The notes under the pieces: generated by a model | Database searches by the model: none | What the model saw: only the letters and a program-made list of their open reading frames with translations | Told to the model about the DNA's origin: nothing | Position numbers and translations under genes: made by a program | Source: Bifidobacterium pseudocatenulatum DSM 20438 = JCM 1200 = LMG 10505 | Lineage (GTDB): Bacteria > Actinomycetota > Actinomycetes > Actinomycetales > Bifidobacteriaceae | Length of the DNA stretch: 64,000 nucleotides | Reading direction: 5' to 3' | Assembly (NCBI RefSeq): GCF_001025215.1 | Contig: NZ_AP012330.1 | Span: 1,922,001-1,986,000 of the forward strand | Shown: positions 1 through 64,000 of the stretch, in pieces | Numbering within the stretch: position 1 is the stretch's first letter | Layout of the letters: each line of letters opens with the position of its first letter

Positions 1-1521
1 GCGCAGCAGGGCCGGCCACTGGGCGAGCGCGGCAAGCACTTCGCCGTCGGCGGCGGTGTCGAGCAGGCTCACGTCGGCACCCTCGTAGGTGATGCCGGCA
101 GCAGCCGCATTGCGATCCACATTGCAGGAGCGGGCGTGCGCGTACTGCACGTAGTACACCGGATTCTCGTTGGAATGCGAAGCGAGCAGGTTCAGGTCGA
201 TGTCGACCGGGGAATTGTAGTCGGTGCGTGCCAACGAATAACGGGAGGCATCCACGCCGATAGCGTCGGTCAGATCGTCGATGGTCACCACATTGCCGGC
301 GCGCTTCGACATGCGCACTGCCTTGCCGTCCTTCAGCACGTTGACGAGCTGGCCGATAAGAATCTGCATGTTTTCGCCAGGTTCGTCGCCGAATGCGGCG
401 CACATGGCCATCATGCGGCCGATATAGCCGTGATGGTCGGCACCCAGCATGTAAATGGCGATGTCTGCCGGATCGTTGTCACGATGACGCTTGTTGCGAT
501 AGTAAGCAATATCAGCTGCGAAATACGCGTAGTTGCCGTCGGACTTGATAATCACACGATCCTTGTCGTCACCATGCTTGGTGGATTCGAACCAGGTTGC
601 GCCATCCTTTTCGTAAATGTCGCCGCGTTCACGCAGATCGGCGATCGCCTTGTCGACTTCACCATCGGAATACAAGCTGTTCTCATGGAACCACACGTCG
701 AAATTCACACGGAAATCCTTCATGGATTTGCGGATTTCGTCGAACATCATCGGCACTGCACGCTTGCGGAATTCCTCACGCTGTTCGGAATCGCCCTCAC
801 CCAGCGGATTGCCATCGTTGTCAACGCCACCGTCGACGCGCGGCAGGTCGAGAATCGCAATACCGTCGGCATTTGCCTCATCGATGACGCGACGTGCGAT
901 CTCATCGATATAAGCGCCCTTGTAACCGTCGATCGGGGTTTCCTCACCGTGGGCGGCCGCGACCAGCGACTTGGCGAAACGGTTGATCTGCTCGCCGTGA
1001 TCGTTGAAATAGTATTCGCGCACCACCTTGGCGCCGTTCGCCTCAAGCACGCGGGCCATGGAGTCGCCGACCGCGGCCCAACGGGTGCCGCCGATATGGA
1101 TCGGACCGGTCGGATTGGCGGACACGAATTCAAGATTCAGGGTCTTGCCGGAAAGATGGTCGTTCTTGCCGTAGTTCGCACCCTCGTTAAGCACAGTGTC
1201 AACCACGGCTGCGGCGGACGCGGAATCAAGCACAATGTTAATGAAGCCGGGGCCGGCCACTTCCACGGACTTGATGCCATCGGCATTGGCGAGTTCCGCG
1301 GCGAACAGTTCGGCGAAATCGTGAGGCTTCATGCCGGCCTTCTTGGCCAGCTGCATGGCCGCGTTCGACGCCCAATCGCCGTGCGCGCGGTCCTTCGGAC
1401 GCATGACGGCGAATTTGGCCTGCGGAGGGATGAGATCGGTGGTCAGGGTGCCTGCCTTGCCTTCATTCACAAGGTTGTTGGCAATATTGAAAATCAGTTC
1501 ACTAAGCGCTTCTGGACTCAT
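1..1521 (-). CDS. argS: Arginyl-tRNA synthetase, C-terminus cut by window edge
   Basis: Class I aminoacyl-tRNA synthetase that charges tRNA-Arg in the cytoplasm. The visible 507 residues begin MSPEALSEL and carry the N-terminal additional domain, the HIGH-type signature in SANPTGPIHIGG and a KMSKS-type loop VRMSKRAGN. The reading frame runs off the window, so the anticodon-binding C-terminus is missing only because of the edge. The ATG at 1521 follows a TAGACT box (1529-1534) after 7 nt. An SD-like GGAGGA touches the start codon and is too close for normal use, which suggests a leaderless transcript of its own. It lies 31 bp downstream of the permease gene on the same strand, so read-through is also possible. 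Confidence 0.97.
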   Translation of the reverse strand, partial: MSPEALSELIFNIANNLVNEGKAGTLTTDLIPPQAKFAVMRPKDRAHGDWASNAAMQLAKKAGMKPHDFAELFAAELANADGIKSVEVAGPGFINIVLDSASAAAVVDTVLNEGANYGKNDHLSGKTLNLEFVSANPTGPIHIGGTRWAAVGDSMARVLEANGAKVVREYYFNDHGEQINRFAKSLVAAAHGEETPIDGYKGAYIDEIARRVIDEANADGIAILDLPRVDGGVDNDGNPLGEGDSEQREEFRKRAVPMMFDEIRKSMKDFRVNFDVWFHENSLYSDGEVDKAIADLRERGDIYEKDGATWFESTKHGDDKDRVIIKSDGNYAYFAADIAYYRNKRHRDNDPADIAIYMLGADHHGYIGRMMAMCAAFGDEPGENMQILIGQLVNVLKDGKAVRMSKRAGNVVTIDDLTDAIGVDASRYSLARTDYNSPVDIDLNLLASHSNENPVYYVQYAHARSCNVDRNAAAAGITYEGADVSLLDTAADGEVLAALAQWPALLR

Positions 1522-1552
1522 TCCTCCAAGTCTACCGATTATGCAGACAGAA

Positions 1553-3022
1553 TCAGCCTTGCGTATCGCCCCGCGTATCATCCTGCAGTTCGCCATGCTT
1601 CCTGCGCCAAGCCACCGAAGCGTAATAGCCGATATAGCAGATCGCAACGAACGGAATCATATACAGCAATGTGGAACGCTGCGACGAATCGCAAATCACC
1701 AAAACCAACGCGCCGATGCACATCACAATCGCAGCAATCGGCACGAACGGGAAACCGGGGGCACGATACTTCAAATCGTCAGCCGAATGCCCTTGATCAA
1801 GCCACTGCTTGCGGAAACGCAAGTGGCAGACGGAAACCGACGCCCACACCACCAGTGTGGCCAAGCCGGAAACCGCAACCAACGCCAAATACACCGTCGA
1901 AGCGGCAACCACGGAAGACAACAACGCCAACAGCGATCCAGCCATGCTGAACAGCACCGCGAACACGGGCACACCATGGAAATTCGTCTTGCCGAGCACG
2001 CGCGGGATCATACCCTCCTGCGCAAGCGACCAGACCATGCGCGAGCACACGTACAAGCCGGAATTCGCAGCGGAAAGCACTGCCGTCAACACCACGAAAT
2101 TCATCACATCGCCGGCAAACGGCATGCCGATCGACTGGAACACGAGCACAAACGGACTCGTGTCGACGCCTGACCGATGCCACGGAATCAGCGCGGACAT
2201 CACCGCAATCGAACCGATGAAAAAAATCGCAAGACGCAACACCGTGGTATGCACGGCCTTCGGAATCGCCTGCGCCGGATCCTTCGTCTCCCCCGCCGCG
2301 ACACCAACAACCTCAGTGCCCGAAAATGCGAACACCACCGTCAGCAGCGTCGAAAAAATCGGCAGCACACCATTGGGGAACCAGCCGTCATTATAGAAAT
2401 TCTCAAACAGCGGTGCGTGATCGTAACCGGCAATCGGAATCGCACCAAACATGGCAAGCAAGCCGATCACAATGAACACGATAATCGCAAACACCTTAAT
2501 GGATGCGAACCAGAATTCCGACTCGCCATACAGCCTCACCGACAGAATATTGAGCATGAACACCACCGCAATGAAGGCGGCGGACCAAATCCACGCGGGC
2601 GAATCAGGAAACCAACGTTGCATCAGCAGACCGGCTGCCGTGAATTCCGAAGCGAGCGCCACCGCCCAATTCAGCCAATACAGCACGGCGATGGTGAACG
2701 CGGTGCCGGGGCCGATGAAACGCTTCGCATACAGGTGAAAGCTGCCCGCATACGGCATGGCCACCGACAGTTCGCCAAGGCTGAGCATCACAAAATACAC
2801 AAGCATGGATCCGATGCCATACGCGATGATCGCGCCAAGAGGGCCGGCTTGGTGAATCGTGTAGCCGGAGCTGAGGAACAAGCCCGTACCGATCACACCA
2901 CCTAGCGAAATCATGGTCAGATGGCGGGTTTCCATCTTGCGTTCAAGACCGCCCTGCTTGGCTTCAGCGGATTCAGCGGCGTCAGTGTCTGCAGTGGATG
3001 CGTTGACTTGCGATTCGGCCAT
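1553..3022 (-). CDS. APC-family amino-acid permease
   Basis: Integral membrane amino-acid:proton symporter of the AAT/APC superfamily, 489 aa with about 12 hydrophobic segments. The N-terminal soluble stretch is followed by the family signature around MISLGGVIGTGLFL, typical of the GABA/aromatic/basic amino-acid permease subgroup; the substrate cannot be read from sequence. The ATG at 3022 is preferred because AAGGAG lies 9 nt upstream; the frame is open further upstream to 3157 but without a comparable start. Its 3' end is 31 bp from argS on the same strand. Confidence 0.9.
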   Translation of the reverse strand: MAESQVNASTADTDAAESAEAKQGGLERKMETRHLTMISLGGVIGTGLFLSSGYTIHQAGPLGAIIAYGIGSMLVYFVMLSLGELSVAMPYAGSFHLYAKRFIGPGTAFTIAVLYWLNWAVALASEFTAAGLLMQRWFPDSPAWIWSAAFIAVVFMLNILSVRLYGESEFWFASIKVFAIIVFIVIGLLAMFGAIPIAGYDHAPLFENFYNDGWFPNGVLPIFSTLLTVVFAFSGTEVVGVAAGETKDPAQAIPKAVHTTVLRLAIFFIGSIAVMSALIPWHRSGVDTSPFVLVFQSIGMPFAGDVMNFVVLTAVLSAANSGLYVCSRMVWSLAQEGMIPRVLGKTNFHGVPVFAVLFSMAGSLLALLSSVVAASTVYLALVAVSGLATLVVWASVSVCHLRFRKQWLDQGHSADDLKYRAPGFPFVPIAAIVMCIGALVLVICDSSQRSTLLYMIPFVAICYIGYYASVAWRRKHGELQDDTRGDTQG

Positions 3023-3173
3023 GCGCGACTGCTCCTTCATATTTGGATGGGCGCGTTCTTGCGTTCTTGCGTTTGCATGCGTTTGCACAATACCCAATCG
3101 CATTACTATACGGAAATCGGTGGAATCATGTTGCCTGCCGTTCACTTTTAGCGGCAATCCTGAGATTGCATAA

Positions 3174-3219
3174 ACAAAAACAGGCTCGCATGCAGCGTAA
3201 GAAACCGCATACGAGCCTG
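3174..3219 (-). terminator. Intrinsic terminator of ridA
   Basis: A 13-bp inverted repeat (3181-3193 with 3207-3219, one mismatch, starting CAGGCTCG) is followed on the minus strand by TTTTTGTTT. It ends transcription of the RidA gene before the permease gene. Confidence 0.85.
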
Positions 3220-3259
3220 AAAAAGGATTTTCTGGAGATTTGCAATCAGCGCACTGAAA

Positions 3260-3649
3260 TCAGAGCACAGCGATGGCGTCGATCTCAACGAGAGCGCCCT
3301 TCGGAATGTTGTTGCCGCCGAACGCGACGCGGGCCGGCTTCACGGAGCCGATGAAGGTCTGCGCATACACGTCGTCGATCTCGTGGAAGTCTTCGACGTT
3401 CTTCATGTAGATGGTGGCGCGGCAGACGTGTTCGATGCCGGTGCCTGCGGCGTCAAGAATATGCTTGATGTTCTTCAGTGCCTGGGCTGCCTGCTCGCCG
3501 GCGGTTTCGCCAGCCAGTTCGCCGGTGACTGGGTCGATGCCCAGCTGGCCGGAGACGAACACGAAACCGTTGGCCTTCACGGCCTGGCTGTATGCGCCCA
3601 GCGCCGCCGGGGCTTCAGAAGTCGCAACCGCTTCCATCTTCTCGCTCAT
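3260..3649 (-). CDS. ridA: RidA family reactive enamine/imine deaminase
   Basis: A 129-aa YjgF/YER057c/UK114 protein, the normal length for the family. RidA hydrolyses reactive 2-aminoacrylate and related enamines released by PLP enzymes and so protects them; it works as a cytosolic trimer. The diagnostic core is present: GAYSQAV, VFVSGQLGIDP, and the substrate-binding arginine in KPARVAF (Arg107). The ATG at 3649 is preceded by AAAGGAG. It is a single-gene unit with its own terminator. Confidence 0.93.
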   Translation of the reverse strand: MSEKMEAVATSEAPAALGAYSQAVKANGFVFVSGQLGIDPVTGELAGETAGEQAAQALKNIKHILDAAGTGIEHVCRATIYMKNVEDFHEIDDVYAQTFIGSVKPARVAFGGNNIPKGALVEIDAIAVL

Positions 3650-3810
3650 AATGTTCTCCTTTGAAGAATGTGTTATGCATGTTGCTTGCGTTCAGGCCGC
3701 GGCAAACCACGACAACGCAATCTCAAGCAATCACTGTACCCATGGAATCGACACGCATTGTCCCATGTTCCAAATACCGGCTCCCTGCCCCGGCTCTTCA
3801 CTTGTCTTTG

Positions 3811-3886
3811 TGGTGGGCTTGATGGGGATCGAACCCACGACCTTCTGTTCCGGAGACAGACGCTCTATCCACTGAGCTACAAACCC
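3811..3886 (-). tRNA. tRNA-Arg (anticodon CCG)
   Basis: A 76-nt cloverleaf read on the minus strand. Acceptor arms GGGTTTG and CAAGCCC pair with one G-U; the anticodon loop is CTCCGGA between five-base arms; the T-loop is GGTTCGATCC. Discriminator A and CCA (3811-3813) are encoded. Confidence 0.97.
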
Positions 3887-4128
3887 GTGCGTCAAACTAC
3901 TTTACACTGCCTTGAGATGAAAGCGACACTTTTTACGGAAAAACGATCTTCGAATCTCGGATCATTATTGCGAAAACATAGCTACGGCGGGTCTTTCGAC
4001 AGCACACCCAACCCTAGAGGGGAAATAACGGGCATAGAACGGGGAAGGAACGAGAGATAGCGTGCGCCACAACGAAATTTGTAGCAACATAACACCATTT
4101 GAAGCGTCTTTTCCACTAAACTGAAAAT

Positions 4129-4767
4129 ATGGTTGAGGATTCAGGCAGAAATATAGGCGATTTCGAATACACGCGCCGTTTTTTCTGCCGTGCCCTGCCG
4201 ACGCAGTTGGATGATAACGACAGTCCGACGCTGATCATACAAAGTTATTACGTGCATCAGGATAATTACGCGCTGCGCGTGCGATTGAAAACAAAGTCCG
4301 TCCGCATTGCCATGACTCCGGACCTCGACCCGCTGGCTGTGCTCGAAAAGTATCGCGACGAATTCCGGCTTGGATCAGTCACCGTGAAAGGGCCGTCCGT
4401 GGGAGGCACGCGATATGAGGCGAGCCGCGATTTGGATTCGCGCATCGCAGGGGAGCTCATCAAACGCGGCGGACACGTGACCATCAAAAACCGTTTCACC
4501 GACTGGATCGATGAGGACGGCTGGAACATCGACGTGTTCGGAGGCACCAACGCTCCCCTGATCATTGCGGAAGCGGAACGTATCGGGCCGGTCACCAATC
4601 TGGTGATCCCGAAATTCTGCACCACCGAAATCACCGACCAATCGCGGTTCAGCAATGAAGGGCTTGCCGCGAATCCATATTCACGATGGAAATCCGAATT
4701 CGAAGACGAACTGGAAGCAGACGGACCGCAATTCCTCGACTATTTCGGCACCAACCGTATGGAATAA
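4129..4767 (+). CDS. CYTH-like domain protein
   Basis: A 212-aa protein resembling the CYTH fold (class IV adenylate cyclase/thiamine triphosphatase superfamily). Visible hallmarks are an N-terminal strand ending in RRFFCRALP, the alternating basic strand YALRVRLKTKS, and a C-terminal segment with EITDQSRFSNEGLA close to the usual E-x-T-x-D-x-R-[FY]-S-N signature. CYTH enzymes act on phosphate-rich substrates in a metal-dependent basic tunnel; the substrate here is unknown. The canonical N-terminal ExExK is not clear, so catalysis is uncertain. A TAAACT box (4117-4122) sits 6 nt before the ATG with no SD, suggesting a leaderless mRNA. Confidence 0.7.
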   Translation: MVEDSGRNIGDFEYTRRFFCRALPTQLDDNDSPTLIIQSYYVHQDNYALRVRLKTKSVRIAMTPDLDPLAVLEKYRDEFRLGSVTVKGPSVGGTRYEASRDLDSRIAGELIKRGGHVTIKNRFTDWIDEDGWNIDVFGGTNAPLIIAEAERIGPVTNLVIPKFCTTEITDQSRFSNEGLAANPYSRWKSEFEDELEADGPQFLDYFGTNRME

Positions 4768-4771
4768 GTCT

Positions 4772-4830
4772 TTTTTAAAAAAAAACAACCGTAGGCCGTA
4801 AAGAACGATGTAGTTGCGCAGCCTACGGTT
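4772..4830 (-). terminator. Terminator of the thioredoxin/TPR gene
   Basis: AACCGTAGGC (4787-4796) and its complement (4821-4830) form a stem, followed on the minus strand by nine or more T residues. The tract also lies just beyond the stop of the convergent CYTH-like gene. Confidence 0.85.
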
Positions 4831-4868
4831 GAGCGGTACCTAAACGGTACCTAAAGTCAATAAACGAG

Positions 4869-5837
4869 TCAGTACATGAGCGTGGCGAGGCGACGGCGGG
4901 CGCGCTTCAAACGCTCGTCGGTCGGCTCAGGAATCGTGAAATATTCCAGCAGACGCTTGCGCACCGGTTCAATATCGGCCTTATGGCCGGCCGCAACGAA
5001 ATCCAGCAAACGATCGAACGCATCCTGAATCTGACCGCCGATCATATCAATGTCAGCGACGGCAAGCTGTGCTTCAACATCATCGGGATTGTCGGCAGCG
5101 GCGGCACGCACCTCACGCACGTTCGCATTGGCGGAACGGGCCAACAGCAACGCCTTCGCACGCTCGCGGGCGGCACGCGCATCGTTCGGATCGGCTTCAA
5201 GCACCTTCTCGTACGCGGCTGCGGCGCCAGCGTAATCGCCCTGCTGTGCCAGCATATACGCCTCCTGATGCTCCGGAGGCACCTGCTCCTGGGCGCCGGC
5301 AGCGGAAGCCGAGTTTGCCGCATCGGAATTCGGATCGCCGGAATACGGCGCGGAACCGGTCACACCGGCCTGCTGCGCGGCTGCGACCAGATTCGGAATC
5401 ACCGTATCCACGATCTGCTGCATTTCCTCAGCGGACGGCAAGCCCTGCAAAATCGGCATCGGACGGCCGTTGATCAACGCGAACAATGCAGGCGCGCCCT
5501 GCACTTGGAACGCCTGCGCGATCGACGAATTCGACGCGATATCGATACGAGACAGCTGAATCTGGCCGTTCAGCTGGTTCACGGCATCGCCCAGCTGGCG
5601 TGCCATGTCGAACAGGCGATCATCGGTCGGCACCCACAGCAGCAACAGGATCGGGAACGTGGCCGACGTCTGCACCATGGCCTGGAACGTGTTCTCCGTG
5701 GTGTCGATCACATAACCGCCTGCGGCCGGAGCGCCTCCAGCCTGCCCCGGCTCAGCCTTCACCTGATGCTTCAACGCTTCAAGATCGACGGCTCCCGCCA
5801 AGGAAACTCCCGGATTAAACGGCCTTTGACCTGCCAT
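4869..5837 (-). CDS. Thioredoxin-fold/TPR protein, YbbN-like, no CXXC
   Basis: A 322-aa cytosolic protein. A thioredoxin-like domain (about residues 45-150) is followed by a linker rich in Ala/Gln and TPR-type helices (about 190-300; AYMLAQQGDYAGAAAAYEKVLEADPNDARAA shown only in part here: QGDYAGAAAAYEKVLEADP). The place of the redox CXXC is taken by WVPTDD (68-73), as in YbbN-type co-chaperones that bind clients without disulfide exchange. Family knowledge suggests a holdase or chaperone adaptor role. It is last in a minus-strand cluster behind a membrane protein and a lipoprotein, 103 bp after the latter. Confidence 0.82.
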   Translation of the reverse strand: MAGQRPFNPGVSLAGAVDLEALKHQVKAEPGQAGGAPAAGGYVIDTTENTFQAMVQTSATFPILLLLWVPTDDRLFDMARQLGDAVNQLNGQIQLSRIDIASNSSIAQAFQVQGAPALFALINGRPMPILQGLPSAEEMQQIVDTVIPNLVAAAQQAGVTGSAPYSGDPNSDAANSASAAGAQEQVPPEHQEAYMLAQQGDYAGAAAAYEKVLEADPNDARAARERAKALLLARSANANVREVRAAAADNPDDVEAQLAVADIDMIGGQIQDAFDRLLDFVAAGHKADIEPVRKRLLEYFTIPEPTDERLKRARRRLATLMY

Positions 5838-5940
5838 GCTTGCCTCCTAGATATCAACAATCAACAACATTAAGCGCCCGGCGTAACACGCATTGCAAAC
5901 GTTCGCCCCAAGCTTACGCGCATTCGTGCGACTGCCACGA

Positions 5941-6939
5941 TCACAGTGCCTCAACACGAACCGGCTGGCGCTCGGAACCGACTGCAGTGATCTTCGCGTC
6001 AGAATTTGCCGGAGGCACGTACAGCGCGACCACATTCACATACGTGGTTTTCATGGTGCTGGTGGCCTGACCGTCGCCAAACAGCGCTTTTTCCGCATCG
6101 GAAGCGGGCTGCGACTCACGGCCGGAGCCAGCTGAACGCGTCCATTCGGAATTGATCTGCGCCACCACCAGATCGCCACCATCCGCGGAACGCATAACGC
6201 TGATGGCATCGTCAACCGGTGTGAACACCTGCTGCTGCGATCCCTCGTTCAACTCCATGGCCTTCTGCACCTGTTCGGTCAGATCGGCAAGCTTCGTACG
6301 CAAATCGTCGTCGGCAAACTTCTGCGCATACTGGCTGGACGCACCATTCTGCAACACGTCGGCATACGCGGCGACCGCATCCTTCGGGGTCATGACCAGA
6401 CCGGTGTCTTTTTCCGTTCCCTGCTCGCTACCGGTTTTGGAAATCTCAAAACTCGGCATTTTCACGCCCGAAAACAGTCGTGCCACACCCCACAACTTGT
6501 AGTTCTGACGTGCGGAATCCTGGCGGAACACCAGCAGACGCTTGGACTGCTGGTCATCCGTGGTGGAAGTGATGGAAAACACCGAACGCGGCCATCCACT
6601 GTCCGTGGAAATCACGGCCTGCGCAAGATCAGTTGGAATCGTGGTCTTGCGGTCAAGATTGCCCGTGACCTGCGCCACATGAAGTTCGCTAGTGCGAATC
6701 TCAAGTTCCGGCCCCTCCAAAATCGAACCGAGGGCGTCGATATTGCGATCGTTATTGCACTGGTCAAGCGTTTTGAGAATATTCGTACGGATGGTTTTCT
6801 CTTGCTTGGCGGTCAGATTCGGCGCATCTTGACGTTGCGTGGTTTTCGGCTGCGGCAGCTGCCCCTCGCATCCGCACATGCCAACGACCATTCCCAATGC
6901 GAGTACGGCCGCCGCGATTACGTTGAAACGCTTCTTCAT
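5941..6939 (-). CDS. Putative lipoprotein, function unknown
   Basis: A 332-aa exported protein. Basic MKKRF, a hydrophobic stretch to about residue 21 and Cys22/Cys24 (GMCGCEG) make lipid anchoring likely, although the lipobox is not canonical. The rest is soluble and not recognised. The ATG at 6939 overlaps the stop of the upstream membrane-protein gene by one base (TGATG) and has GGAGG seven bases upstream, so the two are translationally coupled and probably work together at the cell envelope. Confidence 0.75.
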   Translation of the reverse strand: MKKRFNVIAAAVLALGMVVGMCGCEGQLPQPKTTQRQDAPNLTAKQEKTIRTNILKTLDQCNNDRNIDALGSILEGPELEIRTSELHVAQVTGNLDRKTTIPTDLAQAVISTDSGWPRSVFSITSTTDDQQSKRLLVFRQDSARQNYKLWGVARLFSGVKMPSFEISKTGSEQGTEKDTGLVMTPKDAVAAYADVLQNGASSQYAQKFADDDLRTKLADLTEQVQKAMELNEGSQQQVFTPVDDAISVMRSADGGDLVVAQINSEWTRSAGSGRESQPASDAEKALFGDGQATSTMKTTYVNVVALYVPPANSDAKITAVGSERQPVRVEAL

Positions 6940-8165
6940 CACTTGGCCTCCTCGTTGTCAGGTTCGTCGGACTTGTCGTTGTCGGATTCGTCGTTTTCGG
7001 ATGTTTCGTTGGATCCGACCGACTCGGTCGTTACGGCCATTTCGTCAACTTCGTTGGGCACGTTGATTTCATCGGATACCGCGAATTCTACAGATCCCGA
7101 GGCCGCTGCGGCCGCACTGCTTTCCTCTTGTGCGAGACGTGCGAAATATGCGGCAAGCTCGTCTTGCGAAATCACGGAAGTCTGTTCGAAATCGTCGTTT
7201 TCTTCAACACCATCAGCGGCAGCGTTCTGCTGATCGGCAACGAGATTGCGCGCGCCGGGATCGACAATCGTAGGCTGCGCAACTTCGTTTTGGCTATTTT
7301 CCGAACCACTCGCGCGATGCCCAGCATGACGGCGACGCTTACGCTTCGGCCCGCTCTTTTCGCTACGGGCGGCACTCGCTTCGGCGTTCTTCACCCATGC
7401 GGCAACCTCGTCATCGTCACCCTGCGTGGAACCGATGCCGTCAACCATGGCAAACGCGCGCTTGTTGCGACGCTTATGCGGAGGCATGGCAAACACGGAA
7501 GCCGAAAGCACCGCAAGTATTGCCAGCAATCCGCCGGAAAGATAGAACGGCATGGCGAAATTCAGCATCGAACGACGGTTCCAATCAAGTGTGACCGAAC
7601 CTCCCTTGCGATTGCCATAATCGATAATCGCAACGGAATCCTCGGCATTATTCGTATTAGCACCCTTGAACTGCATATCAACGGAACCGGCATTGCATTT
7701 GACGGTGCGCCACATGTCGGAATCCTGGAAGGCGACCTGGCCTTCGGAATTATCGGCGGTGCCCTGAGCCGTGGTCTTCAGCGTGGACAGGGTGGACCAG
7801 TCGGACAGTCCGGTGACGCGCGTGTATTTGGATCCCGCGATCCATCCGGCGATATCGCGGGCGGAACCGATGGCGATGCACACGTTCGCGGATTTGTCGC
7901 GCGACTTCGCCGAAATGGTGACGCGATCGTCAACCAATTGCAGCACATTCGGATCGGTGACCACATACTGCGATCCCGTAACCGAGGCGGACGCCGTGAC
8001 CTGTGCCGAGGGCTTCCAAATCGTCGCGTTCAAGACGCCAAGCACGATGCAAGCAATGGCAAGCAAGCCGAAAATAGGCGTGACAATGCCGCGCATAATC
8101 TTGGCGTGTCGCGTGGGACCCGCCTTGGACTGCGGCTTTTCCTGTTCTTCCTGCAATAAAGTCAT
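6939..8165 (-). CDS. Membrane protein with acidic cytosolic tail, function unknown
   Basis: A 408-aa protein with one transmembrane segment near residues 25-50, an extracytoplasmic region (roughly 50-200), a second membrane segment (about 210-235, LSGGLLAILAVLSASVFAMP) and a long C-terminal tail that is first Lys/Arg-rich (KRKRRRHAGHR) and then extremely rich in Glu, Asp and Ser. The start at ATG 8165 is preferred to the in-frame GTG at 8174, since a TAGAAT box (8176-8181) ends one base before that GTG. It overlaps the lipoprotein gene by one base, implying a common role. No family recognised. Confidence 0.75.
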   Translation of the reverse strand: MTLLQEEQEKPQSKAGPTRHAKIMRGIVTPIFGLLAIACIVLGVLNATIWKPSAQVTASASVTGSQYVVTDPNVLQLVDDRVTISAKSRDKSANVCIAIGSARDIAGWIAGSKYTRVTGLSDWSTLSTLKTTAQGTADNSEGQVAFQDSDMWRTVKCNAGSVDMQFKGANTNNAEDSVAIIDYGNRKGGSVTLDWNRRSMLNFAMPFYLSGGLLAILAVLSASVFAMPPHKRRNKRAFAMVDGIGSTQGDDDEVAAWVKNAEASAARSEKSGPKRKRRRHAGHRASGSENSQNEVAQPTIVDPGARNLVADQQNAAADGVEENDDFEQTSVISQDELAAYFARLAQEESSAAAAASGSVEFAVSDEINVPNEVDEMAVTTESVGSNETSENDESDNDKSDEPDNEEAK

Positions 8166-8246
8166 AGCATTCACTATTCTACATTGCCTCTCTGCAAAAG
8201 CCTGAAAAAACTATGAAAATCAATGATTGCCACTAAAGTGGAACCT

Positions 8247-9203
8247 ATGCGCAAATCTACTCTTTTCAAAGCCGTCGCAGCCGCCTGCACAACGATCATG
8301 TGCTTGGGTTTCGCGGCATGCGGAAGTTCCGACACGAAGTCTGATTCCTCCTCCGATTCATCTTCGTCTTCTTCCGATTCCTCGTCGAAGATGAATCAGA
8401 TCGCCGGTGTGACCGCCACAGGTGAGCCCGGTGAGAAGCCGACCGTCTCCTTCAAAACCCCTATGACGGTGGAAGACAACAGCTACGTCGTATTGCAGAA
8501 AGGCAATGGCGACCAGATTGAAGACGGCGACCGCATATGCACGCAGGGTATCGCCATCAATGTCAAGGATGGTTCCGAACTCATGAGCACCTGGGAGAAA
8601 AACACCCCCGATTGCTCTACGATGGTCACCTCCGACACCAGTCAGATGACTGAGGATTATTACAACATTTTCAAGGATCAGAAGCTTAACGCCACGCTTG
8701 CGTTCGGTGTGAACGATTCGAATTCCGCTGGCACCTCCTATTTGATGGTGCTCACGATCGTGTCGAAGTCGAAGGATCTGACGAAGGCAACGGGCACGAA
8801 GGTGCTTGACGTTCCTGCCGATCTGCCGAAGGTGACGCTTGCGAAGGATGGCAAGCCGTCGATCGATATGAACGGATACAAGGGTTCCGACACGTTGATC
8901 TCGCAGGATTTGATCAGGGGCGAAGGCGCCGAGGTCAAGGATACGCAGACCGTGATCGCGCACTATACCGGATGGCTGCTTGACGGCACACAGTTCGATT
9001 CCTCGTGGGATCGCGGTGCTTCGTCGAGCTTCTCGCTTGATGAGGTGATCACCGGTTGGAAGCAGGGCTTGGCAGGGCATACCGTCGGCTCGCAGGTGCT
9101 GCTGGTCGTGCCGCCGGACCTTGGCTATGGAGACAAGGATTCCGGCAAGATTCCAGCGAACTCCACGTTGGTCTTCGTAGTCGACATCCTCGCCGCCTAC
9201 TGA
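8247..9203 (+). CDS. FKBP-type peptidyl-prolyl isomerase lipoprotein
   Basis: A 318-aa surface lipoprotein. The signal peptide ends in LGFAAC (Cys25), followed by a Ser/Asp-rich tether. The C-terminal FKBP domain (about 225-318) shows VIAHYTGWLLDGTQFDSSW, a ligand-pocket VITGW and LGYGDKDSGKIPANSTLVF. It catalyses proline cis-trans isomerisation and would help fold exported proteins outside the membrane. The middle region (about 60-200) is a second, weaker module. ATG 8247 is chosen because it gives a compact signal peptide and lies 7 nt after a TAAAGT box (8234-8239); an in-frame ATG at 8223 would lie upstream of that box. Confidence 0.9.
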   Translation: MRKSTLFKAVAAACTTIMCLGFAACGSSDTKSDSSSDSSSSSSDSSSKMNQIAGVTATGEPGEKPTVSFKTPMTVEDNSYVVLQKGNGDQIEDGDRICTQGIAINVKDGSELMSTWEKNTPDCSTMVTSDTSQMTEDYYNIFKDQKLNATLAFGVNDSNSAGTSYLMVLTIVSKSKDLTKATGTKVLDVPADLPKVTLAKDGKPSIDMNGYKGSDTLISQDLIRGEGAEVKDTQTVIAHYTGWLLDGTQFDSSWDRGASSSFSLDEVITGWKQGLAGHTVGSQVLLVVPPDLGYGDKDSGKIPANSTLVFVVDILAAY

Positions 9204-9218
9204 TCTACATCACGATTC

Positions 9219-9263
9219 GCTTATAAAAACTCCCTGCATAACAACAGGGAGTTTTTTATAAGC
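9219..9263. terminator. Bidirectional terminator between FKBP gene and nucS
   Basis: An almost perfect 18-bp stem (core ACTCCCTG/CAGGGAGT) flanked by A and T tracts on either side, placed between two converging genes; it overlaps the nucS stop codon. Confidence 0.92.
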
Positions 9264-9967
9264 TAGAAGAGTCGTAGGGAGTCGTCTTCGGCACCTTTCA
9301 TTTCGTCATAGTCGAGGATCAGGCAGTCGAAGCCGCGGTCCTGAGCGAGCACGCGGGCTTGCGGCGTGATGGTCTGCGCGGCGAAAATGCCACGCACGGG
9401 GGCCAACAGCGGGTCTCGGTTCAACAGCTCGCAGTAACGGGTGAGCTGCTCCACGCCATCGATGCCGCCGTTACGTTTGATTTCGATGGCAACATGCTTG
9501 CCACTGCCGTCGATGGCCATAATGTCGACCGGTCCGATGGCGGTCGGGTATTCGCGGCGCACCAATGTCGCACCTTCTCCGATGCGTTCGATCTGTTCGG
9601 CCAGATACTTCTGCAGATGGTCTTCGACACCGTCTTTGATCAGCCCCGGATCTTCGCCCAAATCGTATGTTTCGTCGGAATAAATATGCTGCAATGTCAC
9701 TTCGAGCACGTCATTGGATTTATCCGCCGAAGCACGAATGACTTTCTGCGGAACCTCCGTAGTCACGTCGTCGTCGGCATGTTCCGGAGTGATGTCTTTG
9801 ATGGTGCAGGGCGCCGCCATCCAGTTGAGTGGCTTGTACGAACCAAGTTCGGAGAAAATCAGCAGACTGTTATCGGCTTTGATAAGCAACACACGCTTGG
9901 CGAGCGGCAAGGACGCATTCAAACGCCCGGAATATTCGGCAGAGCAATCAGCAACAATAATTCGCAC
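9263..9967 (-). CDS. nucS: Mismatch-specific endonuclease NucS/EndoMS
   Basis: A 234-aa PD-(D/E)XK endonuclease that replaces MutS/MutL in Actinobacteria and cuts DNA at G-T, G-G and T-T mismatches. The sequence shows the N-terminal dimerisation domain, the catalytic core with VDIMAIDGSGKHVAIEIKR (Asp and Glu-x-Lys) and QLTRY. The C-terminal tail DSLRLF fits the sliding-clamp binding motif of the family. GTG 9967 is the start; TAGGGT lies 8 nt upstream with no SD, suggesting a leaderless mRNA. Its position just downstream of the ATP synthase operon is common in Actinobacteria. Confidence 0.94.
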   Translation of the reverse strand: MRIIVADCSAEYSGRLNASLPLAKRVLLIKADNSLLIFSELGSYKPLNWMAAPCTIKDITPEHADDDVTTEVPQKVIRASADKSNDVLEVTLQHIYSDETYDLGEDPGLIKDGVEDHLQKYLAEQIERIGEGATLVRREYPTAIGPVDIMAIDGSGKHVAIEIKRNGGIDGVEQLTRYCELLNRDPLLAPVRGIFAAQTITPQARVLAQDRGFDCLILDYDEMKGAEDDSLRLF

Positions 9968-10050
9968 GAGGCACTACCCTACCATGATTGTCGTAAGCCA
10001 TGAATCCCACGATATGTACAATCCTATTTTTGTTTTGATTAATCTTTTTT

Positions 10051-10124
10051 GAAAAAAAACAGTCCGTCTGCTGCAACTACAGAATCGCAATCATATGCAA
10101 TTGCTGCAATCGCAACAGACGGAC
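10051..10124 (-). terminator. Terminator of the ATP synthase operon
   Basis: GTCCGTCTG (10062-10070) pairs with 10116-10124 across a 45-nt loop that contains further self-complementary bases; eight T residues follow on the minus strand. Confidence 0.85.
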
Positions 10125-10147
10125 CGTCAGAAGTATGCTACCGAGTG

Positions 10148-10425
10148 CTACTCTGCCATCTTGACGTCACGTCCACGCTCAACCGCAACGGTGAGCTTGT
10201 TCGAATCGAAGGAGATGAAACCGTCGGTCACTTCGAAGGAGCGACGGCTGCCATCCGGATCCACCACAACGATGGTTCCTTCCTTGATTACGGTCAATAC
10301 AGGCTCGTGGTTGGGCAGGATGCCCATTCCGCCTTCAAAGGCAGGAATGGTGACGGACTTCGCCGTACCGTGCCACACGGGGTGGTCGGCGGCGACGATG
10401 TTCACCTGCATTGTCAATCCGGCCA

Positions 10426-10426
<1 letters not shown>
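10148..10426 (-). CDS. atpC: F1Fo ATP synthase epsilon subunit
   Basis: A 92-aa epsilon subunit with the N-terminal beta sandwich (AADHPVWHGTAKSVTIPAFEGGMGILPNHEPVL region, read in part) and little of the C-terminal helical hairpin, so it is shorter than the E. coli protein (139 aa); such short forms occur in Actinobacteria. It belongs to the central stalk of the F1 sector. The start ATG overlaps the atpD stop by one base (TGATG), indicating coupling. Last gene of atpBEFHAGDC. Confidence 0.93.
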
Positions 10427-12836
<2,410 letters not shown>

Positions 12837-12839
12837 GGA

Positions 12840-14468
<1,629 letters not shown>

Positions 14469-14539
14469 GATCACTCCTTATTGTTGTTTATAAATTCAGT
14501 CAAGTCTTGTTTCAGGCTTGTTCACCGTGCGGCGAACCG

Positions 14540-15367
14540 TCAGGCGGTTGCCTTCACCGTGCGCTGAAGATGCTGCAGCTGTGCGACCACCGTGTTGTCG
14601 GTGACCTCGTCGCCCACCTGGATGCGCATGCCACCCATGACGGTCGGATCGACCACCGAGTTGATGTGCACCGGATGACCGGTCTTCGCCGAGTAAATGG
14701 CGATGAGCTTTTCCACCTGCTCCTTGCTCAACGGCGTTGCCGTGGTAACAGTGACCATCGATTCGCCCATATGGCGGGAGAATTTGTTGATCAGCCACTG
14801 AATGGTCTGCAAGTAGCGGCGATTGCGCAGATTGCAGGTCGCGTGTTCGGCCAGGCGCTTGGTCACCTTGGTGAAATCCGCGTCTCCAATCAGGCTGTAC
14901 AGCAGCTTGACACGGGCTTCACTGGAAACGGTTGCGTCATACAGCTTGGTACGCACGACCGGAAGGTTGAGCAGTGCGGAATGCAACTCTGCAAGCTCGA
15001 TGGAGACCTGCAAAGTCGTATTGGTGTAATCCGCGTAGTACATCATGCCATCAACGCCGAAATCCTCAACGGCATTGGCGATATCAGACACGCGGCTCCA
15101 ACGGCGAGACACCAGATCGGACATGATCTCCATCACGAGCGGATGGGCCTGGTCTCCGATCAGAGTCTTGACTACCGCAACCTTGTCTTCGACTGGGCGC
15201 GACGGGTCGGTGAGGGCACGTTCAAGCTGGATATTGTGGTCAAGCGCGCTGGTGATCGTGAACAGTTCGTTCCCGATACGCCATGCGTCCTCACCGCTGT
15301 CACGCAGCTTGGGGGCCAGCGAGTCACGCGATACGCGGTCTGCGATACGCGATGCTTCTCCTCGCAT
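14540..15367 (-). CDS. atpH: F1Fo ATP synthase delta subunit
   Basis: A 275-aa peripheral-stalk subunit that links F1 to subunit b. The C-terminal half has the family pattern VTVTTATPLSKEQVEKL and DPTVMGGMRIQVGDEVTDNT. It is longer than the E. coli protein (177 aa) owing to an N-terminal extension of about 90 residues found in high-GC Gram-positives. GGGAGG stands 6-7 nt before the ATG. A 71-bp gap separates it from atpA. Confidence 0.95.
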   Translation of the reverse strand: MRGEASRIADRVSRDSLAPKLRDSGEDAWRIGNELFTITSALDHNIQLERALTDPSRPVEDKVAVVKTLIGDQAHPLVMEIMSDLVSRRWSRVSDIANAVEDFGVDGMMYYADYTNTTLQVSIELAELHSALLNLPVVRTKLYDATVSSEARVKLLYSLIGDADFTKVTKRLAEHATCNLRNRRYLQTIQWLINKFSRHMGESMVTVTTATPLSKEQVEKLIAIYSAKTGHPVHINSVVDPTVMGGMRIQVGDEVTDNTVVAQLQHLQRTVKATA

Positions 15368-15396
15368 TGGTCACCTCCCTTTCTTGAAGGTTTCGA

Positions 15397-15918
15397 TCAC
15401 TTCTTGTCGCTGTCCAAGTCGGCGATCATCTGGTCGATCATCGACGACTGCACATCGTCATTCTCGAGCTTGCTACCCAGGATCTTGCCGGCCAGTGCCG
15501 TTGCCAGCACGCCGACCTCACCCTTGAGGCTCACCAGAGCCTGCTGCTGCTGCGATTCGATGGAACGCTGGGCGGTGGCGGTGATCTGCGCCGCATCGTT
15601 TTCGGCACGAGTGCGCGCGTCAGCGATGATATGCGATGCCTCCGTACGTGCGTCGTCACGGATCTTGGATGCCTCGACGCGAGCTTTGCTCAGCTGAGCC
15701 TCATACTTCGCCTTGGCTTCATCGGCATCTTTCTGGGCCTGTTCGGCCTTGGCGATGCCACCTTCGATCTTGGCAGCGCGCTCATCGAACACGGCCTGGA
15801 ACTTCGGCAGGAAGAACTTGTAGAAGAACACGGCGACGATGATCAGAATGACCAACGACCAGAAAATGTCGTAGCTTTTCGGAAGGAACAATTCCATTTC
15901 GCTAGCTGCGGTCACCAT
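15397..15918 (-). CDS. atpF: F1Fo ATP synthase b subunit
   Basis: A 173-aa subunit with one N-terminal membrane helix (SYDIFWSLVILIIVAVFFYK region) and a long Ala/Glu/Lys-rich coiled coil that forms the peripheral stalk with delta. Length is standard. AGGAGGAAG precedes the ATG. Confidence 0.97.
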   Translation of the reverse strand: MVTAASEMELFLPKSYDIFWSLVILIIVAVFFYKFFLPKFQAVFDERAAKIEGGIAKAEQAQKDADEAKAKYEAQLSKARVEASKIRDDARTEASHIIADARTRAENDAAQITATAQRSIESQQQQALVSLKGEVGVLATALAGKILGSKLENDDVQSSMIDQMIADLDSDKK

Positions 15919-15974
15919 AGTGTCTTCCTCCTTTCATGTTCGTTTGCGTCTTCGGTGTTACCTTGAATCAAGTC

Positions 15975-17068
<1,094 letters not shown>

Positions 17069-17539
17069 TCACGCCTCCTGCTCTTGTGTCAGCTGTTAGT
17101 TTAACCCAACAACCGAGTCGAATGTGACGTTCTGGTTACTTAACCAAAGCGTACTTCGAAGTGCGCGTCGACGCGAACGGAGTCCCGTGCGACGCATTCG
17201 ACTCCGAATGGCTGGATAGGATTATTAGCCCGTGTCTAGACAACATCCACACACTTGGGCTTTTCCATACTCCCATTTGGTTTTACCGGCGTTTCGCAGC
17301 AAGCTGTACTAACTAGACACAGCTTTGTGAATCGTCGGATAGCCGACGCAACCAATAGTTTGTTTTACGAAAACAGCATATTGATAAAACGTTTCACCAA
17401 GTATATCACATATAACACAGGTGCTGTATATAAAGAAAGAGGGGCCGCATACGCAAGCCCCCACCAGTAAACAGCCGTAAAGTCACGCGCCAATCACGGC
17501 CGCACGTCAATCACATCAATATGCGGATCAATCCACAAA
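17069..17539. promoter_or_regulatory. Spacer between metA and atpB, with atp operon promoter region
   Basis: No credible gene. On the minus strand it contains several inverted repeats: GGAGTC...GACTCC (about 17179-17210), AGCCC...GGGCT (about 17227-17262) and GGTTACTTAACC (about 17135). A TAAACT box lies close to atpB (about 17097-17102 on the minus strand), roughly 30 nt before the ATG and ahead of GGAGG. The promoter call is tentative. Confidence 0.4.
17430..17462 (-). terminator. Probable metA terminator
   Basis: On the minus strand GGGGC and GCCCC pair around an 11-nt loop, followed by an interrupted T tract (TCTTTCTTTATA). Weak compared with other terminators here. Confidence 0.45.
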
Positions 17540-18574
17540 TCAATCGTGAATCACGCCATAACCGTCACGCACGAACGGCGCAAACGCGTCGACACGCGGC
17601 GAACCCGGCTGATGACGAATCGAACGATCCGTGCCAAGACGCTTCTGCGCACGAAGCTGCGGAACCTCGCTCAAATCGTATGGCGTGGTCTGATACACCC
17701 AATTCAGCCAATTGCGCCACAGGAGATTGGCATGGGCGCGCCACGCGAACACCGGCTCCAACTGCGGATCATCATGCGGGAAATAGTTTTCGGGGAACGG
17801 CACATTCGTCATGCCCTTCTTCATATCACGCTCATACTCCTCGGCCAAGGTGTACTTGCCGTACTCCCAATGGCCAAGCGCGAACACTTCCGAAAAATCA
17901 CGGGTGGCGATCAGCCCAGGACCGGACTTCGGACCCCACGTGAGCACCTGCAACTCCGGATTGCGCGCGATATCACCCTCGTCCACCCCCGCAAGGCGAG
18001 AATGCGGCTGCAGGCAAATCTCATCGAAGCCGTTCGTCAAAAAGCAGTATTCATCCTGCAAATACTGCGGAAACACGCCAAAAATCTTCTCTGGCAAATT
18101 CTCTTTACGCACGTTATAGCGATAATTGAGCGCACCCATCGCGCCCCAGCACAAATACATAGTGGAGAACACATGCGCGGAAGCCCAGTCAAGAATCTGC
18201 TTGAACTCATCCCAATAATCGACCTGTTCGAAATCAAGATGCTCAACAGGGGCACCCGTCACCACGAAGCCGTCGTAATAGTTGTCTTGGAACGCCTCAA
18301 TGGTCTCATAGAACTTCACCAGATGGTCGGCGCTCACATGCGTACCCTCGTGCGTGGAGGTCTTCATGAAATCGATCTCCACCTGCAGCGGACTTTTCGA
18401 GATCAAACGCAGCAGCTGCGTTTCCGTCTCGATTTTCTTCGGCATGAGATTTAAGATCACCAGCTTGAGCGGACGCACGCGCTGGCGCTCCGCTTCAGGC
18501 TTTTCAAGCGCGAAAATACGCTCGGAGTCGAGAATGTCTCTGGCCGGAAGGCCGCTGGGGATCTTGATAGGCAT
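17540..18574 (-). CDS. metA: Homoserine O-acyltransferase MetA, probably acetyl-specific
   Basis: A 344-aa MetA-family enzyme that activates homoserine for methionine synthesis. Catalytic residues match the E. coli numbering exactly: Cys142 (MYLCWGA), His235 and Glu237 (GHWEYGKYTL). Residue 111 is Glu (GAPVEHLDF). Published work on the family links Glu at this position to acetyl-CoA and Gly to succinyl-CoA, so homoserine O-acetyltransferase activity is the better prediction although the name MetA often implies succinylation. The ATG is preceded by CATAAT with a 6-nt gap and no SD, suggesting leaderless initiation. Confidence 0.93.
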   Translation of the reverse strand: MPIKIPSGLPARDILDSERIFALEKPEAERQRVRPLKLVILNLMPKKIETETQLLRLISKSPLQVEIDFMKTSTHEGTHVSADHLVKFYETIEAFQDNYYDGFVVTGAPVEHLDFEQVDYWDEFKQILDWASAHVFSTMYLCWGAMGALNYRYNVRKENLPEKIFGVFPQYLQDEYCFLTNGFDEICLQPHSRLAGVDEGDIARNPELQVLTWGPKSGPGLIATRDFSEVFALGHWEYGKYTLAEEYERDMKKGMTNVPFPENYFPHDDPQLEPVFAWRAHANLLWRNWLNWVYQTTPYDLSEVPQLRAQKRLGTDRSIRHQPGSPRVDAFAPFVRDGYGVIHD

Positions 18575-18709
18575 GCTTCTATTATGGTGCGGGCTCGGAT
18601 ATGGCGCACTTCCCTGCCCCCACGATCAGCCGAAACCGTTATAGGAAAAATGAATAACGCGCTATTTGCAACGCGGTTTTGCATGGCCGGACTGATGCGA
18701 CACGCCGAT

Positions 18710-18737
18710 TTGACATATTTGGAAGTAATCGTAAAGT
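18710..18737 (+). promoter_or_regulatory. Promoter of initiator tRNA
   Basis: TTGACA (18710-18715), 16-nt spacer, TAAAGT (18732-18737), ending 28 nt before the mature tRNA 5' end. Confidence 0.65.
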
Positions 18738-18765
18738 TAATAGAGCTGTCTTAAAGACAAGCCGA

Positions 18766-18839
18766 CGCGGGGTGGAGCAGCTCGGTAGCTCGCTGGGCTC
18801 ATAACCCAGAGGTCCATGGTTCAAATCCATGCCCCGCTA
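18766..18839 (+). tRNA. tRNA-fMet (initiator, anticodon CAT)
   Basis: A 74-nt cloverleaf with the anticodon loop CTCATAA. Initiator hallmarks are the unpaired first acceptor position (C1 opposite T72) and three consecutive G-C pairs at the base of the anticodon stem (GGG/CCC). CCA is not encoded. A strong terminator follows directly. Confidence 0.95.
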
Positions 18840-18845
18840 CTGATG

Positions 18846-18878
18846 AAAGCTAGGAATTGCAACAATTCCTAGCTTTTT
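18846..18878 (+). terminator. Terminator of tRNA-fMet
   Basis: A 12-13 bp stem AAAGCTAGGAATT/AATTCCTAGCTTT with a 5-nt loop, followed by TTTTTTG. Confidence 0.93.
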
Positions 18879-18912
18879 TGTTTTCCGTCAAATCTCACCA
18901 AAACCAATTTCC

Positions 18913-18941
18913 GGACAAAATCTGGACAAAATCCGACAAAA
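18913..18941 (+). promoter_or_regulatory. Phased GACAAAA direct repeats upstream of frc
   Basis: Three copies of GACAAAA start at 18914, 18925 and 18935, that is 11 and 10 bp apart, one helical turn each. They lie in the spacer between the initiator tRNA terminator and frc. Could be a regulator-binding array; no family is assigned. Confidence 0.35.
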
Positions 18942-18965
18942 ACCGGGTATATCAGCCGAGTTCAT

Positions 18966-19028
18966 CAATCGCATGTGCCGAAAGTATGGAGAAAATGCGC
19001 CGGATCCGCCAATCGCATGTGCCGAAAG
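18966..19028 (+). repeat. 19-bp direct repeat upstream of frc
   Basis: CAATCGCATGTGCCGAAAG occurs perfectly at 18966-18984 and 19010-19028. The 44-bp offset is about four helical turns. Both copies lie within 170 bp of the frc start. A 9-bp match (CGCATGTGC in the same orientation relative to transcription) is found upstream of oxc near 23965-23973. Confidence 0.6.
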
Positions 19029-19131
19029 CGAAGATTGCCGCTCAAGGCTGAAAATCCAACGTTCTCCAAGGTTGCACGCGCTACGTTGACCTCGCCAACC
19101 ACATATCACCAGATATAAGGAGAACAAGGCA

Positions 19132-20538
19132 ATGCATTATATGAATCAAGCGAACGCGCACAACGCGACGCAGGACACCACAATGCAAGACAGCGCAACG
19201 CACGATACGGCAACAAAGGCAACGCAGGACACCGCGCCGCTGAAAGGCATCACCGTGATTGACTGGACGCAGGTGCAGTCCGGCCCGTCGTGCACGCAGA
19301 TGCTCGCATGGATGGGCGCCGACGTCATCAAGGTGGAGAAGGTGCAGGGCGGAGATCCGACACGTAATGAAATGAACGACGTGGATGGCTCGTACTCCCT
19401 GTACTTCCTTCAGCTCAATGCCAACAAGAAATCCATCACGCTGAACATGAGAGATCCGGAAGGCAAGAAAATCCTCGCCGAACTCCTGAAGAAAGCCGAC
19501 GTGTTCGTAGAGAATATCGGCCCGGGAGACGTGGAAAAGCTTGGTTTCGGATGGAATGACGTACATGCGATCAATCCGCGTCTGATCATGGCGTCGCTGA
19601 AGGGCTTCAACAAGGGCAGCCGGTTCGAGCATGTCAAGGCGTTCGAGCCGGTCGCGCAGTCCGCGGGCGGTGCCGCTTCCACCACCGGCTGGTATGACGG
19701 CGAGCGCAATGTGCCCACGCAGTCCGGCGCCGCATTGGGCGATTCCAACAGCGGAATGCATCTGCTGATCGCCATTCTTTCGGCGCTGTTGCAGCGCGAG
19801 CATACCGGTGAGGGTTGCTATGTGTACCAGTCGATGCAGAATGCGGTGCTGAACTTGTGCCGTGTCAAGCTGCGCGACCAGTTGATTCTCGACCGTTTGG
19901 GCAAGCTTTCCTACTATGACTGCTACCCGAATTATGAGTGGGGCAAGCAAGGCAAAGCCATTCCGCGCGCAGCGAATGCGGAGGGTGGTTTGGTGCTTGG
20001 CTGGTGCTACCGCGCGAAAGGCTGGGAGCATGACCCGAACGCTTACGTATATATAGTGGTTCAACAGTCCAAGAAGGGCTTCGAGAATTTCTGCCATGCG
20101 ATGGGATTCGAGGATTGGCTGACCGACCCGCGTTTCAATACCGCCAATGCGCGTGACGAGCATAAAACCGAGGTGTACCAGCGTGTTGAGGCGTACACCA
20201 TGCAGTTCGACAAGTACACGCTGACCAAGGAATTGGGTGCGAAGGGCGTGCCGGTCGGCCCGGTGTTGGATTGGTATGAGTTGGAGAACGATCCTGATTT
20301 GAATGGGGATGGCACGATTGTGACCATTGACCAGCAGGATGCGCGCGGCGATTTCAAGACGATCGGCATGCCGTTTACGATGAGTAATTTCGTGCCGGAT
20401 TACCAGCGTGCGCCGAAGCTGGGCGAGCATAACCGTGAGATTCTGCATGCGTTGGGATATGACGACGATCAGATCGCTTCGCTGCGTGATTCCGGTGTGA
20501 TCGGCGGCAACGATGGCGTGCAGGCTGATTTGAAGTAA
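19132..20538 (+). CDS. frc: Formyl-CoA:oxalate CoA-transferase
   Basis: A 468-aa class III CoA-transferase. It moves CoA from formyl-CoA to oxalate, giving oxalyl-CoA and formate, in the cytoplasm. The catalytic Asp is Asp204 in GAALGDSNSGMH, equivalent to Asp169 of the Oxalobacter enzyme, and the surrounding sequence is close to true Frc rather than generic CaiB/BaiF proteins. A Thr/Gln/Asp-rich N-terminal extension of about 35 residues (repeated ATQDT) precedes the family start LKGITVIDW. AAGGAG lies 9 nt before the ATG. It works with oxc, encoded 1.5 kb away on the other strand. Confidence 0.95.
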   Translation: MHYMNQANAHNATQDTTMQDSATHDTATKATQDTAPLKGITVIDWTQVQSGPSCTQMLAWMGADVIKVEKVQGGDPTRNEMNDVDGSYSLYFLQLNANKKSITLNMRDPEGKKILAELLKKADVFVENIGPGDVEKLGFGWNDVHAINPRLIMASLKGFNKGSRFEHVKAFEPVAQSAGGAASTTGWYDGERNVPTQSGAALGDSNSGMHLLIAILSALLQREHTGEGCYVYQSMQNAVLNLCRVKLRDQLILDRLGKLSYYDCYPNYEWGKQGKAIPRAANAEGGLVLGWCYRAKGWEHDPNAYVYIVVQQSKKGFENFCHAMGFEDWLTDPRFNTANARDEHKTEVYQRVEAYTMQFDKYTLTKELGAKGVPVGPVLDWYELENDPDLNGDGTIVTIDQQDARGDFKTIGMPFTMSNFVPDYQRAPKLGEHNREILHALGYDDDQIASLRDSGVIGGNDGVQADLK

Positions 20539-20563
20539 CGCACGTTAGCGCGCACTGGCGCAC

Positions 20564-20597
20564 GAATAAGGGCGGATCACAAGATTCGCCCTTATTT
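20564..20597 (+). terminator. Terminator of frc
   Basis: AATAAGGGCGGATC and GATTCGCCCTTATT form a 14-bp stem (one G-T) with a 4-nt loop; the 3' arm ends in TTATTTG. Confidence 0.75.
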
Positions 20598-20675
20598 GTT
20601 ATGCGTCACATCCATTGCAGTCCACGCCCCGCACTTCCGCACACAACCACATGTCTTACGTCTTACGGTTTACCG

Positions 20676-20739
20676 TCACAAAAAGCGCATGCAGTAACGG
20701 AACGTTGGAATTTCAACGTTCCGTTACTATATGCGCTTC
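20676..20739 (-). terminator. Terminator of the AEC carrier gene
   Basis: A long stem (AGTAACGGAACGTTG core plus flanking GCGCAT) with a 6-nt loop; TTTTTGTG follows on the minus strand. Confidence 0.88.
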
Positions 20740-20763
20740 GTGAGCTACAGTGAGGATACTGAA

Positions 20764-21858
20764 TCAGCCCACGCAGAAGGGGACGAGCCAGATCCACAGC
20801 AGACAGGTGGCCGCGAATGCCACCGTGGCGACGGCCGTGGTCGAGGCGCCTTCTTTTACATAAATGTTGTAACGGCTGGAAATAATGATGCCTGAGAACG
20901 CCGGCGGCAACGCGACCGCCATCACCAGCATCGAAATCTTGTTCATGTCACCGCCCATGCCACACAACAGCGCCACGCCAAGGAACACTGCAGGCGTCAG
21001 AATCAGGCGGAAGAACGTGTTCCAGATGGTTTCCCAACCGAGCGAGAATTTCACCGTGGAAAGCGCGAGGCCCGCGGAAAGCACGGCCACACCGGAATTC
21101 GCTTTGGCGATCAGATCGAAGGTCGGCGCCACCTGGCTTGGCACATGAATGCCCACCAACACTAGGAAAATGGCCAATAACGACGCCCAGCAGATCGGTT
21201 GCTTCAGTGCGTCGAGCAACGCCTGCAGATTGCCGTTGCGGTTCTTTCCCGTATTCGACGTGCCATGCACCATAAGTTCGGCGGTTTTGTCGGTTGCGGC
21301 ATCTCGCGCCGGGTCAAGCGTGATATCGCCTTTTGCATTGGCCTTTGCATTGACCGCGTTTTCGGCCTGCACGCTAAACTTCGCTCGGTCTTTGGCCTGG
21401 CCGAGGTTGATCAGATACATGCCGATCGGAATGGTCACCACGTTGACCACGATGGAAATAATGGCTATGACGAGATTCGTGCTGACGGTGTTGCCGTAAA
21501 TCGGATCAAGCACAGCGAATCCAAGGAAACCAATCGTCGGAGATCCTGCGATCAGAGCACAGACGGCCGCCTCCTGAATGCTGCGGTGGAACAGCAACCG
21601 GCACAGATAATAGCTCACCATAAACATGACGATGACGCCGATGAAACTGATGGCGGTCAATGTTGCGTCTTTCGCAAGCATTGCACGGGTCGATTTGATG
21701 ATGGACACAAATAACGCCGCAGGAAGCGCGATATTCAACACAAGTTTATTAAGTCCCTGCCGCTGATCGTCATCAAAATAACTGAATTTTCCACAAATAT
21801 ACCCTAATGCCATAATGACAATAATTGGCACGATGTCGTCAACAAGTATGTTTATCAC
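20764..21858 (-). CDS. AEC-family transporter, candidate oxalate/formate carrier
   Basis: A 364-aa auxin-efflux-carrier-type membrane protein with two five-helix halves separated by a charged cytosolic loop (about residues 155-215, rich in Ala/Asp/Lys). AEC proteins carry organic anions such as malate. Lying between frc and oxc, it is the natural candidate for oxalate uptake or oxalate/formate exchange, but nothing in the sequence fixes the substrate; it is unrelated to OxlT of the major facilitator superfamily. The start is GTG 21858 with a weak SD-like GAAAGA. It is downstream of oxc on the same strand, separated by a terminator. Confidence 0.85.
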   Translation of the reverse strand: MINILVDDIVPIIVIMALGYICGKFSYFDDDQRQGLNKLVLNIALPAALFVSIIKSTRAMLAKDATLTAISFIGVIVMFMVSYYLCRLLFHRSIQEAAVCALIAGSPTIGFLGFAVLDPIYGNTVSTNLVIAIISIVVNVVTIPIGMYLINLGQAKDRAKFSVQAENAVNAKANAKGDITLDPARDAATDKTAELMVHGTSNTGKNRNGNLQALLDALKQPICWASLLAIFLVLVGIHVPSQVAPTFDLIAKANSGVAVLSAGLALSTVKFSLGWETIWNTFFRLILTPAVFLGVALLCGMGGDMNKISMLVMAVALPPAFSGIIISSRYNIYVKEGASTTAVATVAFAATCLLWIWLVPFCVG

Positions 21859-21958
21859 TGTCGTTCTTTCTTTATATTTTTTCTATCTGCAATCTTCTGC
21901 AATATTGTTTGATTGCTGATATTGCAGATACGTTGATCGGATCATTGGTTTTCAGGCA

Positions 21959-21998
21959 GAAAAAGTGGGCGCACGCATTCCACCGTTCGCACGCCCAC
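21959..21998 (-). terminator. Terminator of oxc
   Basis: GTGGGCG/CGCCCAC stem with TTTTT following on the minus strand. Read-through would couple oxc to the downstream carrier gene. Confidence 0.8.
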
Positions 21999-22021
21999 AT
22001 GTCATACCGACAACCGATGCG

Positions 22022-23836
22022 CTACATGCGAGCGCCGGTCGCGTAGTCGTACATGGTGACTTCGGAATCAACGAGGGCTCCGACCACCGGCTTCGGATTC
22101 AACGCTCCGATATTGCCGGATTCCTTGCCCGCATACTGCGCGATCTGCACATGCACGAAGCTTGGCTTGCCTGATTCGACCGCCTCGCCGACCATGCGTT
22201 CGACTTCTTCCGGAGTGCTGGCATAGTAACCTTTACCCCCGAACGCTTCGAGGACCTTCTCGTAATGCGCGTTGTAAGTAAGCGTCAGCGGCGACGGATC
22301 ACCGTCCGCTCCAAGGTTTTCGAAGTCGCCGCGGTAGATACCGCCGTTGTTGAGCACCACGAAGGTGATGGGCAGCTGGTAGCGGCAGGCCACCTCCACT
22401 TCCATACCATCGAAGCCGAATGCGGAATCGCCGCCGATGTACAGCACTTTCTTGCCAGTGGAAAGCGCCGCGCCAATCGCATAGCCGGTGCCGCAGCCCA
22501 TCACACCCCACGTGCCGCAGTCCAAACGATGGCGCGGTTCGAGCATGTCGATGATGTTGCGGCAATCATCGAGCGAATTGGCTCCCTCATTGGTGAGAAT
22601 GAGATCTTCATGGTGTTTGTTGTACACCTTTTTGATGGCTCCCAAGGCGTTGAAATGGCTCATGGGCAGCTGATCGGATTGTTCGCGGGTTTCAAATTTC
22701 GCCACGTTTTTCGCGCTGGCTTCCTTCAGCATGTTCAGCCAGGTTTCGTCAGCTTTGAACGGGTATTCTTCCAGAGATCCGTTGAGCAGCGTCATGGCGG
22801 AACGAATATCCCCCACGATTGGTACGTCGATACTGCGCGTGTTTTCGATTTCTTCCGGATTGATGTCGATTTGGATGAATTTCACATGTTCGTTCCACGT
22901 TTTGCCCTGGCCGAACGACAGCATCCAGTTGAGTCGCGCGCCGACCAGCAATACCACGTCGGCGTTGCGTAGCGCGATGGAACGGCAGCTTGCCGTGCTG
23001 TGTGGGTCGGTATCGGGCACTACGCCTTTGGCCATGGACATTGGCTGGAATGGAATATCCGTTTTCTTGACGAATTCGCGGATTTCCTCTTCGGCGCGGG
23101 CGATTGCGGCGCCTTTGCCGATCACCATGAGCGGACGTTCGGCCTGCCGCAGCAATGCGAGCGCCGCGTCGATGGATTTGCGTGCCGGCACCATGGCGGG
23201 GGCCGGGTCGGTTGCCGTCCACATCAGGCGGTCGGCTTCGCTTTGGCTCAGGGTCTGCGCCACGGTGTCATCGGGGAAATCGATGTACACCGCGCCTGGG
23301 CGTCCTGAAGAGGCGATATGCATGGCACGGGCCACCGCGAGCGGAATATCTTCGATGCGGTCGATGCGCAGCGAAGCCTTGCAGAACTGCTTGGCGTAGT
23401 TCATCTGGTCGAGGCCTTCGTATTCGCCTTCCTCAAGGTCGACCACATGGCGGGTTGAGGAGCCGCCGATCATGATGACCGGATAGCCGTTCACCGTGGC
23501 TTCCAGCAGTGCCGGTAGACCGTTGAGGAATCCTGGAGCGGATACCGTCAACGTGACAGCCGGCCGACCGGTGATGAATCCGTCGGCCGCGGCCGCGTTC
23601 ACAGCGTCCTCCTCATGGCGCATGCCCACGAATCGCATACCCATGCCCTGCGCGATGCGCGCGAAATCGGTGACGGGAATGCCGACCACGCCATACATGT
23701 TTCGTATGCCGTTGGCCATCAGCACCCGCGCCAGATAATGCGGCGCATCGGTGACCTTCCGATCATCGGCTCCCTGCCGTTCGGCATCCGCACGCATGCT
23801 CGCGACCATCGTTTCATCTGCATGTTCTTCTGTCAT
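22022..23836 (-). CDS. oxc: Oxalyl-CoA decarboxylase
   Basis: A 604-aa thiamine-diphosphate enzyme that splits oxalyl-CoA into formyl-CoA and CO2, regenerating the CoA donor used by Frc. The N-terminal PYR domain has GVVGIPVTDFAR and the conserved Glu of GMRHEEDAVNAA; the C-terminal PP domain shows GTWGVMGCGTGYAIGAA and the ThDP motif GGDSAFGFD through VVLNNGGIY. The reaction consumes a proton, so the pathway also helps acid resistance. ATG 23836 (MTEEHADE) is preceded by GGAGG at 5 nt and is better than the upstream in-frame start at 23866. Confidence 0.96.
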   Translation of the reverse strand: MTEEHADETMVASMRADAERQGADDRKVTDAPHYLARVLMANGIRNMYGVVGIPVTDFARIAQGMGMRFVGMRHEEDAVNAAAADGFITGRPAVTLTVSAPGFLNGLPALLEATVNGYPVIMIGGSSTRHVVDLEEGEYEGLDQMNYAKQFCKASLRIDRIEDIPLAVARAMHIASSGRPGAVYIDFPDDTVAQTLSQSEADRLMWTATDPAPAMVPARKSIDAALALLRQAERPLMVIGKGAAIARAEEEIREFVKKTDIPFQPMSMAKGVVPDTDPHSTASCRSIALRNADVVLLVGARLNWMLSFGQGKTWNEHVKFIQIDINPEEIENTRSIDVPIVGDIRSAMTLLNGSLEEYPFKADETWLNMLKEASAKNVAKFETREQSDQLPMSHFNALGAIKKVYNKHHEDLILTNEGANSLDDCRNIIDMLEPRHRLDCGTWGVMGCGTGYAIGAALSTGKKVLYIGGDSAFGFDGMEVEVACRYQLPITFVVLNNGGIYRGDFENLGADGDPSPLTLTYNAHYEKVLEAFGGKGYYASTPEEVERMVGEAVESGKPSFVHVQIAQYAGKESGNIGALNPKPVVGALVDSEVTMYDYATGARM

Positions 23837-24048
23837 CGCAACCTCCATTCGTATCGACGACGCCATGATTGTAGATACGTGAAAATGGGAGTTCGTCAGC
23901 AGAAAAATATGTTCGTCTGCGGCTTAATTTCAACGTTTTCAGCATGATATAGCCGTATTCTCACGCACATGCGGAATATATTGCAGCTGAAATATCGCAA
24001 CTCTCATCGAGAAGCATCACCTCCGCGAGACGACATCATCGCCGCATA

Positions 24049-24984
24049 TCATCGTCGCCGTACCGCATACAGCATGAACGCCCCGCAGCACATCACGGCA
24101 GCCGCCAAACCCAACACCAGCCCCATCGGACTTCCTGTCTGCGGCATTTCCTGCTCGGGGGCATAAAGGTTGTCGACATTGAACGTCAGCAGGCTATCCT
24201 CACGTTCCACCACATCGTTCAGCACCATCATTTTCTGCGCGGTGACGGCCTCATCCAATCCCACGGACTGGTATCCGACCTTGATATTGACCTCGCCGGC
24301 ACCCGTTGCATGCCAATACACGGTGGTTCCCTCCAGTTCGGCCCAGCCGACTGCCGTGGGCTCGTCGTCCTCGTCGAACACGGCCGGACCTTCGATCGTC
24401 GCCGTGAATACGCCCTCGATCGGCTGTCCACTCGAATCCAGCAACTGCACGAACAGGCTTCCGGACCGCAATCCCTGCCGATCATCACGCGTCACCCTCG
24501 AAGAAACCGGCAGCTTGTTCGCGGCCTCCTCCCAAAGCTCGTTGACCTTGCTTTCCAGCCCGTCCATCACCGAGAAGAGGTATTGCTCATGCCTGACCCA
24601 CACCTTTTGGTCGTCATAGTTGCGGTGCACCAGCACGCCGATCGCCGCATACGTGAGCACCGGTTCCCCGTCATGTTGATATTCGGACAGCAGCCATGCG
24701 AGGCGCCGCGCCGCTTCCGTATTTTCCACGGTGGTGGTTTCGGTGACCTTATAGTCGGTCATGCTTTCGATTTGCCGGCAATAATAGAATTTGCCCGATC
24801 TCGATTCCGCGTTCACCCCGATCACATACGGTTTTCCATCGAGAAAATAGTTGTAATGCTTGCCGTTCGCGCGCAGCAGCTGTTCGGCGGCCAGCGCGGC
24901 CGGGCAGGTCATTCCCACGATTATGATGCAGGCCGCCAATACCGCGGCCAGAATCGCAAGCGTATGTCGTTTCATCGCATTCAT
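24049..24984 (-). CDS. Sortase-anchored surface protein, function unknown
   Basis: A 311-aa secreted protein. The signal peptide covers about residues 5-33 (cleavage near LAAEQ), and the C-terminus has the sorting signal MPQTG, a hydrophobic helix and RRR. The N-terminal part contains a single Cys at 69 in GKFYYCRQIE and, about 40 residues later, LTYAAIGVLVHRN; this layout recalls thioester adhesion domains, but the usual Gln is Tyr here, so this is only a suggestion. Residues about 165-260 look like an Ig-like beta domain (SLFVQLLDSSGQPIEGVFTA). MNAMKR at 24984 is used, with AAAGGA 7 nt upstream. Confidence 0.75.
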   Translation of the reverse strand: MNAMKRHTLAILAAVLAACIIIVGMTCPAALAAEQLLRANGKHYNYFLDGKPYVIGVNAESRSGKFYYCRQIESMTDYKVTETTTVENTEAARRLAWLLSEYQHDGEPVLTYAAIGVLVHRNYDDQKVWVRHEQYLFSVMDGLESKVNELWEEAANKLPVSSRVTRDDRQGLRSGSLFVQLLDSSGQPIEGVFTATIEGPAVFDEDDEPTAVGWAELEGTTVYWHATGAGEVNIKVGYQSVGLDEAVTAQKMMVLNDVVEREDSLLTFNVDNLYAPEQEMPQTGSPMGLVLGLAAAVMCCGAFMLYAVRRR

Positions 24985-25103
24985 CGCATCGTCCTTTCGA
25001 TATGCACATCGTTGTTGTCGTAATTCAACAGGCTTGCATACTTGCGATTGCCACATGGCCTTTTTCAAGGGTTGTGGTCGGAGGACGTTCTTTTTGCCGT
25101 TTT

Positions 25104-25184
25104 TGTGGACAACTTCGCTTGTCAGCAAACGTAACTTATCCACAAAAAACGTTTTACCAATCGTAGGTAAACAAGTTATCCACA
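25104..25184. promoter_or_regulatory. Cluster of DnaA-box-like 9-mers upstream of glgE
   Basis: TTATCCACA occurs at 25136-25144 and 25176-25184 (exactly 40 bp apart, same orientation), with TGTGGACAA, a one-mismatch box in the opposite orientation, at 25104-25112. TTATCCACA is the high-affinity DnaA box. No dnaA, dnaN or gyrase gene lies near. Confidence 0.65.
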
Positions 25185-25239
25185 AAGGGTGGAAATCGCT
25201 GGTCGGAAGATAGTTCACCCAAATCCACCTTTTCTCCTC

Positions 25240-25245
25240 TATAAT
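25240..25245 (+). promoter_or_regulatory. -10 box of glgE
   Basis: A perfect TATAAT ends 7 nt before the glgE ATG, placing the transcription start at or next to the A of the start codon. No convincing -35 hexamer at 16-18 bp. Confidence 0.7.
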
Positions 25246-25252
25246 CGGCGGT

Positions 25253-27541
25253 ATGGCAGAAGAAGATAAGAGCGCGGAACCGCGCACCACCGCAACCAAG
25301 CAACCAGCCGTCAAGAAGACGACCGCCAAAAGCGCGGCCGCCAAAACGGCATCGGCAACGTCTCAGACGCCTAGCAAGCGCACCGCCGCAGCCAAAAAGT
25401 CCACGGCATCCACCGCTCGCAAGCGCACCACCAAAGCGAAGGCCGCCGCACCGCAAACGGTCGGCGAAGCCCCAGCCCCCGTCATCGAACGCACCAGCCC
25501 CGAACAGTTCGGCCGCGTGAACGTGCTCGACATCACCCCGAACGTTGAGAACGGCCTGTTCCCGGCACGCGTGGAGCTCGGCGAAGCATTCAACGTCACC
25601 GCCCAAGTGTTCATCGAAGGCCGCACCAAGGCAGGAGCGACCGTGTCCGTGCGTAACGCACGCGGCCGCGAGGTTGAACGTTTCGCCATGACCTGCACCA
25701 ATCCGGGCCTCGACCGCTGGGAAGCCATGGTCAAGATCGGCGAACACAGCGATCTGAAGCCGTGGGATGCCGATTATGCCGCCGTCAAGCGTCAGCTGGG
25801 CAAATGGCAGATCGTGATCGAAGGCTGGGAAGACACCTACCAGTCTTGGCTGCACGACGCCGCCATCAAGGTTAAAGTGAATGACGACGTGGAGAATGCG
25901 CTGGAATCCGGCGCACAGCTGCTCGCACGTTGGGCTGACGCGAAGGATTCCAAGCTTTCCGCAGCCGACAAGAAGGTGCTGCGCGACGCCGCCAAGACCA
26001 TGGAAAACAAGTCGCTGAGCGCCGAAGAGCGTCTCGCCGCAGTCCAGAGCAGCGACATCGAGCAGCTGCACGAAACCAACCCGTTGCGCGACGGCCTGTC
26101 CGAGTCGAATCCGCAGCGTTTCCGTGTGGAACGCCCGAAGTCCAGCTTCGCCTCCTGGTATCAGTTCTTCCCACGTTCCGAAGGAGCCTACTACGGTGAA
26201 GACGGCAAGATCGTTCCCGGCAACCTCAAGACGTCGATCGCCGGCTTGGAACGCGCCGCAGCCGAAGGCTTCAACATTGTGTATTTGCCGCCGATCTTCC
26301 CGATTGGCGTGACCAACCGCAAGGGACGCAACAATTCCCTGGTAGCCGGCCCGAACGATCCGGGCTCCCCGTTCGGCATCGGCTCCGAACTGGGTGGCCA
26401 CGACACCGTTGACCCGCAGCTTGGCACCATGGACGATTTCAAGGCATTCTGCGAGCGCGCCCACGAGCTGGGCTTGGAAATCGCGCTTGATTTCGCTTTG
26501 CAGTGCTCGCCTGACCATCCGTGGGTCAAGGCGCATCCGAACTGGTTCCGCACCAAGCCGGACGGCACCATCGCATTCGCAGAGAATCCACCGAAGAAGT
26601 ATCAGGACATTTACCCGATCGACTTCAATGCCGACATGGAAGGCATCGAAAAGGAAGTCGAACGCATTATGGATCTGTGGGTCAAGGCGGGTGTGACGAT
26701 CTTCCGCGTTGACAATCCTCACACCAAGCCGGTGCGTTTCTGGCAGGATGTGATTGCCGCCGTTACGAAGAAGCATCCGGAAGTGCTGTTCCTTGCCGAG
26801 GCGTTCACCCGCCCGGGCATGATGCGCGCGCTGAGCTATGTGGGCTTCACGCAGTCGCACTGCTACTTCCCGTGGCGTAACACCAAGGAAGAGCTCGAAG
26901 AGTACCTCGAAGAGACCAACGGCAATGGCGGCTTCTACCAGCACAACACGTTCTGGCCCACCACTCCGGATATTCTCACCGCCTACGTGCGCGACAACGG
27001 CATTGCCGGCCATGCGGTGCGTGCGGTGCTCGCCGCTATGGGCAGCCCGAGCTGGGGTATTTACAACGGCTACGAGCTGATCGAAAACAAGCAGCGTCCG
27101 GGCTTCGAAGAGCAGATCGACAACGAGAAGTACGAAGTCAAGGTGCGCGATTGGGACAGCACCGAAAAGTACGGCATCGCCGAACTGCTGACCTCGCTCA
27201 ACAAGATCCGTGACACTCACCCGGCTTGCCGCAGCTACCACAACCTGCACATTCTGCCGAGCGACGACGCGGGCGTGATCGCATTCCTGCGTCAGACTCC
27301 GGCCGAACTGACCGGTACCGGCAAGGCAGATACGATGATCGTGATCGTGAACCTCGACGGACACAACGCGCACCAGTCCATTGTGCACATCGAGCTTGGC
27401 GACTTCGGTTTCGCCACCGACAAGCCGCTCAAGGTGCATGATGAGCTGACCGGCCGCGACTTCGAATGGGGTTACGACAACTACGTTTCGCTCGCCCCTT
27501 GGGCCGACGTGGCACACGTGCTCACCGTAGTCGAAGACTGA
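25253..27541 (+). CDS. glgE: GlgE-type maltosyltransferase (GH13_3)
   Basis: A 762-aa glycoside hydrolase family 13 enzyme that transfers maltosyl units from alpha-maltose-1-phosphate to alpha-1,4-glucan. The family opening GRVNVLDITPNVENG, the N-terminal beta domain and the TIM barrel are intact. Catalytic residues are Asp487 (FRVDNPHTKP, nucleophile), Glu516 (FLAEAF, acid/base) and Asp573 (WPTTPDILT). Residues 1-75 form an extra low-complexity Lys/Ala/Thr tail resembling histone H1 tails. The mRNA is probably leaderless (TATAAT 7 nt before the ATG). No maltose-1-phosphate-forming enzyme (TreS/Pep2 or GlgM) is in the window. Confidence 0.92.
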   Translation: MAEEDKSAEPRTTATKQPAVKKTTAKSAAAKTASATSQTPSKRTAAAKKSTASTARKRTTKAKAAAPQTVGEAPAPVIERTSPEQFGRVNVLDITPNVENGLFPARVELGEAFNVTAQVFIEGRTKAGATVSVRNARGREVERFAMTCTNPGLDRWEAMVKIGEHSDLKPWDADYAAVKRQLGKWQIVIEGWEDTYQSWLHDAAIKVKVNDDVENALESGAQLLARWADAKDSKLSAADKKVLRDAAKTMENKSLSAEERLAAVQSSDIEQLHETNPLRDGLSESNPQRFRVERPKSSFASWYQFFPRSEGAYYGEDGKIVPGNLKTSIAGLERAAAEGFNIVYLPPIFPIGVTNRKGRNNSLVAGPNDPGSPFGIGSELGGHDTVDPQLGTMDDFKAFCERAHELGLEIALDFALQCSPDHPWVKAHPNWFRTKPDGTIAFAENPPKKYQDIYPIDFNADMEGIEKEVERIMDLWVKAGVTIFRVDNPHTKPVRFWQDVIAAVTKKHPEVLFLAEAFTRPGMMRALSYVGFTQSHCYFPWRNTKEELEEYLEETNGNGGFYQHNTFWPTTPDILTAYVRDNGIAGHAVRAVLAAMGSPSWGIYNGYELIENKQRPGFEEQIDNEKYEVKVRDWDSTEKYGIAELLTSLNKIRDTHPACRSYHNLHILPSDDAGVIAFLRQTPAELTGTGKADTMIVIVNLDGHNAHQSIVHIELGDFGFATDKPLKVHDELTGRDFEWGYDNYVSLAPWADVAHVLTVVED

Positions 27542-27602
27542 TTGAGTCTCAATCGATCTGATTAATCTCGGTCAGCTCGACTAGAAATTCGTTTCGATTC
27601 AT

Positions 27603-27645
27603 ACCACAATACCGGTTCCACTTCGGTGGAAAGCGGTATTGTGGT
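27603..27645 (+). other. Strong hairpin with TTCG tetraloop between glgE and ppa
   Basis: A 12-bp perfect stem (ACCACAATACCG/CGGTATTGTGGT), a 1x2 internal bulge, a further 6-bp stem (TTCCAC/GTGGAA) and the stable tetraloop TTCG. No T tract follows on either strand, so it is not a standard intrinsic terminator; it may act as one without a U-tail or protect an mRNA end. Confidence 0.75.
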
Positions 27646-27685
27646 TACTGATAATGCAAACTGCCCAATCTCAAGGAGAAATGAC

Positions 27686-28180
27686 ATGGCAGAAACCTTC
27701 AACGTCGTGGTGGAAATTCCGCGCGGCTCCAAGAACAAGTACGAAGTGGACCACGAGACCGGCCGCGTGTTCCTGGACCGCACCCTGTTCACTTCCATGG
27801 GTTACCCGGATGACTATGGCTACATCGACGGCACTCTGGGCGAGGATGGCGATCCGCTCGACGCGCTCGTCATGATCCCGAACTCCGTGTTCCCGGGCTG
27901 CGTGGTGGAATGCCGCGCCGTTGGCCTGTACCACATGGTCGACGAGGCTGGCGGAGATGACAAGGTGCTGTGCGTGCCGGCTGACGTACGTTTCGACGAC
28001 ATCAAGGATGTCGAAGACGTTTCCGAGTACCACAAGGCTGAAATCAAGCACTTCTTCGAGCAGTACAAGGCTCTGGAGCCGGGCAAGGAAGTGCTGCCGG
28101 GCGATTACTGGACCGGTGCCGCCAAGGCCGAGGAAGAAATCGTGGCCGCCCGCAAGCGCCTCGAAGAATCCGAGAAGTGA
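27686..28180 (+). CDS. ppa: Inorganic pyrophosphatase, family I
   Basis: A 164-aa soluble pyrophosphatase that hydrolyses PPi to two phosphates with Mg2+, pulling biosynthetic reactions forward. The signature EDGDPLDALV holds the metal-binding aspartates; VEIPRGSKNKYEVD and YPDDYGYIDGT complete the active site. AAGGAG sits 7 nt before ATG 27686; an earlier in-frame start (27626) would begin inside the hairpin. Monocistronic, with a terminator at 28222-28264. Confidence 0.96.
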   Translation: MAETFNVVVEIPRGSKNKYEVDHETGRVFLDRTLFTSMGYPDDYGYIDGTLGEDGDPLDALVMIPNSVFPGCVVECRAVGLYHMVDEAGGDDKVLCVPADVRFDDIKDVEDVSEYHKAEIKHFFEQYKALEPGKEVLPGDYWTGAAKAEEEIVAARKRLEESEK

Positions 28181-28221
28181 TTTCCACGCCTTTCTAGATA
28201 GCTTTAGGTAGCAATCCGAGG

Positions 28222-28264
28222 AAAGCCCGTTGACGTACGCACTCGCACACGTCAACGGGCTTTT
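28222..28264 (+). terminator. Terminator of ppa
   Basis: A 15-bp perfect stem AAAGCCCGTTGACGT/ACGTCAACGGGCTTT with a 12-nt loop and a short T tract. Confidence 0.92.
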
Positions 28265-28285
28265 GCATACCTTCCAACGTCCAGA

Positions 28286-28413
28286 TTCCGCCAGTCACTG
28301 GAAGAAAATGCCCGCAAATCAACTTCTCAGCGGGCAGATTCCTCCACCGATTGGAGGAAAACGGACAAAACCATACCCTCCAAGTGCCCAGATTCCTCCA
28401 GCGAGTGGAAGAA
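28286..28413. repeat. Three 21-bp palindromes with 53-54 bp period
   Basis: Units at 28286-28306, 28339-28359 and 28393-28413 fit TTCCTCCA-N5-TGGAGGAA with one or two changes, each preceded by CAGA. Sequence between them is not conserved except for GCCCGC words. No coding potential. The same family occurs at 49630-49702. Confidence 0.7.
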
Positions 28414-28467
28414 ACAGCCCGCAGACGGGATACACTCATACTGCACGCGCATATTCGCCGGGGCCGC

Positions 28468-28632
28468 TATAGTGGAACACGTAATTCACGGCATGCGAAC
28501 AGTATTCGCAGAATTCAAAGCCCGCTGGCTGGCGCGGCAGTTCTATGTCGGTACCCCTAGGCGTAGGCGGACGTGAGACTCCGTCGAGGCCCATCCCGTG
28601 GGAAACCGGCGGGATGAACCTATATACCAGCT
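28468..28632 (+). promoter_or_regulatory. Possible structured leader and promoters of mntP
   Basis: A TATAGT box (28468-28473) could start a leader of about 150 nt containing hairpins GCGAA/TTCGC (28495-28509) and ATCCCG/CGGGAT (28593-28615). A second box, TATATA (28621-28626), lies 6 nt before the mntP ATG and would give a leaderless mRNA. The classical Mn riboswitch (yybP-ykoY) motifs GGGGAGUAG and AGACC-type loop are not seen. Confidence 0.4.
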
Positions 28633-29199
28633 ATGTTGATTCAAACATTACTTATTGCCGTTTCCGTATCGATGGACACATTCGCCGTTTCCATCGGCAA
28701 AGGTCTCACCGTCAAAAAACTACGCGGCCTCGACGCGTTCAAAACCGCCCTCTGGTTCGGCGGATTTCAGGCGCTTTTCCCACTGCTCGGCTATTTCGCC
28801 GCCTCCACGTTCAGCAAATACGTGACCGCCGTCGACCATTGGATCATTTTCGGCCTGCTCGCCCTCATCGGCGGCAACATGGTGCGTGAAGCATTCGAAG
28901 AGGATGAAGAGAACGCCAAGGAAACCGCTGATTTCGATTGGAAGCACATGCTTCCGCTCGCCGTGGCCTGCAGCATCGACGCATTCGCCGTCGGCGTCAG
29001 TTTCGCATTCATGTCGTTGAACATTTGGATTTCAGTGATCATCATCGGCATCACCACCGGCCTGTTCTCCGCAGCCGGTCTGTATATCGGTCGCGCGTTC
29101 GGCTCGCGCTGGCAGAAGCCCGCACAGATCGCAGGTGGCGTCGTGCTTATTCTGATCGGCGTGAAAGTATTGCTGGAACATCTCGGATTCCTCGCATAA
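28633..29199 (+). CDS. mntP: Manganese efflux pump MntP
   Basis: A 188-aa inner-membrane exporter with six helices in two repeats. The repeat-defining acidic motifs are present: SVSMDTFAVSIGKG in the first helix and ACSIDAFAVGVSFAF in the fourth, both with the Asp needed for Mn2+ transport. It protects against manganese overload. No SD precedes ATG 28633. Ends in a bidirectional terminator. Confidence 0.93.
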   Translation: MLIQTLLIAVSVSMDTFAVSIGKGLTVKKLRGLDAFKTALWFGGFQALFPLLGYFAASTFSKYVTAVDHWIIFGLLALIGGNMVREAFEEDEENAKETADFDWKHMLPLAVACSIDAFAVGVSFAFMSLNIWISVIIIGITTGLFSAAGLYIGRAFGSRWQKPAQIAGGVVLILIGVKVLLEHLGFLA

Positions 29200-29240
29200 T
29201 AATCGCAAATCAGATATACAAATAAATATACAAACTTACA

Positions 29241-29278
29241 GTAAAAGCCCGTAATCGCACATGATTATGGGCTTTTAC
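29241..29278. terminator. Bidirectional terminator after mntP
   Basis: A 16-bp stem GTAAAAGCCCGTAATC/GATTATGGGCTTTTAC (one G-T) with a 6-nt loop, between mntP and the converging membrane-protein gene. Confidence 0.9.
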
Positions 29279-29354
29279 ATTACCGCTTGCCGCAAATACT
29301 TGCGATTATTTTCCTGCGCTTTCGCGTTTTCTCGCGATTGCAGGAATCACACTA

Positions 29355-30113
29355 TTAGAACATGACGGTCGCGTACGATGCGATACCGACCACAATTCCG
29401 GAAATCATAACCGGCAGCAGCGCAATGCCGATCCACGGATTCTTGGATTGCGGATCGGGATCGGCATCACGATTCCACCAATACGAACACGCGTCAAGCG
29501 CGATAATCAGCAACAACGCCACAATCACCGCAACAGCCCACGCCGTCGTCGAGCCATAATCGGTGGAAGCCGCGTTTTCGCCGGAACGAATCGGCAGCAG
29601 CGTCGATAGGAAGCACCAGCCCGCGCTGCCAATCATGGCAACGCCTTCCACAACATTGTGCGACAGCGAACGAATCAGATGCGTACGGTTCTCACGCGCC
29701 ATCTGACGCCCGAACGAAACCACAATCAGCAGGATCAGCAGACCGCCGACGCCGGCGATCCAGCCTTCCTGCATCCAAAACGTGTCTTCGTCACCCAAAC
29801 CGGCAGGGAAAATCGCACGTCCGAGCATCATCGTCGTGGCACACACCACGGAAAGCAAGCCCGCAATCACGGAAATCGCATGCCCCGCAACACCATCGCG
29901 GAACGGGTTGAACACGGCAAGCAGCGCAATCATCGCCACGGAAGCCACAACCGTGAACGACACGATTGCGGGCTCTTCCGCATTCCCATAGGAAATGCCG
30001 GGAATCAGAGCAAGCACAACCAGCACCACATATGCGGCGATTTGGACGGCAAACACCTTGCCGAACGAGGCTTTCTGAGCCGACTTGACGGCAACTTTTT
30101 CAGAGGCGGTCAT
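29355..30113 (-). CDS. Multi-pass membrane protein, function unknown
   Basis: A 252-aa protein with about six hydrophobic helices and a short basic N-terminal tail. No motif links it to a known transporter or enzyme family. A loop with SYWWNRDADPDPQSKNP precedes the last helix pair. GGGG lies 5 nt before ATG 30113. It is divergent from glnR across a 174-bp spacer; joint regulation is possible but not shown. Confidence 0.75.
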   Translation of the reverse strand: MTASEKVAVKSAQKASFGKVFAVQIAAYVVLVVLALIPGISYGNAEEPAIVSFTVVASVAMIALLAVFNPFRDGVAGHAISVIAGLLSVVCATTMMLGRAIFPAGLGDEDTFWMQEGWIAGVGGLLILLIVVSFGRQMARENRTHLIRSLSHNVVEGVAMIGSAGWCFLSTLLPIRSGENAASTDYGSTTAWAVAVIVALLLIIALDACSYWWNRDADPDPQSKNPWIGIALLPVMISGIVVGIASYATVMF

Positions 30114-30287
30114 TTCGTCCCCTTTTCATGATTTTCCATAATGTGGTCATTACGTATGCGATACCATTAAATGTAGCCGCAAGTGTCCACATAGTTCAGA
30201 TAAAATTAATGAAACGCCGACAACACACAACAAGAGTACAATCGCGGCAACGATACAAAACCAGTACAAGAGACAAAGGGAGCTAAC

Positions 30288-31049
30288 GTGACGGATCTGA
30301 CGCTTATGACGTTCGCTAGCGACCCAGCTACCGTGCTTCCTTCTCTGGCGCTGCTTTCCCACCGCGTACGCGTGCTACCAATGGACGCGGCAAGTCTGGT
30401 GAAAATGCCGGAAAACACCATTCTTTTTCTGGATGCGCGAGATGATCTGGCCACGGCGAAAACATTGTGCCGCCTGATTCATGCATCCGGACTGTCCACG
30501 CCGATCGTGCTCGTCCTCACCGAGGGTGGCTTCACCGTGGTCAATTCGCAGTGGGGCATCGCCGACGTGGTGGTGGCGTCCGCTTCCCCGGCCGAAGTTG
30601 AGGGGCGTCTTCGCTTGGTATCCGAGCGCGGCAACTCGCCGGTCAATGCGGTTTCCGGTTCCGGAGAATCGGGCGTGCAGAACGAAGACGGCATGATCCA
30701 CTCCGGCGACCTGGTGGTGGACACCAACGGCTATACGGCAAGTCTGCATGGGCATCCGATCGACTTGGCATACAAGGAGTTCGAGCTTCTCAAGTACCTC
30801 GTGCAGCATCCGGGACGCGTGTTCACCCGCGCGCAGCTGCTGCAGGAAGTGTGGGGCTATGACTATTACGGCGGCACCCGCACCGTCGACGTGCATATCC
30901 GTCGTCTTCGCGCCAAGCTGGGCGGCGAATACGAGCATGTGATCGGTACCGTGCGCAATGTCGGCTATCGTTTTGATCCTCCGGAAGAAGAGGAAGGCGA
31001 GGCGGCAGCCAAGGACGCCGCAGCCCACAACGCTTCGAGCGAAAACTGA
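30288..31049 (+). CDS. glnR: GlnR-type nitrogen regulator (OmpR family)
   Basis: A 253-aa orphan response regulator, close to Streptomyces and Mycobacterium GlnR. The atypical receiver has one acidic-pocket Asp (Asp49, ILFLDARDDL) and LVLTEGG; orphan GlnR proteins work without phosphorylation. The winged-helix domain contains YKEFELLKYLVQHPGRVFTR and GGTRTVDVHIRRLRAKLG, almost identical to the family. It controls ammonium assimilation genes. The tail after residue 230 is Glu/Ala-rich. GTG start with GGGAG at 5 nt. Confidence 0.93.
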   Translation: MTDLTLMTFASDPATVLPSLALLSHRVRVLPMDAASLVKMPENTILFLDARDDLATAKTLCRLIHASGLSTPIVLVLTEGGFTVVNSQWGIADVVVASASPAEVEGRLRLVSERGNSPVNAVSGSGESGVQNEDGMIHSGDLVVDTNGYTASLHGHPIDLAYKEFELLKYLVQHPGRVFTRAQLLQEVWGYDYYGGTRTVDVHIRRLRAKLGGEYEHVIGTVRNVGYRFDPPEEEEGEAAAKDAAAHNASSEN

Positions 31050-31065
31050 TTGTCGCACTATTCGC

Positions 31066-31102
31066 ATTGCAAGCATTGCCTGCGATTTGCGATGCTTGCG
31101 AT
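31066..31102 (+). other. Hairpin after glnR without T tract
   Basis: An 11-bp stem (core GCAAGCAT at 31069-31076 with ATGCTTGC at 31092-31099). No U-tail, so termination is uncertain. Confidence 0.4.
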
Positions 31103-31185
31103 TGCCACGATACTTGCGATCTGACTGTCGGCTATCTCACTTTCGTACGCGCGATTGCATATTCATGCGACGGTAGACTGGTGCC

Positions 31186-31851
31186 ATGCCCCGGGAATCG
31201 AAACAAGCGCGACTGTCACGCATGCATCAGGAATACGCCGTATTGTGCGAGGAGATTCCGCATCCGAAATGCGCGCTGAATTTTTCAAACCCGTTTGAGC
31301 TGCTGGTGGCGACCGTGCTAAGCGCGCAAACCACCGACAAACGCGTGAATATGGTCACACCGGAATTATTCGGCGAATATCCGGGACCGGCCGCACTTGC
31401 GAGCGCCAATCCCGAACACGTGGAAAGCATCATTCATTCCATCGGATTTCATCATACGAAGGCAAAGAACATCATCGGACTTTCTTACGCATTGTGCGAA
31501 CGGTTCGACGGCGAGGTGCCGCAAACCATGGATGCTTTGACAAGTCTGCCCGGGGTCGGGCGCAAAACCGCGAACGTGGTGCTTGGCAATGCTTTTGGCG
31601 TGCCGGGATTCCCTGTCGACACGCATGTGATCCGTGTGACCGGGCGGCTGCGCTGGCGTTCGGACTGGGCGAGCGGCTCCCCCGACCCCAAAGCCATCGA
31701 ACGAGAGATCACCGCCTGCTTCCCGCCCGAAGAGTGGACGGACCTGTCTCACAGGCTGATATTGCATGGTCGTGCCATATGCCATGCGCGCAAGCCCGAC
31801 TGCCTCAACTGCCCCCTTAACGACACCTGTCCGAGCGCATTCGCAGCGTAA
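31186..31851 (+). CDS. nth: Endonuclease III
   Basis: A 221-aa base-excision repair glycosylase/AP lyase acting on oxidised pyrimidines. The helix-hairpin-helix LPGVGRKTANV carries catalytic Lys127, and Asp145 lies in VDTHVIRV. The [4Fe-4S] ligands Cys199, Cys206, Cys209 and Cys215 follow the C-X6-C-X2-C-X5-C pattern. A TAGACT box (31174-31179) ends 6 nt before the ATG with no SD, which implies leaderless translation. Confidence 0.96.
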   Translation: MPRESKQARLSRMHQEYAVLCEEIPHPKCALNFSNPFELLVATVLSAQTTDKRVNMVTPELFGEYPGPAALASANPEHVESIIHSIGFHHTKAKNIIGLSYALCERFDGEVPQTMDALTSLPGVGRKTANVVLGNAFGVPGFPVDTHVIRVTGRLRWRSDWASGSPDPKAIEREITACFPPEEWTDLSHRLILHGRAICHARKPDCLNCPLNDTCPSAFAA

Positions 31852-31893
31852 CGCGCATGCCCGCTGTAGCCTGTGCCAACTAGACTCAGCACC

Positions 31894-33456
31894 ATGGAAG
31901 ACACCATGGAAGAAGAAAACGGGCGGGAAGCCAAGCTGAAAGCCGAAATCACGCGATGGCTGATCTTTTTCGGCGTCGCCATCATGCTCAGCGTCATGAC
32001 CTGGCTGGGCTGGTCGCTGACGAACCGCAAAAATCCGATTACCTCCTTCACCACGCTCGTTTCCGACTCCTCCGTGGCCATCGGCATTCAGGGCAGCGCG
32101 CCGGAATCGCTCGACATCCGCACCGAACAGGGCACCGCGCTGGAGCAGGCGCTGCTCGAAAACGTGTACGAAACCCTGGTGTCACGCAGCGAAACCAACA
32201 AACTGCAGCCGTCAATCGCGAAATCATGGCAGATTTCCGACGACGGACTGACCTACACGTTCACGCTCAACAGCAACATGACCTTCGCCAACGGACACAA
32301 GCTCGACTCGTCCGACGTGGTCTGGTCGCTGCAAAACGTCATCAACAACAATTACGTGGGATCCGACCAACTTGGTAGTCTCAAGGAAATCACCAATCCC
32401 GACGAAAAAACGGTGGTCATCACCCTCAATCAGCCGAATCCGTGCCTTCTGCGCGCGTTGAGCGGGCGTGCCGGCATTGTTTACGATGAGGAAAGCACGG
32501 CGAATTACGGCAAGAAAGCCGTGGGATCGGGACCGTTCACCGTGGAAGCCTCGTCGAAAACACAGATCGTGCTGCAGCGCAACGACTCGTATTGGGGCAC
32601 CAAAGCCGCCGCATCGCAAATAACGCTGTATTACTACGCTTCCGAAGATTCGCTGGTCAGCGCCATGGAAGCCAAGAAAATCAGCATGGCATTGCCGTTG
32701 AGCGCGTCTGCCGCCGATGAGCTCAACCAGCAAAGCGGCATCAACTCCGACAGCGGCATCAGCTTCGACAAAGTGATGCTCGCCTTCAATAACGGCACCG
32801 AAAGCCCGTTCTCCGACGAGCAGATCCGCAAAATGACGAGATACGCCATCGACGCGCAGACCATCGCCAAAGACGCTCCGGACGCCTATTCGCCGCTCGG
32901 AGGCCCGATAAGCCCGCTGGAAGACGGGTATGAGGATCTGAGCGAACTGTTCCCCTACAATCTTGAGCAGGGCCAGCAGATGCGCAGCTATTTCGGCGCA
33001 TACTATATCGCCGATATCGATCTGCTGGTGCCCAAGGAATATGAGCAGATCGGCAACACCGTGAAATCGGCGATCGAACAGCTCAATATCGGCGTCAATC
33101 TGGAAGTGCTCGATTCCGCGGCGCAAGTCACGGAACGCATGAACGCGGGCACCTACAATATCGCGCTCACCACCATGAGCGGCGAAAACGATGCGAGCGT
33201 ATTCACCGACGGCCAGAGCGTGTTCCATTATGAGAACGGCGATGTGCAGCAGGCATATGCGGACGCGATGGCGGCCACCAATGATGACGATTATCAGGCA
33301 CGCATGCGCACGTATGCACGCGCCGTCAGCGAAAACGCGGCAAGCGACTGGCTGTACACGCGCAAGAATTTCATGGCGGTAAGCGACCAATTGCAGGGAT
33401 ATCCGAAAAATCTGACCGACCGTCTGCTGCCGTTGAGCAGAGTGAAGTTGCAGTGA
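31894..33456 (+). CDS. Membrane-anchored SBP family 5 solute-binding protein
   Basis: A 520-aa extracytoplasmic solute-binding protein of the dipeptide/oligopeptide (SBP_bac_5) class. The fold signature is present: LLENVYETLVSRSETNKLQPSIAKSW (in part), TFTLNSNMTFANGHKLDSSDVVWSL and VGSGPFTV. In place of a lipobox it has an uncleaved transmembrane segment at about residues 21-43. No ABC permease or ATPase genes are adjacent, so it either serves a distant transporter or acts alone. ATG 31894 follows TAGACT (31881-31886) after 7 nt; an upstream in-frame GTG (31873) lies before that box. Confidence 0.85.
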   Translation: MEDTMEEENGREAKLKAEITRWLIFFGVAIMLSVMTWLGWSLTNRKNPITSFTTLVSDSSVAIGIQGSAPESLDIRTEQGTALEQALLENVYETLVSRSETNKLQPSIAKSWQISDDGLTYTFTLNSNMTFANGHKLDSSDVVWSLQNVINNNYVGSDQLGSLKEITNPDEKTVVITLNQPNPCLLRALSGRAGIVYDEESTANYGKKAVGSGPFTVEASSKTQIVLQRNDSYWGTKAAASQITLYYYASEDSLVSAMEAKKISMALPLSASAADELNQQSGINSDSGISFDKVMLAFNNGTESPFSDEQIRKMTRYAIDAQTIAKDAPDAYSPLGGPISPLEDGYEDLSELFPYNLEQGQQMRSYFGAYYIADIDLLVPKEYEQIGNTVKSAIEQLNIGVNLEVLDSAAQVTERMNAGTYNIALTTMSGENDASVFTDGQSVFHYENGDVQQAYADAMAATNDDDYQARMRTYARAVSENAASDWLYTRKNFMAVSDQLQGYPKNLTDRLLPLSRVKLQ

Positions 33457-33584
33457 TTTTCCCGCGATTGTCAATCAATCGCCGAACACTGCGGACAATC
33501 CGTGTGTTGCGCTGATTTTCTTGCGATTTCGGCATTCGGCTGCAGTTCCGTAAGTTGTCACATTCGCTTTCTAGACTAGCGTTT

Positions 33585-36371
33585 ATGACTGAAAGCCAAG
33601 ATAATACCATCAACGCGAACCTCACGCCGCTGCCCGACAAGGTCGGCGTGGACGGTCTCGAAGACAAGTGGCGCGAAGTCTGGGACGAAAGCGAAGTCTA
33701 CAAGTTCCAGGGCACCCGCGACCGCAAGGCCGTGTATTCCATCGATACCCCGCCGCCCACCGTTTCCGGCCACCTGCACGTGGGCCACGTGTTCTCGTAC
33801 ACGCATACCGATGTGATCGCGCGATTCAAGCGCATGAACGGCTACGACGTGTTCTACCCGATGGGCTGGGATGACAACGGCCTGCCAACCGAACGCCGTG
33901 TGCAGAACTATTACGGCGTGCGTGTGGACACCTCCCTCAAGTACGATCCTGATTTCGTGCCGCCGTTCGAAGGCACCGATGGCAAGAAGATCGACGCCAA
34001 GGATCAGGTTCCGATCTCCCGTAAGAACTTCATCGAACTGTGCGAGAAGCTCACCGCCCAGGATGAGAAGCAGTTCGAGGCGCTGTGGCGTTCCCTCGGC
34101 CTGTCCATCGACTGGACGCAGACCTACCACACCATCGGCGAGCACCCGCAGCGCGTGGCCCAGAAGGCGTTCCTGCGCAATCTGGCCCGCGGCGAAGCGT
34201 ATCAGAAAGACGCTCCGGGCCTGTGGGATGTGACCTTCCAGACCGCAGTGGCCCAGGCCGAGCTGGAATCCCGCGAATATCCGGGCTTCTACCACAAGGT
34301 GGCGTTCCGCTTCGAAGACGGCACTCCGATCTACATCGAAACCACCCGTCCGGAACTGCTGGCAGCCTGCGGCGCACTGATCGCGCACCCGGATGACGAG
34401 CGTTACAAGCCGTATTTCGGCCAGTACGTCTACTCCCCGCTGTTCCACGTGAAGGTGCCGATTCTGGCGCACAAGGCCGCGGAAATGGACAAGGGCGCAG
34501 GTATCGCCATGTGCTGTACGTTCGGTGACGTGACCGACGTTGAGTGGTGGCGTGATCTGAACCTGCCGCTGCGTTCCATCATCCAGCGCAACGGACGCAT
34601 CGTGATGGACACCCCGGACTGGATCGAAGACGAGGAAGGCAAGCGCATCTTCCAGGAAACCGCCGGCAAGACGACATTCTCCGCACGCAAGATCATCGTC
34701 GACGCACTGCGCGAATCCGGCGATCTTGACGGCGAACCGACTCCGACCAAGCGTATGACGAACTTCTACGAGAAGGGTGACAAGCCGCTCGAAATCGTCA
34801 CTTCCCGCCAGTGGTACCTCAAGAACGGCGGCACCGATCAGAAGCTGAACGCCGAACTGATCGAACGCGGTCGCGAACTGAACTTCCATCCTGATTTCAT
34901 GCGCGTGCGTTACGAAAACTGGGTGAACGGCCTGAATGGCGATTGGCTGATCTCCCGTCAGCGCTTCTTCGGCGTGCCGTTCCCGCTGTGGTATCCGGTG
35001 AAGGAAGATGGCACCGCCGATTACGATCATCCGATCGTGCCGAGCGAGGACCGCCTGCCGATCGATCCGACCGACGATGTGCCGGAAGGCTACAGCGAGG
35101 ACCAGCGCGACGTGCCCGGTGGCTTCACCGCCGAACCTGACATCATGGATACGTGGGCGACCTCGTCGCTCACCCCGCAGATCGTGACCCGCTGGGAAGA
35201 GCCAGGCGAAGAGAACCAGGCGATTTTCAACGCCACCTTCCCGATGGATCTGCGTCCGCAGGGTCAGGACATCATCCGCACCTGGCTGTTCTCCACCGTG
35301 GATCGCGCGCATCTCGAGAACAAGTGTCTGCCGTGGGCCAATGCCACCCTGTCTGGATGGATTCTTGATCCGGATCACAAGAAGATGTCGAAGTCCAAGG
35401 GCAACGTAGTTGTGCCAGACAAGCCGATCAAGCAGTTCGGCGCCGACGCGGTGCGTTATTGGGCCGCTGCGGCACGTTTGGGCCTGGATGCCACCTACGA
35501 CGAAGGCCAGATGAAGATCGGCCGCCGTTTGGCCATCAAGCTGCTCAACGCCACCAAGTTCGCACTGGCCATCGGCCGTGAGGATGAGAACCACCATGTG
35601 GGCGCTCCGGCAACCGCAAGCTGGAACCCTGCCGACGTGACCGAGCCGCTGGACCGCGCAGCCATGGCCAAGATGGCCCTCGTAGTGCGCGAAGCCACCG
35701 AAAGCCTCAACAACTACGAGCATTCCAAGGCTTTGGAAGTCATCGAAAACTACTTCTGGCAGTTCTGCGACGATTACATCGAGCTGGTCAAGAACCGTGC
35801 ATACGGCACCGCAGACTCCACCGGCCATGTGCCGAGCGAGAAGGCCGTGAAGTCCGCTCGCACCGCGCTGGGACTGGGCTTGGATGCCTTCGCACGCCTG
35901 CTGGCACCGTACCTGCCGTACGCCACCGAAGAAGTGTGGAGCTGGATGCATGAGGGCGAAGGCTCCGTGCACCACGCCGCATGGCCGAAGGCTGAAACGT
36001 ACGATGCGGCCGCAGCAGCCGTCTCCCCGGAGCTGCTCACCCATGCCGGTGAAGCTCTGGCCGCGCTGCGTGGCATCAAGTCGAAGGCCAAGGTTTCAAT
36101 GAAGACCCCGATCCTTTCCGTGCAGCTGGGCGTTTCCGATGAAGCGCGCGAATCCATCGAAAGCGCATTGGGCGATATCGCCGAGGCCGGTCGCGTGGTC
36201 GGACGCATCTCCTTCATGGGAGCGGCCGCCGCACTGAAGGCCGTCAAGGAAACCGCCGAAGCAGCCAAGGAAGCCGTCAAGGAGGCCAAGGCTGATGCCG
36301 AAGCCGCCATCGACGTGATTGTGGCCGACAGCGAACTTGGAGAGCCGCCGGCTAAAAAGCCGAAGAACTAA
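33585..36371 (+). CDS. valS: Valyl-tRNA synthetase
   Basis: A 928-aa class I synthetase that charges tRNA-Val and edits mischarged Thr. Motifs: HIGH as HLHVGH (63-68) within PPPTVSGHLHVGHVFSY, GWDDNGLPTE, and KMSKS at 600-604. The Val/Ile-type editing domain lies between. The C-terminal coiled coil is Ala/Glu/Lys-rich and ends in PPAKKPKN. TAGACT (33572-33577) lies 7 nt before the ATG and there is no SD. The 3' end overlaps a short duplicated sequence (see repeat at 36347-36476). Confidence 0.97.
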   Translation: MTESQDNTINANLTPLPDKVGVDGLEDKWREVWDESEVYKFQGTRDRKAVYSIDTPPPTVSGHLHVGHVFSYTHTDVIARFKRMNGYDVFYPMGWDDNGLPTERRVQNYYGVRVDTSLKYDPDFVPPFEGTDGKKIDAKDQVPISRKNFIELCEKLTAQDEKQFEALWRSLGLSIDWTQTYHTIGEHPQRVAQKAFLRNLARGEAYQKDAPGLWDVTFQTAVAQAELESREYPGFYHKVAFRFEDGTPIYIETTRPELLAACGALIAHPDDERYKPYFGQYVYSPLFHVKVPILAHKAAEMDKGAGIAMCCTFGDVTDVEWWRDLNLPLRSIIQRNGRIVMDTPDWIEDEEGKRIFQETAGKTTFSARKIIVDALRESGDLDGEPTPTKRMTNFYEKGDKPLEIVTSRQWYLKNGGTDQKLNAELIERGRELNFHPDFMRVRYENWVNGLNGDWLISRQRFFGVPFPLWYPVKEDGTADYDHPIVPSEDRLPIDPTDDVPEGYSEDQRDVPGGFTAEPDIMDTWATSSLTPQIVTRWEEPGEENQAIFNATFPMDLRPQGQDIIRTWLFSTVDRAHLENKCLPWANATLSGWILDPDHKKMSKSKGNVVVPDKPIKQFGADAVRYWAAAARLGLDATYDEGQMKIGRRLAIKLLNATKFALAIGREDENHHVGAPATASWNPADVTEPLDRAAMAKMALVVREATESLNNYEHSKALEVIENYFWQFCDDYIELVKNRAYGTADSTGHVPSEKAVKSARTALGLGLDAFARLLAPYLPYATEEVWSWMHEGEGSVHHAAWPKAETYDAAAAAVSPELLTHAGEALAALRGIKSKAKVSMKTPILSVQLGVSDEARESIESALGDIAEAGRVVGRISFMGAAAALKAVKETAEAAKEAVKEAKADAEAAIDVIVADSELGEPPAKKPKN

Positions 36372-36476
36372 TGGCAACTGTAGGTGAAACCGGCAGCCTT
36401 CGTGGCAAAGCCGTTCACTTCACCTACAGACAGTCCACAGGACTGTCTGCTTAACGGCTCAGCCGGCTAAAAAGCC
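36347..36476 (+). repeat. Direct duplication flanking hairpin-rich segment at valS 3' end
   Basis: GCCGGCTAAAAAGCC at 36347-36361 recurs at 36462-36476, each followed by (G/T)AAGA. The 100 bp between them contain two hairpins, GTAGGTGAA/TTCACCTAC and GACAGTCC/GGACTGTC. The first copy is the end of valS; the second runs into its terminator, as if an element had inserted with target duplication. Confidence 0.6.
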
Positions 36477-36478
36477 TA

Positions 36479-36514
36479 AGAGGGGATCTTCCGCGATTGG
36501 AAGGCCCCCTCTTT
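36479..36514 (+). terminator. Terminator of valS
   Basis: AGAGGGG/CCCCTCT outer stem and TTCC/GGAA inner stem around GCGATT, followed by TTTGTG. Confidence 0.8.
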
Positions 36515-36543
36515 GTGTATCTGGATCCTATGTTCATACTTTT

Positions 36544-38673
36544 TTATAAAACGGGAACTGCAAGCAGATATTGAGATTGCGCGGCCTTAGCAGGCTGCGA
36601 TTGCACAGGCATATCCGGATACAGCTTCTGCAAAGCCTGCTGCAATATTTCGGCAGCGGCCGCAATTTCAACGGTCTCGTCAATCAAATCGCTATTATCA
36701 GGCACAATCAACGTGCGATTTCCGGAACCAGCAATGCCGTATGCTGCAATCGGCAACGCACTTGTCATCAACATTTCGGAAGATGCGGTTTTTCCTGTTG
36801 TTCCAGTATTTTCAGATGCGGAATCTACCGAATCGCCATCGCTGGATTTCTTTGATTCCACTCCCCCGACTTTCGCAACGTTCTTCGACGTGGTATCGGC
36901 AGCCGCGCCAAATGACGATCGCAGGCCGCCCGCGTAGCTCATCACATCATCCATGCTGATGGCGTTCTTGTCGTCCACCAAGCTGGCCGCAGTACCGTCG
37001 GAAGCGTTCTGCTGATTGGCCGCATCCGCCTGCGCGCGTTCCTCTTTGCGTTGGGCCTTGATACGCGCCCGCTCGGCACGGCCCGCAAGCGACGTCTCCG
37101 AAGCCGAGGCAAGTCCCATAGACCCCTTCAACGTAACTTCCGAACCATCGACAGTATCGTCGGAACTGGTCGAATCATCACCTGCATCAAGCTGATCCGC
37201 AAAACGAAGCACGATCTGGTGGAACGCACTGGCCTGACCCGTGTGCTCGCTCGCATCCGCCAACGCCTGCATCGCATCGTCAACCCTGCTTGAAGCCGAC
37301 TTCAACTTCTCATTGCCGTCAATGCTGTTGCGCACATCCGCAATCGCCTGAGATTCCAAGTTTTGCGCCGAACCTGCGGAAGCCCCCAATTCCTTAAGCC
37401 GAGCGGTGTACGCGTCGGTGAAATCCATGGAATACGGAATCATCGCCGAAGAAAGCTGCGACTGGCCGGCACTGTAATCCTTGGCGCCACGCTGCTGCTC
37501 CTCGCCCGCACGCTTGTTGAGTTCCGCCACCAAACCGGATGTGCCACGCTGTTCGATGGTGCGAATCACCTCGTTCACCGCGTCGGCGGCACCCGTATGT
37601 CGGTATGCGGCGCTCACATCGTTGACCGCGTTGGCCAGATCGACCACGGACTGCGCCACCGCAGTATCGCCGTTCAATTCGGCCGCGGTGCCGAGAATGG
37701 CGGTAAGTTGCGTGGTATCGCCAATCGATCCGGAAAGATGCGTCGTATACGAGCCGACGTACGCGTCGATATACCCGTTGAACGCCTGCTCATGTTCCTG
37801 CTCACGCTGGGCGATGGTCGTTTCGGCAAGCTCCTTTTCATGATCGCGCAGTTGTTCGAGCTGCGCGATGAGCTCATGGTTGCGTTGCGATCCGACATTC
37901 GTCAAACCATCCACCAATGTGGATGCGCGATCGGTCAAACTGGTGAGATTGCCATAGCAGCCAGTTCTTTCGGAATCGCAGGCAACAGCGGCGACAGACA
38001 GCGAACTCATGGTGAAGTTTTTCGCAGTCACATACGTATGAATCGTAAGATCCTCACCCGGCTTGCCTACCGCAGCGACCAATGTCGACGAATTGCCGGC
38101 AGACACAAGCACGCCTTCGTCTGAGGTCGCGTCATTGCCGACGCGGTTGGGAATGGTGAACGCGACGATCGGCGTCAGATCAGCCGTTTCCTCCGGTCGT
38201 TCCGATTTCAGATCGATGCGGATGCCGACCACGCCCGATGCACCGGAAATCTTGGATGCGCTGACGGTCGGACCGTCCAAAGTAAAGGTCGCCGTTATAT
38301 CCCACGGCAGTTCCACACGCTCTTGCGGCACGCGCTGCGAAGACGTCGCGCCCTCATCTGCATTCATGTCCGTATCAGTTGCAGAAGCGGCGTCACTCGT
38401 CAAATACAAGCGGCCCGGCTCATCAACGGACTCATATGCGCTCATCACATCGTGCGAGGCCACCGCCGAGACGTACTCGCCGTTCCGACGCACCGCATCA
38501 ACCACATTCGAAACCCCGACCGCGCATACGGGAGCCGCCGAAACCAGCGTTACCGCAATGGACGCAGCCAGCATGTGCCGCAGATGGACACTCGCCACAC
38601 GCATATCACGCTCACCACGCGTGCTATCGGCATGATGGGCACAAGATGCACGAAACGCAACAGAACGACGCAT
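36544..38673 (-). CDS. Large secreted coiled-coil protein, function unknown
   Basis: A 709-aa exported protein. The hydrophobic segment LAASIAVTLVSAAPVCAVG (about residues 35-54) acts as signal peptide, giving a long n-region from ATG 38673; a shorter start at MRVASVHLRHM is also possible. The N-terminal third is beta-rich (WDITATFTLDGP, LTPIVAFTIPNRVG); the middle is helical with repeated Gln/Glu/Ala heptads (about 250-480), and a Ser/Asp-rich linker follows. No LPXTG or C-terminal membrane helix. GAGAGG stands 6 nt before the ATG. No family recognised. Confidence 0.7.
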   Translation of the reverse strand: MRRSVAFRASCAHHADSTRGERDMRVASVHLRHMLAASIAVTLVSAAPVCAVGVSNVVDAVRRNGEYVSAVASHDVMSAYESVDEPGRLYLTSDAASATDTDMNADEGATSSQRVPQERVELPWDITATFTLDGPTVSASKISGASGVVGIRIDLKSERPEETADLTPIVAFTIPNRVGNDATSDEGVLVSAGNSSTLVAAVGKPGEDLTIHTYVTAKNFTMSSLSVAAVACDSERTGCYGNLTSLTDRASTLVDGLTNVGSQRNHELIAQLEQLRDHEKELAETTIAQREQEHEQAFNGYIDAYVGSYTTHLSGSIGDTTQLTAILGTAAELNGDTAVAQSVVDLANAVNDVSAAYRHTGAADAVNEVIRTIEQRGTSGLVAELNKRAGEEQQRGAKDYSAGQSQLSSAMIPYSMDFTDAYTARLKELGASAGSAQNLESQAIADVRNSIDGNEKLKSASSRVDDAMQALADASEHTGQASAFHQIVLRFADQLDAGDDSTSSDDTVDGSEVTLKGSMGLASASETSLAGRAERARIKAQRKEERAQADAANQQNASDGTAASLVDDKNAISMDDVMSYAGGLRSSFGAAADTTSKNVAKVGGVESKKSSDGDSVDSASENTGTTGKTASSEMLMTSALPIAAYGIAGSGNRTLIVPDNSDLIDETVEIAAAAEILQQALQKLYPDMPVQSQPAKAAQSQYLLAVPVL

Positions 38674-38771
38674 GCCGAGCCTCTCAATCGCAATCAAAAC
38701 AACGTTCCAAAGCAATCAATGTAGCGCGCGGCATGCCCCGGCAAGAAACGATTTCGCGGAAAACAGACAGG

Positions 38772-39185
38772 TCAGGCGAATACGTCGAGCACACCCGGAT
38801 CGACGCCGTTCTCGGCGATGCGCTTATGCCTGCGCTTGGCTTCGGTCACCACGAATTCGCGATACATTTCGGCGATGTCGGGATCCAACCCGGCATCGAC
38901 AGCAATGCGGTGCAACCGTTCGATCTGGTAATCCTCACGCTTGTAATCGGCCGGCGCGAAACCCGCGCGGGCTTTCAGCACACCCACTTGGGACGTGTAT
39001 TTGAAGCGTTCCGCCAGTAGGGAAACGATGGCCGTGTCGACATTGTCGATCGACTGGCGCAATGCAGCGATTTTCGCCACGGCATCGGCAACCTCGGGAT
39101 TGCTTTGCGCGGTGCCCGCATCGATGACGGTTTCGGTTTCATGCTCTTCTTCTGGCCGAAGCCAGTCATGTTCGCTATCGCTCAT
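38772..39185 (-). CDS. Chorismate mutase, AroQ class
   Basis: A 137-aa monofunctional chorismate mutase, which converts chorismate to prephenate for Phe/Tyr synthesis. The helical AroQ pattern is clear: LRQSIDNVDTAIVSLLAERFKYTSQVGVLKA (in part LRQSIDNVDTAIVSLLAER), then REDYQIERLHRIAVDAGLD. The first 40 residues are an acidic extension. TAGTCT lies 7 nt before the ATG without SD. Confidence 0.88.
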   Translation of the reverse strand: MSDSEHDWLRPEEEHETETVIDAGTAQSNPEVADAVAKIAALRQSIDNVDTAIVSLLAERFKYTSQVGVLKARAGFAPADYKREDYQIERLHRIAVDAGLDPDIAEMYREFVVTEAKRRHKRIAENGVDPGVLDVFA

Positions 39186-39209
39186 GCGTACAAGACTACC
39201 GCGCGCATG

Positions 39210-39686
39210 TCACTTGGAGAAGTACCGTTGCAGCACAATCGTGGTTTCCGTGCTCACCGGCACCGTTTGGTGGATGACGTTCAGCAGATCCTCAAGCTTG
39301 CTTGGCGAGGCTGCGCGCACGGTCAGCATGTAGCTGGGTGACCCAGCCACGGAATCGCACGACATGATGCCTTCGATATCCTGCAATTTGGCGGGAATCT
39401 CGGCTTCCTTGGAATAATCGATCGGCGTGACCGCAATGTAGGCACGTACGGCGAGGCCACGCTTTTCATCGTCGATAACGGCCTTGTAGCCGAGAATCAC
39501 ATTACGACGTTCCAGTTTCTGCACGCGCGATTGCACCGCGGAAATCGACAGTCCCGTAGCATCCGAAAGCTGAGACAGCGTAGCGCGGCCGTCTTTCTCC
39601 AGCATGCTGAGAATGGTCTCGTCGATATCGTCGAATTGGCCCACGCTCGCATGCGTGGTGTCGGGTTCGTTGCCATTGCCTGTCAT
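39210..39686 (-). CDS. Lrp/AsnC family transcriptional regulator
   Basis: A 158-aa regulator. The N-terminal winged helix begins DIDETILSMLEKDGRATLSQL and is followed by the recognition helix LSISAVQSRVQKLE; the C-terminal RAM ligand-binding domain includes IMSCDSVAGSPSYMLTVRA. These proteins sense amino acids. ATG 39686 has AAGGGG upstream. Chorismate mutase follows 24 bp downstream on the same strand but has its own probable promoter, so an aromatic amino-acid link is only suggestive. Confidence 0.92.
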   Translation of the reverse strand: MTGNGNEPDTTHASVGQFDDIDETILSMLEKDGRATLSQLSDATGLSISAVQSRVQKLERRNVILGYKAVIDDEKRGLAVRAYIAVTPIDYSKEAEIPAKLQDIEGIMSCDSVAGSPSYMLTVRAASPSKLEDLLNVIHQTVPVSTETTIVLQRYFSK

Positions 39687-40039
39687 AGATGCCCCTTTCC
39701 AACAAGCATTCTGCATCAGTCCGGTAGGACCGACTCCCCTATGCAGCTCACGTTTCCGTCCATTACCATACCCACCCCAACACACAATCCGTCAACTGCA
39801 TTTTCGTAACATTTCCAACGAATTTCGATTTTCAATCATTTTTCTCCTATTTTTTTCATATACCCCCTATATAGCAATACTATTTTCGTCTTTTTACTTT
39901 CGATTTCGTATTTTTTCGTGCGTCGATTTTTACATACCGTATGTCCACAACGTGATCATCCACATTGCCGAATCGTGCGGAACTTTCGAAAAACAATCGA
40001 AACGCATTCGAAAGTAGTTGAAAACTGCAAAACGGAAAA

Positions 40040-40087
40040 ACAGCCGAACAGAAAGACAGCCGAACAGAAAGACAGCCGAACGAAACA
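40040..40087. repeat. 16-bp tandem repeat
   Basis: ACAGCCGAACAGAAAG at 40040-40055 and 40056-40071, then a diverged third copy (ACAGCCGAACGAAACA). Located just beyond the rho terminator. Confidence 0.8.
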
Positions 40088-40120
40088 AAAGGGCCGCATG
40101 GCGATTGTCATACGACCCTT
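40086..40120 (-). terminator. Probable rho terminator
   Basis: On the minus strand AAGGGTCGTATG pairs imperfectly with CATGCGGCCCTT around an 8-nt loop, followed by TTGTTTCG. Confidence 0.65.
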
Positions 40121-40153
40121 GGATGCGTAACCGCAGATTGCGATTACCTGCGA

Positions 40154-42304
40154 TTAGCTGTTGCCGTTATTCGCGGTATTGCCGCTCTGCTGGATCAGCG
40201 ACGCCATGAAATCACGGTTGGTCGCGGTCTTCTTCAGACGCGGCACAAGCGTCTGGTAAGCCTGCTCAGGCTCCAGACCGCCAAGCAGACGACGCAGACG
40301 GTAGATGATCGGCAGCTCCTGCGGATCGGTGATGAGTTCCTCGCGACGGGTGCCGGAAGCGTTCACGTCGATGGCCGGGAACAGGCGCTTGTCTGCCAGT
40401 TCGCGGCTCAGGCGCAGCTCCATGTTGCCGGTGCCCTTGAACTCCTCGAAAATCACCTCGTCCATCTTGGAGCCGGTTTCCACCAGTGCGGAGGAGATGA
40501 TGGTCAGAGAGCCGCCGTTTTCGATGTTACGAGCGGCACCGAAGAACTTCTTCGGTGGGTACAGCGCCTGGGCATCCACACCACCGGAAAGAATACGGCC
40601 GGAAGCCGGAGCGGCGATGTTGTAGGCACGGGCCAGACGGGTCATGGAATCAAGCAGCACCACCACGTCCTGGCCAAGCTCCACGAGACGCTTCGCGCGT
40701 TCGATGGCGAGTTCGGCGACGGTGGTGTGGTCGGAGGCCGGACGGTCGAAGGTGGAGGAAATGACCTCGCCCTGCACCGTACGTTCCATATCGGTGACCT
40801 CTTCCGGACGTTCGTCCACGAGCACGACCATCAGGTGGACTTCCGGATTGTTGGTGGCGATCGCGTTGGCGATGTTCTGCAGGGTGATGGTCTTGCCGGC
40901 CTTCGGCGGAGACACGATCAGGCCACGCTGGCCCTTGCCGATCGGCGCCACGATGTCGATGAGGCGGCCGGTGAGCTTGTTCGGCGCGGTTTCCTGCTTC
41001 AGACGCTCCTGCGGATACAGCGGAGTGAGCTTGTTGAACTGCGGACGGTTCTGTGCGGCCTCCACGGTCATGCCGTTGATGGAGTCGATGGACTGCAGCG
41101 GCACGAACTTCTGACGCTGGTTGCGGCGGTCGCCCTCACGCGGGGTACGGATGGAACCGTGCACGGCATCACCCTTGCGCAGCCCATACTTCTTGACCTG
41201 GCCCATGGAAACGTACACGTCGTTCGGACCCGGCAAATAGCCGGAGGTACGCACGAAAGCGTAGGAATCGAGCACGTCGACGATGCCCGCGACAGGCACG
41301 AGATCCTCTTTCGGCTCCTCGTGACGCTGTTCGCGTTCAACATTGCGATCCGTGCGCTCGTTGCGCTCGACGCGATCGTTACGCTCGTTGCGATCATTGT
41401 TACGGTCGCCGGTACGGCCACGACGCTCGTCACGCTCGTCATAATCGCGGTCACGGCCACGCAGGCGACGGCCACGACGATCCACGCGGTCACCCCTATC
41501 GCTGACGCGACCGCGACCACGACGCGCGAAATCACCGTCTTCAGCCTCGTCACGACGTTCGTCATCATCACTGCCCTGCGAAGGCAACGTGGCGAGAATG
41601 TCATCAAGATCGCGCACAACGTCCTCATCCTTCGGCCCTTCCACCGCACGACGGCGACGGCGCGGCTCAACGTCGGACGCATCATCCTTACGATGGCGAC
41701 GACGATCATCCTGCTTCGGCGAAGCATCGTCCAATCCCAGTTCGGCCAGCAGATCGGTGGCAGCGTCCGCATCACGGCGGCGACGGCGCTTCGGAGCCTC
41801 ATCGATGCTGTCCAGGGCGTTCACCGCGGCCATGACATCGGCCGCCTCCTCGCTCGTCGGAGCCTCAGCCTGCTTGCGACGGTCAGCACGCTCGGTGCGC
41901 TCGGCACGTTCCGTCTGTTCGGAGCGCTCCGCACGCTCAGCGCTATCAGCACGTCCGGCAAGGGTCTTCCTAACGGTTTTGGCCGTCTGCTTTTCGGACT
42001 GCTCAGCCTCGTTGGCTTTGCTTTCGGCAGCCTCGTTGGACTTGCCGGATTCCTCAGCCGTGTTCGCCGCGACCTCAGCGTCTGCGGTTTGGGCTTCAGC
42101 AGGAGCCACCGGAGCGGCCGGTGCAGCGGACTTCGGAGCTCGCACGGTCACACCGGCAGGCGCTTCACCGCCGGAACGAGCGGCCTGAAGCGTCGCGATA
42201 AGTTCCGGCTTACGCATGGTGGAGGTGCCACGAAGGCCCATCTGCTTGGCGAGCTCCTTGAGCTCAGGCAGTTTCATGTCTTCAAGATTCGGGCTGGTTG
42301 CCAC
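40154..42304 (-). CDS. rho: Transcription termination factor Rho
   Basis: A 716-aa hexameric RNA helicase that ends untranslated transcription. N-terminal Rho_N (LEDMKLPELKELAKQMGL), then a long low-complexity insert (about 60-340) first Ala/Glu-rich and then dense in Arg-Asp-Gly (DRGDRVDRRGRR, RNERNDRVERNER), typical of high-GC Actinobacteria, then the cold-shock RNA-binding domain and ATPase core with Walker A SPPKAGKT and VLLDSMTRLARAYN. GTG 42304 (VATSPNL) is chosen: AAAGG lies 9 nt upstream and the family start is restored; the open frame continues upstream to 42406. Confidence 0.96.
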   Translation of the reverse strand: MATSPNLEDMKLPELKELAKQMGLRGTSTMRKPELIATLQAARSGGEAPAGVTVRAPKSAAPAAPVAPAEAQTADAEVAANTAEESGKSNEAAESKANEAEQSEKQTAKTVRKTLAGRADSAERAERSEQTERAERTERADRRKQAEAPTSEEAADVMAAVNALDSIDEAPKRRRRRDADAATDLLAELGLDDASPKQDDRRRHRKDDASDVEPRRRRRAVEGPKDEDVVRDLDDILATLPSQGSDDDERRDEAEDGDFARRGRGRVSDRGDRVDRRGRRLRGRDRDYDERDERRGRTGDRNNDRNERNDRVERNERTDRNVEREQRHEEPKEDLVPVAGIVDVLDSYAFVRTSGYLPGPNDVYVSMGQVKKYGLRKGDAVHGSIRTPREGDRRNQRQKFVPLQSIDSINGMTVEAAQNRPQFNKLTPLYPQERLKQETAPNKLTGRLIDIVAPIGKGQRGLIVSPPKAGKTITLQNIANAIATNNPEVHLMVVLVDERPEEVTDMERTVQGEVISSTFDRPASDHTTVAELAIERAKRLVELGQDVVVLLDSMTRLARAYNIAAPASGRILSGGVDAQALYPPKKFFGAARNIENGGSLTIISSALVETGSKMDEVIFEEFKGTGNMELRLSRELADKRLFPAIDVNASGTRREELITDPQELPIIYRLRRLLGGLEPEQAYQTLVPRLKKTATNRDFMASLIQQSGNTANNGNS

Positions 42305-42519
42305 TGGTTTTTGCCTTTCCCCTAGCTTCCGCAAGCACACGCCTGCAACAGCTGTAAAAAGAGATACGGAAATTTCCGCCACTGAAAGTCCGCCGCGAAA
42401 TATCACGGTTTTCGAACTTTCCTAACCATACAACGTCATCCAGACCAACGCAACGTAGGCGTGCCAACGTATTCATGCCAATCAAGCATTCAAGTCAATG
42501 ACAAATCGCAAATCACAAT

Positions 42520-42559
42520 GCGAAAGACCCGCCATGCGATCACATGACGGGTCTTTCGC
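42520..42559 (-). terminator. Terminator of the flavoprotein gene
   Basis: GCGAAAGACCCG(C/T)CATG and its complement form a 17-bp stem with a 6-nt loop, but only a short T run follows. Confidence 0.7.
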
Positions 42560-42603
42560 TTTACCACATGCTTTACAGCAACAGGTGCAGGTCTTGCCGG
42601 AAC

Positions 42604-44193
42604 CTACTTTTCCTCGTGATAGCTCTTGTCGGTATTGACGGACCATACGTTCTTCTTGGACGTCTTGCCGTTCTTGATATTGCCGACGGCCTCGATTGCG
42701 GTGGCCATGGAATGATCCATGTTGTTGTAACGATGCTGGCCGTTGCGGCCGACGCAATACAGATTGCCGAAGGAATCGAGGTATTCCACGAGCTCAGGCA
42801 TGCGATCGTAGGTGTCGAAATATGCTGGATACGCCTTCTTCACGCGCTCACGATGGGAGTCGATCACGTCTTGCGGACCGTTGATGATCTGCATGCGCGT
42901 AAGCTCCTGGATGGCGAACTTCTTCGCTTCCTCGTCAGACATGTTCCAGAAGGAATCGCCTTCTTCGCAGAAGTATTCAAGACCGATCCACACGGTGTTG
43001 TCAACGTCCTTGACCAGGTACGGGCTCCAGTTGTTGAAGATCTGCAAACGGCCGACCTTGTAGCCCGGATCCTGCACGTAAATCCAGCAATCAGGCACGA
43101 TCGGCGGGTTGCCGAGGGTGGGAATGTCGGTGGTGTTCGACAGGCGTAGGTGCTTGACGAGCAGACCAACGGTCACGAAGTCGCGGTACGGCAGGCCGTT
43201 GGCGATTTCGGTCATGTCCTTCGGCGCGGGCTGGCTGGAAGCGTCCACGGCGTTGATGAGATCCTTGACGGGCATGGAGGAGATGAAGTCGTCCGCGGCC
43301 ATTTCGGTGCGGTTGCCTTCGGAATCCTCATATACCACGGATGCGATCTTGCCGTCGGCCTGGCGAATCTCCACCACGTTCGCGTCGGTGATGACCTTCA
43401 CGCCCGCGGCCTCGCAGTTGGCCTCGACGGTTTCCCACAGCTGGCCCGGACCATACTTCGGATACCAGAATTCCTCAATCAGCGAGGTTTCAACCTCAGC
43501 ATTGCTGCGCTTCTTCGGCAGGAGCTTCTGGAACGCGTTCTTCAGCACGCCCATAATGCTCAGGCCCTTGACGCGCTGCGCACCCCAATCGGCGGAAATC
43601 TGGGACGGATGGCGACCCCACAGCTTCTCGGTGTACCCCTCGAAGAACATGGAATACAGCTTGCGGCCGAAACGATTGATGTAGAAGTTCTCCAGATTGT
43701 CTTCCGGCAGCTTGTGCACCATGGACTTCAGGTAGCTGAAGCCGGCAACAAGCGTAAGCTTCGGACCCATGGCCTTCAACGTGTTGGCGCTCAGGGAAAT
43801 CGGGTAGTCAAAGAAGTGGCGGTTCCAGTAAATACGAGACACGCGATGACGCTTAAGCATCACCTTGTCTTCGACTTCCGGATCCGGTCCGCCCGGTTCC
43901 ATATCGTGCTCGCGACCGAGCTTCTTGTCATCATAGCTTGGCGCGCCCTGCAGCGGCAGGACCCCCTTCCACCAATCCATGATGCGTTCGTCCTTCGAGA
44001 AGAAACGATGGCCGCCAATATCCATACGGTTGCCATCATGCTTGACGGTGCGGGAGATGCCGCCGAATTCGCGGGTCGCTTCCAACACAGTCACGTCGTA
44101 GTTCTCGGAGCCACCGTCCTTGACGAGCTCCCAAGCGGCAGTCAGGCCTGCAGGGCCACCGCCGATAATCACCACGGATTGCTTTTGCGTCAC
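42604..44193 (-). CDS. FAD-dependent UDP-galactopyranose mutase-like protein
   Basis: A 529-aa flavoprotein. FAD is bound through the N-terminal Rossmann motif VVIIGGGPAGLTAAWEL (GGGPAG at 11-16), and GGISRTVKHDGNRMDIGGHRFF is the second FAD contact typical of the amine-oxidase/UGM/protoporphyrinogen-oxidase group. Later features include ISLSANTLKAMGP and YTEKLWGRHPSQISADWGAQRVKG, seen in UDP-galactopyranose-mutase-like proteins of polysaccharide clusters. The substrate is uncertain since no glycosyltransferases lie near. Start is GTG 44193 with AAGGAG upstream. Confidence 0.82.
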   Translation of the reverse strand: MTQKQSVVIIGGGPAGLTAAWELVKDGGSENYDVTVLEATREFGGISRTVKHDGNRMDIGGHRFFSKDERIMDWWKGVLPLQGAPSYDDKKLGREHDMEPGGPDPEVEDKVMLKRHRVSRIYWNRHFFDYPISLSANTLKAMGPKLTLVAGFSYLKSMVHKLPEDNLENFYINRFGRKLYSMFFEGYTEKLWGRHPSQISADWGAQRVKGLSIMGVLKNAFQKLLPKKRSNAEVETSLIEEFWYPKYGPGQLWETVEANCEAAGVKVITDANVVEIRQADGKIASVVYEDSEGNRTEMAADDFISSMPVKDLINAVDASSQPAPKDMTEIANGLPYRDFVTVGLLVKHLRLSNTTDIPTLGNPPIVPDCWIYVQDPGYKVGRLQIFNNWSPYLVKDVDNTVWIGLEYFCEEGDSFWNMSDEEAKKFAIQELTRMQIINGPQDVIDSHRERVKKAYPAYFDTYDRMPELVEYLDSFGNLYCVGRNGQHRYNNMDHSMATAIEAVGNIKNGKTSKKNVWSVNTDKSYHEEK

Positions 44194-44395
44194 TTTGAGG
44201 TCTCCTTATGAAAACAAAAATCCCTGATAGTCTACCCGAGGGTAGGGAAACGAACACCGCAACTTGTGCGAATGCTTACAAAATCAAGCCAAGTCAGCCG
44301 GATATACGGCTATCGCATCATGCAAAACGCAATCATCAAACCGGCCGATGCACGACCCGACTGCGCGGCCAAAGCGCGCAACCACATTACGCGAT

Positions 44396-44455
44396 CCAAC
44401 TACGCGACCAGCAACCGCACAACTGGCAACCGCGTGACCGGCAACTGCGCAACTA
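44396..44455. repeat. Degenerate 15-bp tandem repeat, overlaps stop codon
   Basis: Four units: CCAACTACGCGACCA, GCAACCGCACAACTG, GCAACCGCGTGACCG, GCAACTGCGCAACTA (44396-44455). The last unit supplies the TAG stop of the DUF2469 gene (44453-44455, minus strand). Confidence 0.65.
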
Positions 44456-44764
44456 GATGGAATCAGGAATGTCAATATCGGTTTTCTGCACTTCCTCAAC
44501 ATTGACATCCTTGAACGTGACGATACGCACGTTCTTGACGAAACGACTGGAACGATAGACGTCCCACACCCAAGCATCAGTCAGGCGCACGTCGAAATAC
44601 ACGTCCTGGCCTGCGGAACGCACATTGAAATCGACTTTATTCGCCAAATAAAAGCGACGTTCCGTTTCAACAACATACGTAAACAGCTTGATTACGTCGC
44701 GATACTCCTTATACAGAGCCAGTTCCGCGTCGGTTTCGTAATTATCGAGATCCTCGGCGCTCAT
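44453..44764 (-). CDS. DUF2469 family protein, actinobacterial signature protein
   Basis: A 103-aa protein of a family confined to Actinobacteria: MSAEDLDNYETDAELALY, YVVETERRFYLANKVD, then a beta-rich end with WVWDVYRSSRFVKNVR. Function unknown. ATG 44764 overlaps the stop of the GNAT gene by one base (TGATG), so the pair is translationally coupled. In many Actinobacteria this gene sits near YraN and RNase HII genes; here the neighbour is different. Confidence 0.88.
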   Translation of the reverse strand: MSAEDLDNYETDAELALYKEYRDVIKLFTYVVETERRFYLANKVDFNVRSAGQDVYFDVRLTDAWVWDVYRSSRFVKNVRIVTFKDVNVEEVQKTDIDIPDSI

Positions 44765-45867
44765 CACTTACCTTCCGTATCGCGCTTGCGACCACGACCA
44801 AGCGTGCGCCACCAAGCTTCCTTCGACGTCTTACGCTCGCCCGCCGTGTACGGCCAGCTGTTTTCGGCATCGGCATCGCCAGTAACGGACTTGCGATCAT
44901 CATGCTCGCTTTGTCGCGCAGGTTCCGCGCCTTCCGCGTCCTTCCGCACAGCCTCGGCCACGTCACCAGCACCATCGGAAGAAGCTTTCTGCACGGATTG
45001 CGCAGCTGCCGCGGCATCGTTGACATCCGTACCTTCCGCATCATGCTTCGAAGCATTCTTCTCATTCAGTCGGATGGCAATGGAATGCTCGCGCGCGCTC
45101 AACGCTTCCTTGACGCCCGGATTATCTTCGATCACATGCATGCCGAACGCGTCAAGCGAACGGATCGGGTCGAACTCGTCAACCAGCGTGTCCATAACGA
45201 TCAGATCCTGGTAACGGTTCTGCGAAGCGTTCCACAAGGCGTCGCGCGAACGACCGGACGGCACGAATCCCAACGACTGGTACACGGACACGGAACGCGT
45301 GTTCTGCTCGGGCACGGCAACCCAAATGCGATGCATGCCAAGGCCTGCCGGTTCCGGCGCAAGTCCGTACGTCATCACGCGCGGCATGATGTCACGCGAA
45401 TAGCCACGGCCGCGGTAATCCTTGCCAAGCACCACCTGAATGCGCGCGGAACGAGCCCAACCGTCAATATCGATCAGGAAAATCATGCCAATCACATTGT
45501 CGGAATTCGCGGCATCGATCTCGCCATCGCCATCATGGTCGGCTTCGGTGATGATGGACCATGCGATCGTGCGACGCGACTCCGGATCCCCCACACCGGA
45601 TTCGGTCGGCGTTTCGCCTTGGGACCATGCCACGGAACGACGCACCCACGCATGCACCGCGCCACGCTCGGCAACCCGATCCTTGCCGGTGATTCCGGAA
45701 GCGCCGATGTACGCCCCAATGGCGTCCATACGTTCAAGATCTTCGATCACGGACGGACGCAGATGCACCATCTCGCCCTTGATAGACGGAATGACGATGA
45801 GATCCGGCAATTCACGCGACTGCTGGTCCAACTGCTCCTGTGTCGCAGCCTCAACTTGTTCTGGCAT
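44764..45867 (-). CDS. GNAT family N-acetyltransferase with acidic/basic tail
   Basis: A 367-aa protein with a RimJ/RimL-type GNAT domain (about residues 25-225). The acetyl-CoA loop is VVLGKDYRGRGYSRDIMP, followed by the pattern VPEQNTRSVSVYQSLGF; these proteins usually acetylate protein N-termini or small amines. Within the domain there is an acidic insert (EADHDGDGEIDAANSDN) that looks like an EF-hand-type calcium loop (D-x-D-x-D-G-x-I pattern, DHDGDGEID), which is unusual. Residues after 270 are disordered and rich in Ala, Asp and Lys. Promiscuous function; no substrate assigned. Confidence 0.82.
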   Translation of the reverse strand: MPEQVEAATQEQLDQQSRELPDLIVIPSIKGEMVHLRPSVIEDLERMDAIGAYIGASGITGKDRVAERGAVHAWVRRSVAWSQGETPTESGVGDPESRRTIAWSIITEADHDGDGEIDAANSDNVIGMIFLIDIDGWARSARIQVVLGKDYRGRGYSRDIMPRVMTYGLAPEPAGLGMHRIWVAVPEQNTRSVSVYQSLGFVPSGRSRDALWNASQNRYQDLIVMDTLVDEFDPIRSLDAFGMHVIEDNPGVKEALSAREHSIAIRLNEKNASKHDAEGTDVNDAAAAAQSVQKASSDGAGDVAEAVRKDAEGAEPARQSEHDDRKSVTGDADAENSWPYTAGERKTSKEAWWRTLGRGRKRDTEGK

Positions 45868-46177
45868 TATTCCTGTCCCCTACATCATTGCAGGCACGAC
45901 CGTCGCCGCACCCATACCGAGGGTATTGTACCCGACTGTATGTCAGCTGTGAATCCGCGCGGCGGCAATCGCTGTACATATTCCTCTACCAGCATAACCT
46001 GATGTTGAAGGACATGTCGGCAATCGTAAGAAAATGCGCTTCGCGATTATGCATTCTCTTTCTTTGAAATCCCTTTTCCGGAATAACGAAAAGAAAACGC
46101 ACGTCCCAAGCTTTTTGGAACGTGCGTTTTCCTGCGATTCAACAATCGGCTGTAATCGTCAGCAATCGTTGTAAACG
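45868..46177. other. Spacer between GNAT gene and gatB
   Basis: 310 bp without a gene. Contains the GNAT upstream region and the gatB terminator; nothing else seen. Confidence 0.5.
46092..46132 (-). terminator. Terminator of gatCAB
   Basis: GAAAACGCACGTTCC pairs with GGGACGTGCGTTTTC (14 of 15) around an 11-nt loop containing AAGCTT; TTTTCG follows on the minus strand. Confidence 0.88.
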
Positions 46178-47674
46178 TTACTTGATCTTGCTCATCACGA
46201 TCTTGGTGACGGCCTTTGCGTCAGCCTGACCGCGAGTGGCACGCATGACGGCACCAATGATGGCGCCCATCGGCTTCATATTGCCGCTCTTGAGCTTTTC
46301 AACGATGTCAGGATTGGCTGCGAGAGCCTCATTCACGGCCTTTTCGAGAGCGCCGTCATCAGACACGACCTGGAAGCCATGCTTCTTGACGACCTCATCC
46401 GGAGTGCCTTCGCCAGCAAGCACACCGGCGACGGTCTGCTTGGCCAGCTTGTCGTTGAGCTTGCCATCGGCGATCAGCTTCTCAACCTCAGCCACATCGG
46501 CCGGAGCGATCGGTAGCTCTTCGAGGCTCACGCCCTTGTTGTTGGCTTCACGGCTCAGCTCGCCCAGCCACCACTTCTTGGCACCTGCGGCGGTGGCACC
46601 AGCCTTGACGGTCTCCTCAAGCAGATCCAGAGCGTCGGCGTTGAGCACGTCACGCATCTCCAAATCGTTGAAGCCCCACTCGCCCTTCAGGCGGTTGCGG
46701 CGCTCGCGCGGCATTTCCGGCATCTGAGCCTTCATCTCTTCGATGTGCTCCTTGGTGATGTGCAGCATCACCAGATCCGGATCCGGGAAGTAGCGGTAAT
46801 CGTCGGCATCGGACTTCACGCGGCCGCCTGCGGTGGTCTGCGAAGCCTCATCCCAGTGGCGGGTTTCCTGCAGAATCTCGCCGCCTTCGCTCAGAATGGC
46901 CGCCTGACGGCGAATCTCATACTGAATGGTCTTTTCAATACCGCGGAACGAGTTCACGTTCTTGGTTTCGGAACGGGTGCCGAACGGATCGGACGGGCTG
47001 TTGCGCAGCGACACGTTCACGTCGGCACGCATGTTGCCCTGCTCCATGCGAGCGTGGGAAATATTAAGCGCACGCACGATGTCGCGGATGGCGCGCATGT
47101 AGGCACCGGCGATTTCCGGAGCACGATCGCCTGCGCCAACGATCGGCTTGGTCACGATTTCGATCAGAGGAACGCCTGCACGGTTGTAGTCGACCAGGGA
47201 GTGGTCAGCGCCTTCGATACGGCCGTCAGCGCCACCGACGTGGGTGTTCTTGCCTGCGTCGTCTTCGATGTGGGCGCGTTCGATCGGCACACGGAACACG
47301 GTGCCGTCTTCAAGTTCCACATCAAGATAGCCGTTGCCGTTGGTCGGCTTGTCATACTGCGAGATCTGGTAATCGCGCGGCATGTCCGGGTAGAAGTAGT
47401 TCTTACGCGCGAACTGGCTCCACTCGGCAATTTCGCAATGCAGGGCAAGACCCAGCTTGATGGCGTAATCGACGGCGGTCTTGTTGACCACCGGCAGAGA
47501 ACCCGGCAGACCAAGGCTCACCGGGGTGAGCTGGCTGTTCGGATCGCCACCGAACGAGACTTCGGCCGGGCAGAACAGCTTCGTGGTGGTGCTCAGCTCA
47601 ACATGGGTTTCCAGACCGATGACCGGATCGAACTTCTTGACGGCATCGGCGTACTTCATCAACTTTTCAGCCAT
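46178..47674 (-). CDS. gatB: Asp/Glu-tRNA(Asn/Gln) amidotransferase subunit B
   Basis: A 498-aa subunit that binds mischarged Glu-tRNA-Gln or Asp-tRNA-Asn and phosphorylates the acyl group before amidation. Family landmarks are [36 protein letters not shown] and [10 protein letters not shown]; the C-terminal YqeY-like tail domain is complete. GGAGG stands upstream of ATG. Last gene of gatC-gatA-gatB. Confidence 0.97.
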
Positions 47675-47699
47675 TTTGTTTTCTTTCCTCCGATGCTTC

Positions 47700-49229
47700 C
47701 TACTTGTTCAAGCCGTCGAGCCACGGGGTCTTCAGGGACTGCCAGATCGGACCGTTCCAGTCTTCCTCGAGAGCCGCCTCAAGTGCCGCGGCAGGCTTGT
47801 ACATGGCCTCGTCACGCTGCTGCGGAGCGAGGAACTGGAAGCCAACCGGCAAGCCGTCGTCGCTCAGACCAGCAGGAATGCTCATGGCCGGAACGCCTGC
47901 AAGGTTGGCCGGAATGGTGGTGATATCGATGGCATACATGGCCATCGGATCCTCGGTCTTCTCACCGAACTTGAATGCGGTGACCGGGCTGGTCGGGCCA
48001 ACAAGCACGTCGACCTTCTCGAAAGCCTTCTTGAAATCGTCGATGATCAGGGTGCGCACCTTCTGTGCGGAACCGTACCATGCATCGTAATAACCGGCGG
48101 ACAGGGCATACGTGCCAAGGATGATACGACGCTTGACCTCGTCGCCGAAACCGGCTTCACGAGTGTAGGCCATCATGTTGGCGGCGGTCTGCGGAACGCC
48201 TGCCGGCGGCATGACGCGCAGACCGTAACGCATGCCATCGTAACGAGCCAGGTTGGAGCTGACCTCGGACGGCATGATGATGTAGTACGCGCCAAGGGAG
48301 TACGGCAGGTGCGGCAGAGACACTTCAGTGACTTCAGCGCCCATCTCCTCAAGCTTCTTGACACCTTCGTTGAAGCGTGCCATAACGCCCGGCTGGAAGC
48401 CTTCGCCGCCGAGCTCCTTGATCAGACCGACCTTGAGGCCCTTCAGATCACGCTTCATGCCTTCGCGGGCGGCCGCCACCATCGGGCGAGGACTTTCCGG
48501 AATGGACGTGGAATCGCGCTTGTCGTGGCCTCCGATCACTTCCTGCAGCAGGGCCGCGTCGAGCACAGTACGGGAGCATGGGCCGATCTGGTCGAGCGAG
48601 GAAGCCATGGCGATTGCGCCGAAACGAGAGACACCGCCGTAGGTCGGCTTGACGCCGACGGTACCGGTCAGCGAGCCCGGCTGACGGATGGAGCCACCGG
48701 TGTCGGTACCCAGGGCGAGCGGGGCTTCGAACGCTGCCACTGCAGCTGCGGAACCACCGCCGGAACCGCCCGGAACACGTTCGGTATCCCACGGATTGTG
48801 TGTGGTCTGGTAGGCGGAATGCTCGGTGGACGAACCCTGAGCGAACTCATCGAGGTTGGTCTTGCCCAGCAGCGGCATGCCTGCAGCCTTGAGCTTCTCG
48901 ATGACGGTAGCGTCGTACGGAGGCACCCAGCCTTCGAGGATCTTGGAGGCTGCGGTGGTTTCGATGCCCTTGGTGACGATCATGTCTTTGATGGCGATCG
49001 GCACGCCGGCAAGTTCCGGCAGCTGTGCCTTTTCCTCATCGGACTTGGCATCGAAGGCGTCGGCCTGTTCGAGAGCCTGATCGCCGGACACCTTCAGGAA
49101 AGCCTTGATGCTCGGCTCGGCGGCCTCGATGACTTCGAGATGCGCTTCAACCAGTTCACGGCTGGAAACTTCCTTGGCCTTGATCTTAGCCGCCATCTCG
49201 GCGGCGGAAAGCTTGACGAGTTCGCTCAT
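47700..49229 (-). CDS. gatA: Asp/Glu-tRNA(Asn/Gln) amidotransferase subunit A
   Basis: A 509-aa amidase that releases ammonia from glutamine for GatB. The Ser-cisSer-Lys triad is visible: the Lys in [11 protein letters not shown], then [13 protein letters not shown] and the nucleophile Ser in [15 protein letters not shown] 49229 has GGAGGAG upstream; the open frame continues to 49259 but with a non-family N-terminus. It begins one base after the gatC stop. Confidence 0.97.
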
Positions 49230-49230
49230 G

Positions 49231-49527
49231 TCACTCCTCCCCCAGAATGCGCGGTGCAACGAACATGCCGGCCTCGGAAACCGGAGCGCCTGCGGTCGCC
49301 TCTTCCTGAGTCAGCGGGGTTTCCGGCACATCCGGGCGCAGGTAGGCTTCCAGCGGAATCGGGTTCGCGGTTGGTTCCACATCGTCGGTAGCGACTTCCT
49401 GGACCTTGTTGATGGATTCTGCGATGACGTTCAGATCGCCCTGCAGACGGGTGATCTCCTCGTCAGTAAGTGCAATTCGGGCCAAATCGCCCAGATGCAC
49501 GATTTCTTCTTTGGTGAAAGTAGGCAT
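49231..49527 (-). CDS. gatC: Asp/Glu-tRNA(Asn/Gln) amidotransferase subunit C
   Basis: A 98-aa stabilising subunit that wraps around GatA. Typical sequence: [21 protein letters not shown] and the C-terminal ending in [13 protein letters not shown] 49527 is preceded by TAATGT (49535-49540) with a 7-nt gap; only TAGGGAC lies between, so leaderless initiation is likely. Longer in-frame reading (to 49680) runs into repeats. Confidence 0.95.
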
Positions 49528-49629
49528 GTCCCTAACATTAACGCGTCTGTGTGACGAGCGCCCGCCCATTTCGTCTCGCCCCGCAACCACGTCACACCGG
49601 CATTGCCGGCACGCCCCGCACAGTCCAAA

Positions 49630-49702
49630 ATCACCCACCCACTGGAGGAATCCTCCCGCTGACACGCCCGCACAGTCCAAAAACCTCCAGTCACTGGAGA
49701 AA
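49630..49702. repeat. Two 21-bp palindrome-type repeats, 52-bp period
   Basis: Units at 49630-49650 (right arm TGGAGGAA intact, left arm decayed) and 49682-49702 (AACCTCCAGTCACTGGAGAAA). They are related to the three units at 28286-28413. Each is preceded by GCACAGTCCAAAA. Confidence 0.6.
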
Positions 49703-49737
49703 ACTGGACTCTAGGATGAACAATCCTCCCGCAAACT

Positions 49738-49778
49738 GGACTGCCTCCCATTTTGAGCAACAAAAAGGGAGGCAGTCC
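49738..49778. other. Perfect 12-bp hairpin upstream of gatC
   Basis: GGACTGCCTCCC/GGGAGGCAGTCC with a 17-nt loop and no T tract on either side of the stem. It lies after the minisatellite that follows the SpoU methyltransferase gene and may end that transcript. Confidence 0.7.
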
Positions 49779-49801
49779 AAAAGGAAGGTATCGTCACGCG
49801 A

Positions 49802-49957
49802 AGTCAAGGTTGAAAGCCAAGGTTGAAAGCCAAGGTTGAAAATCAAGACTGAAAGCCAGAACTAGAAATCAAAACTGAAGCCAGAACTGGAAGTCAAAAC
49901 TGAAAGTCGGAACTGGAAATCAAGGCTGAAAATCAGGAACGGAAATTAGGGTTGGAT
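49802..49957. repeat. 13-bp minisatellite, about 12 copies
   Basis: Tandem units close to CAAGGTTGAAAGC with a period of 13 bp throughout (one unit of 12). Copies near 49805-49840 are almost identical; later ones diverge. The array runs through the TAA stop (49946-49948) into the last codons of the SpoU methyltransferase gene. Confidence 0.88.
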
Positions 49958-50896
49958 GGTGGCGTGTTGGGCGATCCAGGCGTGCATGGAGACTGCTGCG
50001 GCAGCTCCGGCGTTAATGGAACGGACTGAGCCGAACTGAGAAATGTAGACCACGTCATCGGCCAGCTCGAGCGCCTTTTCAGACAACCCCGGACCTTCCG
50101 CGCCAAACAGCATGAGGCATCGCTTCGGGAAATGGTAGGTTTCCATCGGCACCGCGCCGGGAATGATATCGAGCGCAATCACCCGCGCGGCCTTCAACTC
50201 GGCGATACGCTGATTAATCGCCGCCAACTGCGCCATACAAGTGGACTCGTTTCCATGTTCAATACCACTCGTAGCTGAAACGTCCATTGAAATACCAGAT
50301 GGAGCGCACCCAGCAACACGGATCTCAGCTAACGAAGCCGCCTCGCTCATGCAGGCACAGTTCGCTTTTTTTGCATTTTCGCGCATGCGGAATGCGATTG
50401 CGGCCGCTTGCGATTGGACTGCGGCGATTTCTCCGGCAATGCGCAGCTTCCAGCATTCGACAAGCTCGGCTATGGACGGGTGGTTTTCGACGTGCTGGTA
50501 CAGTTCCGTCATCAGCGCGCCCTTGCGATTCCACTTGTGCGGTCCGACGATATGTACACGTTTCGCTTGGAATGCGTTGGCAGTGCGCACCATGGATCCG
50601 ATATTGAAATCGTGCGTCCAGTTTTCCACGGCAACTTCGAAATCATGCCGACCATGATCGTCAAGATCATCTTTAATGGCCGAAACCGTCCAGTAGCGGT
50701 ACCGGTCAAGCACGTTACGACGGTCGCCCTCATCAAGCAGCACAGTATCGAATCGACGATCATAATTCGGTGATTGCGGATCATCCGGACGAGGTTCGCC
50801 AGGATGCGTTTGGCCCCACGGACCTACGCCCACCTCACGAAAAGCCGGCTCTCCGGACGCTTTCGCCGCAATATCAATAGGATTAGGCTGATGCAC
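49946..50896 (-). CDS. SpoU/TrmH RNA 2'-O-methyltransferase with internal insert
   Basis: A 316-aa SPOUT methyltransferase that methylates ribose 2'-OH in tRNA or rRNA using SAM. The three motifs are present: motif 1 DFNIGSMVRTANAF (Asn98, Arg104), motif 2 LMLFGAEGPGLS (262-272) and motif 3 ISQFGSVRSINAGAAAAVSMH with the SAM knot. Between motifs 1 and 2, residues about 150-236 form an extra helical, Ala- and Cys-containing segment absent from typical members. GTG 50896 with GAGG at 6 nt is preferred to an in-frame GTG at 50908. Confidence 0.88.
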   Translation of the reverse strand: MHQPNPIDIAAKASGEPAFREVGVGPWGQTHPGEPRPDDPQSPNYDRRFDTVLLDEGDRRNVLDRYRYWTVSAIKDDLDDHGRHDFEVAVENWTHDFNIGSMVRTANAFQAKRVHIVGPHKWNRKGALMTELYQHVENHPSIAELVECWKLRIAGEIAAVQSQAAAIAFRMRENAKKANCACMSEAASLAEIRVAGCAPSGISMDVSATSGIEHGNESTCMAQLAAINQRIAELKAARVIALDIIPGAVPMETYHFPKRCLMLFGAEGPGLSEKALELADDVVYISQFGSVRSINAGAAAAVSMHAWIAQHATIQP

Positions 50897-51144
50897 GATT
50901 TTCCTCACATTCGTCGTCCGATATTTCGTCGACAGGTAACTTCTGTTATATCTTCCACCATTCGCCCACGATCAACATCGGCAATCGCAGCATTGCCCAC
51001 CGCGATTTTGGAGATCGCCTGCCGTCAACCGCATCCGTACTGCCGACTTTATTTTTCCTTTACTCATGTCAGCATGAACGTCAGCATGATTCCAACAGAA
51101 CAATACCCGTGAAACATTCCATGAAACACGGCGGATGACATCAT

Positions 51145-51169
51145 TAAAAAAACCGCCGGTACAACCGGA
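51145..51169 (-). terminator. Terminator of the PRT-like gene
   Basis: CCGG/CCGG short stem with TTGTA loop extended by CGG, followed by seven T residues on the minus strand. Confidence 0.6.
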
Positions 51170-51181
51170 AAGTCGCGCTGG

Positions 51182-51844
51182 TCAGTGAAGCTCCGACTCC
51201 TTGAAGACCTCCACAAACGGCAGTTCAGCTTCGGACCCATCCACCGGATTGACGACTTTGATCGACGGGTCGGCCATATCGACGCCACCAATCAACGAAG
51301 CGACAGCAAGCACTTCGGCGCCTTCGTTCTTCACCACGGAGAAGTCAAGGCTCAACTCATTGCCGTTACGCAAGGTGACCAAAGAGGACGTCTGCACATA
51401 TGACTTTTCAGACAGCCAGGAATCCAGCAACACCACACGTTTACCGGCAATCGAAGGCCCCTTGATGGACGGATACACAAAATCCATCACAAAACCGTTA
51501 AGGTTTTCACCTCGAGAAGCGGCCGCCTGGATCATAGCGGAAACCAGCGGAACCGCAGCCGCAGTCAGCGCACCAACCGCATCGAAATCATCAACGGAAT
51601 AGCCGGCCTCTTCCAACGTATCCAACAAAATATGCCCAACAATCGACGCTCCACGATGGTCGAACAACACTGAGGAAAGTTCCGAGAACGGCTTATCGGC
51701 CATCTCGGCCTGCAGCAGCGACTTGAGCTGATCACGCGGTTCAAGCATGGCGAAATCAACGGCTGCGTTCACAGTATCGCCAGCGGTTGCGGCAGTGGAT
51801 TCAGCAACCGGCTTGGTCTTACGGAAAGTCTTCTCTTCGGTCAT
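51182..51844 (-). CDS. Phosphoribosyltransferase-fold protein with degenerate PRPP loop
   Basis: A 220-aa protein with the outline of orotate phosphoribosyltransferase: AVGALTAAAVPLVSAMIQAA (the hood/PPi-loop region), FVMDFVYPSIKGPSIAGKRVVLLD and GAEVLAVASLIGG. The PRPP-binding signature expected at 136-152 (VVDDVxTTGxS) reads VVLLDSWLSEKSYVQT and has lost the acidic pair and TTG, so PRPP catalysis is doubtful; a regulatory or binding role is possible. Residues 1-45 are an extra tail. TAGGCT lies 6 nt before the ATG, no SD. Confidence 0.7.
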   Translation of the reverse strand: MTEEKTFRKTKPVAESTAATAGDTVNAAVDFAMLEPRDQLKSLLQAEMADKPFSELSSVLFDHRGASIVGHILLDTLEEAGYSVDDFDAVGALTAAAVPLVSAMIQAAASRGENLNGFVMDFVYPSIKGPSIAGKRVVLLDSWLSEKSYVQTSSLVTLRNGNELSLDFSVVKNEGAEVLAVASLIGGVDMADPSIKVVNPVDGSEAELPFVEVFKESELH

Positions 51845-51950
51845 AGTCCCAGCCTACCGTTTCTACTCGTCAAAAGAGTGACAGTGTTGGTGTCAACAAG
51901 CAACGTCCAATATCTCCCATCAACAGATGGTCAACAGAAAATCAACATTT

Positions 51951-51992
51951 CAAAAGTCAGGCCGGTCTCACCATAAAGATGAAACCGGCCTG
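51951..51992 (-). terminator. Terminator of the three-module GH43 gene
   Basis: CAGGCCGGT(C/T)TCA pairs with its complement (51958-51970 with 51980-51992) around a 9-nt loop; CTTTTG follows on the minus strand. Confidence 0.8.
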
Positions 51993-52096
51993 AACCGAAC
52001 CCAAGAAACCGGCGAGAGCAGCAGATTACTCACTTAAGCGCGAGAATCCACTTCAGATCTGTTTCAAACTCCGCTTCCAGGTTCGCTTCCGGACTC

Positions 52097-55000
52097 TCAT
52101 CTGGTCTCGCTTCCAGCCCCGCTGACGCACCGGCGCAATACCACACCCGCTCCCACCAGCAACACCATCACGGCGATTACGCCACTGACAGCCGAACCGG
52201 TATTGGCAACCTTGTTGCCGGTCTTGGAAGCAGTATTGTTCTTACCATTGCCAGCAGAATTACCGGAATTACCACCAGAATTATCCGAATCCCCAGGTTT
52301 GTCCGAATCTCCGGGCTTGTCCGAATCGCTCTTCAGCGAAGCCTGCGCCGCTGTCAACGCTTCAGACGCCTCATCGACGTCCGCCTGCGACAGCCCCTCA
52401 TCCAAAGCCTTAGACAGCGCCAGTTTCGCAGCGTCACGAGCCTCAACGAACGCATCCCACTTCCCACTGTCATATCCGTTGTTGACCACCGCCGCAGCAT
52501 CCGCAACAGCGGAAGACAACGCATCGGTCTTCGCCATCGTGATCGACACGCCTTCATCGGTAGGATTGATGGTTTGCATCAGCCCGTTTTCGTCGAAGGT
52601 GATCTCGTCGATCGCGGTTTCGCGGTGAAAGCCAAGCCCGGAAGTAAACACGCCAAGCGGAGTGTAGTGACGGTGATACGCCATGAACCAGCGCTCTTCG
52701 CCATTCGCGTCCACCACGTGCACTTCGGACTGATGGGCCGTACCCTGCAAATTCTTCGACGCGTCCTTTTGCAGGAGCACGCCATGGTTGTCGATATCAG
52801 TCACGGAGCCATCTTCCTTGAACAGCGACGGCGAAGTGCCGTATTCGACGTGGTAATTCGCCGATCCGGCATCGTCGCATGACCACGTCCAGTGATAGAC
52901 GCCATCGCGCTTGGACACCACAACGGATTCCCGGAAGTTGTTCAGACCGTTGATCCGTTTGACCGTTCCCGGCACCACGCTCATCATGTCATCGCTCAAT
53001 TGGGCGATGGCCGCCGAACCGTTGCCGTACAGGATATACGACGTGCCGTCATCATCGGTAAAAATCGACGGATCGATGGCCTGCCCCACAGTCACACCCT
53101 CCATCGAACGCGTAACGATGGGGTCTTTGGCCGCCTTGTATGGGCCGGCAGGCGAATCCGCTACCGCCACGCCAATCGCCGATTCACCGCTCTCAAGCTT
53201 GGCGCAGTAGTAGAAGTAATACTTGCCATTCTTTTTCTCGATGGTCGGCGCCCATGCGGATCCGACAGACCAAGGCGAAATTGCCGTATTCTCGTCGCCA
53301 TTCGTGGTCGGCTCGTGATTCTTATCCACGTCGAGGATCACTCCTTCGTCGGTCCAGTTGACCAGGTCGGTCGAGCTGAAAGCATGGAAGTAATTCCCAC
53401 TCCATCCCGAGAAGCCATCAGTCGTCGGGAAAATCCAGAATTTTCCGTCGAAATAATCGATATCCGGATCGGCATATTGCCCCGGCAAAACCGGATTATT
53501 TGACTGAACCGCCTTTTCGAGCGTCCATTTTTCGCTAACGATACCACCGTTGCCGTCCGAACATTCGATTACAAGCGTATGCTTCTTGGACATGTCAAGC
53601 TTGTCACCGCTGGCAAACGACTTGCCATCGACCGTGACACTCGCATCGTCGTAAGTCAGCGCGAACGTTACCGGAACGGCGTTGATCTCGGCACGATTGT
53701 TCACTACGGAGGTGATGGTTTTCGCGTCGCAATCCATGCTGGTACGCACGTTGCTGTGCTTATCGGTGCCACGCAATGCATCTGCTTGCGACGAGGTCGG
53801 CACAGTGCCCACAGTGATGGATGCGAGCGCGGGCGCGTTGTTCCGTTGTGCGATTTCGTTGGCGTTCAGCGTTCGATTCCAGATGGTCAGATTGTCCATC
53901 AGACCGGAATAGTATTCGCCGGATCCCCAGTTGGCTTTGCCGATTTGCAGGATTCCTCCGGTTTCGCCAAGGATTTCCTTGACGCCCAGCCCGGAAACGT
54001 CCGTGCTTTCGCCGGCAAGCACGCCATCGATGTAGACACGTGTCGTCTTCGCGTTTACCGTGACGGTCACGTTGTGCCATCCGTCGCCGCTTGTGGTGGC
54101 CGATGCGTTGCCTCGACCATCTCGACTGCCGTCGGTGTTGTATCGTTCGACAACAACGCTGCCGACCTTATCAAGCACTCCGATGTAGTGTTCGGATTGG
54201 TTGTACGTCGGGGCAGCCGTGGACGGAGCCGCGTAGAAGGTCCAGCCGGTATTGCCGTTGGAGTCGGGCTTAGCATCGTAGGAGACGGTGAACTCGGTGG
54301 CGTCCAACAGCAGTGCGGCGCCATTGGTTTGCGTGACGCTCAGCCAGGAACCGCTGCCCAGTCGAGCGGCTTTGGTGCCGTTGTTGCCATCTTCAAGCTT
54401 GGCCGTTCCGTGGATTCCGGCAACTGCCAGATCGCTGGTGTAACCGGTTTCCTCATCGTCAAAGGTGAATTGCGCGATCGGATTCTTCTGCTGTGCCAGA
54501 GGAGTGTTGGGCGCGATATGTTCGCCGTAAGCTGCGAGCACGGCGGTTTCCTCGTCGACGTTTAGACGGACGACGGTGCCATGGCGGAATCGCTGTCCGA
54601 AATTGGCTGAGGCCTTTGAGAATGTGCCCGACTTCTTCAGGGACGACAGTTTTGCGATGGTCCAGCCGGCGTAGCCTCCGTTGTCGCCCATCACAATCCA
54701 CGCCCCATCAGTGCCTTGGTACACGGTCAAACCTTCGATGCGGGTGCTCAATCCTGATTCCGAGGTCTTGACGACTTTGTCTCCAGTAATTTTCGACGTG
54801 CCGTCGGCATTGACTTCGGAGTCGCGTTCAACTAGTCGGGTCCACTTCTGCGCTTCCAGAGAATCCGCGGTGTCGATCACCGTGTACCAATCCGATGTGG
54901 AGAAACGATAGTAGGATCCGTCATCGCCTTGCACGATTGTGGTGTCGATGATGTTATGCAGGTCGGCCGAGCTTTGATCGATCCAGATTTGAGGATTCTC

Positions 55001-58000
55001 AAACGTGGTGAAGTCCGAAGTGTATGCTTTGTACACTTTCAGCGCGGTATTGCCAGTAGTGGGATTGTCTCCGCCTGTTGACAGGTCGCGGCTTGACCAA
55101 TACACCAGATATTTGCCCGCTTCGGCGTCCCAGATCGCTTCGGGAGCCCAAGCGTTGCCGACTTTGCCTTCCAAACCGGTTGATACCAGTTCAGGATCGG
55201 TCCAGATGACGAGATCCTTGGATTTGGCGACCACAAGATAGGTGCTGGCGTTGATCTGATTCCAAGAACCGCCCGAAGCGCTTCCTTCGGCGTGCAGATC
55301 GGTGCCGAGCATCACATACTTGTTGCCGTCCGCATCCGGCTCTTCCAAGCGAATCAGATGCGGATCGCGGATGCCTTTGGTGCCTTGCGTGGAAGACATG
55401 ATTGCCTCACCATCGTTCAGCGCCTGCCATTTCAGGCCGTTTTTGCTGTATCCGTAATTGATTTTTTCATAGTCGGATGCGTTGAAGTACAGCCACAGAT
55501 ATCCGGCTTTCTTGGCAGCATCGTCATCTTTGGGATCATCCTTGCCGTCATCCGGCTTGGATACCGTCACGGTTGCCTCCACGGGCATGCGGGAGTCATC
55601 TTGGGCGGTTCCCTTGACGGTGAAGGTGCCAGCCTTGGCGTACTGGTCCGCGTCGATGTCATCCCATTGCACGTCAGCATCCTGTTCGGAGCCGTCAGCC
55701 ATTGTCAGATGCACGGTTTCCGGCATCGTCGGAGCGGTCCCGGCGTTAGTGGACACGTCAACCGATGCCACCGACTTGACCGCGATGCTCGGCGCATAGG
55801 CTTCAAGCACGGTCTGATACTGGGCGCGGGTGACCGGAACCACGGTGCCGTGACGGGGCTTGCCACCATCGGAATTGACGGGGAAGTTCTCCTCGGGCAT
55901 CTTGTCGCCGATTACCGTCCACTTCGAAGCGTCGGAAATGTCGGTGGTCGCCATGGGCACGTAATGGTTCGGACCTCCGTGATAGCTGGGCTGGTCGGCG
56001 AACAGATAGTATTGGTATCCGTTCACATCGCCTTCGTTGGCTTTGAACAGCGAGGGGCCTTCGCCTGCGGAGAAGGTGCCACCGTATCCGTTGGATTTGT
56101 CGTTGCCGATCGCGGTGCCGACTTCGCTCCACGAGCTGCCGGACAATGCCGTGCTGTAGTCTTTGATGCCGGCTTTTCCAATGGAATCGGTCAGGGTGTT
56201 GGACTTCTCCTGGCGCAAGGTCATCGACTTTTCATCCTTGTAGATGCGGTAGTAGGTGTCGCCTTCCTTCTGCACCGTCACATCAATGGAACCCGCTCCA
56301 GCTTGGCCTCTCCGATCCACGTCAATCCACGTCTTCGGTTTGGAGAACGTGATGAAATCAGGCGTCGTCACATACATCATGCGGTTGTAACTTGGCGAGG
56401 TACGAGTGCTCGAATCGTCATTGTCGTACAGATTCGAGGCCCAGTAGACCACATATTCGCCCAACTCATCATCCCAGTAGGCTTCCGGAGCCCACGTGTT
56501 GCCCGCGCTGTCGTCGCTGACCTTGATATGACGCTGGTTCGTCCAGTTCACCAGATCATTGGATTCCCAAACCTCGATATACAGCGAACCGTTGTACTGT
56601 GCCGCCGAGAAGCTGCCCTTCCTGCCGGAGATCTTCAGATCGGTGGCAAGCATGTAGAAGGTGTCGCCGTCATGCGAGCGCATGATGAATGGATCGCGCA
56701 ATCCCTGTTCGCCTTCGGTGGAGGTGAACAGCGGAGTGCCTTCATTGAGCGTATTCCAGTCGAGCGCGTTGTTGCCCTTGGAAGCGGCGAGGCTTATCTT
56801 CTCGCCTCCCACGCCTTCGCCGGTGAAGAACGCCCAAATGTATGCCTCATCTTTGCTTTGGTCGGAAGGCATCGGCGAAACGGTGATCGGGAATTCCCGG
56901 TTTGCGGTGGCACCGTTGTTCGTCGCCGTCGCTTCCAATGTCACGTTGACGGAATCTTTGCCGGCAGCCGGCCGATTCACCGATACTTTGGCATTGTTCT
57001 CGTTATATCCTTCGGCGATAGAAGCGTTCGCACCGCCATCGTTCTTGACGGACCATGTAATGGCGGAGCCATTGTCACCGACCGTCGGCACCACGAAATT
57101 GCTACGAATATCGTCGGCGTCCAAGATATTCACGGCATCAAGATCGCTTTGGATCTTCTCATCGTCCGATATGATGTGCGGAACCGTAACCTTAAACGTC
57201 CGCAACTGATCGTCCGAGCCGTTGAGCTTGGCAGTCAAAGTTGCCACAGCATCGGCTTCACCGACTGCGGGGCGAGTAACTTGCGCGGTTCCATCTTCCG
57301 TGAACCGGATCGCGTTGTTATCGCTCGACCAAACGATCGGCACACCGTTGCTTTCCGTAATGACGGAGAAGTTTTCGGTTGCCTCTTGCGCAACGCTGAT
57401 GGCGTTGAACGCATCGGTCGCCGCAGCTAGGGAACTGTCGTAAATCTTGAAATTGTCGATCAGACCGGTAAAGTATTCCGCGCCCCAATTCGCTTTGCCG
57501 AGTTGCAGAATACCACCGTCTTTGCCGAGGATTTCTGTCAGATCATGGCTTTCTTTGGCCTCCACGCTGTTCACAAGTGTGCCGTTGACGTACATTGTGG
57601 TGGATTCGTCGGATACGACTACATCCACGTGCTTCCAGCCGACACTGGAAGCACCGCTGACATTGGCTCCCGTGCGACCGCCCGTGGTGTTGTTGTAGCG
57701 TTCGAATGTGATCTTGTCGGTTTTGTCAAGAAAGCCGATGTAATGCTCATAACCATAGGTTGGTTTCGCCGCATCGCGGGCCGCGTACAGTGTCCAGCCG
57801 CTGTTGCCGCTTGATGCGGGCTTCGAATCGTAGCTGATGGTAATGGCATGCTTGCCTTGAAGCACCGCACTACCATCCGCGGATGTCAGGCTCATCCAGA
57901 ATCCGCTGGACAGGTTGGCTGCAGTGGTGCCGTCTTCGCCGGTTCCCGTGGCCGTCTGGCCATTAATCGAAGCGACGATATTTCCCGATTGGTAGGTTCC

Positions 58001-58189
58001 GGTTTGTCCTGCCGTAAGATCGTTGAAATTCAGATCTACAAGCAGGCTGCTTTCGTTCTTGTATTTGTCAAGCGCCGATGGCTCCGATGCCATCGTACTT
58101 GGCGCAACGAGCAGAACGGCAGTCATGGTTGCGGCGGCGACGATAGCGCCGGTCAACCGTTTGACGGTGAGATGTTTTCTCGTATTCAT
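52097..58189 (-). CDS. Giant cell-surface enzyme with three GH43 modules
   Basis: A 2030-aa exported glycosidase. Order: signal peptide (1-34), LamG-type domain (about 45-255), two Ig-like bacterial domains (about 260-450), GH43 module 1 with Asp499, Asp636 and Glu710, an Ig-like domain (about 820-895), GH43 module 2 with Asp942, Asp1082 and Glu1152, a second LamG domain (about 1265-1440), GH43 module 3 with Asp1574 (YADPDI), Asp1706 and Glu1754, a FIVAR-like helical region (about 1815-1890), a Ser/Gly/Asp linker and the anchor VANTG, membrane helix, basic tail. GH43 enzymes are inverting arabinofuranosidases, arabinanases or xylosidases; three intact triads suggest combined debranching of arabinan or arabinoxylan outside the cell. 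AAGGAA precedes ATG. Confidence 0.92.
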   Translation of the reverse strand: MNTRKHLTVKRLTGAIVAAATMTAVLLVAPSTMASEPSALDKYKNESSLLVDLNFNDLTAGQTGTYQSGNIVASINGQTATGTGEDGTTAANLSSGFWMSLTSADGSAVLQGKHAITISYDSKPASSGNSGWTLYAARDAAKPTYGYEHYIGFLDKTDKITFERYNNTTGGRTGANVSGASSVGWKHVDVVVSDESTTMYVNGTLVNSVEAKESHDLTEILGKDGGILQLGKANWGAEYFTGLIDNFKIYDSSLAAATDAFNAISVAQEATENFSVITESNGVPIVWSSDNNAIRFTEDGTAQVTRPAVGEADAVATLTAKLNGSDDQLRTFKVTVPHIISDDEKIQSDLDAVNILDADDIRSNFVVPTVGDNGSAITWSVKNDGGANASIAEGYNENNAKVSVNRPAAGKDSVNVTLEATATNNGATANREFPITVSPMPSDQSKDEAYIWAFFTGEGVGGEKISLAASKGNNALDWNTLNEGTPLFTSTEGEQGLRDPFIMRSHDGDTFYMLATDLKISGRKGSFSAAQYNGSLYIEVWESNDLVNWTNQRHIKVSDDSAGNTWAPEAYWDDELGEYVVYWASNLYDNDDSSTRTSPSYNRMMYVTTPDFITFSKPKTWIDVDRRGQAGAGSIDVTVQKEGDTYYRIYKDEKSMTLRQEKSNTLTDSIGKAGIKDYSTALSGSSWSEVGTAIGNDKSNGYGGTFSAGEGPSLFKANEGDVNGYQYYLFADQPSYHGGPNHYVPMATTDISDASKWTVIGDKMPEENFPVNSDGGKPRHGTVVPVTRAQYQTVLEAYAPSIAVKSVASVDVSTNAGTAPTMPETVHLTMADGSEQDADVQWDDIDADQYAKAGTFTVKGTAQDDSRMPVEATVTVSKPDDGKDDPKDDDAAKKAGYLWLYFNASDYEKINYGYSKNGLKWQALNDGEAIMSSTQGTKGIRDPHLIRLEEPDADGNKYVMLGTDLHAEGSASGGSWNQINASTYLVVAKSKDLVIWTDPELVSTGLEGKVGNAWAPEAIWDAEAGKYLVYWSSRDLSTGGDNPTTGNTALKVYKAYTSDFTTFENPQIWIDQSSADLHNIIDTTIVQGDDGSYYRFSTSDWYTVIDTADSLEAQKWTRLVERDSEVNADGTSKITGDKVVKTSESGLSTRIEGLTVYQGTDGAWIVMGDNGGYAGWTIAKLSSLKKSGTFSKASANFGQRFRHGTVVRLNVDEETAVLAAYGEHIAPNTPLAQQKNPIAQFTFDDEETGYTSDLAVAGIHGTAKLEDGNNGTKAARLGSGSWLSVTQTNGAALLLDATEFTVSYDAKPDSNGNTGWTFYAAPSTAAPTYNQSEHYIGVLDKVGSVVVERYNTDGSRDGRGNASATTSGDGWHNVTVTVNAKTTRVYIDGVLAGESTDVSGLGVKEILGETGGILQIGKANWGSGEYYSGLMDNLTIWNRTLNANEIAQRNNAPALASITVGTVPTSSQADALRGTDKHSNVRTSMDCDAKTITSVVNNRAEINAVPVTFALTYDDASVTVDGKSFASGDKLDMSKKHTLVIECSDGNGGIVSEKWTLEKAVQSNNPVLPGQYADPDIDYFDGKFWIFPTTDGFSGWSGNYFHAFSSTDLVNWTDEGVILDVDKNHEPTTNGDENTAISPWSVGSAWAPTIEKKNGKYYFYYCAKLESGESAIGVAVADSPAGPYKAAKDPIVTRSMEGVTVGQAIDPSIFTDDDGTSYILYGNGSAAIAQLSDDMMSVVPGTVKRINGLNNFRESVVVSKRDGVYHWTWSCDDAGSANYHVEYGTSPSLFKEDGSVTDIDNHGVLLQKDASKNLQGTAHQSEVHVVDANGEERWFMAYHRHYTPLGVFTSGLGFHRETAIDEITFDENGLMQTINPTDEGVSITMAKTDALSSAVADAAAVVNNGYDSGKWDAFVEARDAAKLALSKALDEGLSQADVDEASEALTAAQASLKSDSDKPGDSDKPGDSDNSGGNSGNSAGNGKNNTASKTGNKVANTGSAVSGVIAVMVLLVGAGVVLRRCVSGAGSETR

Positions 58190-58217
58190 AAATATTCCTT
58201 GAAGAATTCAGCATTAG

Positions 58218-58234
58218 TGCATGCGATTCATGCA
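58218..58234. repeat. Inverted repeat TGCATG-N5-CATGCA before the large GH43 gene
   Basis: A perfect 6-bp inverted repeat with 5-bp spacer, 29 bp upstream of the start codon at 58189. Could be an operator or part of the mRNA leader. Confidence 0.5.
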
Positions 58235-58247
58235 TAACAAGGAGGAT

Positions 58248-58292
58248 GAGAAACCGTCCGGAAAGGAGGTAAATAGAACCGGACGGTTTCTC
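58248..58292 (-). other. Perfect intergenic hairpin with anti-SD loop
   Basis: A 14-bp perfect stem GAGAAACCGTCCGG/CCGGACGGTTTCTC. On the transcribed (minus) strand the 17-nt loop contains ACCTCCTTTC, identical to the end of 16S rRNA. No T tract follows, so it is unlikely to be a simple terminator; it lies between the two GH43 genes. Confidence 0.75.
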
Positions 58293-58369
58293 TTACGGGG
58301 CTTCGTCTTGTTTTCACGCGGGATGGATGGAATACGTGGAAACGGAATAGGCGAAGCGTTCATGTGAAG

Positions 58370-61330
58370 TCAGCGAGCTGCCTTCCAGCGACGCAGAACA
58401 GCCAACGCACCACCGATGGCCAGGATTGCGGCGACCAGCGCTATGCCCTTGACATTGGCACCGGTATTCACCACAACCGCAGCCTTCTTCGCAGTCTTCT
58501 TGGTGGTGGTAGTACCGGGCTTAGTGGTCGGAGCCGGAGTCGGATCAGGATCAGGAGTCGGGTCCGGAGTCGGATCAGGATCCGGAGTCTGCTCGATTGC
58601 ATCGTCAGACACGTTGACCAAGTTATCGGTGTACCCACCGTAGGCCGCCGTGATCTTGGAAACTTTGCCCAGCGCGCCTTCTGGAGCGGTGACTGTGGCG
58701 ACGCCATCAGCATTGAGCTTGACGGTTTCGGTCCAGTCGCCAGCGGTGAAGACAACCGATCCGGCCACATTGCCGCCGTCCTTGGCGGTGACAGTGGCAG
58801 TCAGCGTGTCTCTACCGCGCTCCAGCTTGGTCGTGGAGTCAGTCGCATCCGGAGTGGTGGGGTTGGCGGTCGTCCAACGATGCATGTTCTCGGCGATGGC
58901 AGCAGGCACATTGACGAACGCACCGTGGCGGGTCGGGGTCGGCATGCCATTGGCATACACGTAGCCGCTCACACCCGCGTTCTGATCCTTCTGAGTATGC
59001 CATCCATCGGTCTGCGACAGTCGGTTGTTCCAATCGCAGCTCAGCAGAGCGGATTCGCTGGTCATGTACGGCTGGTATCCACCGGAATCAGCCATGATGA
59101 CCATGGCATCCCCTGCTTCATTCTGATACTTGTCTCCGGCGTTGAGCTTGATAGCCTCCGGACCTTCGAACGGCAAGATGCGCTGGTCAAGCAGCTGCCA
59201 GCCGGTTTCCGGATCGGTATCGGGAGATGCCTCCTCGGTGGTGGCCGTCAGCACCTTCGAACGCTCAAGGAACGTGGACTTGCCGTTGGTGATGTAGCTT
59301 CCGGCAGCGCCGCTTTCCTCGTTCTTGGTGAAGCGGTAGTAGTAGTCGCCAACCTTGATGACCGTGGAGTCGATACGGGAATAGTTGGTATCCTGCCACA
59401 TCACCGGTTCGGTGAAGGTCTTGAAGTCGCGGGTGATGCAGTACAGCAGCACGTTGTACGCGTAGCCGGTATTGGTGCTGGTCACCGCGGTGGAACGGGT
59501 GTCGTCGGTGTACATACGTGACGAGAAGAACACCACGTAAGCGCCGAGCGAATCATCCCAGTAGGCTTCCGGAGCCCACGTCATGCCCGCATTGTCGACA
59601 TTGATTTTAATGCCGGTATCGCCGTCGGCCGCGTTGGTGCGAGTCCAGTTGACCATGTCCTTGGACTCCCACACTTCAACCTTGAGCGAACCATACTGCT
59701 GGTTCTGGCCCCATCCTTGTGCGGAAACCTTCAGATCGGTGGCGATCATGTAGTACTTGTCCCCGTCATGCGACTTGAGCACGTAAGGATCGCGCAGGCC
59801 CTTGGTATCGGCGTAAGATTCGATGACCGGATTGGAATTGTTGATTTCCTTGAAGGAGAAGAAGTTGTTGCCTTCCGTGGCAGACATGTACAGCGCTTCG
59901 CCCGTCTTACCATTCGTCTTGTCGGAATCCGACAGGAAGGTGACTGCGGCATAAGCTTCGTCAGGCACTTCGCGAGTCTTTTCCTTGACTATCACCGACA
60001 CTTTGGCGGTTTTGGTGACACTGCCGTCAGCGTTGGCCGCGGTGGCGGTCAGCTCTACCGGCGCGGCATCGCCGTCACCGTATGCAGGGCGGGTCACAAC
60101 GCCTGCACCCTTATACGGGTCAGCGGATCCGACCGACGGCGCCTGGTAATTTGTATCGGTTCCGGTGATCACATTTTCATTGGAAGACGTCCAAGTGATG
60201 GTGGATCCGTACTTCGAGCCGGTGGAAATCAGCGGCAGATTCTCGGTGGTCGCCTCGTTGACGGCAGAAATCGCGGAATCCAGATCGAATTGGACCACGG
60301 TCGCCGGATCCAACGGCTTGACGGTGACGTCAACGCTTGCGGAAACGCCGCCGGCCTTCGTAGTCGCCGTGATTGTGGTGGTTCCTTCTCCGACAGCCGT
60401 GACGGTGCCGTCGCTGCCGACGGTGGCGACGGAAGTCTTCGACGACTCCCATGTCACATCGGTGCTGATGGCGTTTTCAGGAGAAACCGTGGCCGTTAGC
60501 TTCGTAGCGCTGTTTTCAACCATGGTCAGTGCACCGTCAAGCACGCCATCGCCAACGATCGTCACGCTGCTTGGCAACGTGACGTCCGCACCTTGATAGA
60601 TCTTGATGTCATCGATCGCGCCACTCCAATAAGCGTCGCCGCTATACAGGGATTTGCCGATGGTTGCGGCGGTGCTGCCCAGATCGGCCATGGTGATGCC
60701 GGTGTTTGCCTTGTATCCGACAAGTTCGCCGTCACGAAGCATGGTGAGGGTTTCGCCGTCGACGATCAGCTTGTAGTTGTGCCAGATATTGTCATTGTTA
60801 GACAGCGAAGTCTTAAATCCTTGCTCATTGTTCCACTTGTTATCGGAAATGACGAACTTCGTGGACTTGGTGCTCAGGTACCAGAACAGGTATTTCTGCT
60901 GGCTTCCACCCACAGAGAAGCTGAAATAGTTGCCGTCATCAGCATGACGTGATTTGGCAGCGAATTCCATGGTGAACGAGTTGCCCGCCTTGGCGAACAG
61001 CTCATCCGGGAACGAAGCATACTGGCCATTGCCTCGCAGAGACAACGCCTGGTTATTGTTCCTGTCGCCGAACGCTTCGACCTTCGCACCGCCGTTCATG
61101 GTCAGGTTGTACCCGTTGCCGGATGTGTCAGTCGCAGTTCCGTCGGAAAAATCATAGCTGGCAAGCAGGTTCAGACCGCTTGAAGCAGAGGGGGTTGCCG
61201 AACCGTTACCGGTTCCGGCGCCGTCTTCAGCGAATGCGACCGGCGCGAACGAAACCATCATCGGTACCGTGACCGCGATGGCAAGCCCACGTCTGAGAAT
61301 ATCGCGCAATCGTTGGCTATGTCGTTTCAT
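58370..61330 (-). CDS. Cell-surface GH43 enzyme with LamG and Ig-like domains
   Basis: A 986-aa exported glycosidase. Order: signal peptide (1-36), LamG-type domain (about 55-245), BIG2-type Ig domain (about 250-335, TVSPENAISTDVTWESSKTS), an atrophied Ig domain (about 345-450), GH43 catalytic module with Asp514 (GLRDPYVL), Asp654 (RIDSTV) and Glu722 (FEGPEA), an Ig-like domain (about 840-915), Pro-Asp repeats (PDPTPDPTPDPDP), and the anchor VVNTG with membrane helix. The GH43 module resembles the first module of the downstream giant protein. ATG 61330 has AAGGAG at 7 nt. The two genes probably form one unit. Confidence 0.92.
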   Translation of the reverse strand: MKRHSQRLRDILRRGLAIAVTVPMMVSFAPVAFAEDGAGTGNGSATPSASSGLNLLASYDFSDGTATDTSGNGYNLTMNGGAKVEAFGDRNNNQALSLRGNGQYASFPDELFAKAGNSFTMEFAAKSRHADDGNYFSFSVGGSQQKYLFWYLSTKSTKFVISDNKWNNEQGFKTSLSNNDNIWHNYKLIVDGETLTMLRDGELVGYKANTGITMADLGSTAATIGKSLYSGDAYWSGAIDDIKIYQGADVTLPSSVTIVGDGVLDGALTMVENSATKLTATVSPENAISTDVTWESSKTSVATVGSDGTVTAVGEGTTTITATTKAGGVSASVDVTVKPLDPATVVQFDLDSAISAVNEATTENLPLISTGSKYGSTITWTSSNENVITGTDTNYQAPSVGSADPYKGAGVVTRPAYGDGDAAPVELTATAANADGSVTKTAKVSVIVKEKTREVPDEAYAAVTFLSDSDKTNGKTGEALYMSATEGNNFFSFKEINNSNPVIESYADTKGLRDPYVLKSHDGDKYYMIATDLKVSAQGWGQNQQYGSLKVEVWESKDMVNWTRTNAADGDTGIKINVDNAGMTWAPEAYWDDSLGAYVVFFSSRMYTDDTRSTAVTSTNTGYAYNVLLYCITRDFKTFTEPVMWQDTNYSRIDSTVIKVGDYYYRFTKNEESGAAGSYITNGKSTFLERSKVLTATTEEASPDTDPETGWQLLDQRILPFEGPEAIKLNAGDKYQNEAGDAMVIMADSGGYQPYMTSESALLSCDWNNRLSQTDGWHTQKDQNAGVSGYVYANGMPTPTRHGAFVNVPAAIAENMHRWTTANPTTPDATDSTTKLERGRDTLTATVTAKDGGNVAGSVVFTAGDWTETVKLNADGVATVTAPEGALGKVSKITAAYGGYTDNLVNVSDDAIEQTPDPDPTPDPTPDPDPTPAPTTKPGTTTTKKTAKKAAVVVNTGANVKGIALVAAILAIGGALAVLRRWKAAR

Positions 61331-61776
61331 GCACTCTCCTTGATTTACCACCGCCGCACACGGTTACGACATAGAGTGATAGCTAGCGCTCTGCTTATGC
61401 TTCATTACTGCATCACCGTCGTTCGTTCTGAGTCGGCGGCGCTGGTCCGTATTTATTGTTTTTCTTTTGCTTGTGGCCGCATGGCCGGACCGTCCATGTC
61501 CAACCACGAACCGCGACGCGCCCTACAACACTGTGAACGTTAACGGTCTATGTTCTATTCAAAGCTATGGTGACTTTCACCACAATCCCAGCCAGTAACA
61601 ATTCAATAACAATTCCAGCCAGCAGCCCCTTTGCAACAAAGACGGCGGAAGCCGGACAATCCCCTTAAAAGAGCCTCATCAAGGATTTATAGACCCCCAT
61701 ACAAAGCCAAATAGCATTACAACACCCGCTGCAGCACTTGCTCCAAAGCACCCATAATACACCCTTTTCACAGCAC
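61331..61776. promoter_or_regulatory. Upstream region of the GH43 pair
   Basis: 446 bp without a gene. It contains a LacI-type operator candidate and presumably the promoter of the GH43 cluster; no clear -35/-10 pair could be fixed. No intrinsic terminator for rmuC was found at its far end. Confidence 0.4.
61531..61548. promoter_or_regulatory. LacI-family operator candidate
   Basis: GTGAACGTTAAC is one base from the palindrome GTTAACGTTAAC used by many LacI-type sugar regulators of bifidobacteria. It lies about 200 bp upstream of the GH43 gene start. No regulator gene is in the window. Confidence 0.5.
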
Positions 61777-63111
61777 CTACTGCTCGTTGGTTTCAGGGGC
61801 GGTGAGTTCGCGGATGTCGGCCTTTTCTGGCGCGATCATGTTTACGGGTTCGATGATTCTGCTCTGGTCGACGCGCTGCAGCTTGCGTGCGGTGACCAGC
61901 ACGCGCGATTCCAGCGACGAGGCGAACGCATTGTAGGCACCGACCGTTTTGGTGATGGCGGACCCCAGCTTGGTGGCGCGATCGCCCAACACCGCGAACC
62001 GTTCATACAATTCGCGGGACAGGTCGAACAGCATTTTCGCGTCATCGGTCAGGCTTTGCTGCTGCCACGCGTATGCCACGGATTTCAGCACCGCCCATAG
62101 GGTAATCGGCGAGGTCAAAGCCACCTTGCGTGCAAACGCGTCATCCATCAGCGTCGGGTCAGTTTCCAAAGCCGCCTGCAGCAGGGATTCGTTGGGGATG
62201 AAGGCGATCACAAAATCGGGGGCATCGGCGAACGCGTTCCAATAGGCCTTGTCGCCCAAGGTCTTCACATGTTCACGCACTGCCTTGGCATGCGCATGCA
62301 GCAGCTCCGACTTTCGCGTCAGCTCCTCGGGCGTGGCGGTATCGGGAATCTCGCACGCCTTCTGGTAGTCGGCATACGGAGCCTTGGCATCGATTGGAAT
62401 GGTTTTGCCGCCCGGCATATGGATGACCATATCCGGACGCTGCGTACGCCCATCCACGTCGGTGACGACCACCTGGGTGTCAAAATCCACATGTTCCAGC
62501 AGTCCCGCGGATTCCACGATGTTCCTCAGCTGCGCCTCACCCCACGCGCCGCGCACCTTGTTGTTGCGCAACGCGGACGACAGGGCGTTGGTTTCGCGGT
62601 CAAGACGAGCCTGCTGCTCGCCAAGGCCTTTGAGCTGCTCGCCAAGCGCACCCATTTCCCGCTTGCGACCCTCTTCGATCTGCGAAACCTTCTGCTGCAG
62701 GGCGTCAAGATTCTTCTGCACGGGCGCGAGCGCGGACAATACCTTGCTCTGCTCCTGCAGTTTTCGCTCGTTTTCGGCCTGCTTGCGTTCCGCTTCGGCC
62801 GCGGCCCGCTCACGCTCCCGCTCCACTCGTTCCTGTTCGGCCCGTTGGGCCTGCGCGAGCTGCGATTTGAGATAGGTCAACTGTTGGGCCAACCCTTCCG
62901 CCTGCGTGCGGTATTGGGTCACCGCCGTGGACAATTCGCTGATTTCCTGCCGATCAGCTTCGATCTGCGCTTTCGCCTCGTTAAGATCAGCGGTTTTCGC
63001 ATCACGGGCCATTTCCTGCCCTTTGGAACGGCCCGCAAAAAAGCCGGCCGCGGCTCCAAGCACGGCCACAACCACCAGAAGAATCACCACAAACACAGGA
63101 TTGTCGAACAT
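61777..63111 (-). CDS. rmuC: RmuC family DNA recombination protein
   Basis: A 444-aa protein with an N-terminal membrane helix (about 4-26), a long coiled coil (about 35-185, Gln/Glu/Ala-rich with EREREERAAAEAERKQ-type repeats) and the C-terminal RmuC nuclease-like domain: NNKVRGAWGEAQLRNIVE, PDMVIHMPGGKTIPIDAKAPY and AFIPNESLLQAAL. RmuC limits inversions at short inverted repeats. TTATAT lies 7 nt before ATG 63111, with no SD. Confidence 0.93.
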   Translation of the reverse strand: MFDNPVFVVILLVVVAVLGAAAGFFAGRSKGQEMARDAKTADLNEAKAQIEADRQEISELSTAVTQYRTQAEGLAQQLTYLKSQLAQAQRAEQERVERERERAAAEAERKQAENERKLQEQSKVLSALAPVQKNLDALQQKVSQIEEGRKREMGALGEQLKGLGEQQARLDRETNALSSALRNNKVRGAWGEAQLRNIVESAGLLEHVDFDTQVVVTDVDGRTQRPDMVIHMPGGKTIPIDAKAPYADYQKACEIPDTATPEELTRKSELLHAHAKAVREHVKTLGDKAYWNAFADAPDFVIAFIPNESLLQAALETDPTLMDDAFARKVALTSPITLWAVLKSVAYAWQQQSLTDDAKMLFDLSRELYERFAVLGDRATKLGSAITKTVGAYNAFASSLESRVLVTARKLQRVDQSRIIEPVNMIAPEKADIRELTAPETNEQ

Positions 63112-63283
63112 ATGTTCTATATAACAGCATGACCAAGACATCTTGGAAGATCAAAGTTCGCAAGACATCCATGCCCAGCTGCATTATGCTTGGAGCCGAA
63201 AGCATGCTCACGAACATGCGGCAACGCGAGCACGCTGAATATTCGAGAGGCATTCAAGAGGCAATCCGGGGGTTCGGAAACAC

Positions 63284-64000
63284 ATGGGATTCGATTTGTT
63301 TATGACGGTGGCGGCGATTGTTGCGGCGGCCGTGGCCACTTGGGCCATCCTCAGGCTATTCCTAAGCGAAAACGATGACATAGCCCCCTCCCACCAACGC
63401 ATCACCGATGACAAGCCCGCCAAGAATCACACCGAAAATCACACCGAAAATCCAGACGAGGCAGCCGGCGCAACACACCGAAGCGACATCGCCAAGAGTC
63501 TCGCCATCGCAACCATACTGACCGCTCCCACATTCACCGTAACCATGCTGACATTCGGCGGCATCACACTTCCCCACTGGCTGACCAATCCATGGCTGCA
63601 CGCCATCATCGCCACGCCGGTCATGTTCTACTGCGCCGCGCCGATGCACAATCGCGGTATCGCCGCCCTGAAAAGCCACACGCCCAACGCGGATTCGCTG
63701 CTGTCGCTCGCCATGACCATTGTGTACGTCTACAGTCTGCTGGCGTGCGTGGTGTCGTGGATTTTCCCCGCGGGGTCACGCAATCAGTATTTCGCTTTCG
63801 CAAGCATGGTCGCCGTGCTATCGCTTGCGATTTCGCTGATCGCGCAACGCCCCATGGCAAAGAAAGCATCGGAAGGCGATATTCCGACCGCACAATCGCA
63901 AGAAAAGCAAGAAATACAATCGCAAGAAACGCAAGAAACACAGCAAAGCATGGATACGCTTATCCAGGCCAGCATCACATATGAGATTCGCACGCGGGTA
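63284..64000 (+). CDS. N-terminal part of probable P1B-type metal ATPase (cut by window edge)
   Basis: 239 codons without a stop. An N-terminal membrane helix, a polar His/Glu/Asn linker (ENHTENHTENPDE), then two hydrophobic pairs with HAIIATPVMFYCAAPMHNRGIAAL and PNADSLLSLAMTIVYVYSLLA, which mirror the TM region of CopA-type ATPases before the actuator domain. No CXXC heavy-metal-binding domain is seen. After a further helix there is a Gln/Glu-rich insert (AQSQEKQEIQSQETQ). The phosphorylation and metal-site motifs would lie beyond the window, so the call is provisional. Confidence 0.6.
   Translation, partial: MGFDLFMTVAAIVAAAVATWAILRLFLSENDDIAPSHQRITDDKPAKNHTENHTENPDEAAGATHRSDIAKSLAIATILTAPTFTVTMLTFGGITLPHWLTNPWLHAIIATPVMFYCAAPMHNRGIAALKSHTPNADSLLSLAMTIVYVYSLLACVVSWIFPAGSRNQYFAFASMVAVLSLAISLIAQRPMAKKASEGDIPTAQSQEKQEIQSQETQETQQSMDTLIQASITYEIRTRV

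Follow-up and report, generated by a model that had tools for sequence, protein, structure and literature searches.

Conserved TANNNT boxes at predicted leaderless starts in Bifidobacterium, and a candidate −26-type element upstream of a subset

The window analysed here is a stretch of 64,000 nt from Bifidobacterium pseudocatenulatum (NZ_AP012330.1), and all coordinates below are positions within it. At three of its genes, nth, SBP and valS, the hexamer TAGACT lies 6–7 nt before the ATG, as a first-pass annotation had stated and as the coordinates confirm. This layout raises the question of whether the box marks a promoter from which transcription begins at the start codon itself. The same annotation extended the layout to 14 named genes. 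We find a TANNNT box with its first T at −12 to −14 in 11 of them (Table 1), whereas the near-start sequences of metA (CATAAT), mntP (TATATA) and rmuC (TTATAT/TATATA) hold no true TANNNT.

We propose that transcription of the box genes would start at the A of the ATG, from the TANNNT box acting as a −10 element. An mRNA from such a promoter would have no 5′ UTR, so its translation would necessarily proceed without a Shine-Dalgarno (SD) sequence. What is recognised would be TANNNT together with a G-rich discriminator, and a −35 hexamer at the customary 16–18 bp would be lacking. A subset, comprising valS, gatC and the PRT-like gene in the window and the CNNM, GuaB3 and PepO-like genes elsewhere, would add a TTGWC-like element 11 bp upstream of the −10 box. 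As a whole, we consider this explanation highly probable. What we computed directly is that the boxes are enriched, stand in a fixed register and are conserved, and that the start codon shows a pyrimidine/A signature; from these results we infer transcription beginning at the start codon and leaderless translation of these mRNAs.

Table 1. Boxes, candidate −26-type elements and the mntP leader, by position in the window
Feature	Sequence	Position	Strand	Placement	Gene match
nth box	TAGACT	31174..31179	+	6 nt before ATG 31186	TIGR01083
SBP (SBP_bac_5) box	TAGACT	31881..31886	+	7 nt before ATG 31894	PF00496
valS box	TAGACT	33572..33577	+	7 nt before ATG 33585	NF000540 valine--tRNA ligase
argS box	TAGACT	1529..1534	-	7 nt before ATG 1521	TIGR00456
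CYTH-like gene box	TAAACT	4117..4122	+	6 nt before ATG 4129	no Pfam or NCBIfam match; first-pass name unconfirmed
FKBP gene box	TAAAGT	8234..8239	+	7 nt before ATG 8247	PF00254
nucS box	TAGGGT	9976..9981	-	8 nt before GTG 9967	NF002876
"glgE" box	TATAAT	25240..25245	+	7 nt before ATG 25253	weak alpha-amylase-type matches only; putative first-pass name, unconfirmed
Chorismate mutase (CM) box	TAGTCT	39193..39198	-	7 nt before ATG 39185	PF01817, NF006691
gatC box	TAATGT	49535..49540	-	7 nt before ATG 49527	TIGR00135
PRT-like gene box	TAGGCT	51851..51856	-	6 nt before ATG 51844	no Pfam or NCBIfam match; first-pass name unconfirmed
valS −26-type element	TTGTCA	33555..33560	+	spacer 11 bp to box
gatC −26-type element	TCGTCA	49552..49557	-	spacer 11 bp to box
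PRT-like gene −26-type element	TTGACG	51868..51873	-	spacer 11 bp to box
mntP leader		28483..28632	+	conserved block ending in hairpin, then GATGAACC 12 nt before ATG 28633

Box enrichment at gene starts

Gene starts were taken from our own caller and not from the annotation. A first sample, the window together with 400 kb of its genome, gave 298 genes. Of these, 24 have the first T of a box at −12 to −14, where 300 shuffles averaged 6.5 (sd 2.6) and never exceeded 17. Adding another 400 kb raised the count to 39 of 526 genes, compared with 9.4 in shifted windows, and the enrichment over shifted controls anticipated at the first pass is present in the sampled 37% of the genome. In three other Bifidobacterium species, which as relatives are not independent samples, we counted 25/265, 14/254 and 22/220 against controls of 3.2, 3.6 and 3.0. 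The peak at −12 to −14 is common to all four species. The net box frequency is about 6% with these motif-blind starts and about 10% when any start candidate is allowed.

Box enrichment might be an artefact of start-codon choice or of composition, as the starts are predicted and a backwards control is as high as the TAGACT-N6,7-ATG pattern (16 in the genome versus 13). This latter comparison also led us to reject TAGACT as a special hexamer. On the other hand, upstream sequence played no part in choosing the starts, both the offsets adjoining −12 to −14 and the shuffles are flat, and the orthologues agree. We regard such an artefact as very improbable.

Conservation of the box and signature of the start codon

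Of the 14 genes listed, 8 to 10 keep the box at a fixed distance across their orthologues. It is present in all orthologues of argS (22/22), gatC (20/20), FKBP (13/13) and nucS (12/12), and in most of those of valS (47/48), CM (29/34), the CYTH-like gene (10/13) and SBP (33/48). Part of the orthologues carry it for the PRT-like gene (12/20) and "glgE" (12/31). It is rare or absent for nth (7/47, at −11 to −15), metA (2/19), rmuC (0/17) and mntP (0/31), and of 256 orthologues of the window's 14 SD-type genes, 3 carry it. With a box in so few orthologues, that of nth is a recent or local trait at best; a plasmid search with the nth–SBP region gave no match. Since the box is conserved at a fixed distance, there is good support, as a sequence-based prediction, for leaderless initiation from a −10 box at valS, argS, gatC, FKBP, nucS, CM, the CYTH-like gene and SBP, and weaker support at the PRT-like gene and "glgE". 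A leaderless start of metA or rmuC is not supported. For mntP we reject it: in place of a box, its orthologues have in common a conserved leader about 145 nt long, and this leader came near the gathering score of no family in Rfam 15.

As a class, too, the box genes fit leaderless initiation, by their scarce strong SDs, their position at operon heads, their ATG preference and the pyrimidine at −1. Taking a duplex energy of −6 or lower as a strong SD, we find one in 1 of 24 box genes versus 126 of the 274 others in the 298-gene sample. Over 1265 genes the figures are 8/100 and 482/1165 (p 1e-12), and the contrast is not significant in one of the four species (G039; 3/14 versus 89/240). Within the same 1265 genes, box genes more often have a pyrimidine at −1 (92/100 versus 707/1165) and an ATG start (96/100 versus 932/1165), and a same-strand neighbour less than 20 nt away is found for 1/100 of them versus 149/1165. 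The scarcity of strong SDs and the −1 pyrimidine are what a transcription start at the A of the ATG would lead one to expect.

The first-pass annotation had described two well-separated classes of genes and, from these, two initiation modes. What stands is that strong SDs are rare among box genes and that a leaderless mode is supported for most of the listed genes. Since 148 of the 298 genes have neither a box nor a strong SD at the called start, the starts fall into three classes (box, SD, neither) instead of two. In argS, a listed box gene, a GGAGG ends 1 nt before the ATG.

This third class, half of all genes, speaks for another reading of the data: the boxes would serve internal or secondary promoters as −10 elements, and the principal mRNAs would begin further upstream, with leaders that went unrecognised. 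mntP, one of the listed genes, does carry a conserved leader, and argS starts 31 nt behind an upstream ORF, where read-through is possible. Weak SD-like matches of at least 4 letters occur in the orthologues of several box genes (CM 18/34, nth 20/47, PRT-like 10/20, FKBP 8/13, nucS 8/12). Matches of at least 6 letters, in contrast, occur in no more than 3 orthologues for each of the 11 box genes, versus 108 of 256 for the SD-type genes. The fixed box-to-start distance across the genus, together with the −1 pyrimidine, the ATG preference and the scarce strong SDs, makes secondary promoters an unlikely explanation, and we retain initiation at the start codon.

A second element 11 bp upstream of the box

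Among leadered candidates, the spacer between the two promoter elements peaks at 17 bp (36 pairs, versus 5 to 25 at other spacings). The leaderless candidates show no excess of a usual −35 at spacers of 16–18 bp; their peak lies at 11 bp (11 pairs, versus 0 to 3). Across 61 genomes, TTGWC-N12-TANNNT-N6-8-ATG occurs 304 times, against 153 for the backwards pattern, and the TTGWC pair gives 161 and 148 as spacing controls at 13 bp and 17 bp. A scan of all the DNA sampled, whether at starts or not, showed no excess of the spacer-11 pair; we therefore rejected it as a general feature of the DNA, and it is tied to leaderless starts.

We scored the element as at least 4 of the 6 letters of TTGWCA at spacer 11, over distinct box-bearing upstreams. 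It is present in 43/45 upstreams of valS, 20/20 of gatC (which also score at spacer 9 in 15/20) and 11/12 of the PRT-like gene. Elsewhere in the genome, three genes picked because their own copy had the element give 17/19 (CNNM), 15/20 (GuaB3) and 26/29 (PepO-like, own copy included). The 11 bp register is constant even where the box-to-ATG distance differs by one or two bases. At argS a similar element stands at spacer 10 (14/21). For FKBP, AAATCA lies at −17 to −12 from the box in 12/13 orthologues. The spacer-11 element was first noticed by eye in the first sample; in the second sample of the same genome it occurs (at least 4 matches) in 1/15, with 0.7 expected, and in another species in 2/14.

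The sequence of the element varies between genes. Exact TTGWC is found in 26/41 upstreams of valS, 8/12 of the PRT-like gene and 12/19 of CNNM, and in none of gatC (0/19) or GuaB3 (0/20), whose upstreams have GTC as their common core. An open-access literature search of limited scope found no published description of a −26 element in Bifidobacterium. Within that scope, this predicted −26-type element of the leaderless promoters appears to be new; its sequence match is weak.

Candidate reader and known systems

The TTGWC-like element would correspond to the ‘−26’ position. In mycobacteria, PafBC is described as reading this position and adapting sigma-A to promoters without a −35 (PMC5656591, PMC11804915), and the motif given for PafBC / RecA-NDp promoters is tTGTCRgtg-8 nt-TannnT (PMC5656591). 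The two share the spacing, with 12 nt between TTGTC and TANNNT. The Bifidobacterium element is looser: it is TTGWC-like and usually carries C or T at the position of the motif's g. Directly after the hexamer, the base is C or T for 19/19 upstreams of gatC, 36/41 of valS, 17/20 of GuaB3 and 17/19 of CNNM, and G in 0/19, 4/41, 3/20 and 0/19, respectively, and in 5/12 of the PRT-like gene. The element does not match the full core tTGTCRgtg. Among the matches listed for other families of the order, 69 of 115 strings have TTGTCRG.

Across the genus, a fused PafBC-like protein is widely found. Fused PafBC proteins are characterised by two HTH-WYL-WCX units; in this one, a single WYL and a single WCX were recognised, each within the C-terminal half. 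Roughly the first 108 residues are close to invariant among 38 homologues aligned. A WYL model matches in 33 of 61 genus genomes, and the full-length protein also appears to be present in two (G004, G025) where this model finds none. In the genome studied here the WYL model has no match, and the fused gene has none in the 37% examined; going by the coordinates in relatives, it would lie some 30 kb past guaB3, near 1.12 Mb. For the 638-aa Bifidobacterium protein, which has no sequence match in the PDB, the best fold match to a low-confidence model (pLDDT 55.9) is PDB 6sj9, the fused PafBC of Arthrobacter aurescens. Foldseek ranks it first (E 3.4e-10, probability 1.00), over an alignment of 728 columns with gaps at 16% identity, a TM-score of 0.22 and an rmsd of 25.7; the next matches are other WYL regulators (DriD, E 6.5e-8).

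We infer that the PafBC-like protein may read the −26 element. We tentatively speculate, with doubt prevailing, that it reads a diverged −26 element and drives a standing leaderless set, a DNA-damage sigma adapter turned housekeeping activator. Such a set would have valS, gatC, the PepO-like peptidase, the CNNM transporter and GuaB3 among its members.

A rival with a considerable chance, if somewhat short of even, is that the element is read by another sigma-A-adapting factor or directly by RNA polymerase. It would suit the failure of the WYL model to find a protein in the genome studied, an element that lacks the GTG of tTGTCRgtg (the PRT-like gene, with its G in 5/12, differs), and element-bearing genes that are not DNA-repair genes; the AfsR mechanism, moreover, is reported to resemble sigma adaptation (PMC11804915). 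Against it stand the spacing identical to that of the published PafBC motif, the apparent presence of the full-length protein in two genomes that the WYL model leaves blank, and the near-invariant N-terminal residues. WhiA was considered as a reader because TGTC is the complement of GACA, and was rejected, since its motif (GACAC) does not fit the TTGAC variants and no consistent orientation is reported for it (PMC3781837).

Leaderless genes are already known in Actinobacteria, including Bifidobacterium. Of 89 actinobacterial genomes, 86 are reported to have TA-led genes, which make up around 20% of genes (Zheng et al., 2011, PMC3160421). They share with this genome a TANNNT about 12 bp before the start, and the box frequency here is lower. 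As described, that classification looked at the 20 bp preceding the start, a span that does not reach an element located further upstream. Cappable-seq of Bifidobacterium pseudolongum is reported to place 15% of start sites at gene starts, with 174 high-confidence positions (Ettwiller et al., 2016, PMC4782308); this is the same genus, but another species, in data from a mouse gut community. With leaderless genes of Bifidobacterium known, the boxes described here contribute a gene list that is well conserved. The extra element suggests that some of these promoters rely on a −26 element instead of a −35, and start-site choice and gene control in the genus may then hinge on a sigma adapter hitherto studied as a DNA-damage switch. 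Unlike PafBC / RecA-NDp promoters, those with the Bifidobacterium element belong to housekeeping genes and not to DNA-repair genes.

The box and the two modes of initiation

The first-pass annotation had described a recurrent TANNNT box, a -10-like hexamer, shortly before the start codon of 14 genes. As it claimed, TAGACT precedes nth, the SBP_bac_5 gene (SBP) and valS, lying 6, 7 and 7 nt 5′ of ATG. The first T of the box falls at -12 to -14 in 11 of the 14 genes, but the layout does not extend to metA, mntP and rmuC. Family searches confirmed argS, valS and gatC, as well as nth and nucS (NCBIfam) and the SBP_bac_5, FKBP and chorismate mutase (CM) families (Pfam). Matches of metA and rmuC to their own families fell below cut-off; mntP had an NCBIfam match below the curated cut-off and a PF02659 match. 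The gene named glgE gave only weak alpha-amylase-type matches, and the CYTH-like and PRT-like proteins had no match in Pfam or NCBIfam. The nth protein is 97% identical to that of Bifidobacterium sp. N4G05 and 96% to that of B. catenulatum subsp. kashiwanohense.

Positions of the features discussed
Feature	Sequence	Position	Strand	Observation
Window	Own genome (2,313,752 bases)	1922001-1986000
argS	Window	1521	-	GGAGG 1 nt 5′ of ATG, directly after the box; SD-like matches of at least 4 letters in 3/22 orthologues
FKBP	Window	8247	+	AAATCA upstream, where valS has TTGTCA
mntP leader	Window	28483-28632	+	Conserved, about 145 nt, upstream of mntP
nth	Window	31186	+	Start GTG, not ATG, in the two nearest relatives (L029, L030); TAGACT still 6 nt away
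Fused PafBC-like frame	L302 (fetched locus)	4-1920	+	WYL and WCX domains, both in the C-terminal half

Starts were picked by a gene caller using coding potential and start codon alone, blind to upstream sequence. In the first sample (298 genes from the window and twenty 20-kb stretches of its genome), the first T lay at -12 to -14 in 24 genes, against 6.5 in dinucleotide shuffles, and 85 of 6717 internal in-frame ATG/GTG codons carried the box. With 20 further stretches of the same genome, the box preceded 39 of 526 genes versus 9.4 in shifted windows, which bears out the proposed enrichment. Three other species, with 20 stretches each, gave 25/265, 14/254 and 22/220 (shifted-window controls 3.2, 3.6 and 3.0). 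When any in-frame ATG/GTG candidate was allowed, the box was found in 53 of 296 genes versus 20–27 in seven shifted windows, which puts the true share of box genes at roughly 10%. Within the window the blind count is higher, at 7 of 43 called genes.

Among 1265 genes of the four species, 100 of them with a box, a strong Shine-Dalgarno sequence (SD; duplex energy -6 or lower) preceded 8/100 box genes and 482/1165 others; the contrast was not significant in G039, one of the four species, alone (3/14 vs 89/240). Strong SDs are thus rare in box genes, as expected of the two well-separated classes first proposed, but 683 of the 1265 lack both signals where the start was called, in part because the calls are imprecise. 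Box genes more often start with ATG (96/100 vs 932/1165) and seldom lie within 20 nt of a same-strand neighbour (1/100 vs 149/1165). A pyrimidine occupies -1 in 92/100 box genes versus 707/1165 others, which is the usual pyrimidine/purine transcription-start signature, with the A of the start codon as its purine. Immediately 3′ of the box, the first two positions favour G (0.51, 0.68), which fits a sigma-70 discriminator.

Conservation among orthologues

Orthologues were found by tblastn (45 of 80 nth loci, L029-L072 and L079, and 20 argS and 20 gatC stretches), with some species counted twice, and the box was counted at -11 to -15. It is kept in argS (22/22), gatC (20/20), FKBP (13/13), nucS (12/12) and valS (47/48), and also in CM (29/34), CYTH (10/13), SBP (33/48), PRT (12/20) and glgE (12/31). 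It is scarce or absent in nth (7/47), metA (2/19), mntP (0/31) and rmuC (0/17); four shifted control windows held 0–4 boxes each. SD-like matches of at least 4 letters are rare in valS (1/48), gatC (2/20), argS (3/22) and CYTH (2/13) and frequent in nth (20/47), CM (18/34), PRT (10/20), FKBP (8/13) and nucS (8/12); each box gene has 0 to 3 orthologues with a match of at least 6 letters. For comparison, 16 SD-type genes were tried, of which gatA and gatB had no orthologue in the loci; the remaining 14 (256 rows) have a box in 3 rows, at least 4 SD letters in 241 and at least 6 in 108. About ten of the listed genes thus have a box architecture that is old and under selection; at nth it is a local trait, and mntP, metA and rmuC lack it.

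The mntP leader alignment comprises the window copy and those from 18 out of 30 loci in relatives, leaving out 3 near-duplicates and 9 with the 3′ part only. It ends in a variable hairpin and GATGAACC, 11–16 nt 5′ of most starts. Of 23 pairs found by RNAalifold, 6 vary on both sides, but the covariation term is small (-0.49); a search of Rfam 15 returned no family near gathering score. The leader is possibly a new regulatory RNA of the manganese exporter.

A second element upstream of the box

At the spacing usual for a -35, box genes show no hexamer, and leadered upstream regions peak at the usual 17 bp (36 pairs). TTGTCA/TTGACA at 11 bp from the box was first spotted in the first sample. Scored on TTGWCA, this spacer-11 element reaches at least 4 matches in 23 of 100 box genes (6.7 expected) and at least 5 in 11 (1.2 expected). 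Without the discovery sample it is present in 17/76 (p 9e-6 against 6.7%), and in 15/74 (p 1e-4) when two orthologues of own-genome hits are also removed. The second own-genome sample alone showed no excess (1/15), and one other species gave 2/14. Across 61 Bifidobacterium genomes, the full pattern TTGWC-N12-TANNNT-N6-8-ATG occurs 304 times versus 153 backwards, some strings among the matches listed looking coding; control spacings gave 161 (135 backwards) at 13 bp and 148 (125 backwards) at 17 bp.

The element recurs in distinct box-bearing upstreams of valS (43/45), gatC (20/20) and PRT (11/12). The same holds for CNNM (17/19), GuaB3 (15/20) and PepO-like (26/29), genes selected because the own copy carried the element. 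These upstreams cover 20, 20 and 30 of the 61 genomes, respectively, and the box is missing in 1/20 CNNM and 1/30 PepO-like upstreams. The element is loose. Exact TTGWC, counted with a shorter upstream cut that leaves fewer distinct rows, is found in valS 26/41, PRT 8/12, CNNM 12/19, gatC 0/19 and GuaB3 0/20. The gatC upstreams also score at spacer 9 (15/20), and 14 of 21 argS upstreams carry a similar element, at spacer 10. In 12 of 13 FKBP orthologues another block, AAATCA, takes the place of TTGTCA, so another factor may act there. Orthologue alignments of CM, SBP, nucS, CYTH and glgE contain no conserved element of this kind.

A PafBC-like candidate reader and known systems

A WYL model matched 33 of 61 genus genomes, 24 of them with a frame of 626–675 aa, as exemplified in L302. 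A DEAD-box helicase gene follows this frame; in mycobacteria, helY lies near pafBC. The structure model of the L302 protein is of low confidence (pLDDT 55.9); its top Foldseek match is the fused PafBC of Arthrobacter (E 3.4e-10, TM 0.22), with other WYL regulators, DriD among them (6.5e-8), ranked lower. A PDB sequence search with the protein gave no match. Its homologues are 76–93% identical (38 aligned) across Bifidobacterium and Gardnerella. Homologue records P0106, P0092 and P0049 were taken to correspond to genomes G004, G025 and G052. The WYL model found no match in the own genome, a result that is uninformative because it also failed to detect the protein in G004 and G025. Among the homologues (P0001-P0150), a protein of ~640 aa is widespread in the genus, its N-terminal region nearly invariant, and is named in the records inspected as a WYL, helix-turn-helix or YafY-like regulator or as hypothetical. 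It looks like a fused PafBC, and we infer that it may read the spacer-11, -26-type element.

Leaderless TA-led genes in Actinobacteria (PMC3160421) and leaderless transcripts in Bifidobacterium (PMC4782308) have been reported. Literature searches, mostly short of full text, did not find a -26-type element at conserved housekeeping genes of Bifidobacterium; pending experiment, we regard it as new in form, though of a known kind.

In 110 genomes from other families of the order, the full pattern occurs 259 times versus 46 backwards, and TTGTCRG begins 69 of 115 strings among the matches listed. Such strings are the published PafBC/RecA-NDp motif, tTGTCRgtg - 8 nt - TannnT (PMC5656591). In mycobacteria, PafB reads the -26 motif and PafC holds domain 4 of sigma-A (PMC11804915). 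In these other families (G061-G176), TTGTCGGTG/TTGTCGGAG-type -26 promoters were observed at leaderless distance from ATG, the most in any one genome being 21 (G109; control 0). Judging by sequence, PafBC-type promoters may commonly be leaderless. Compared with the PafBC/RecA-NDp motif, the Bifidobacterium element keeps the geometry but lacks the GTG, and the six element-bearing gene families include no DNA-repair genes.
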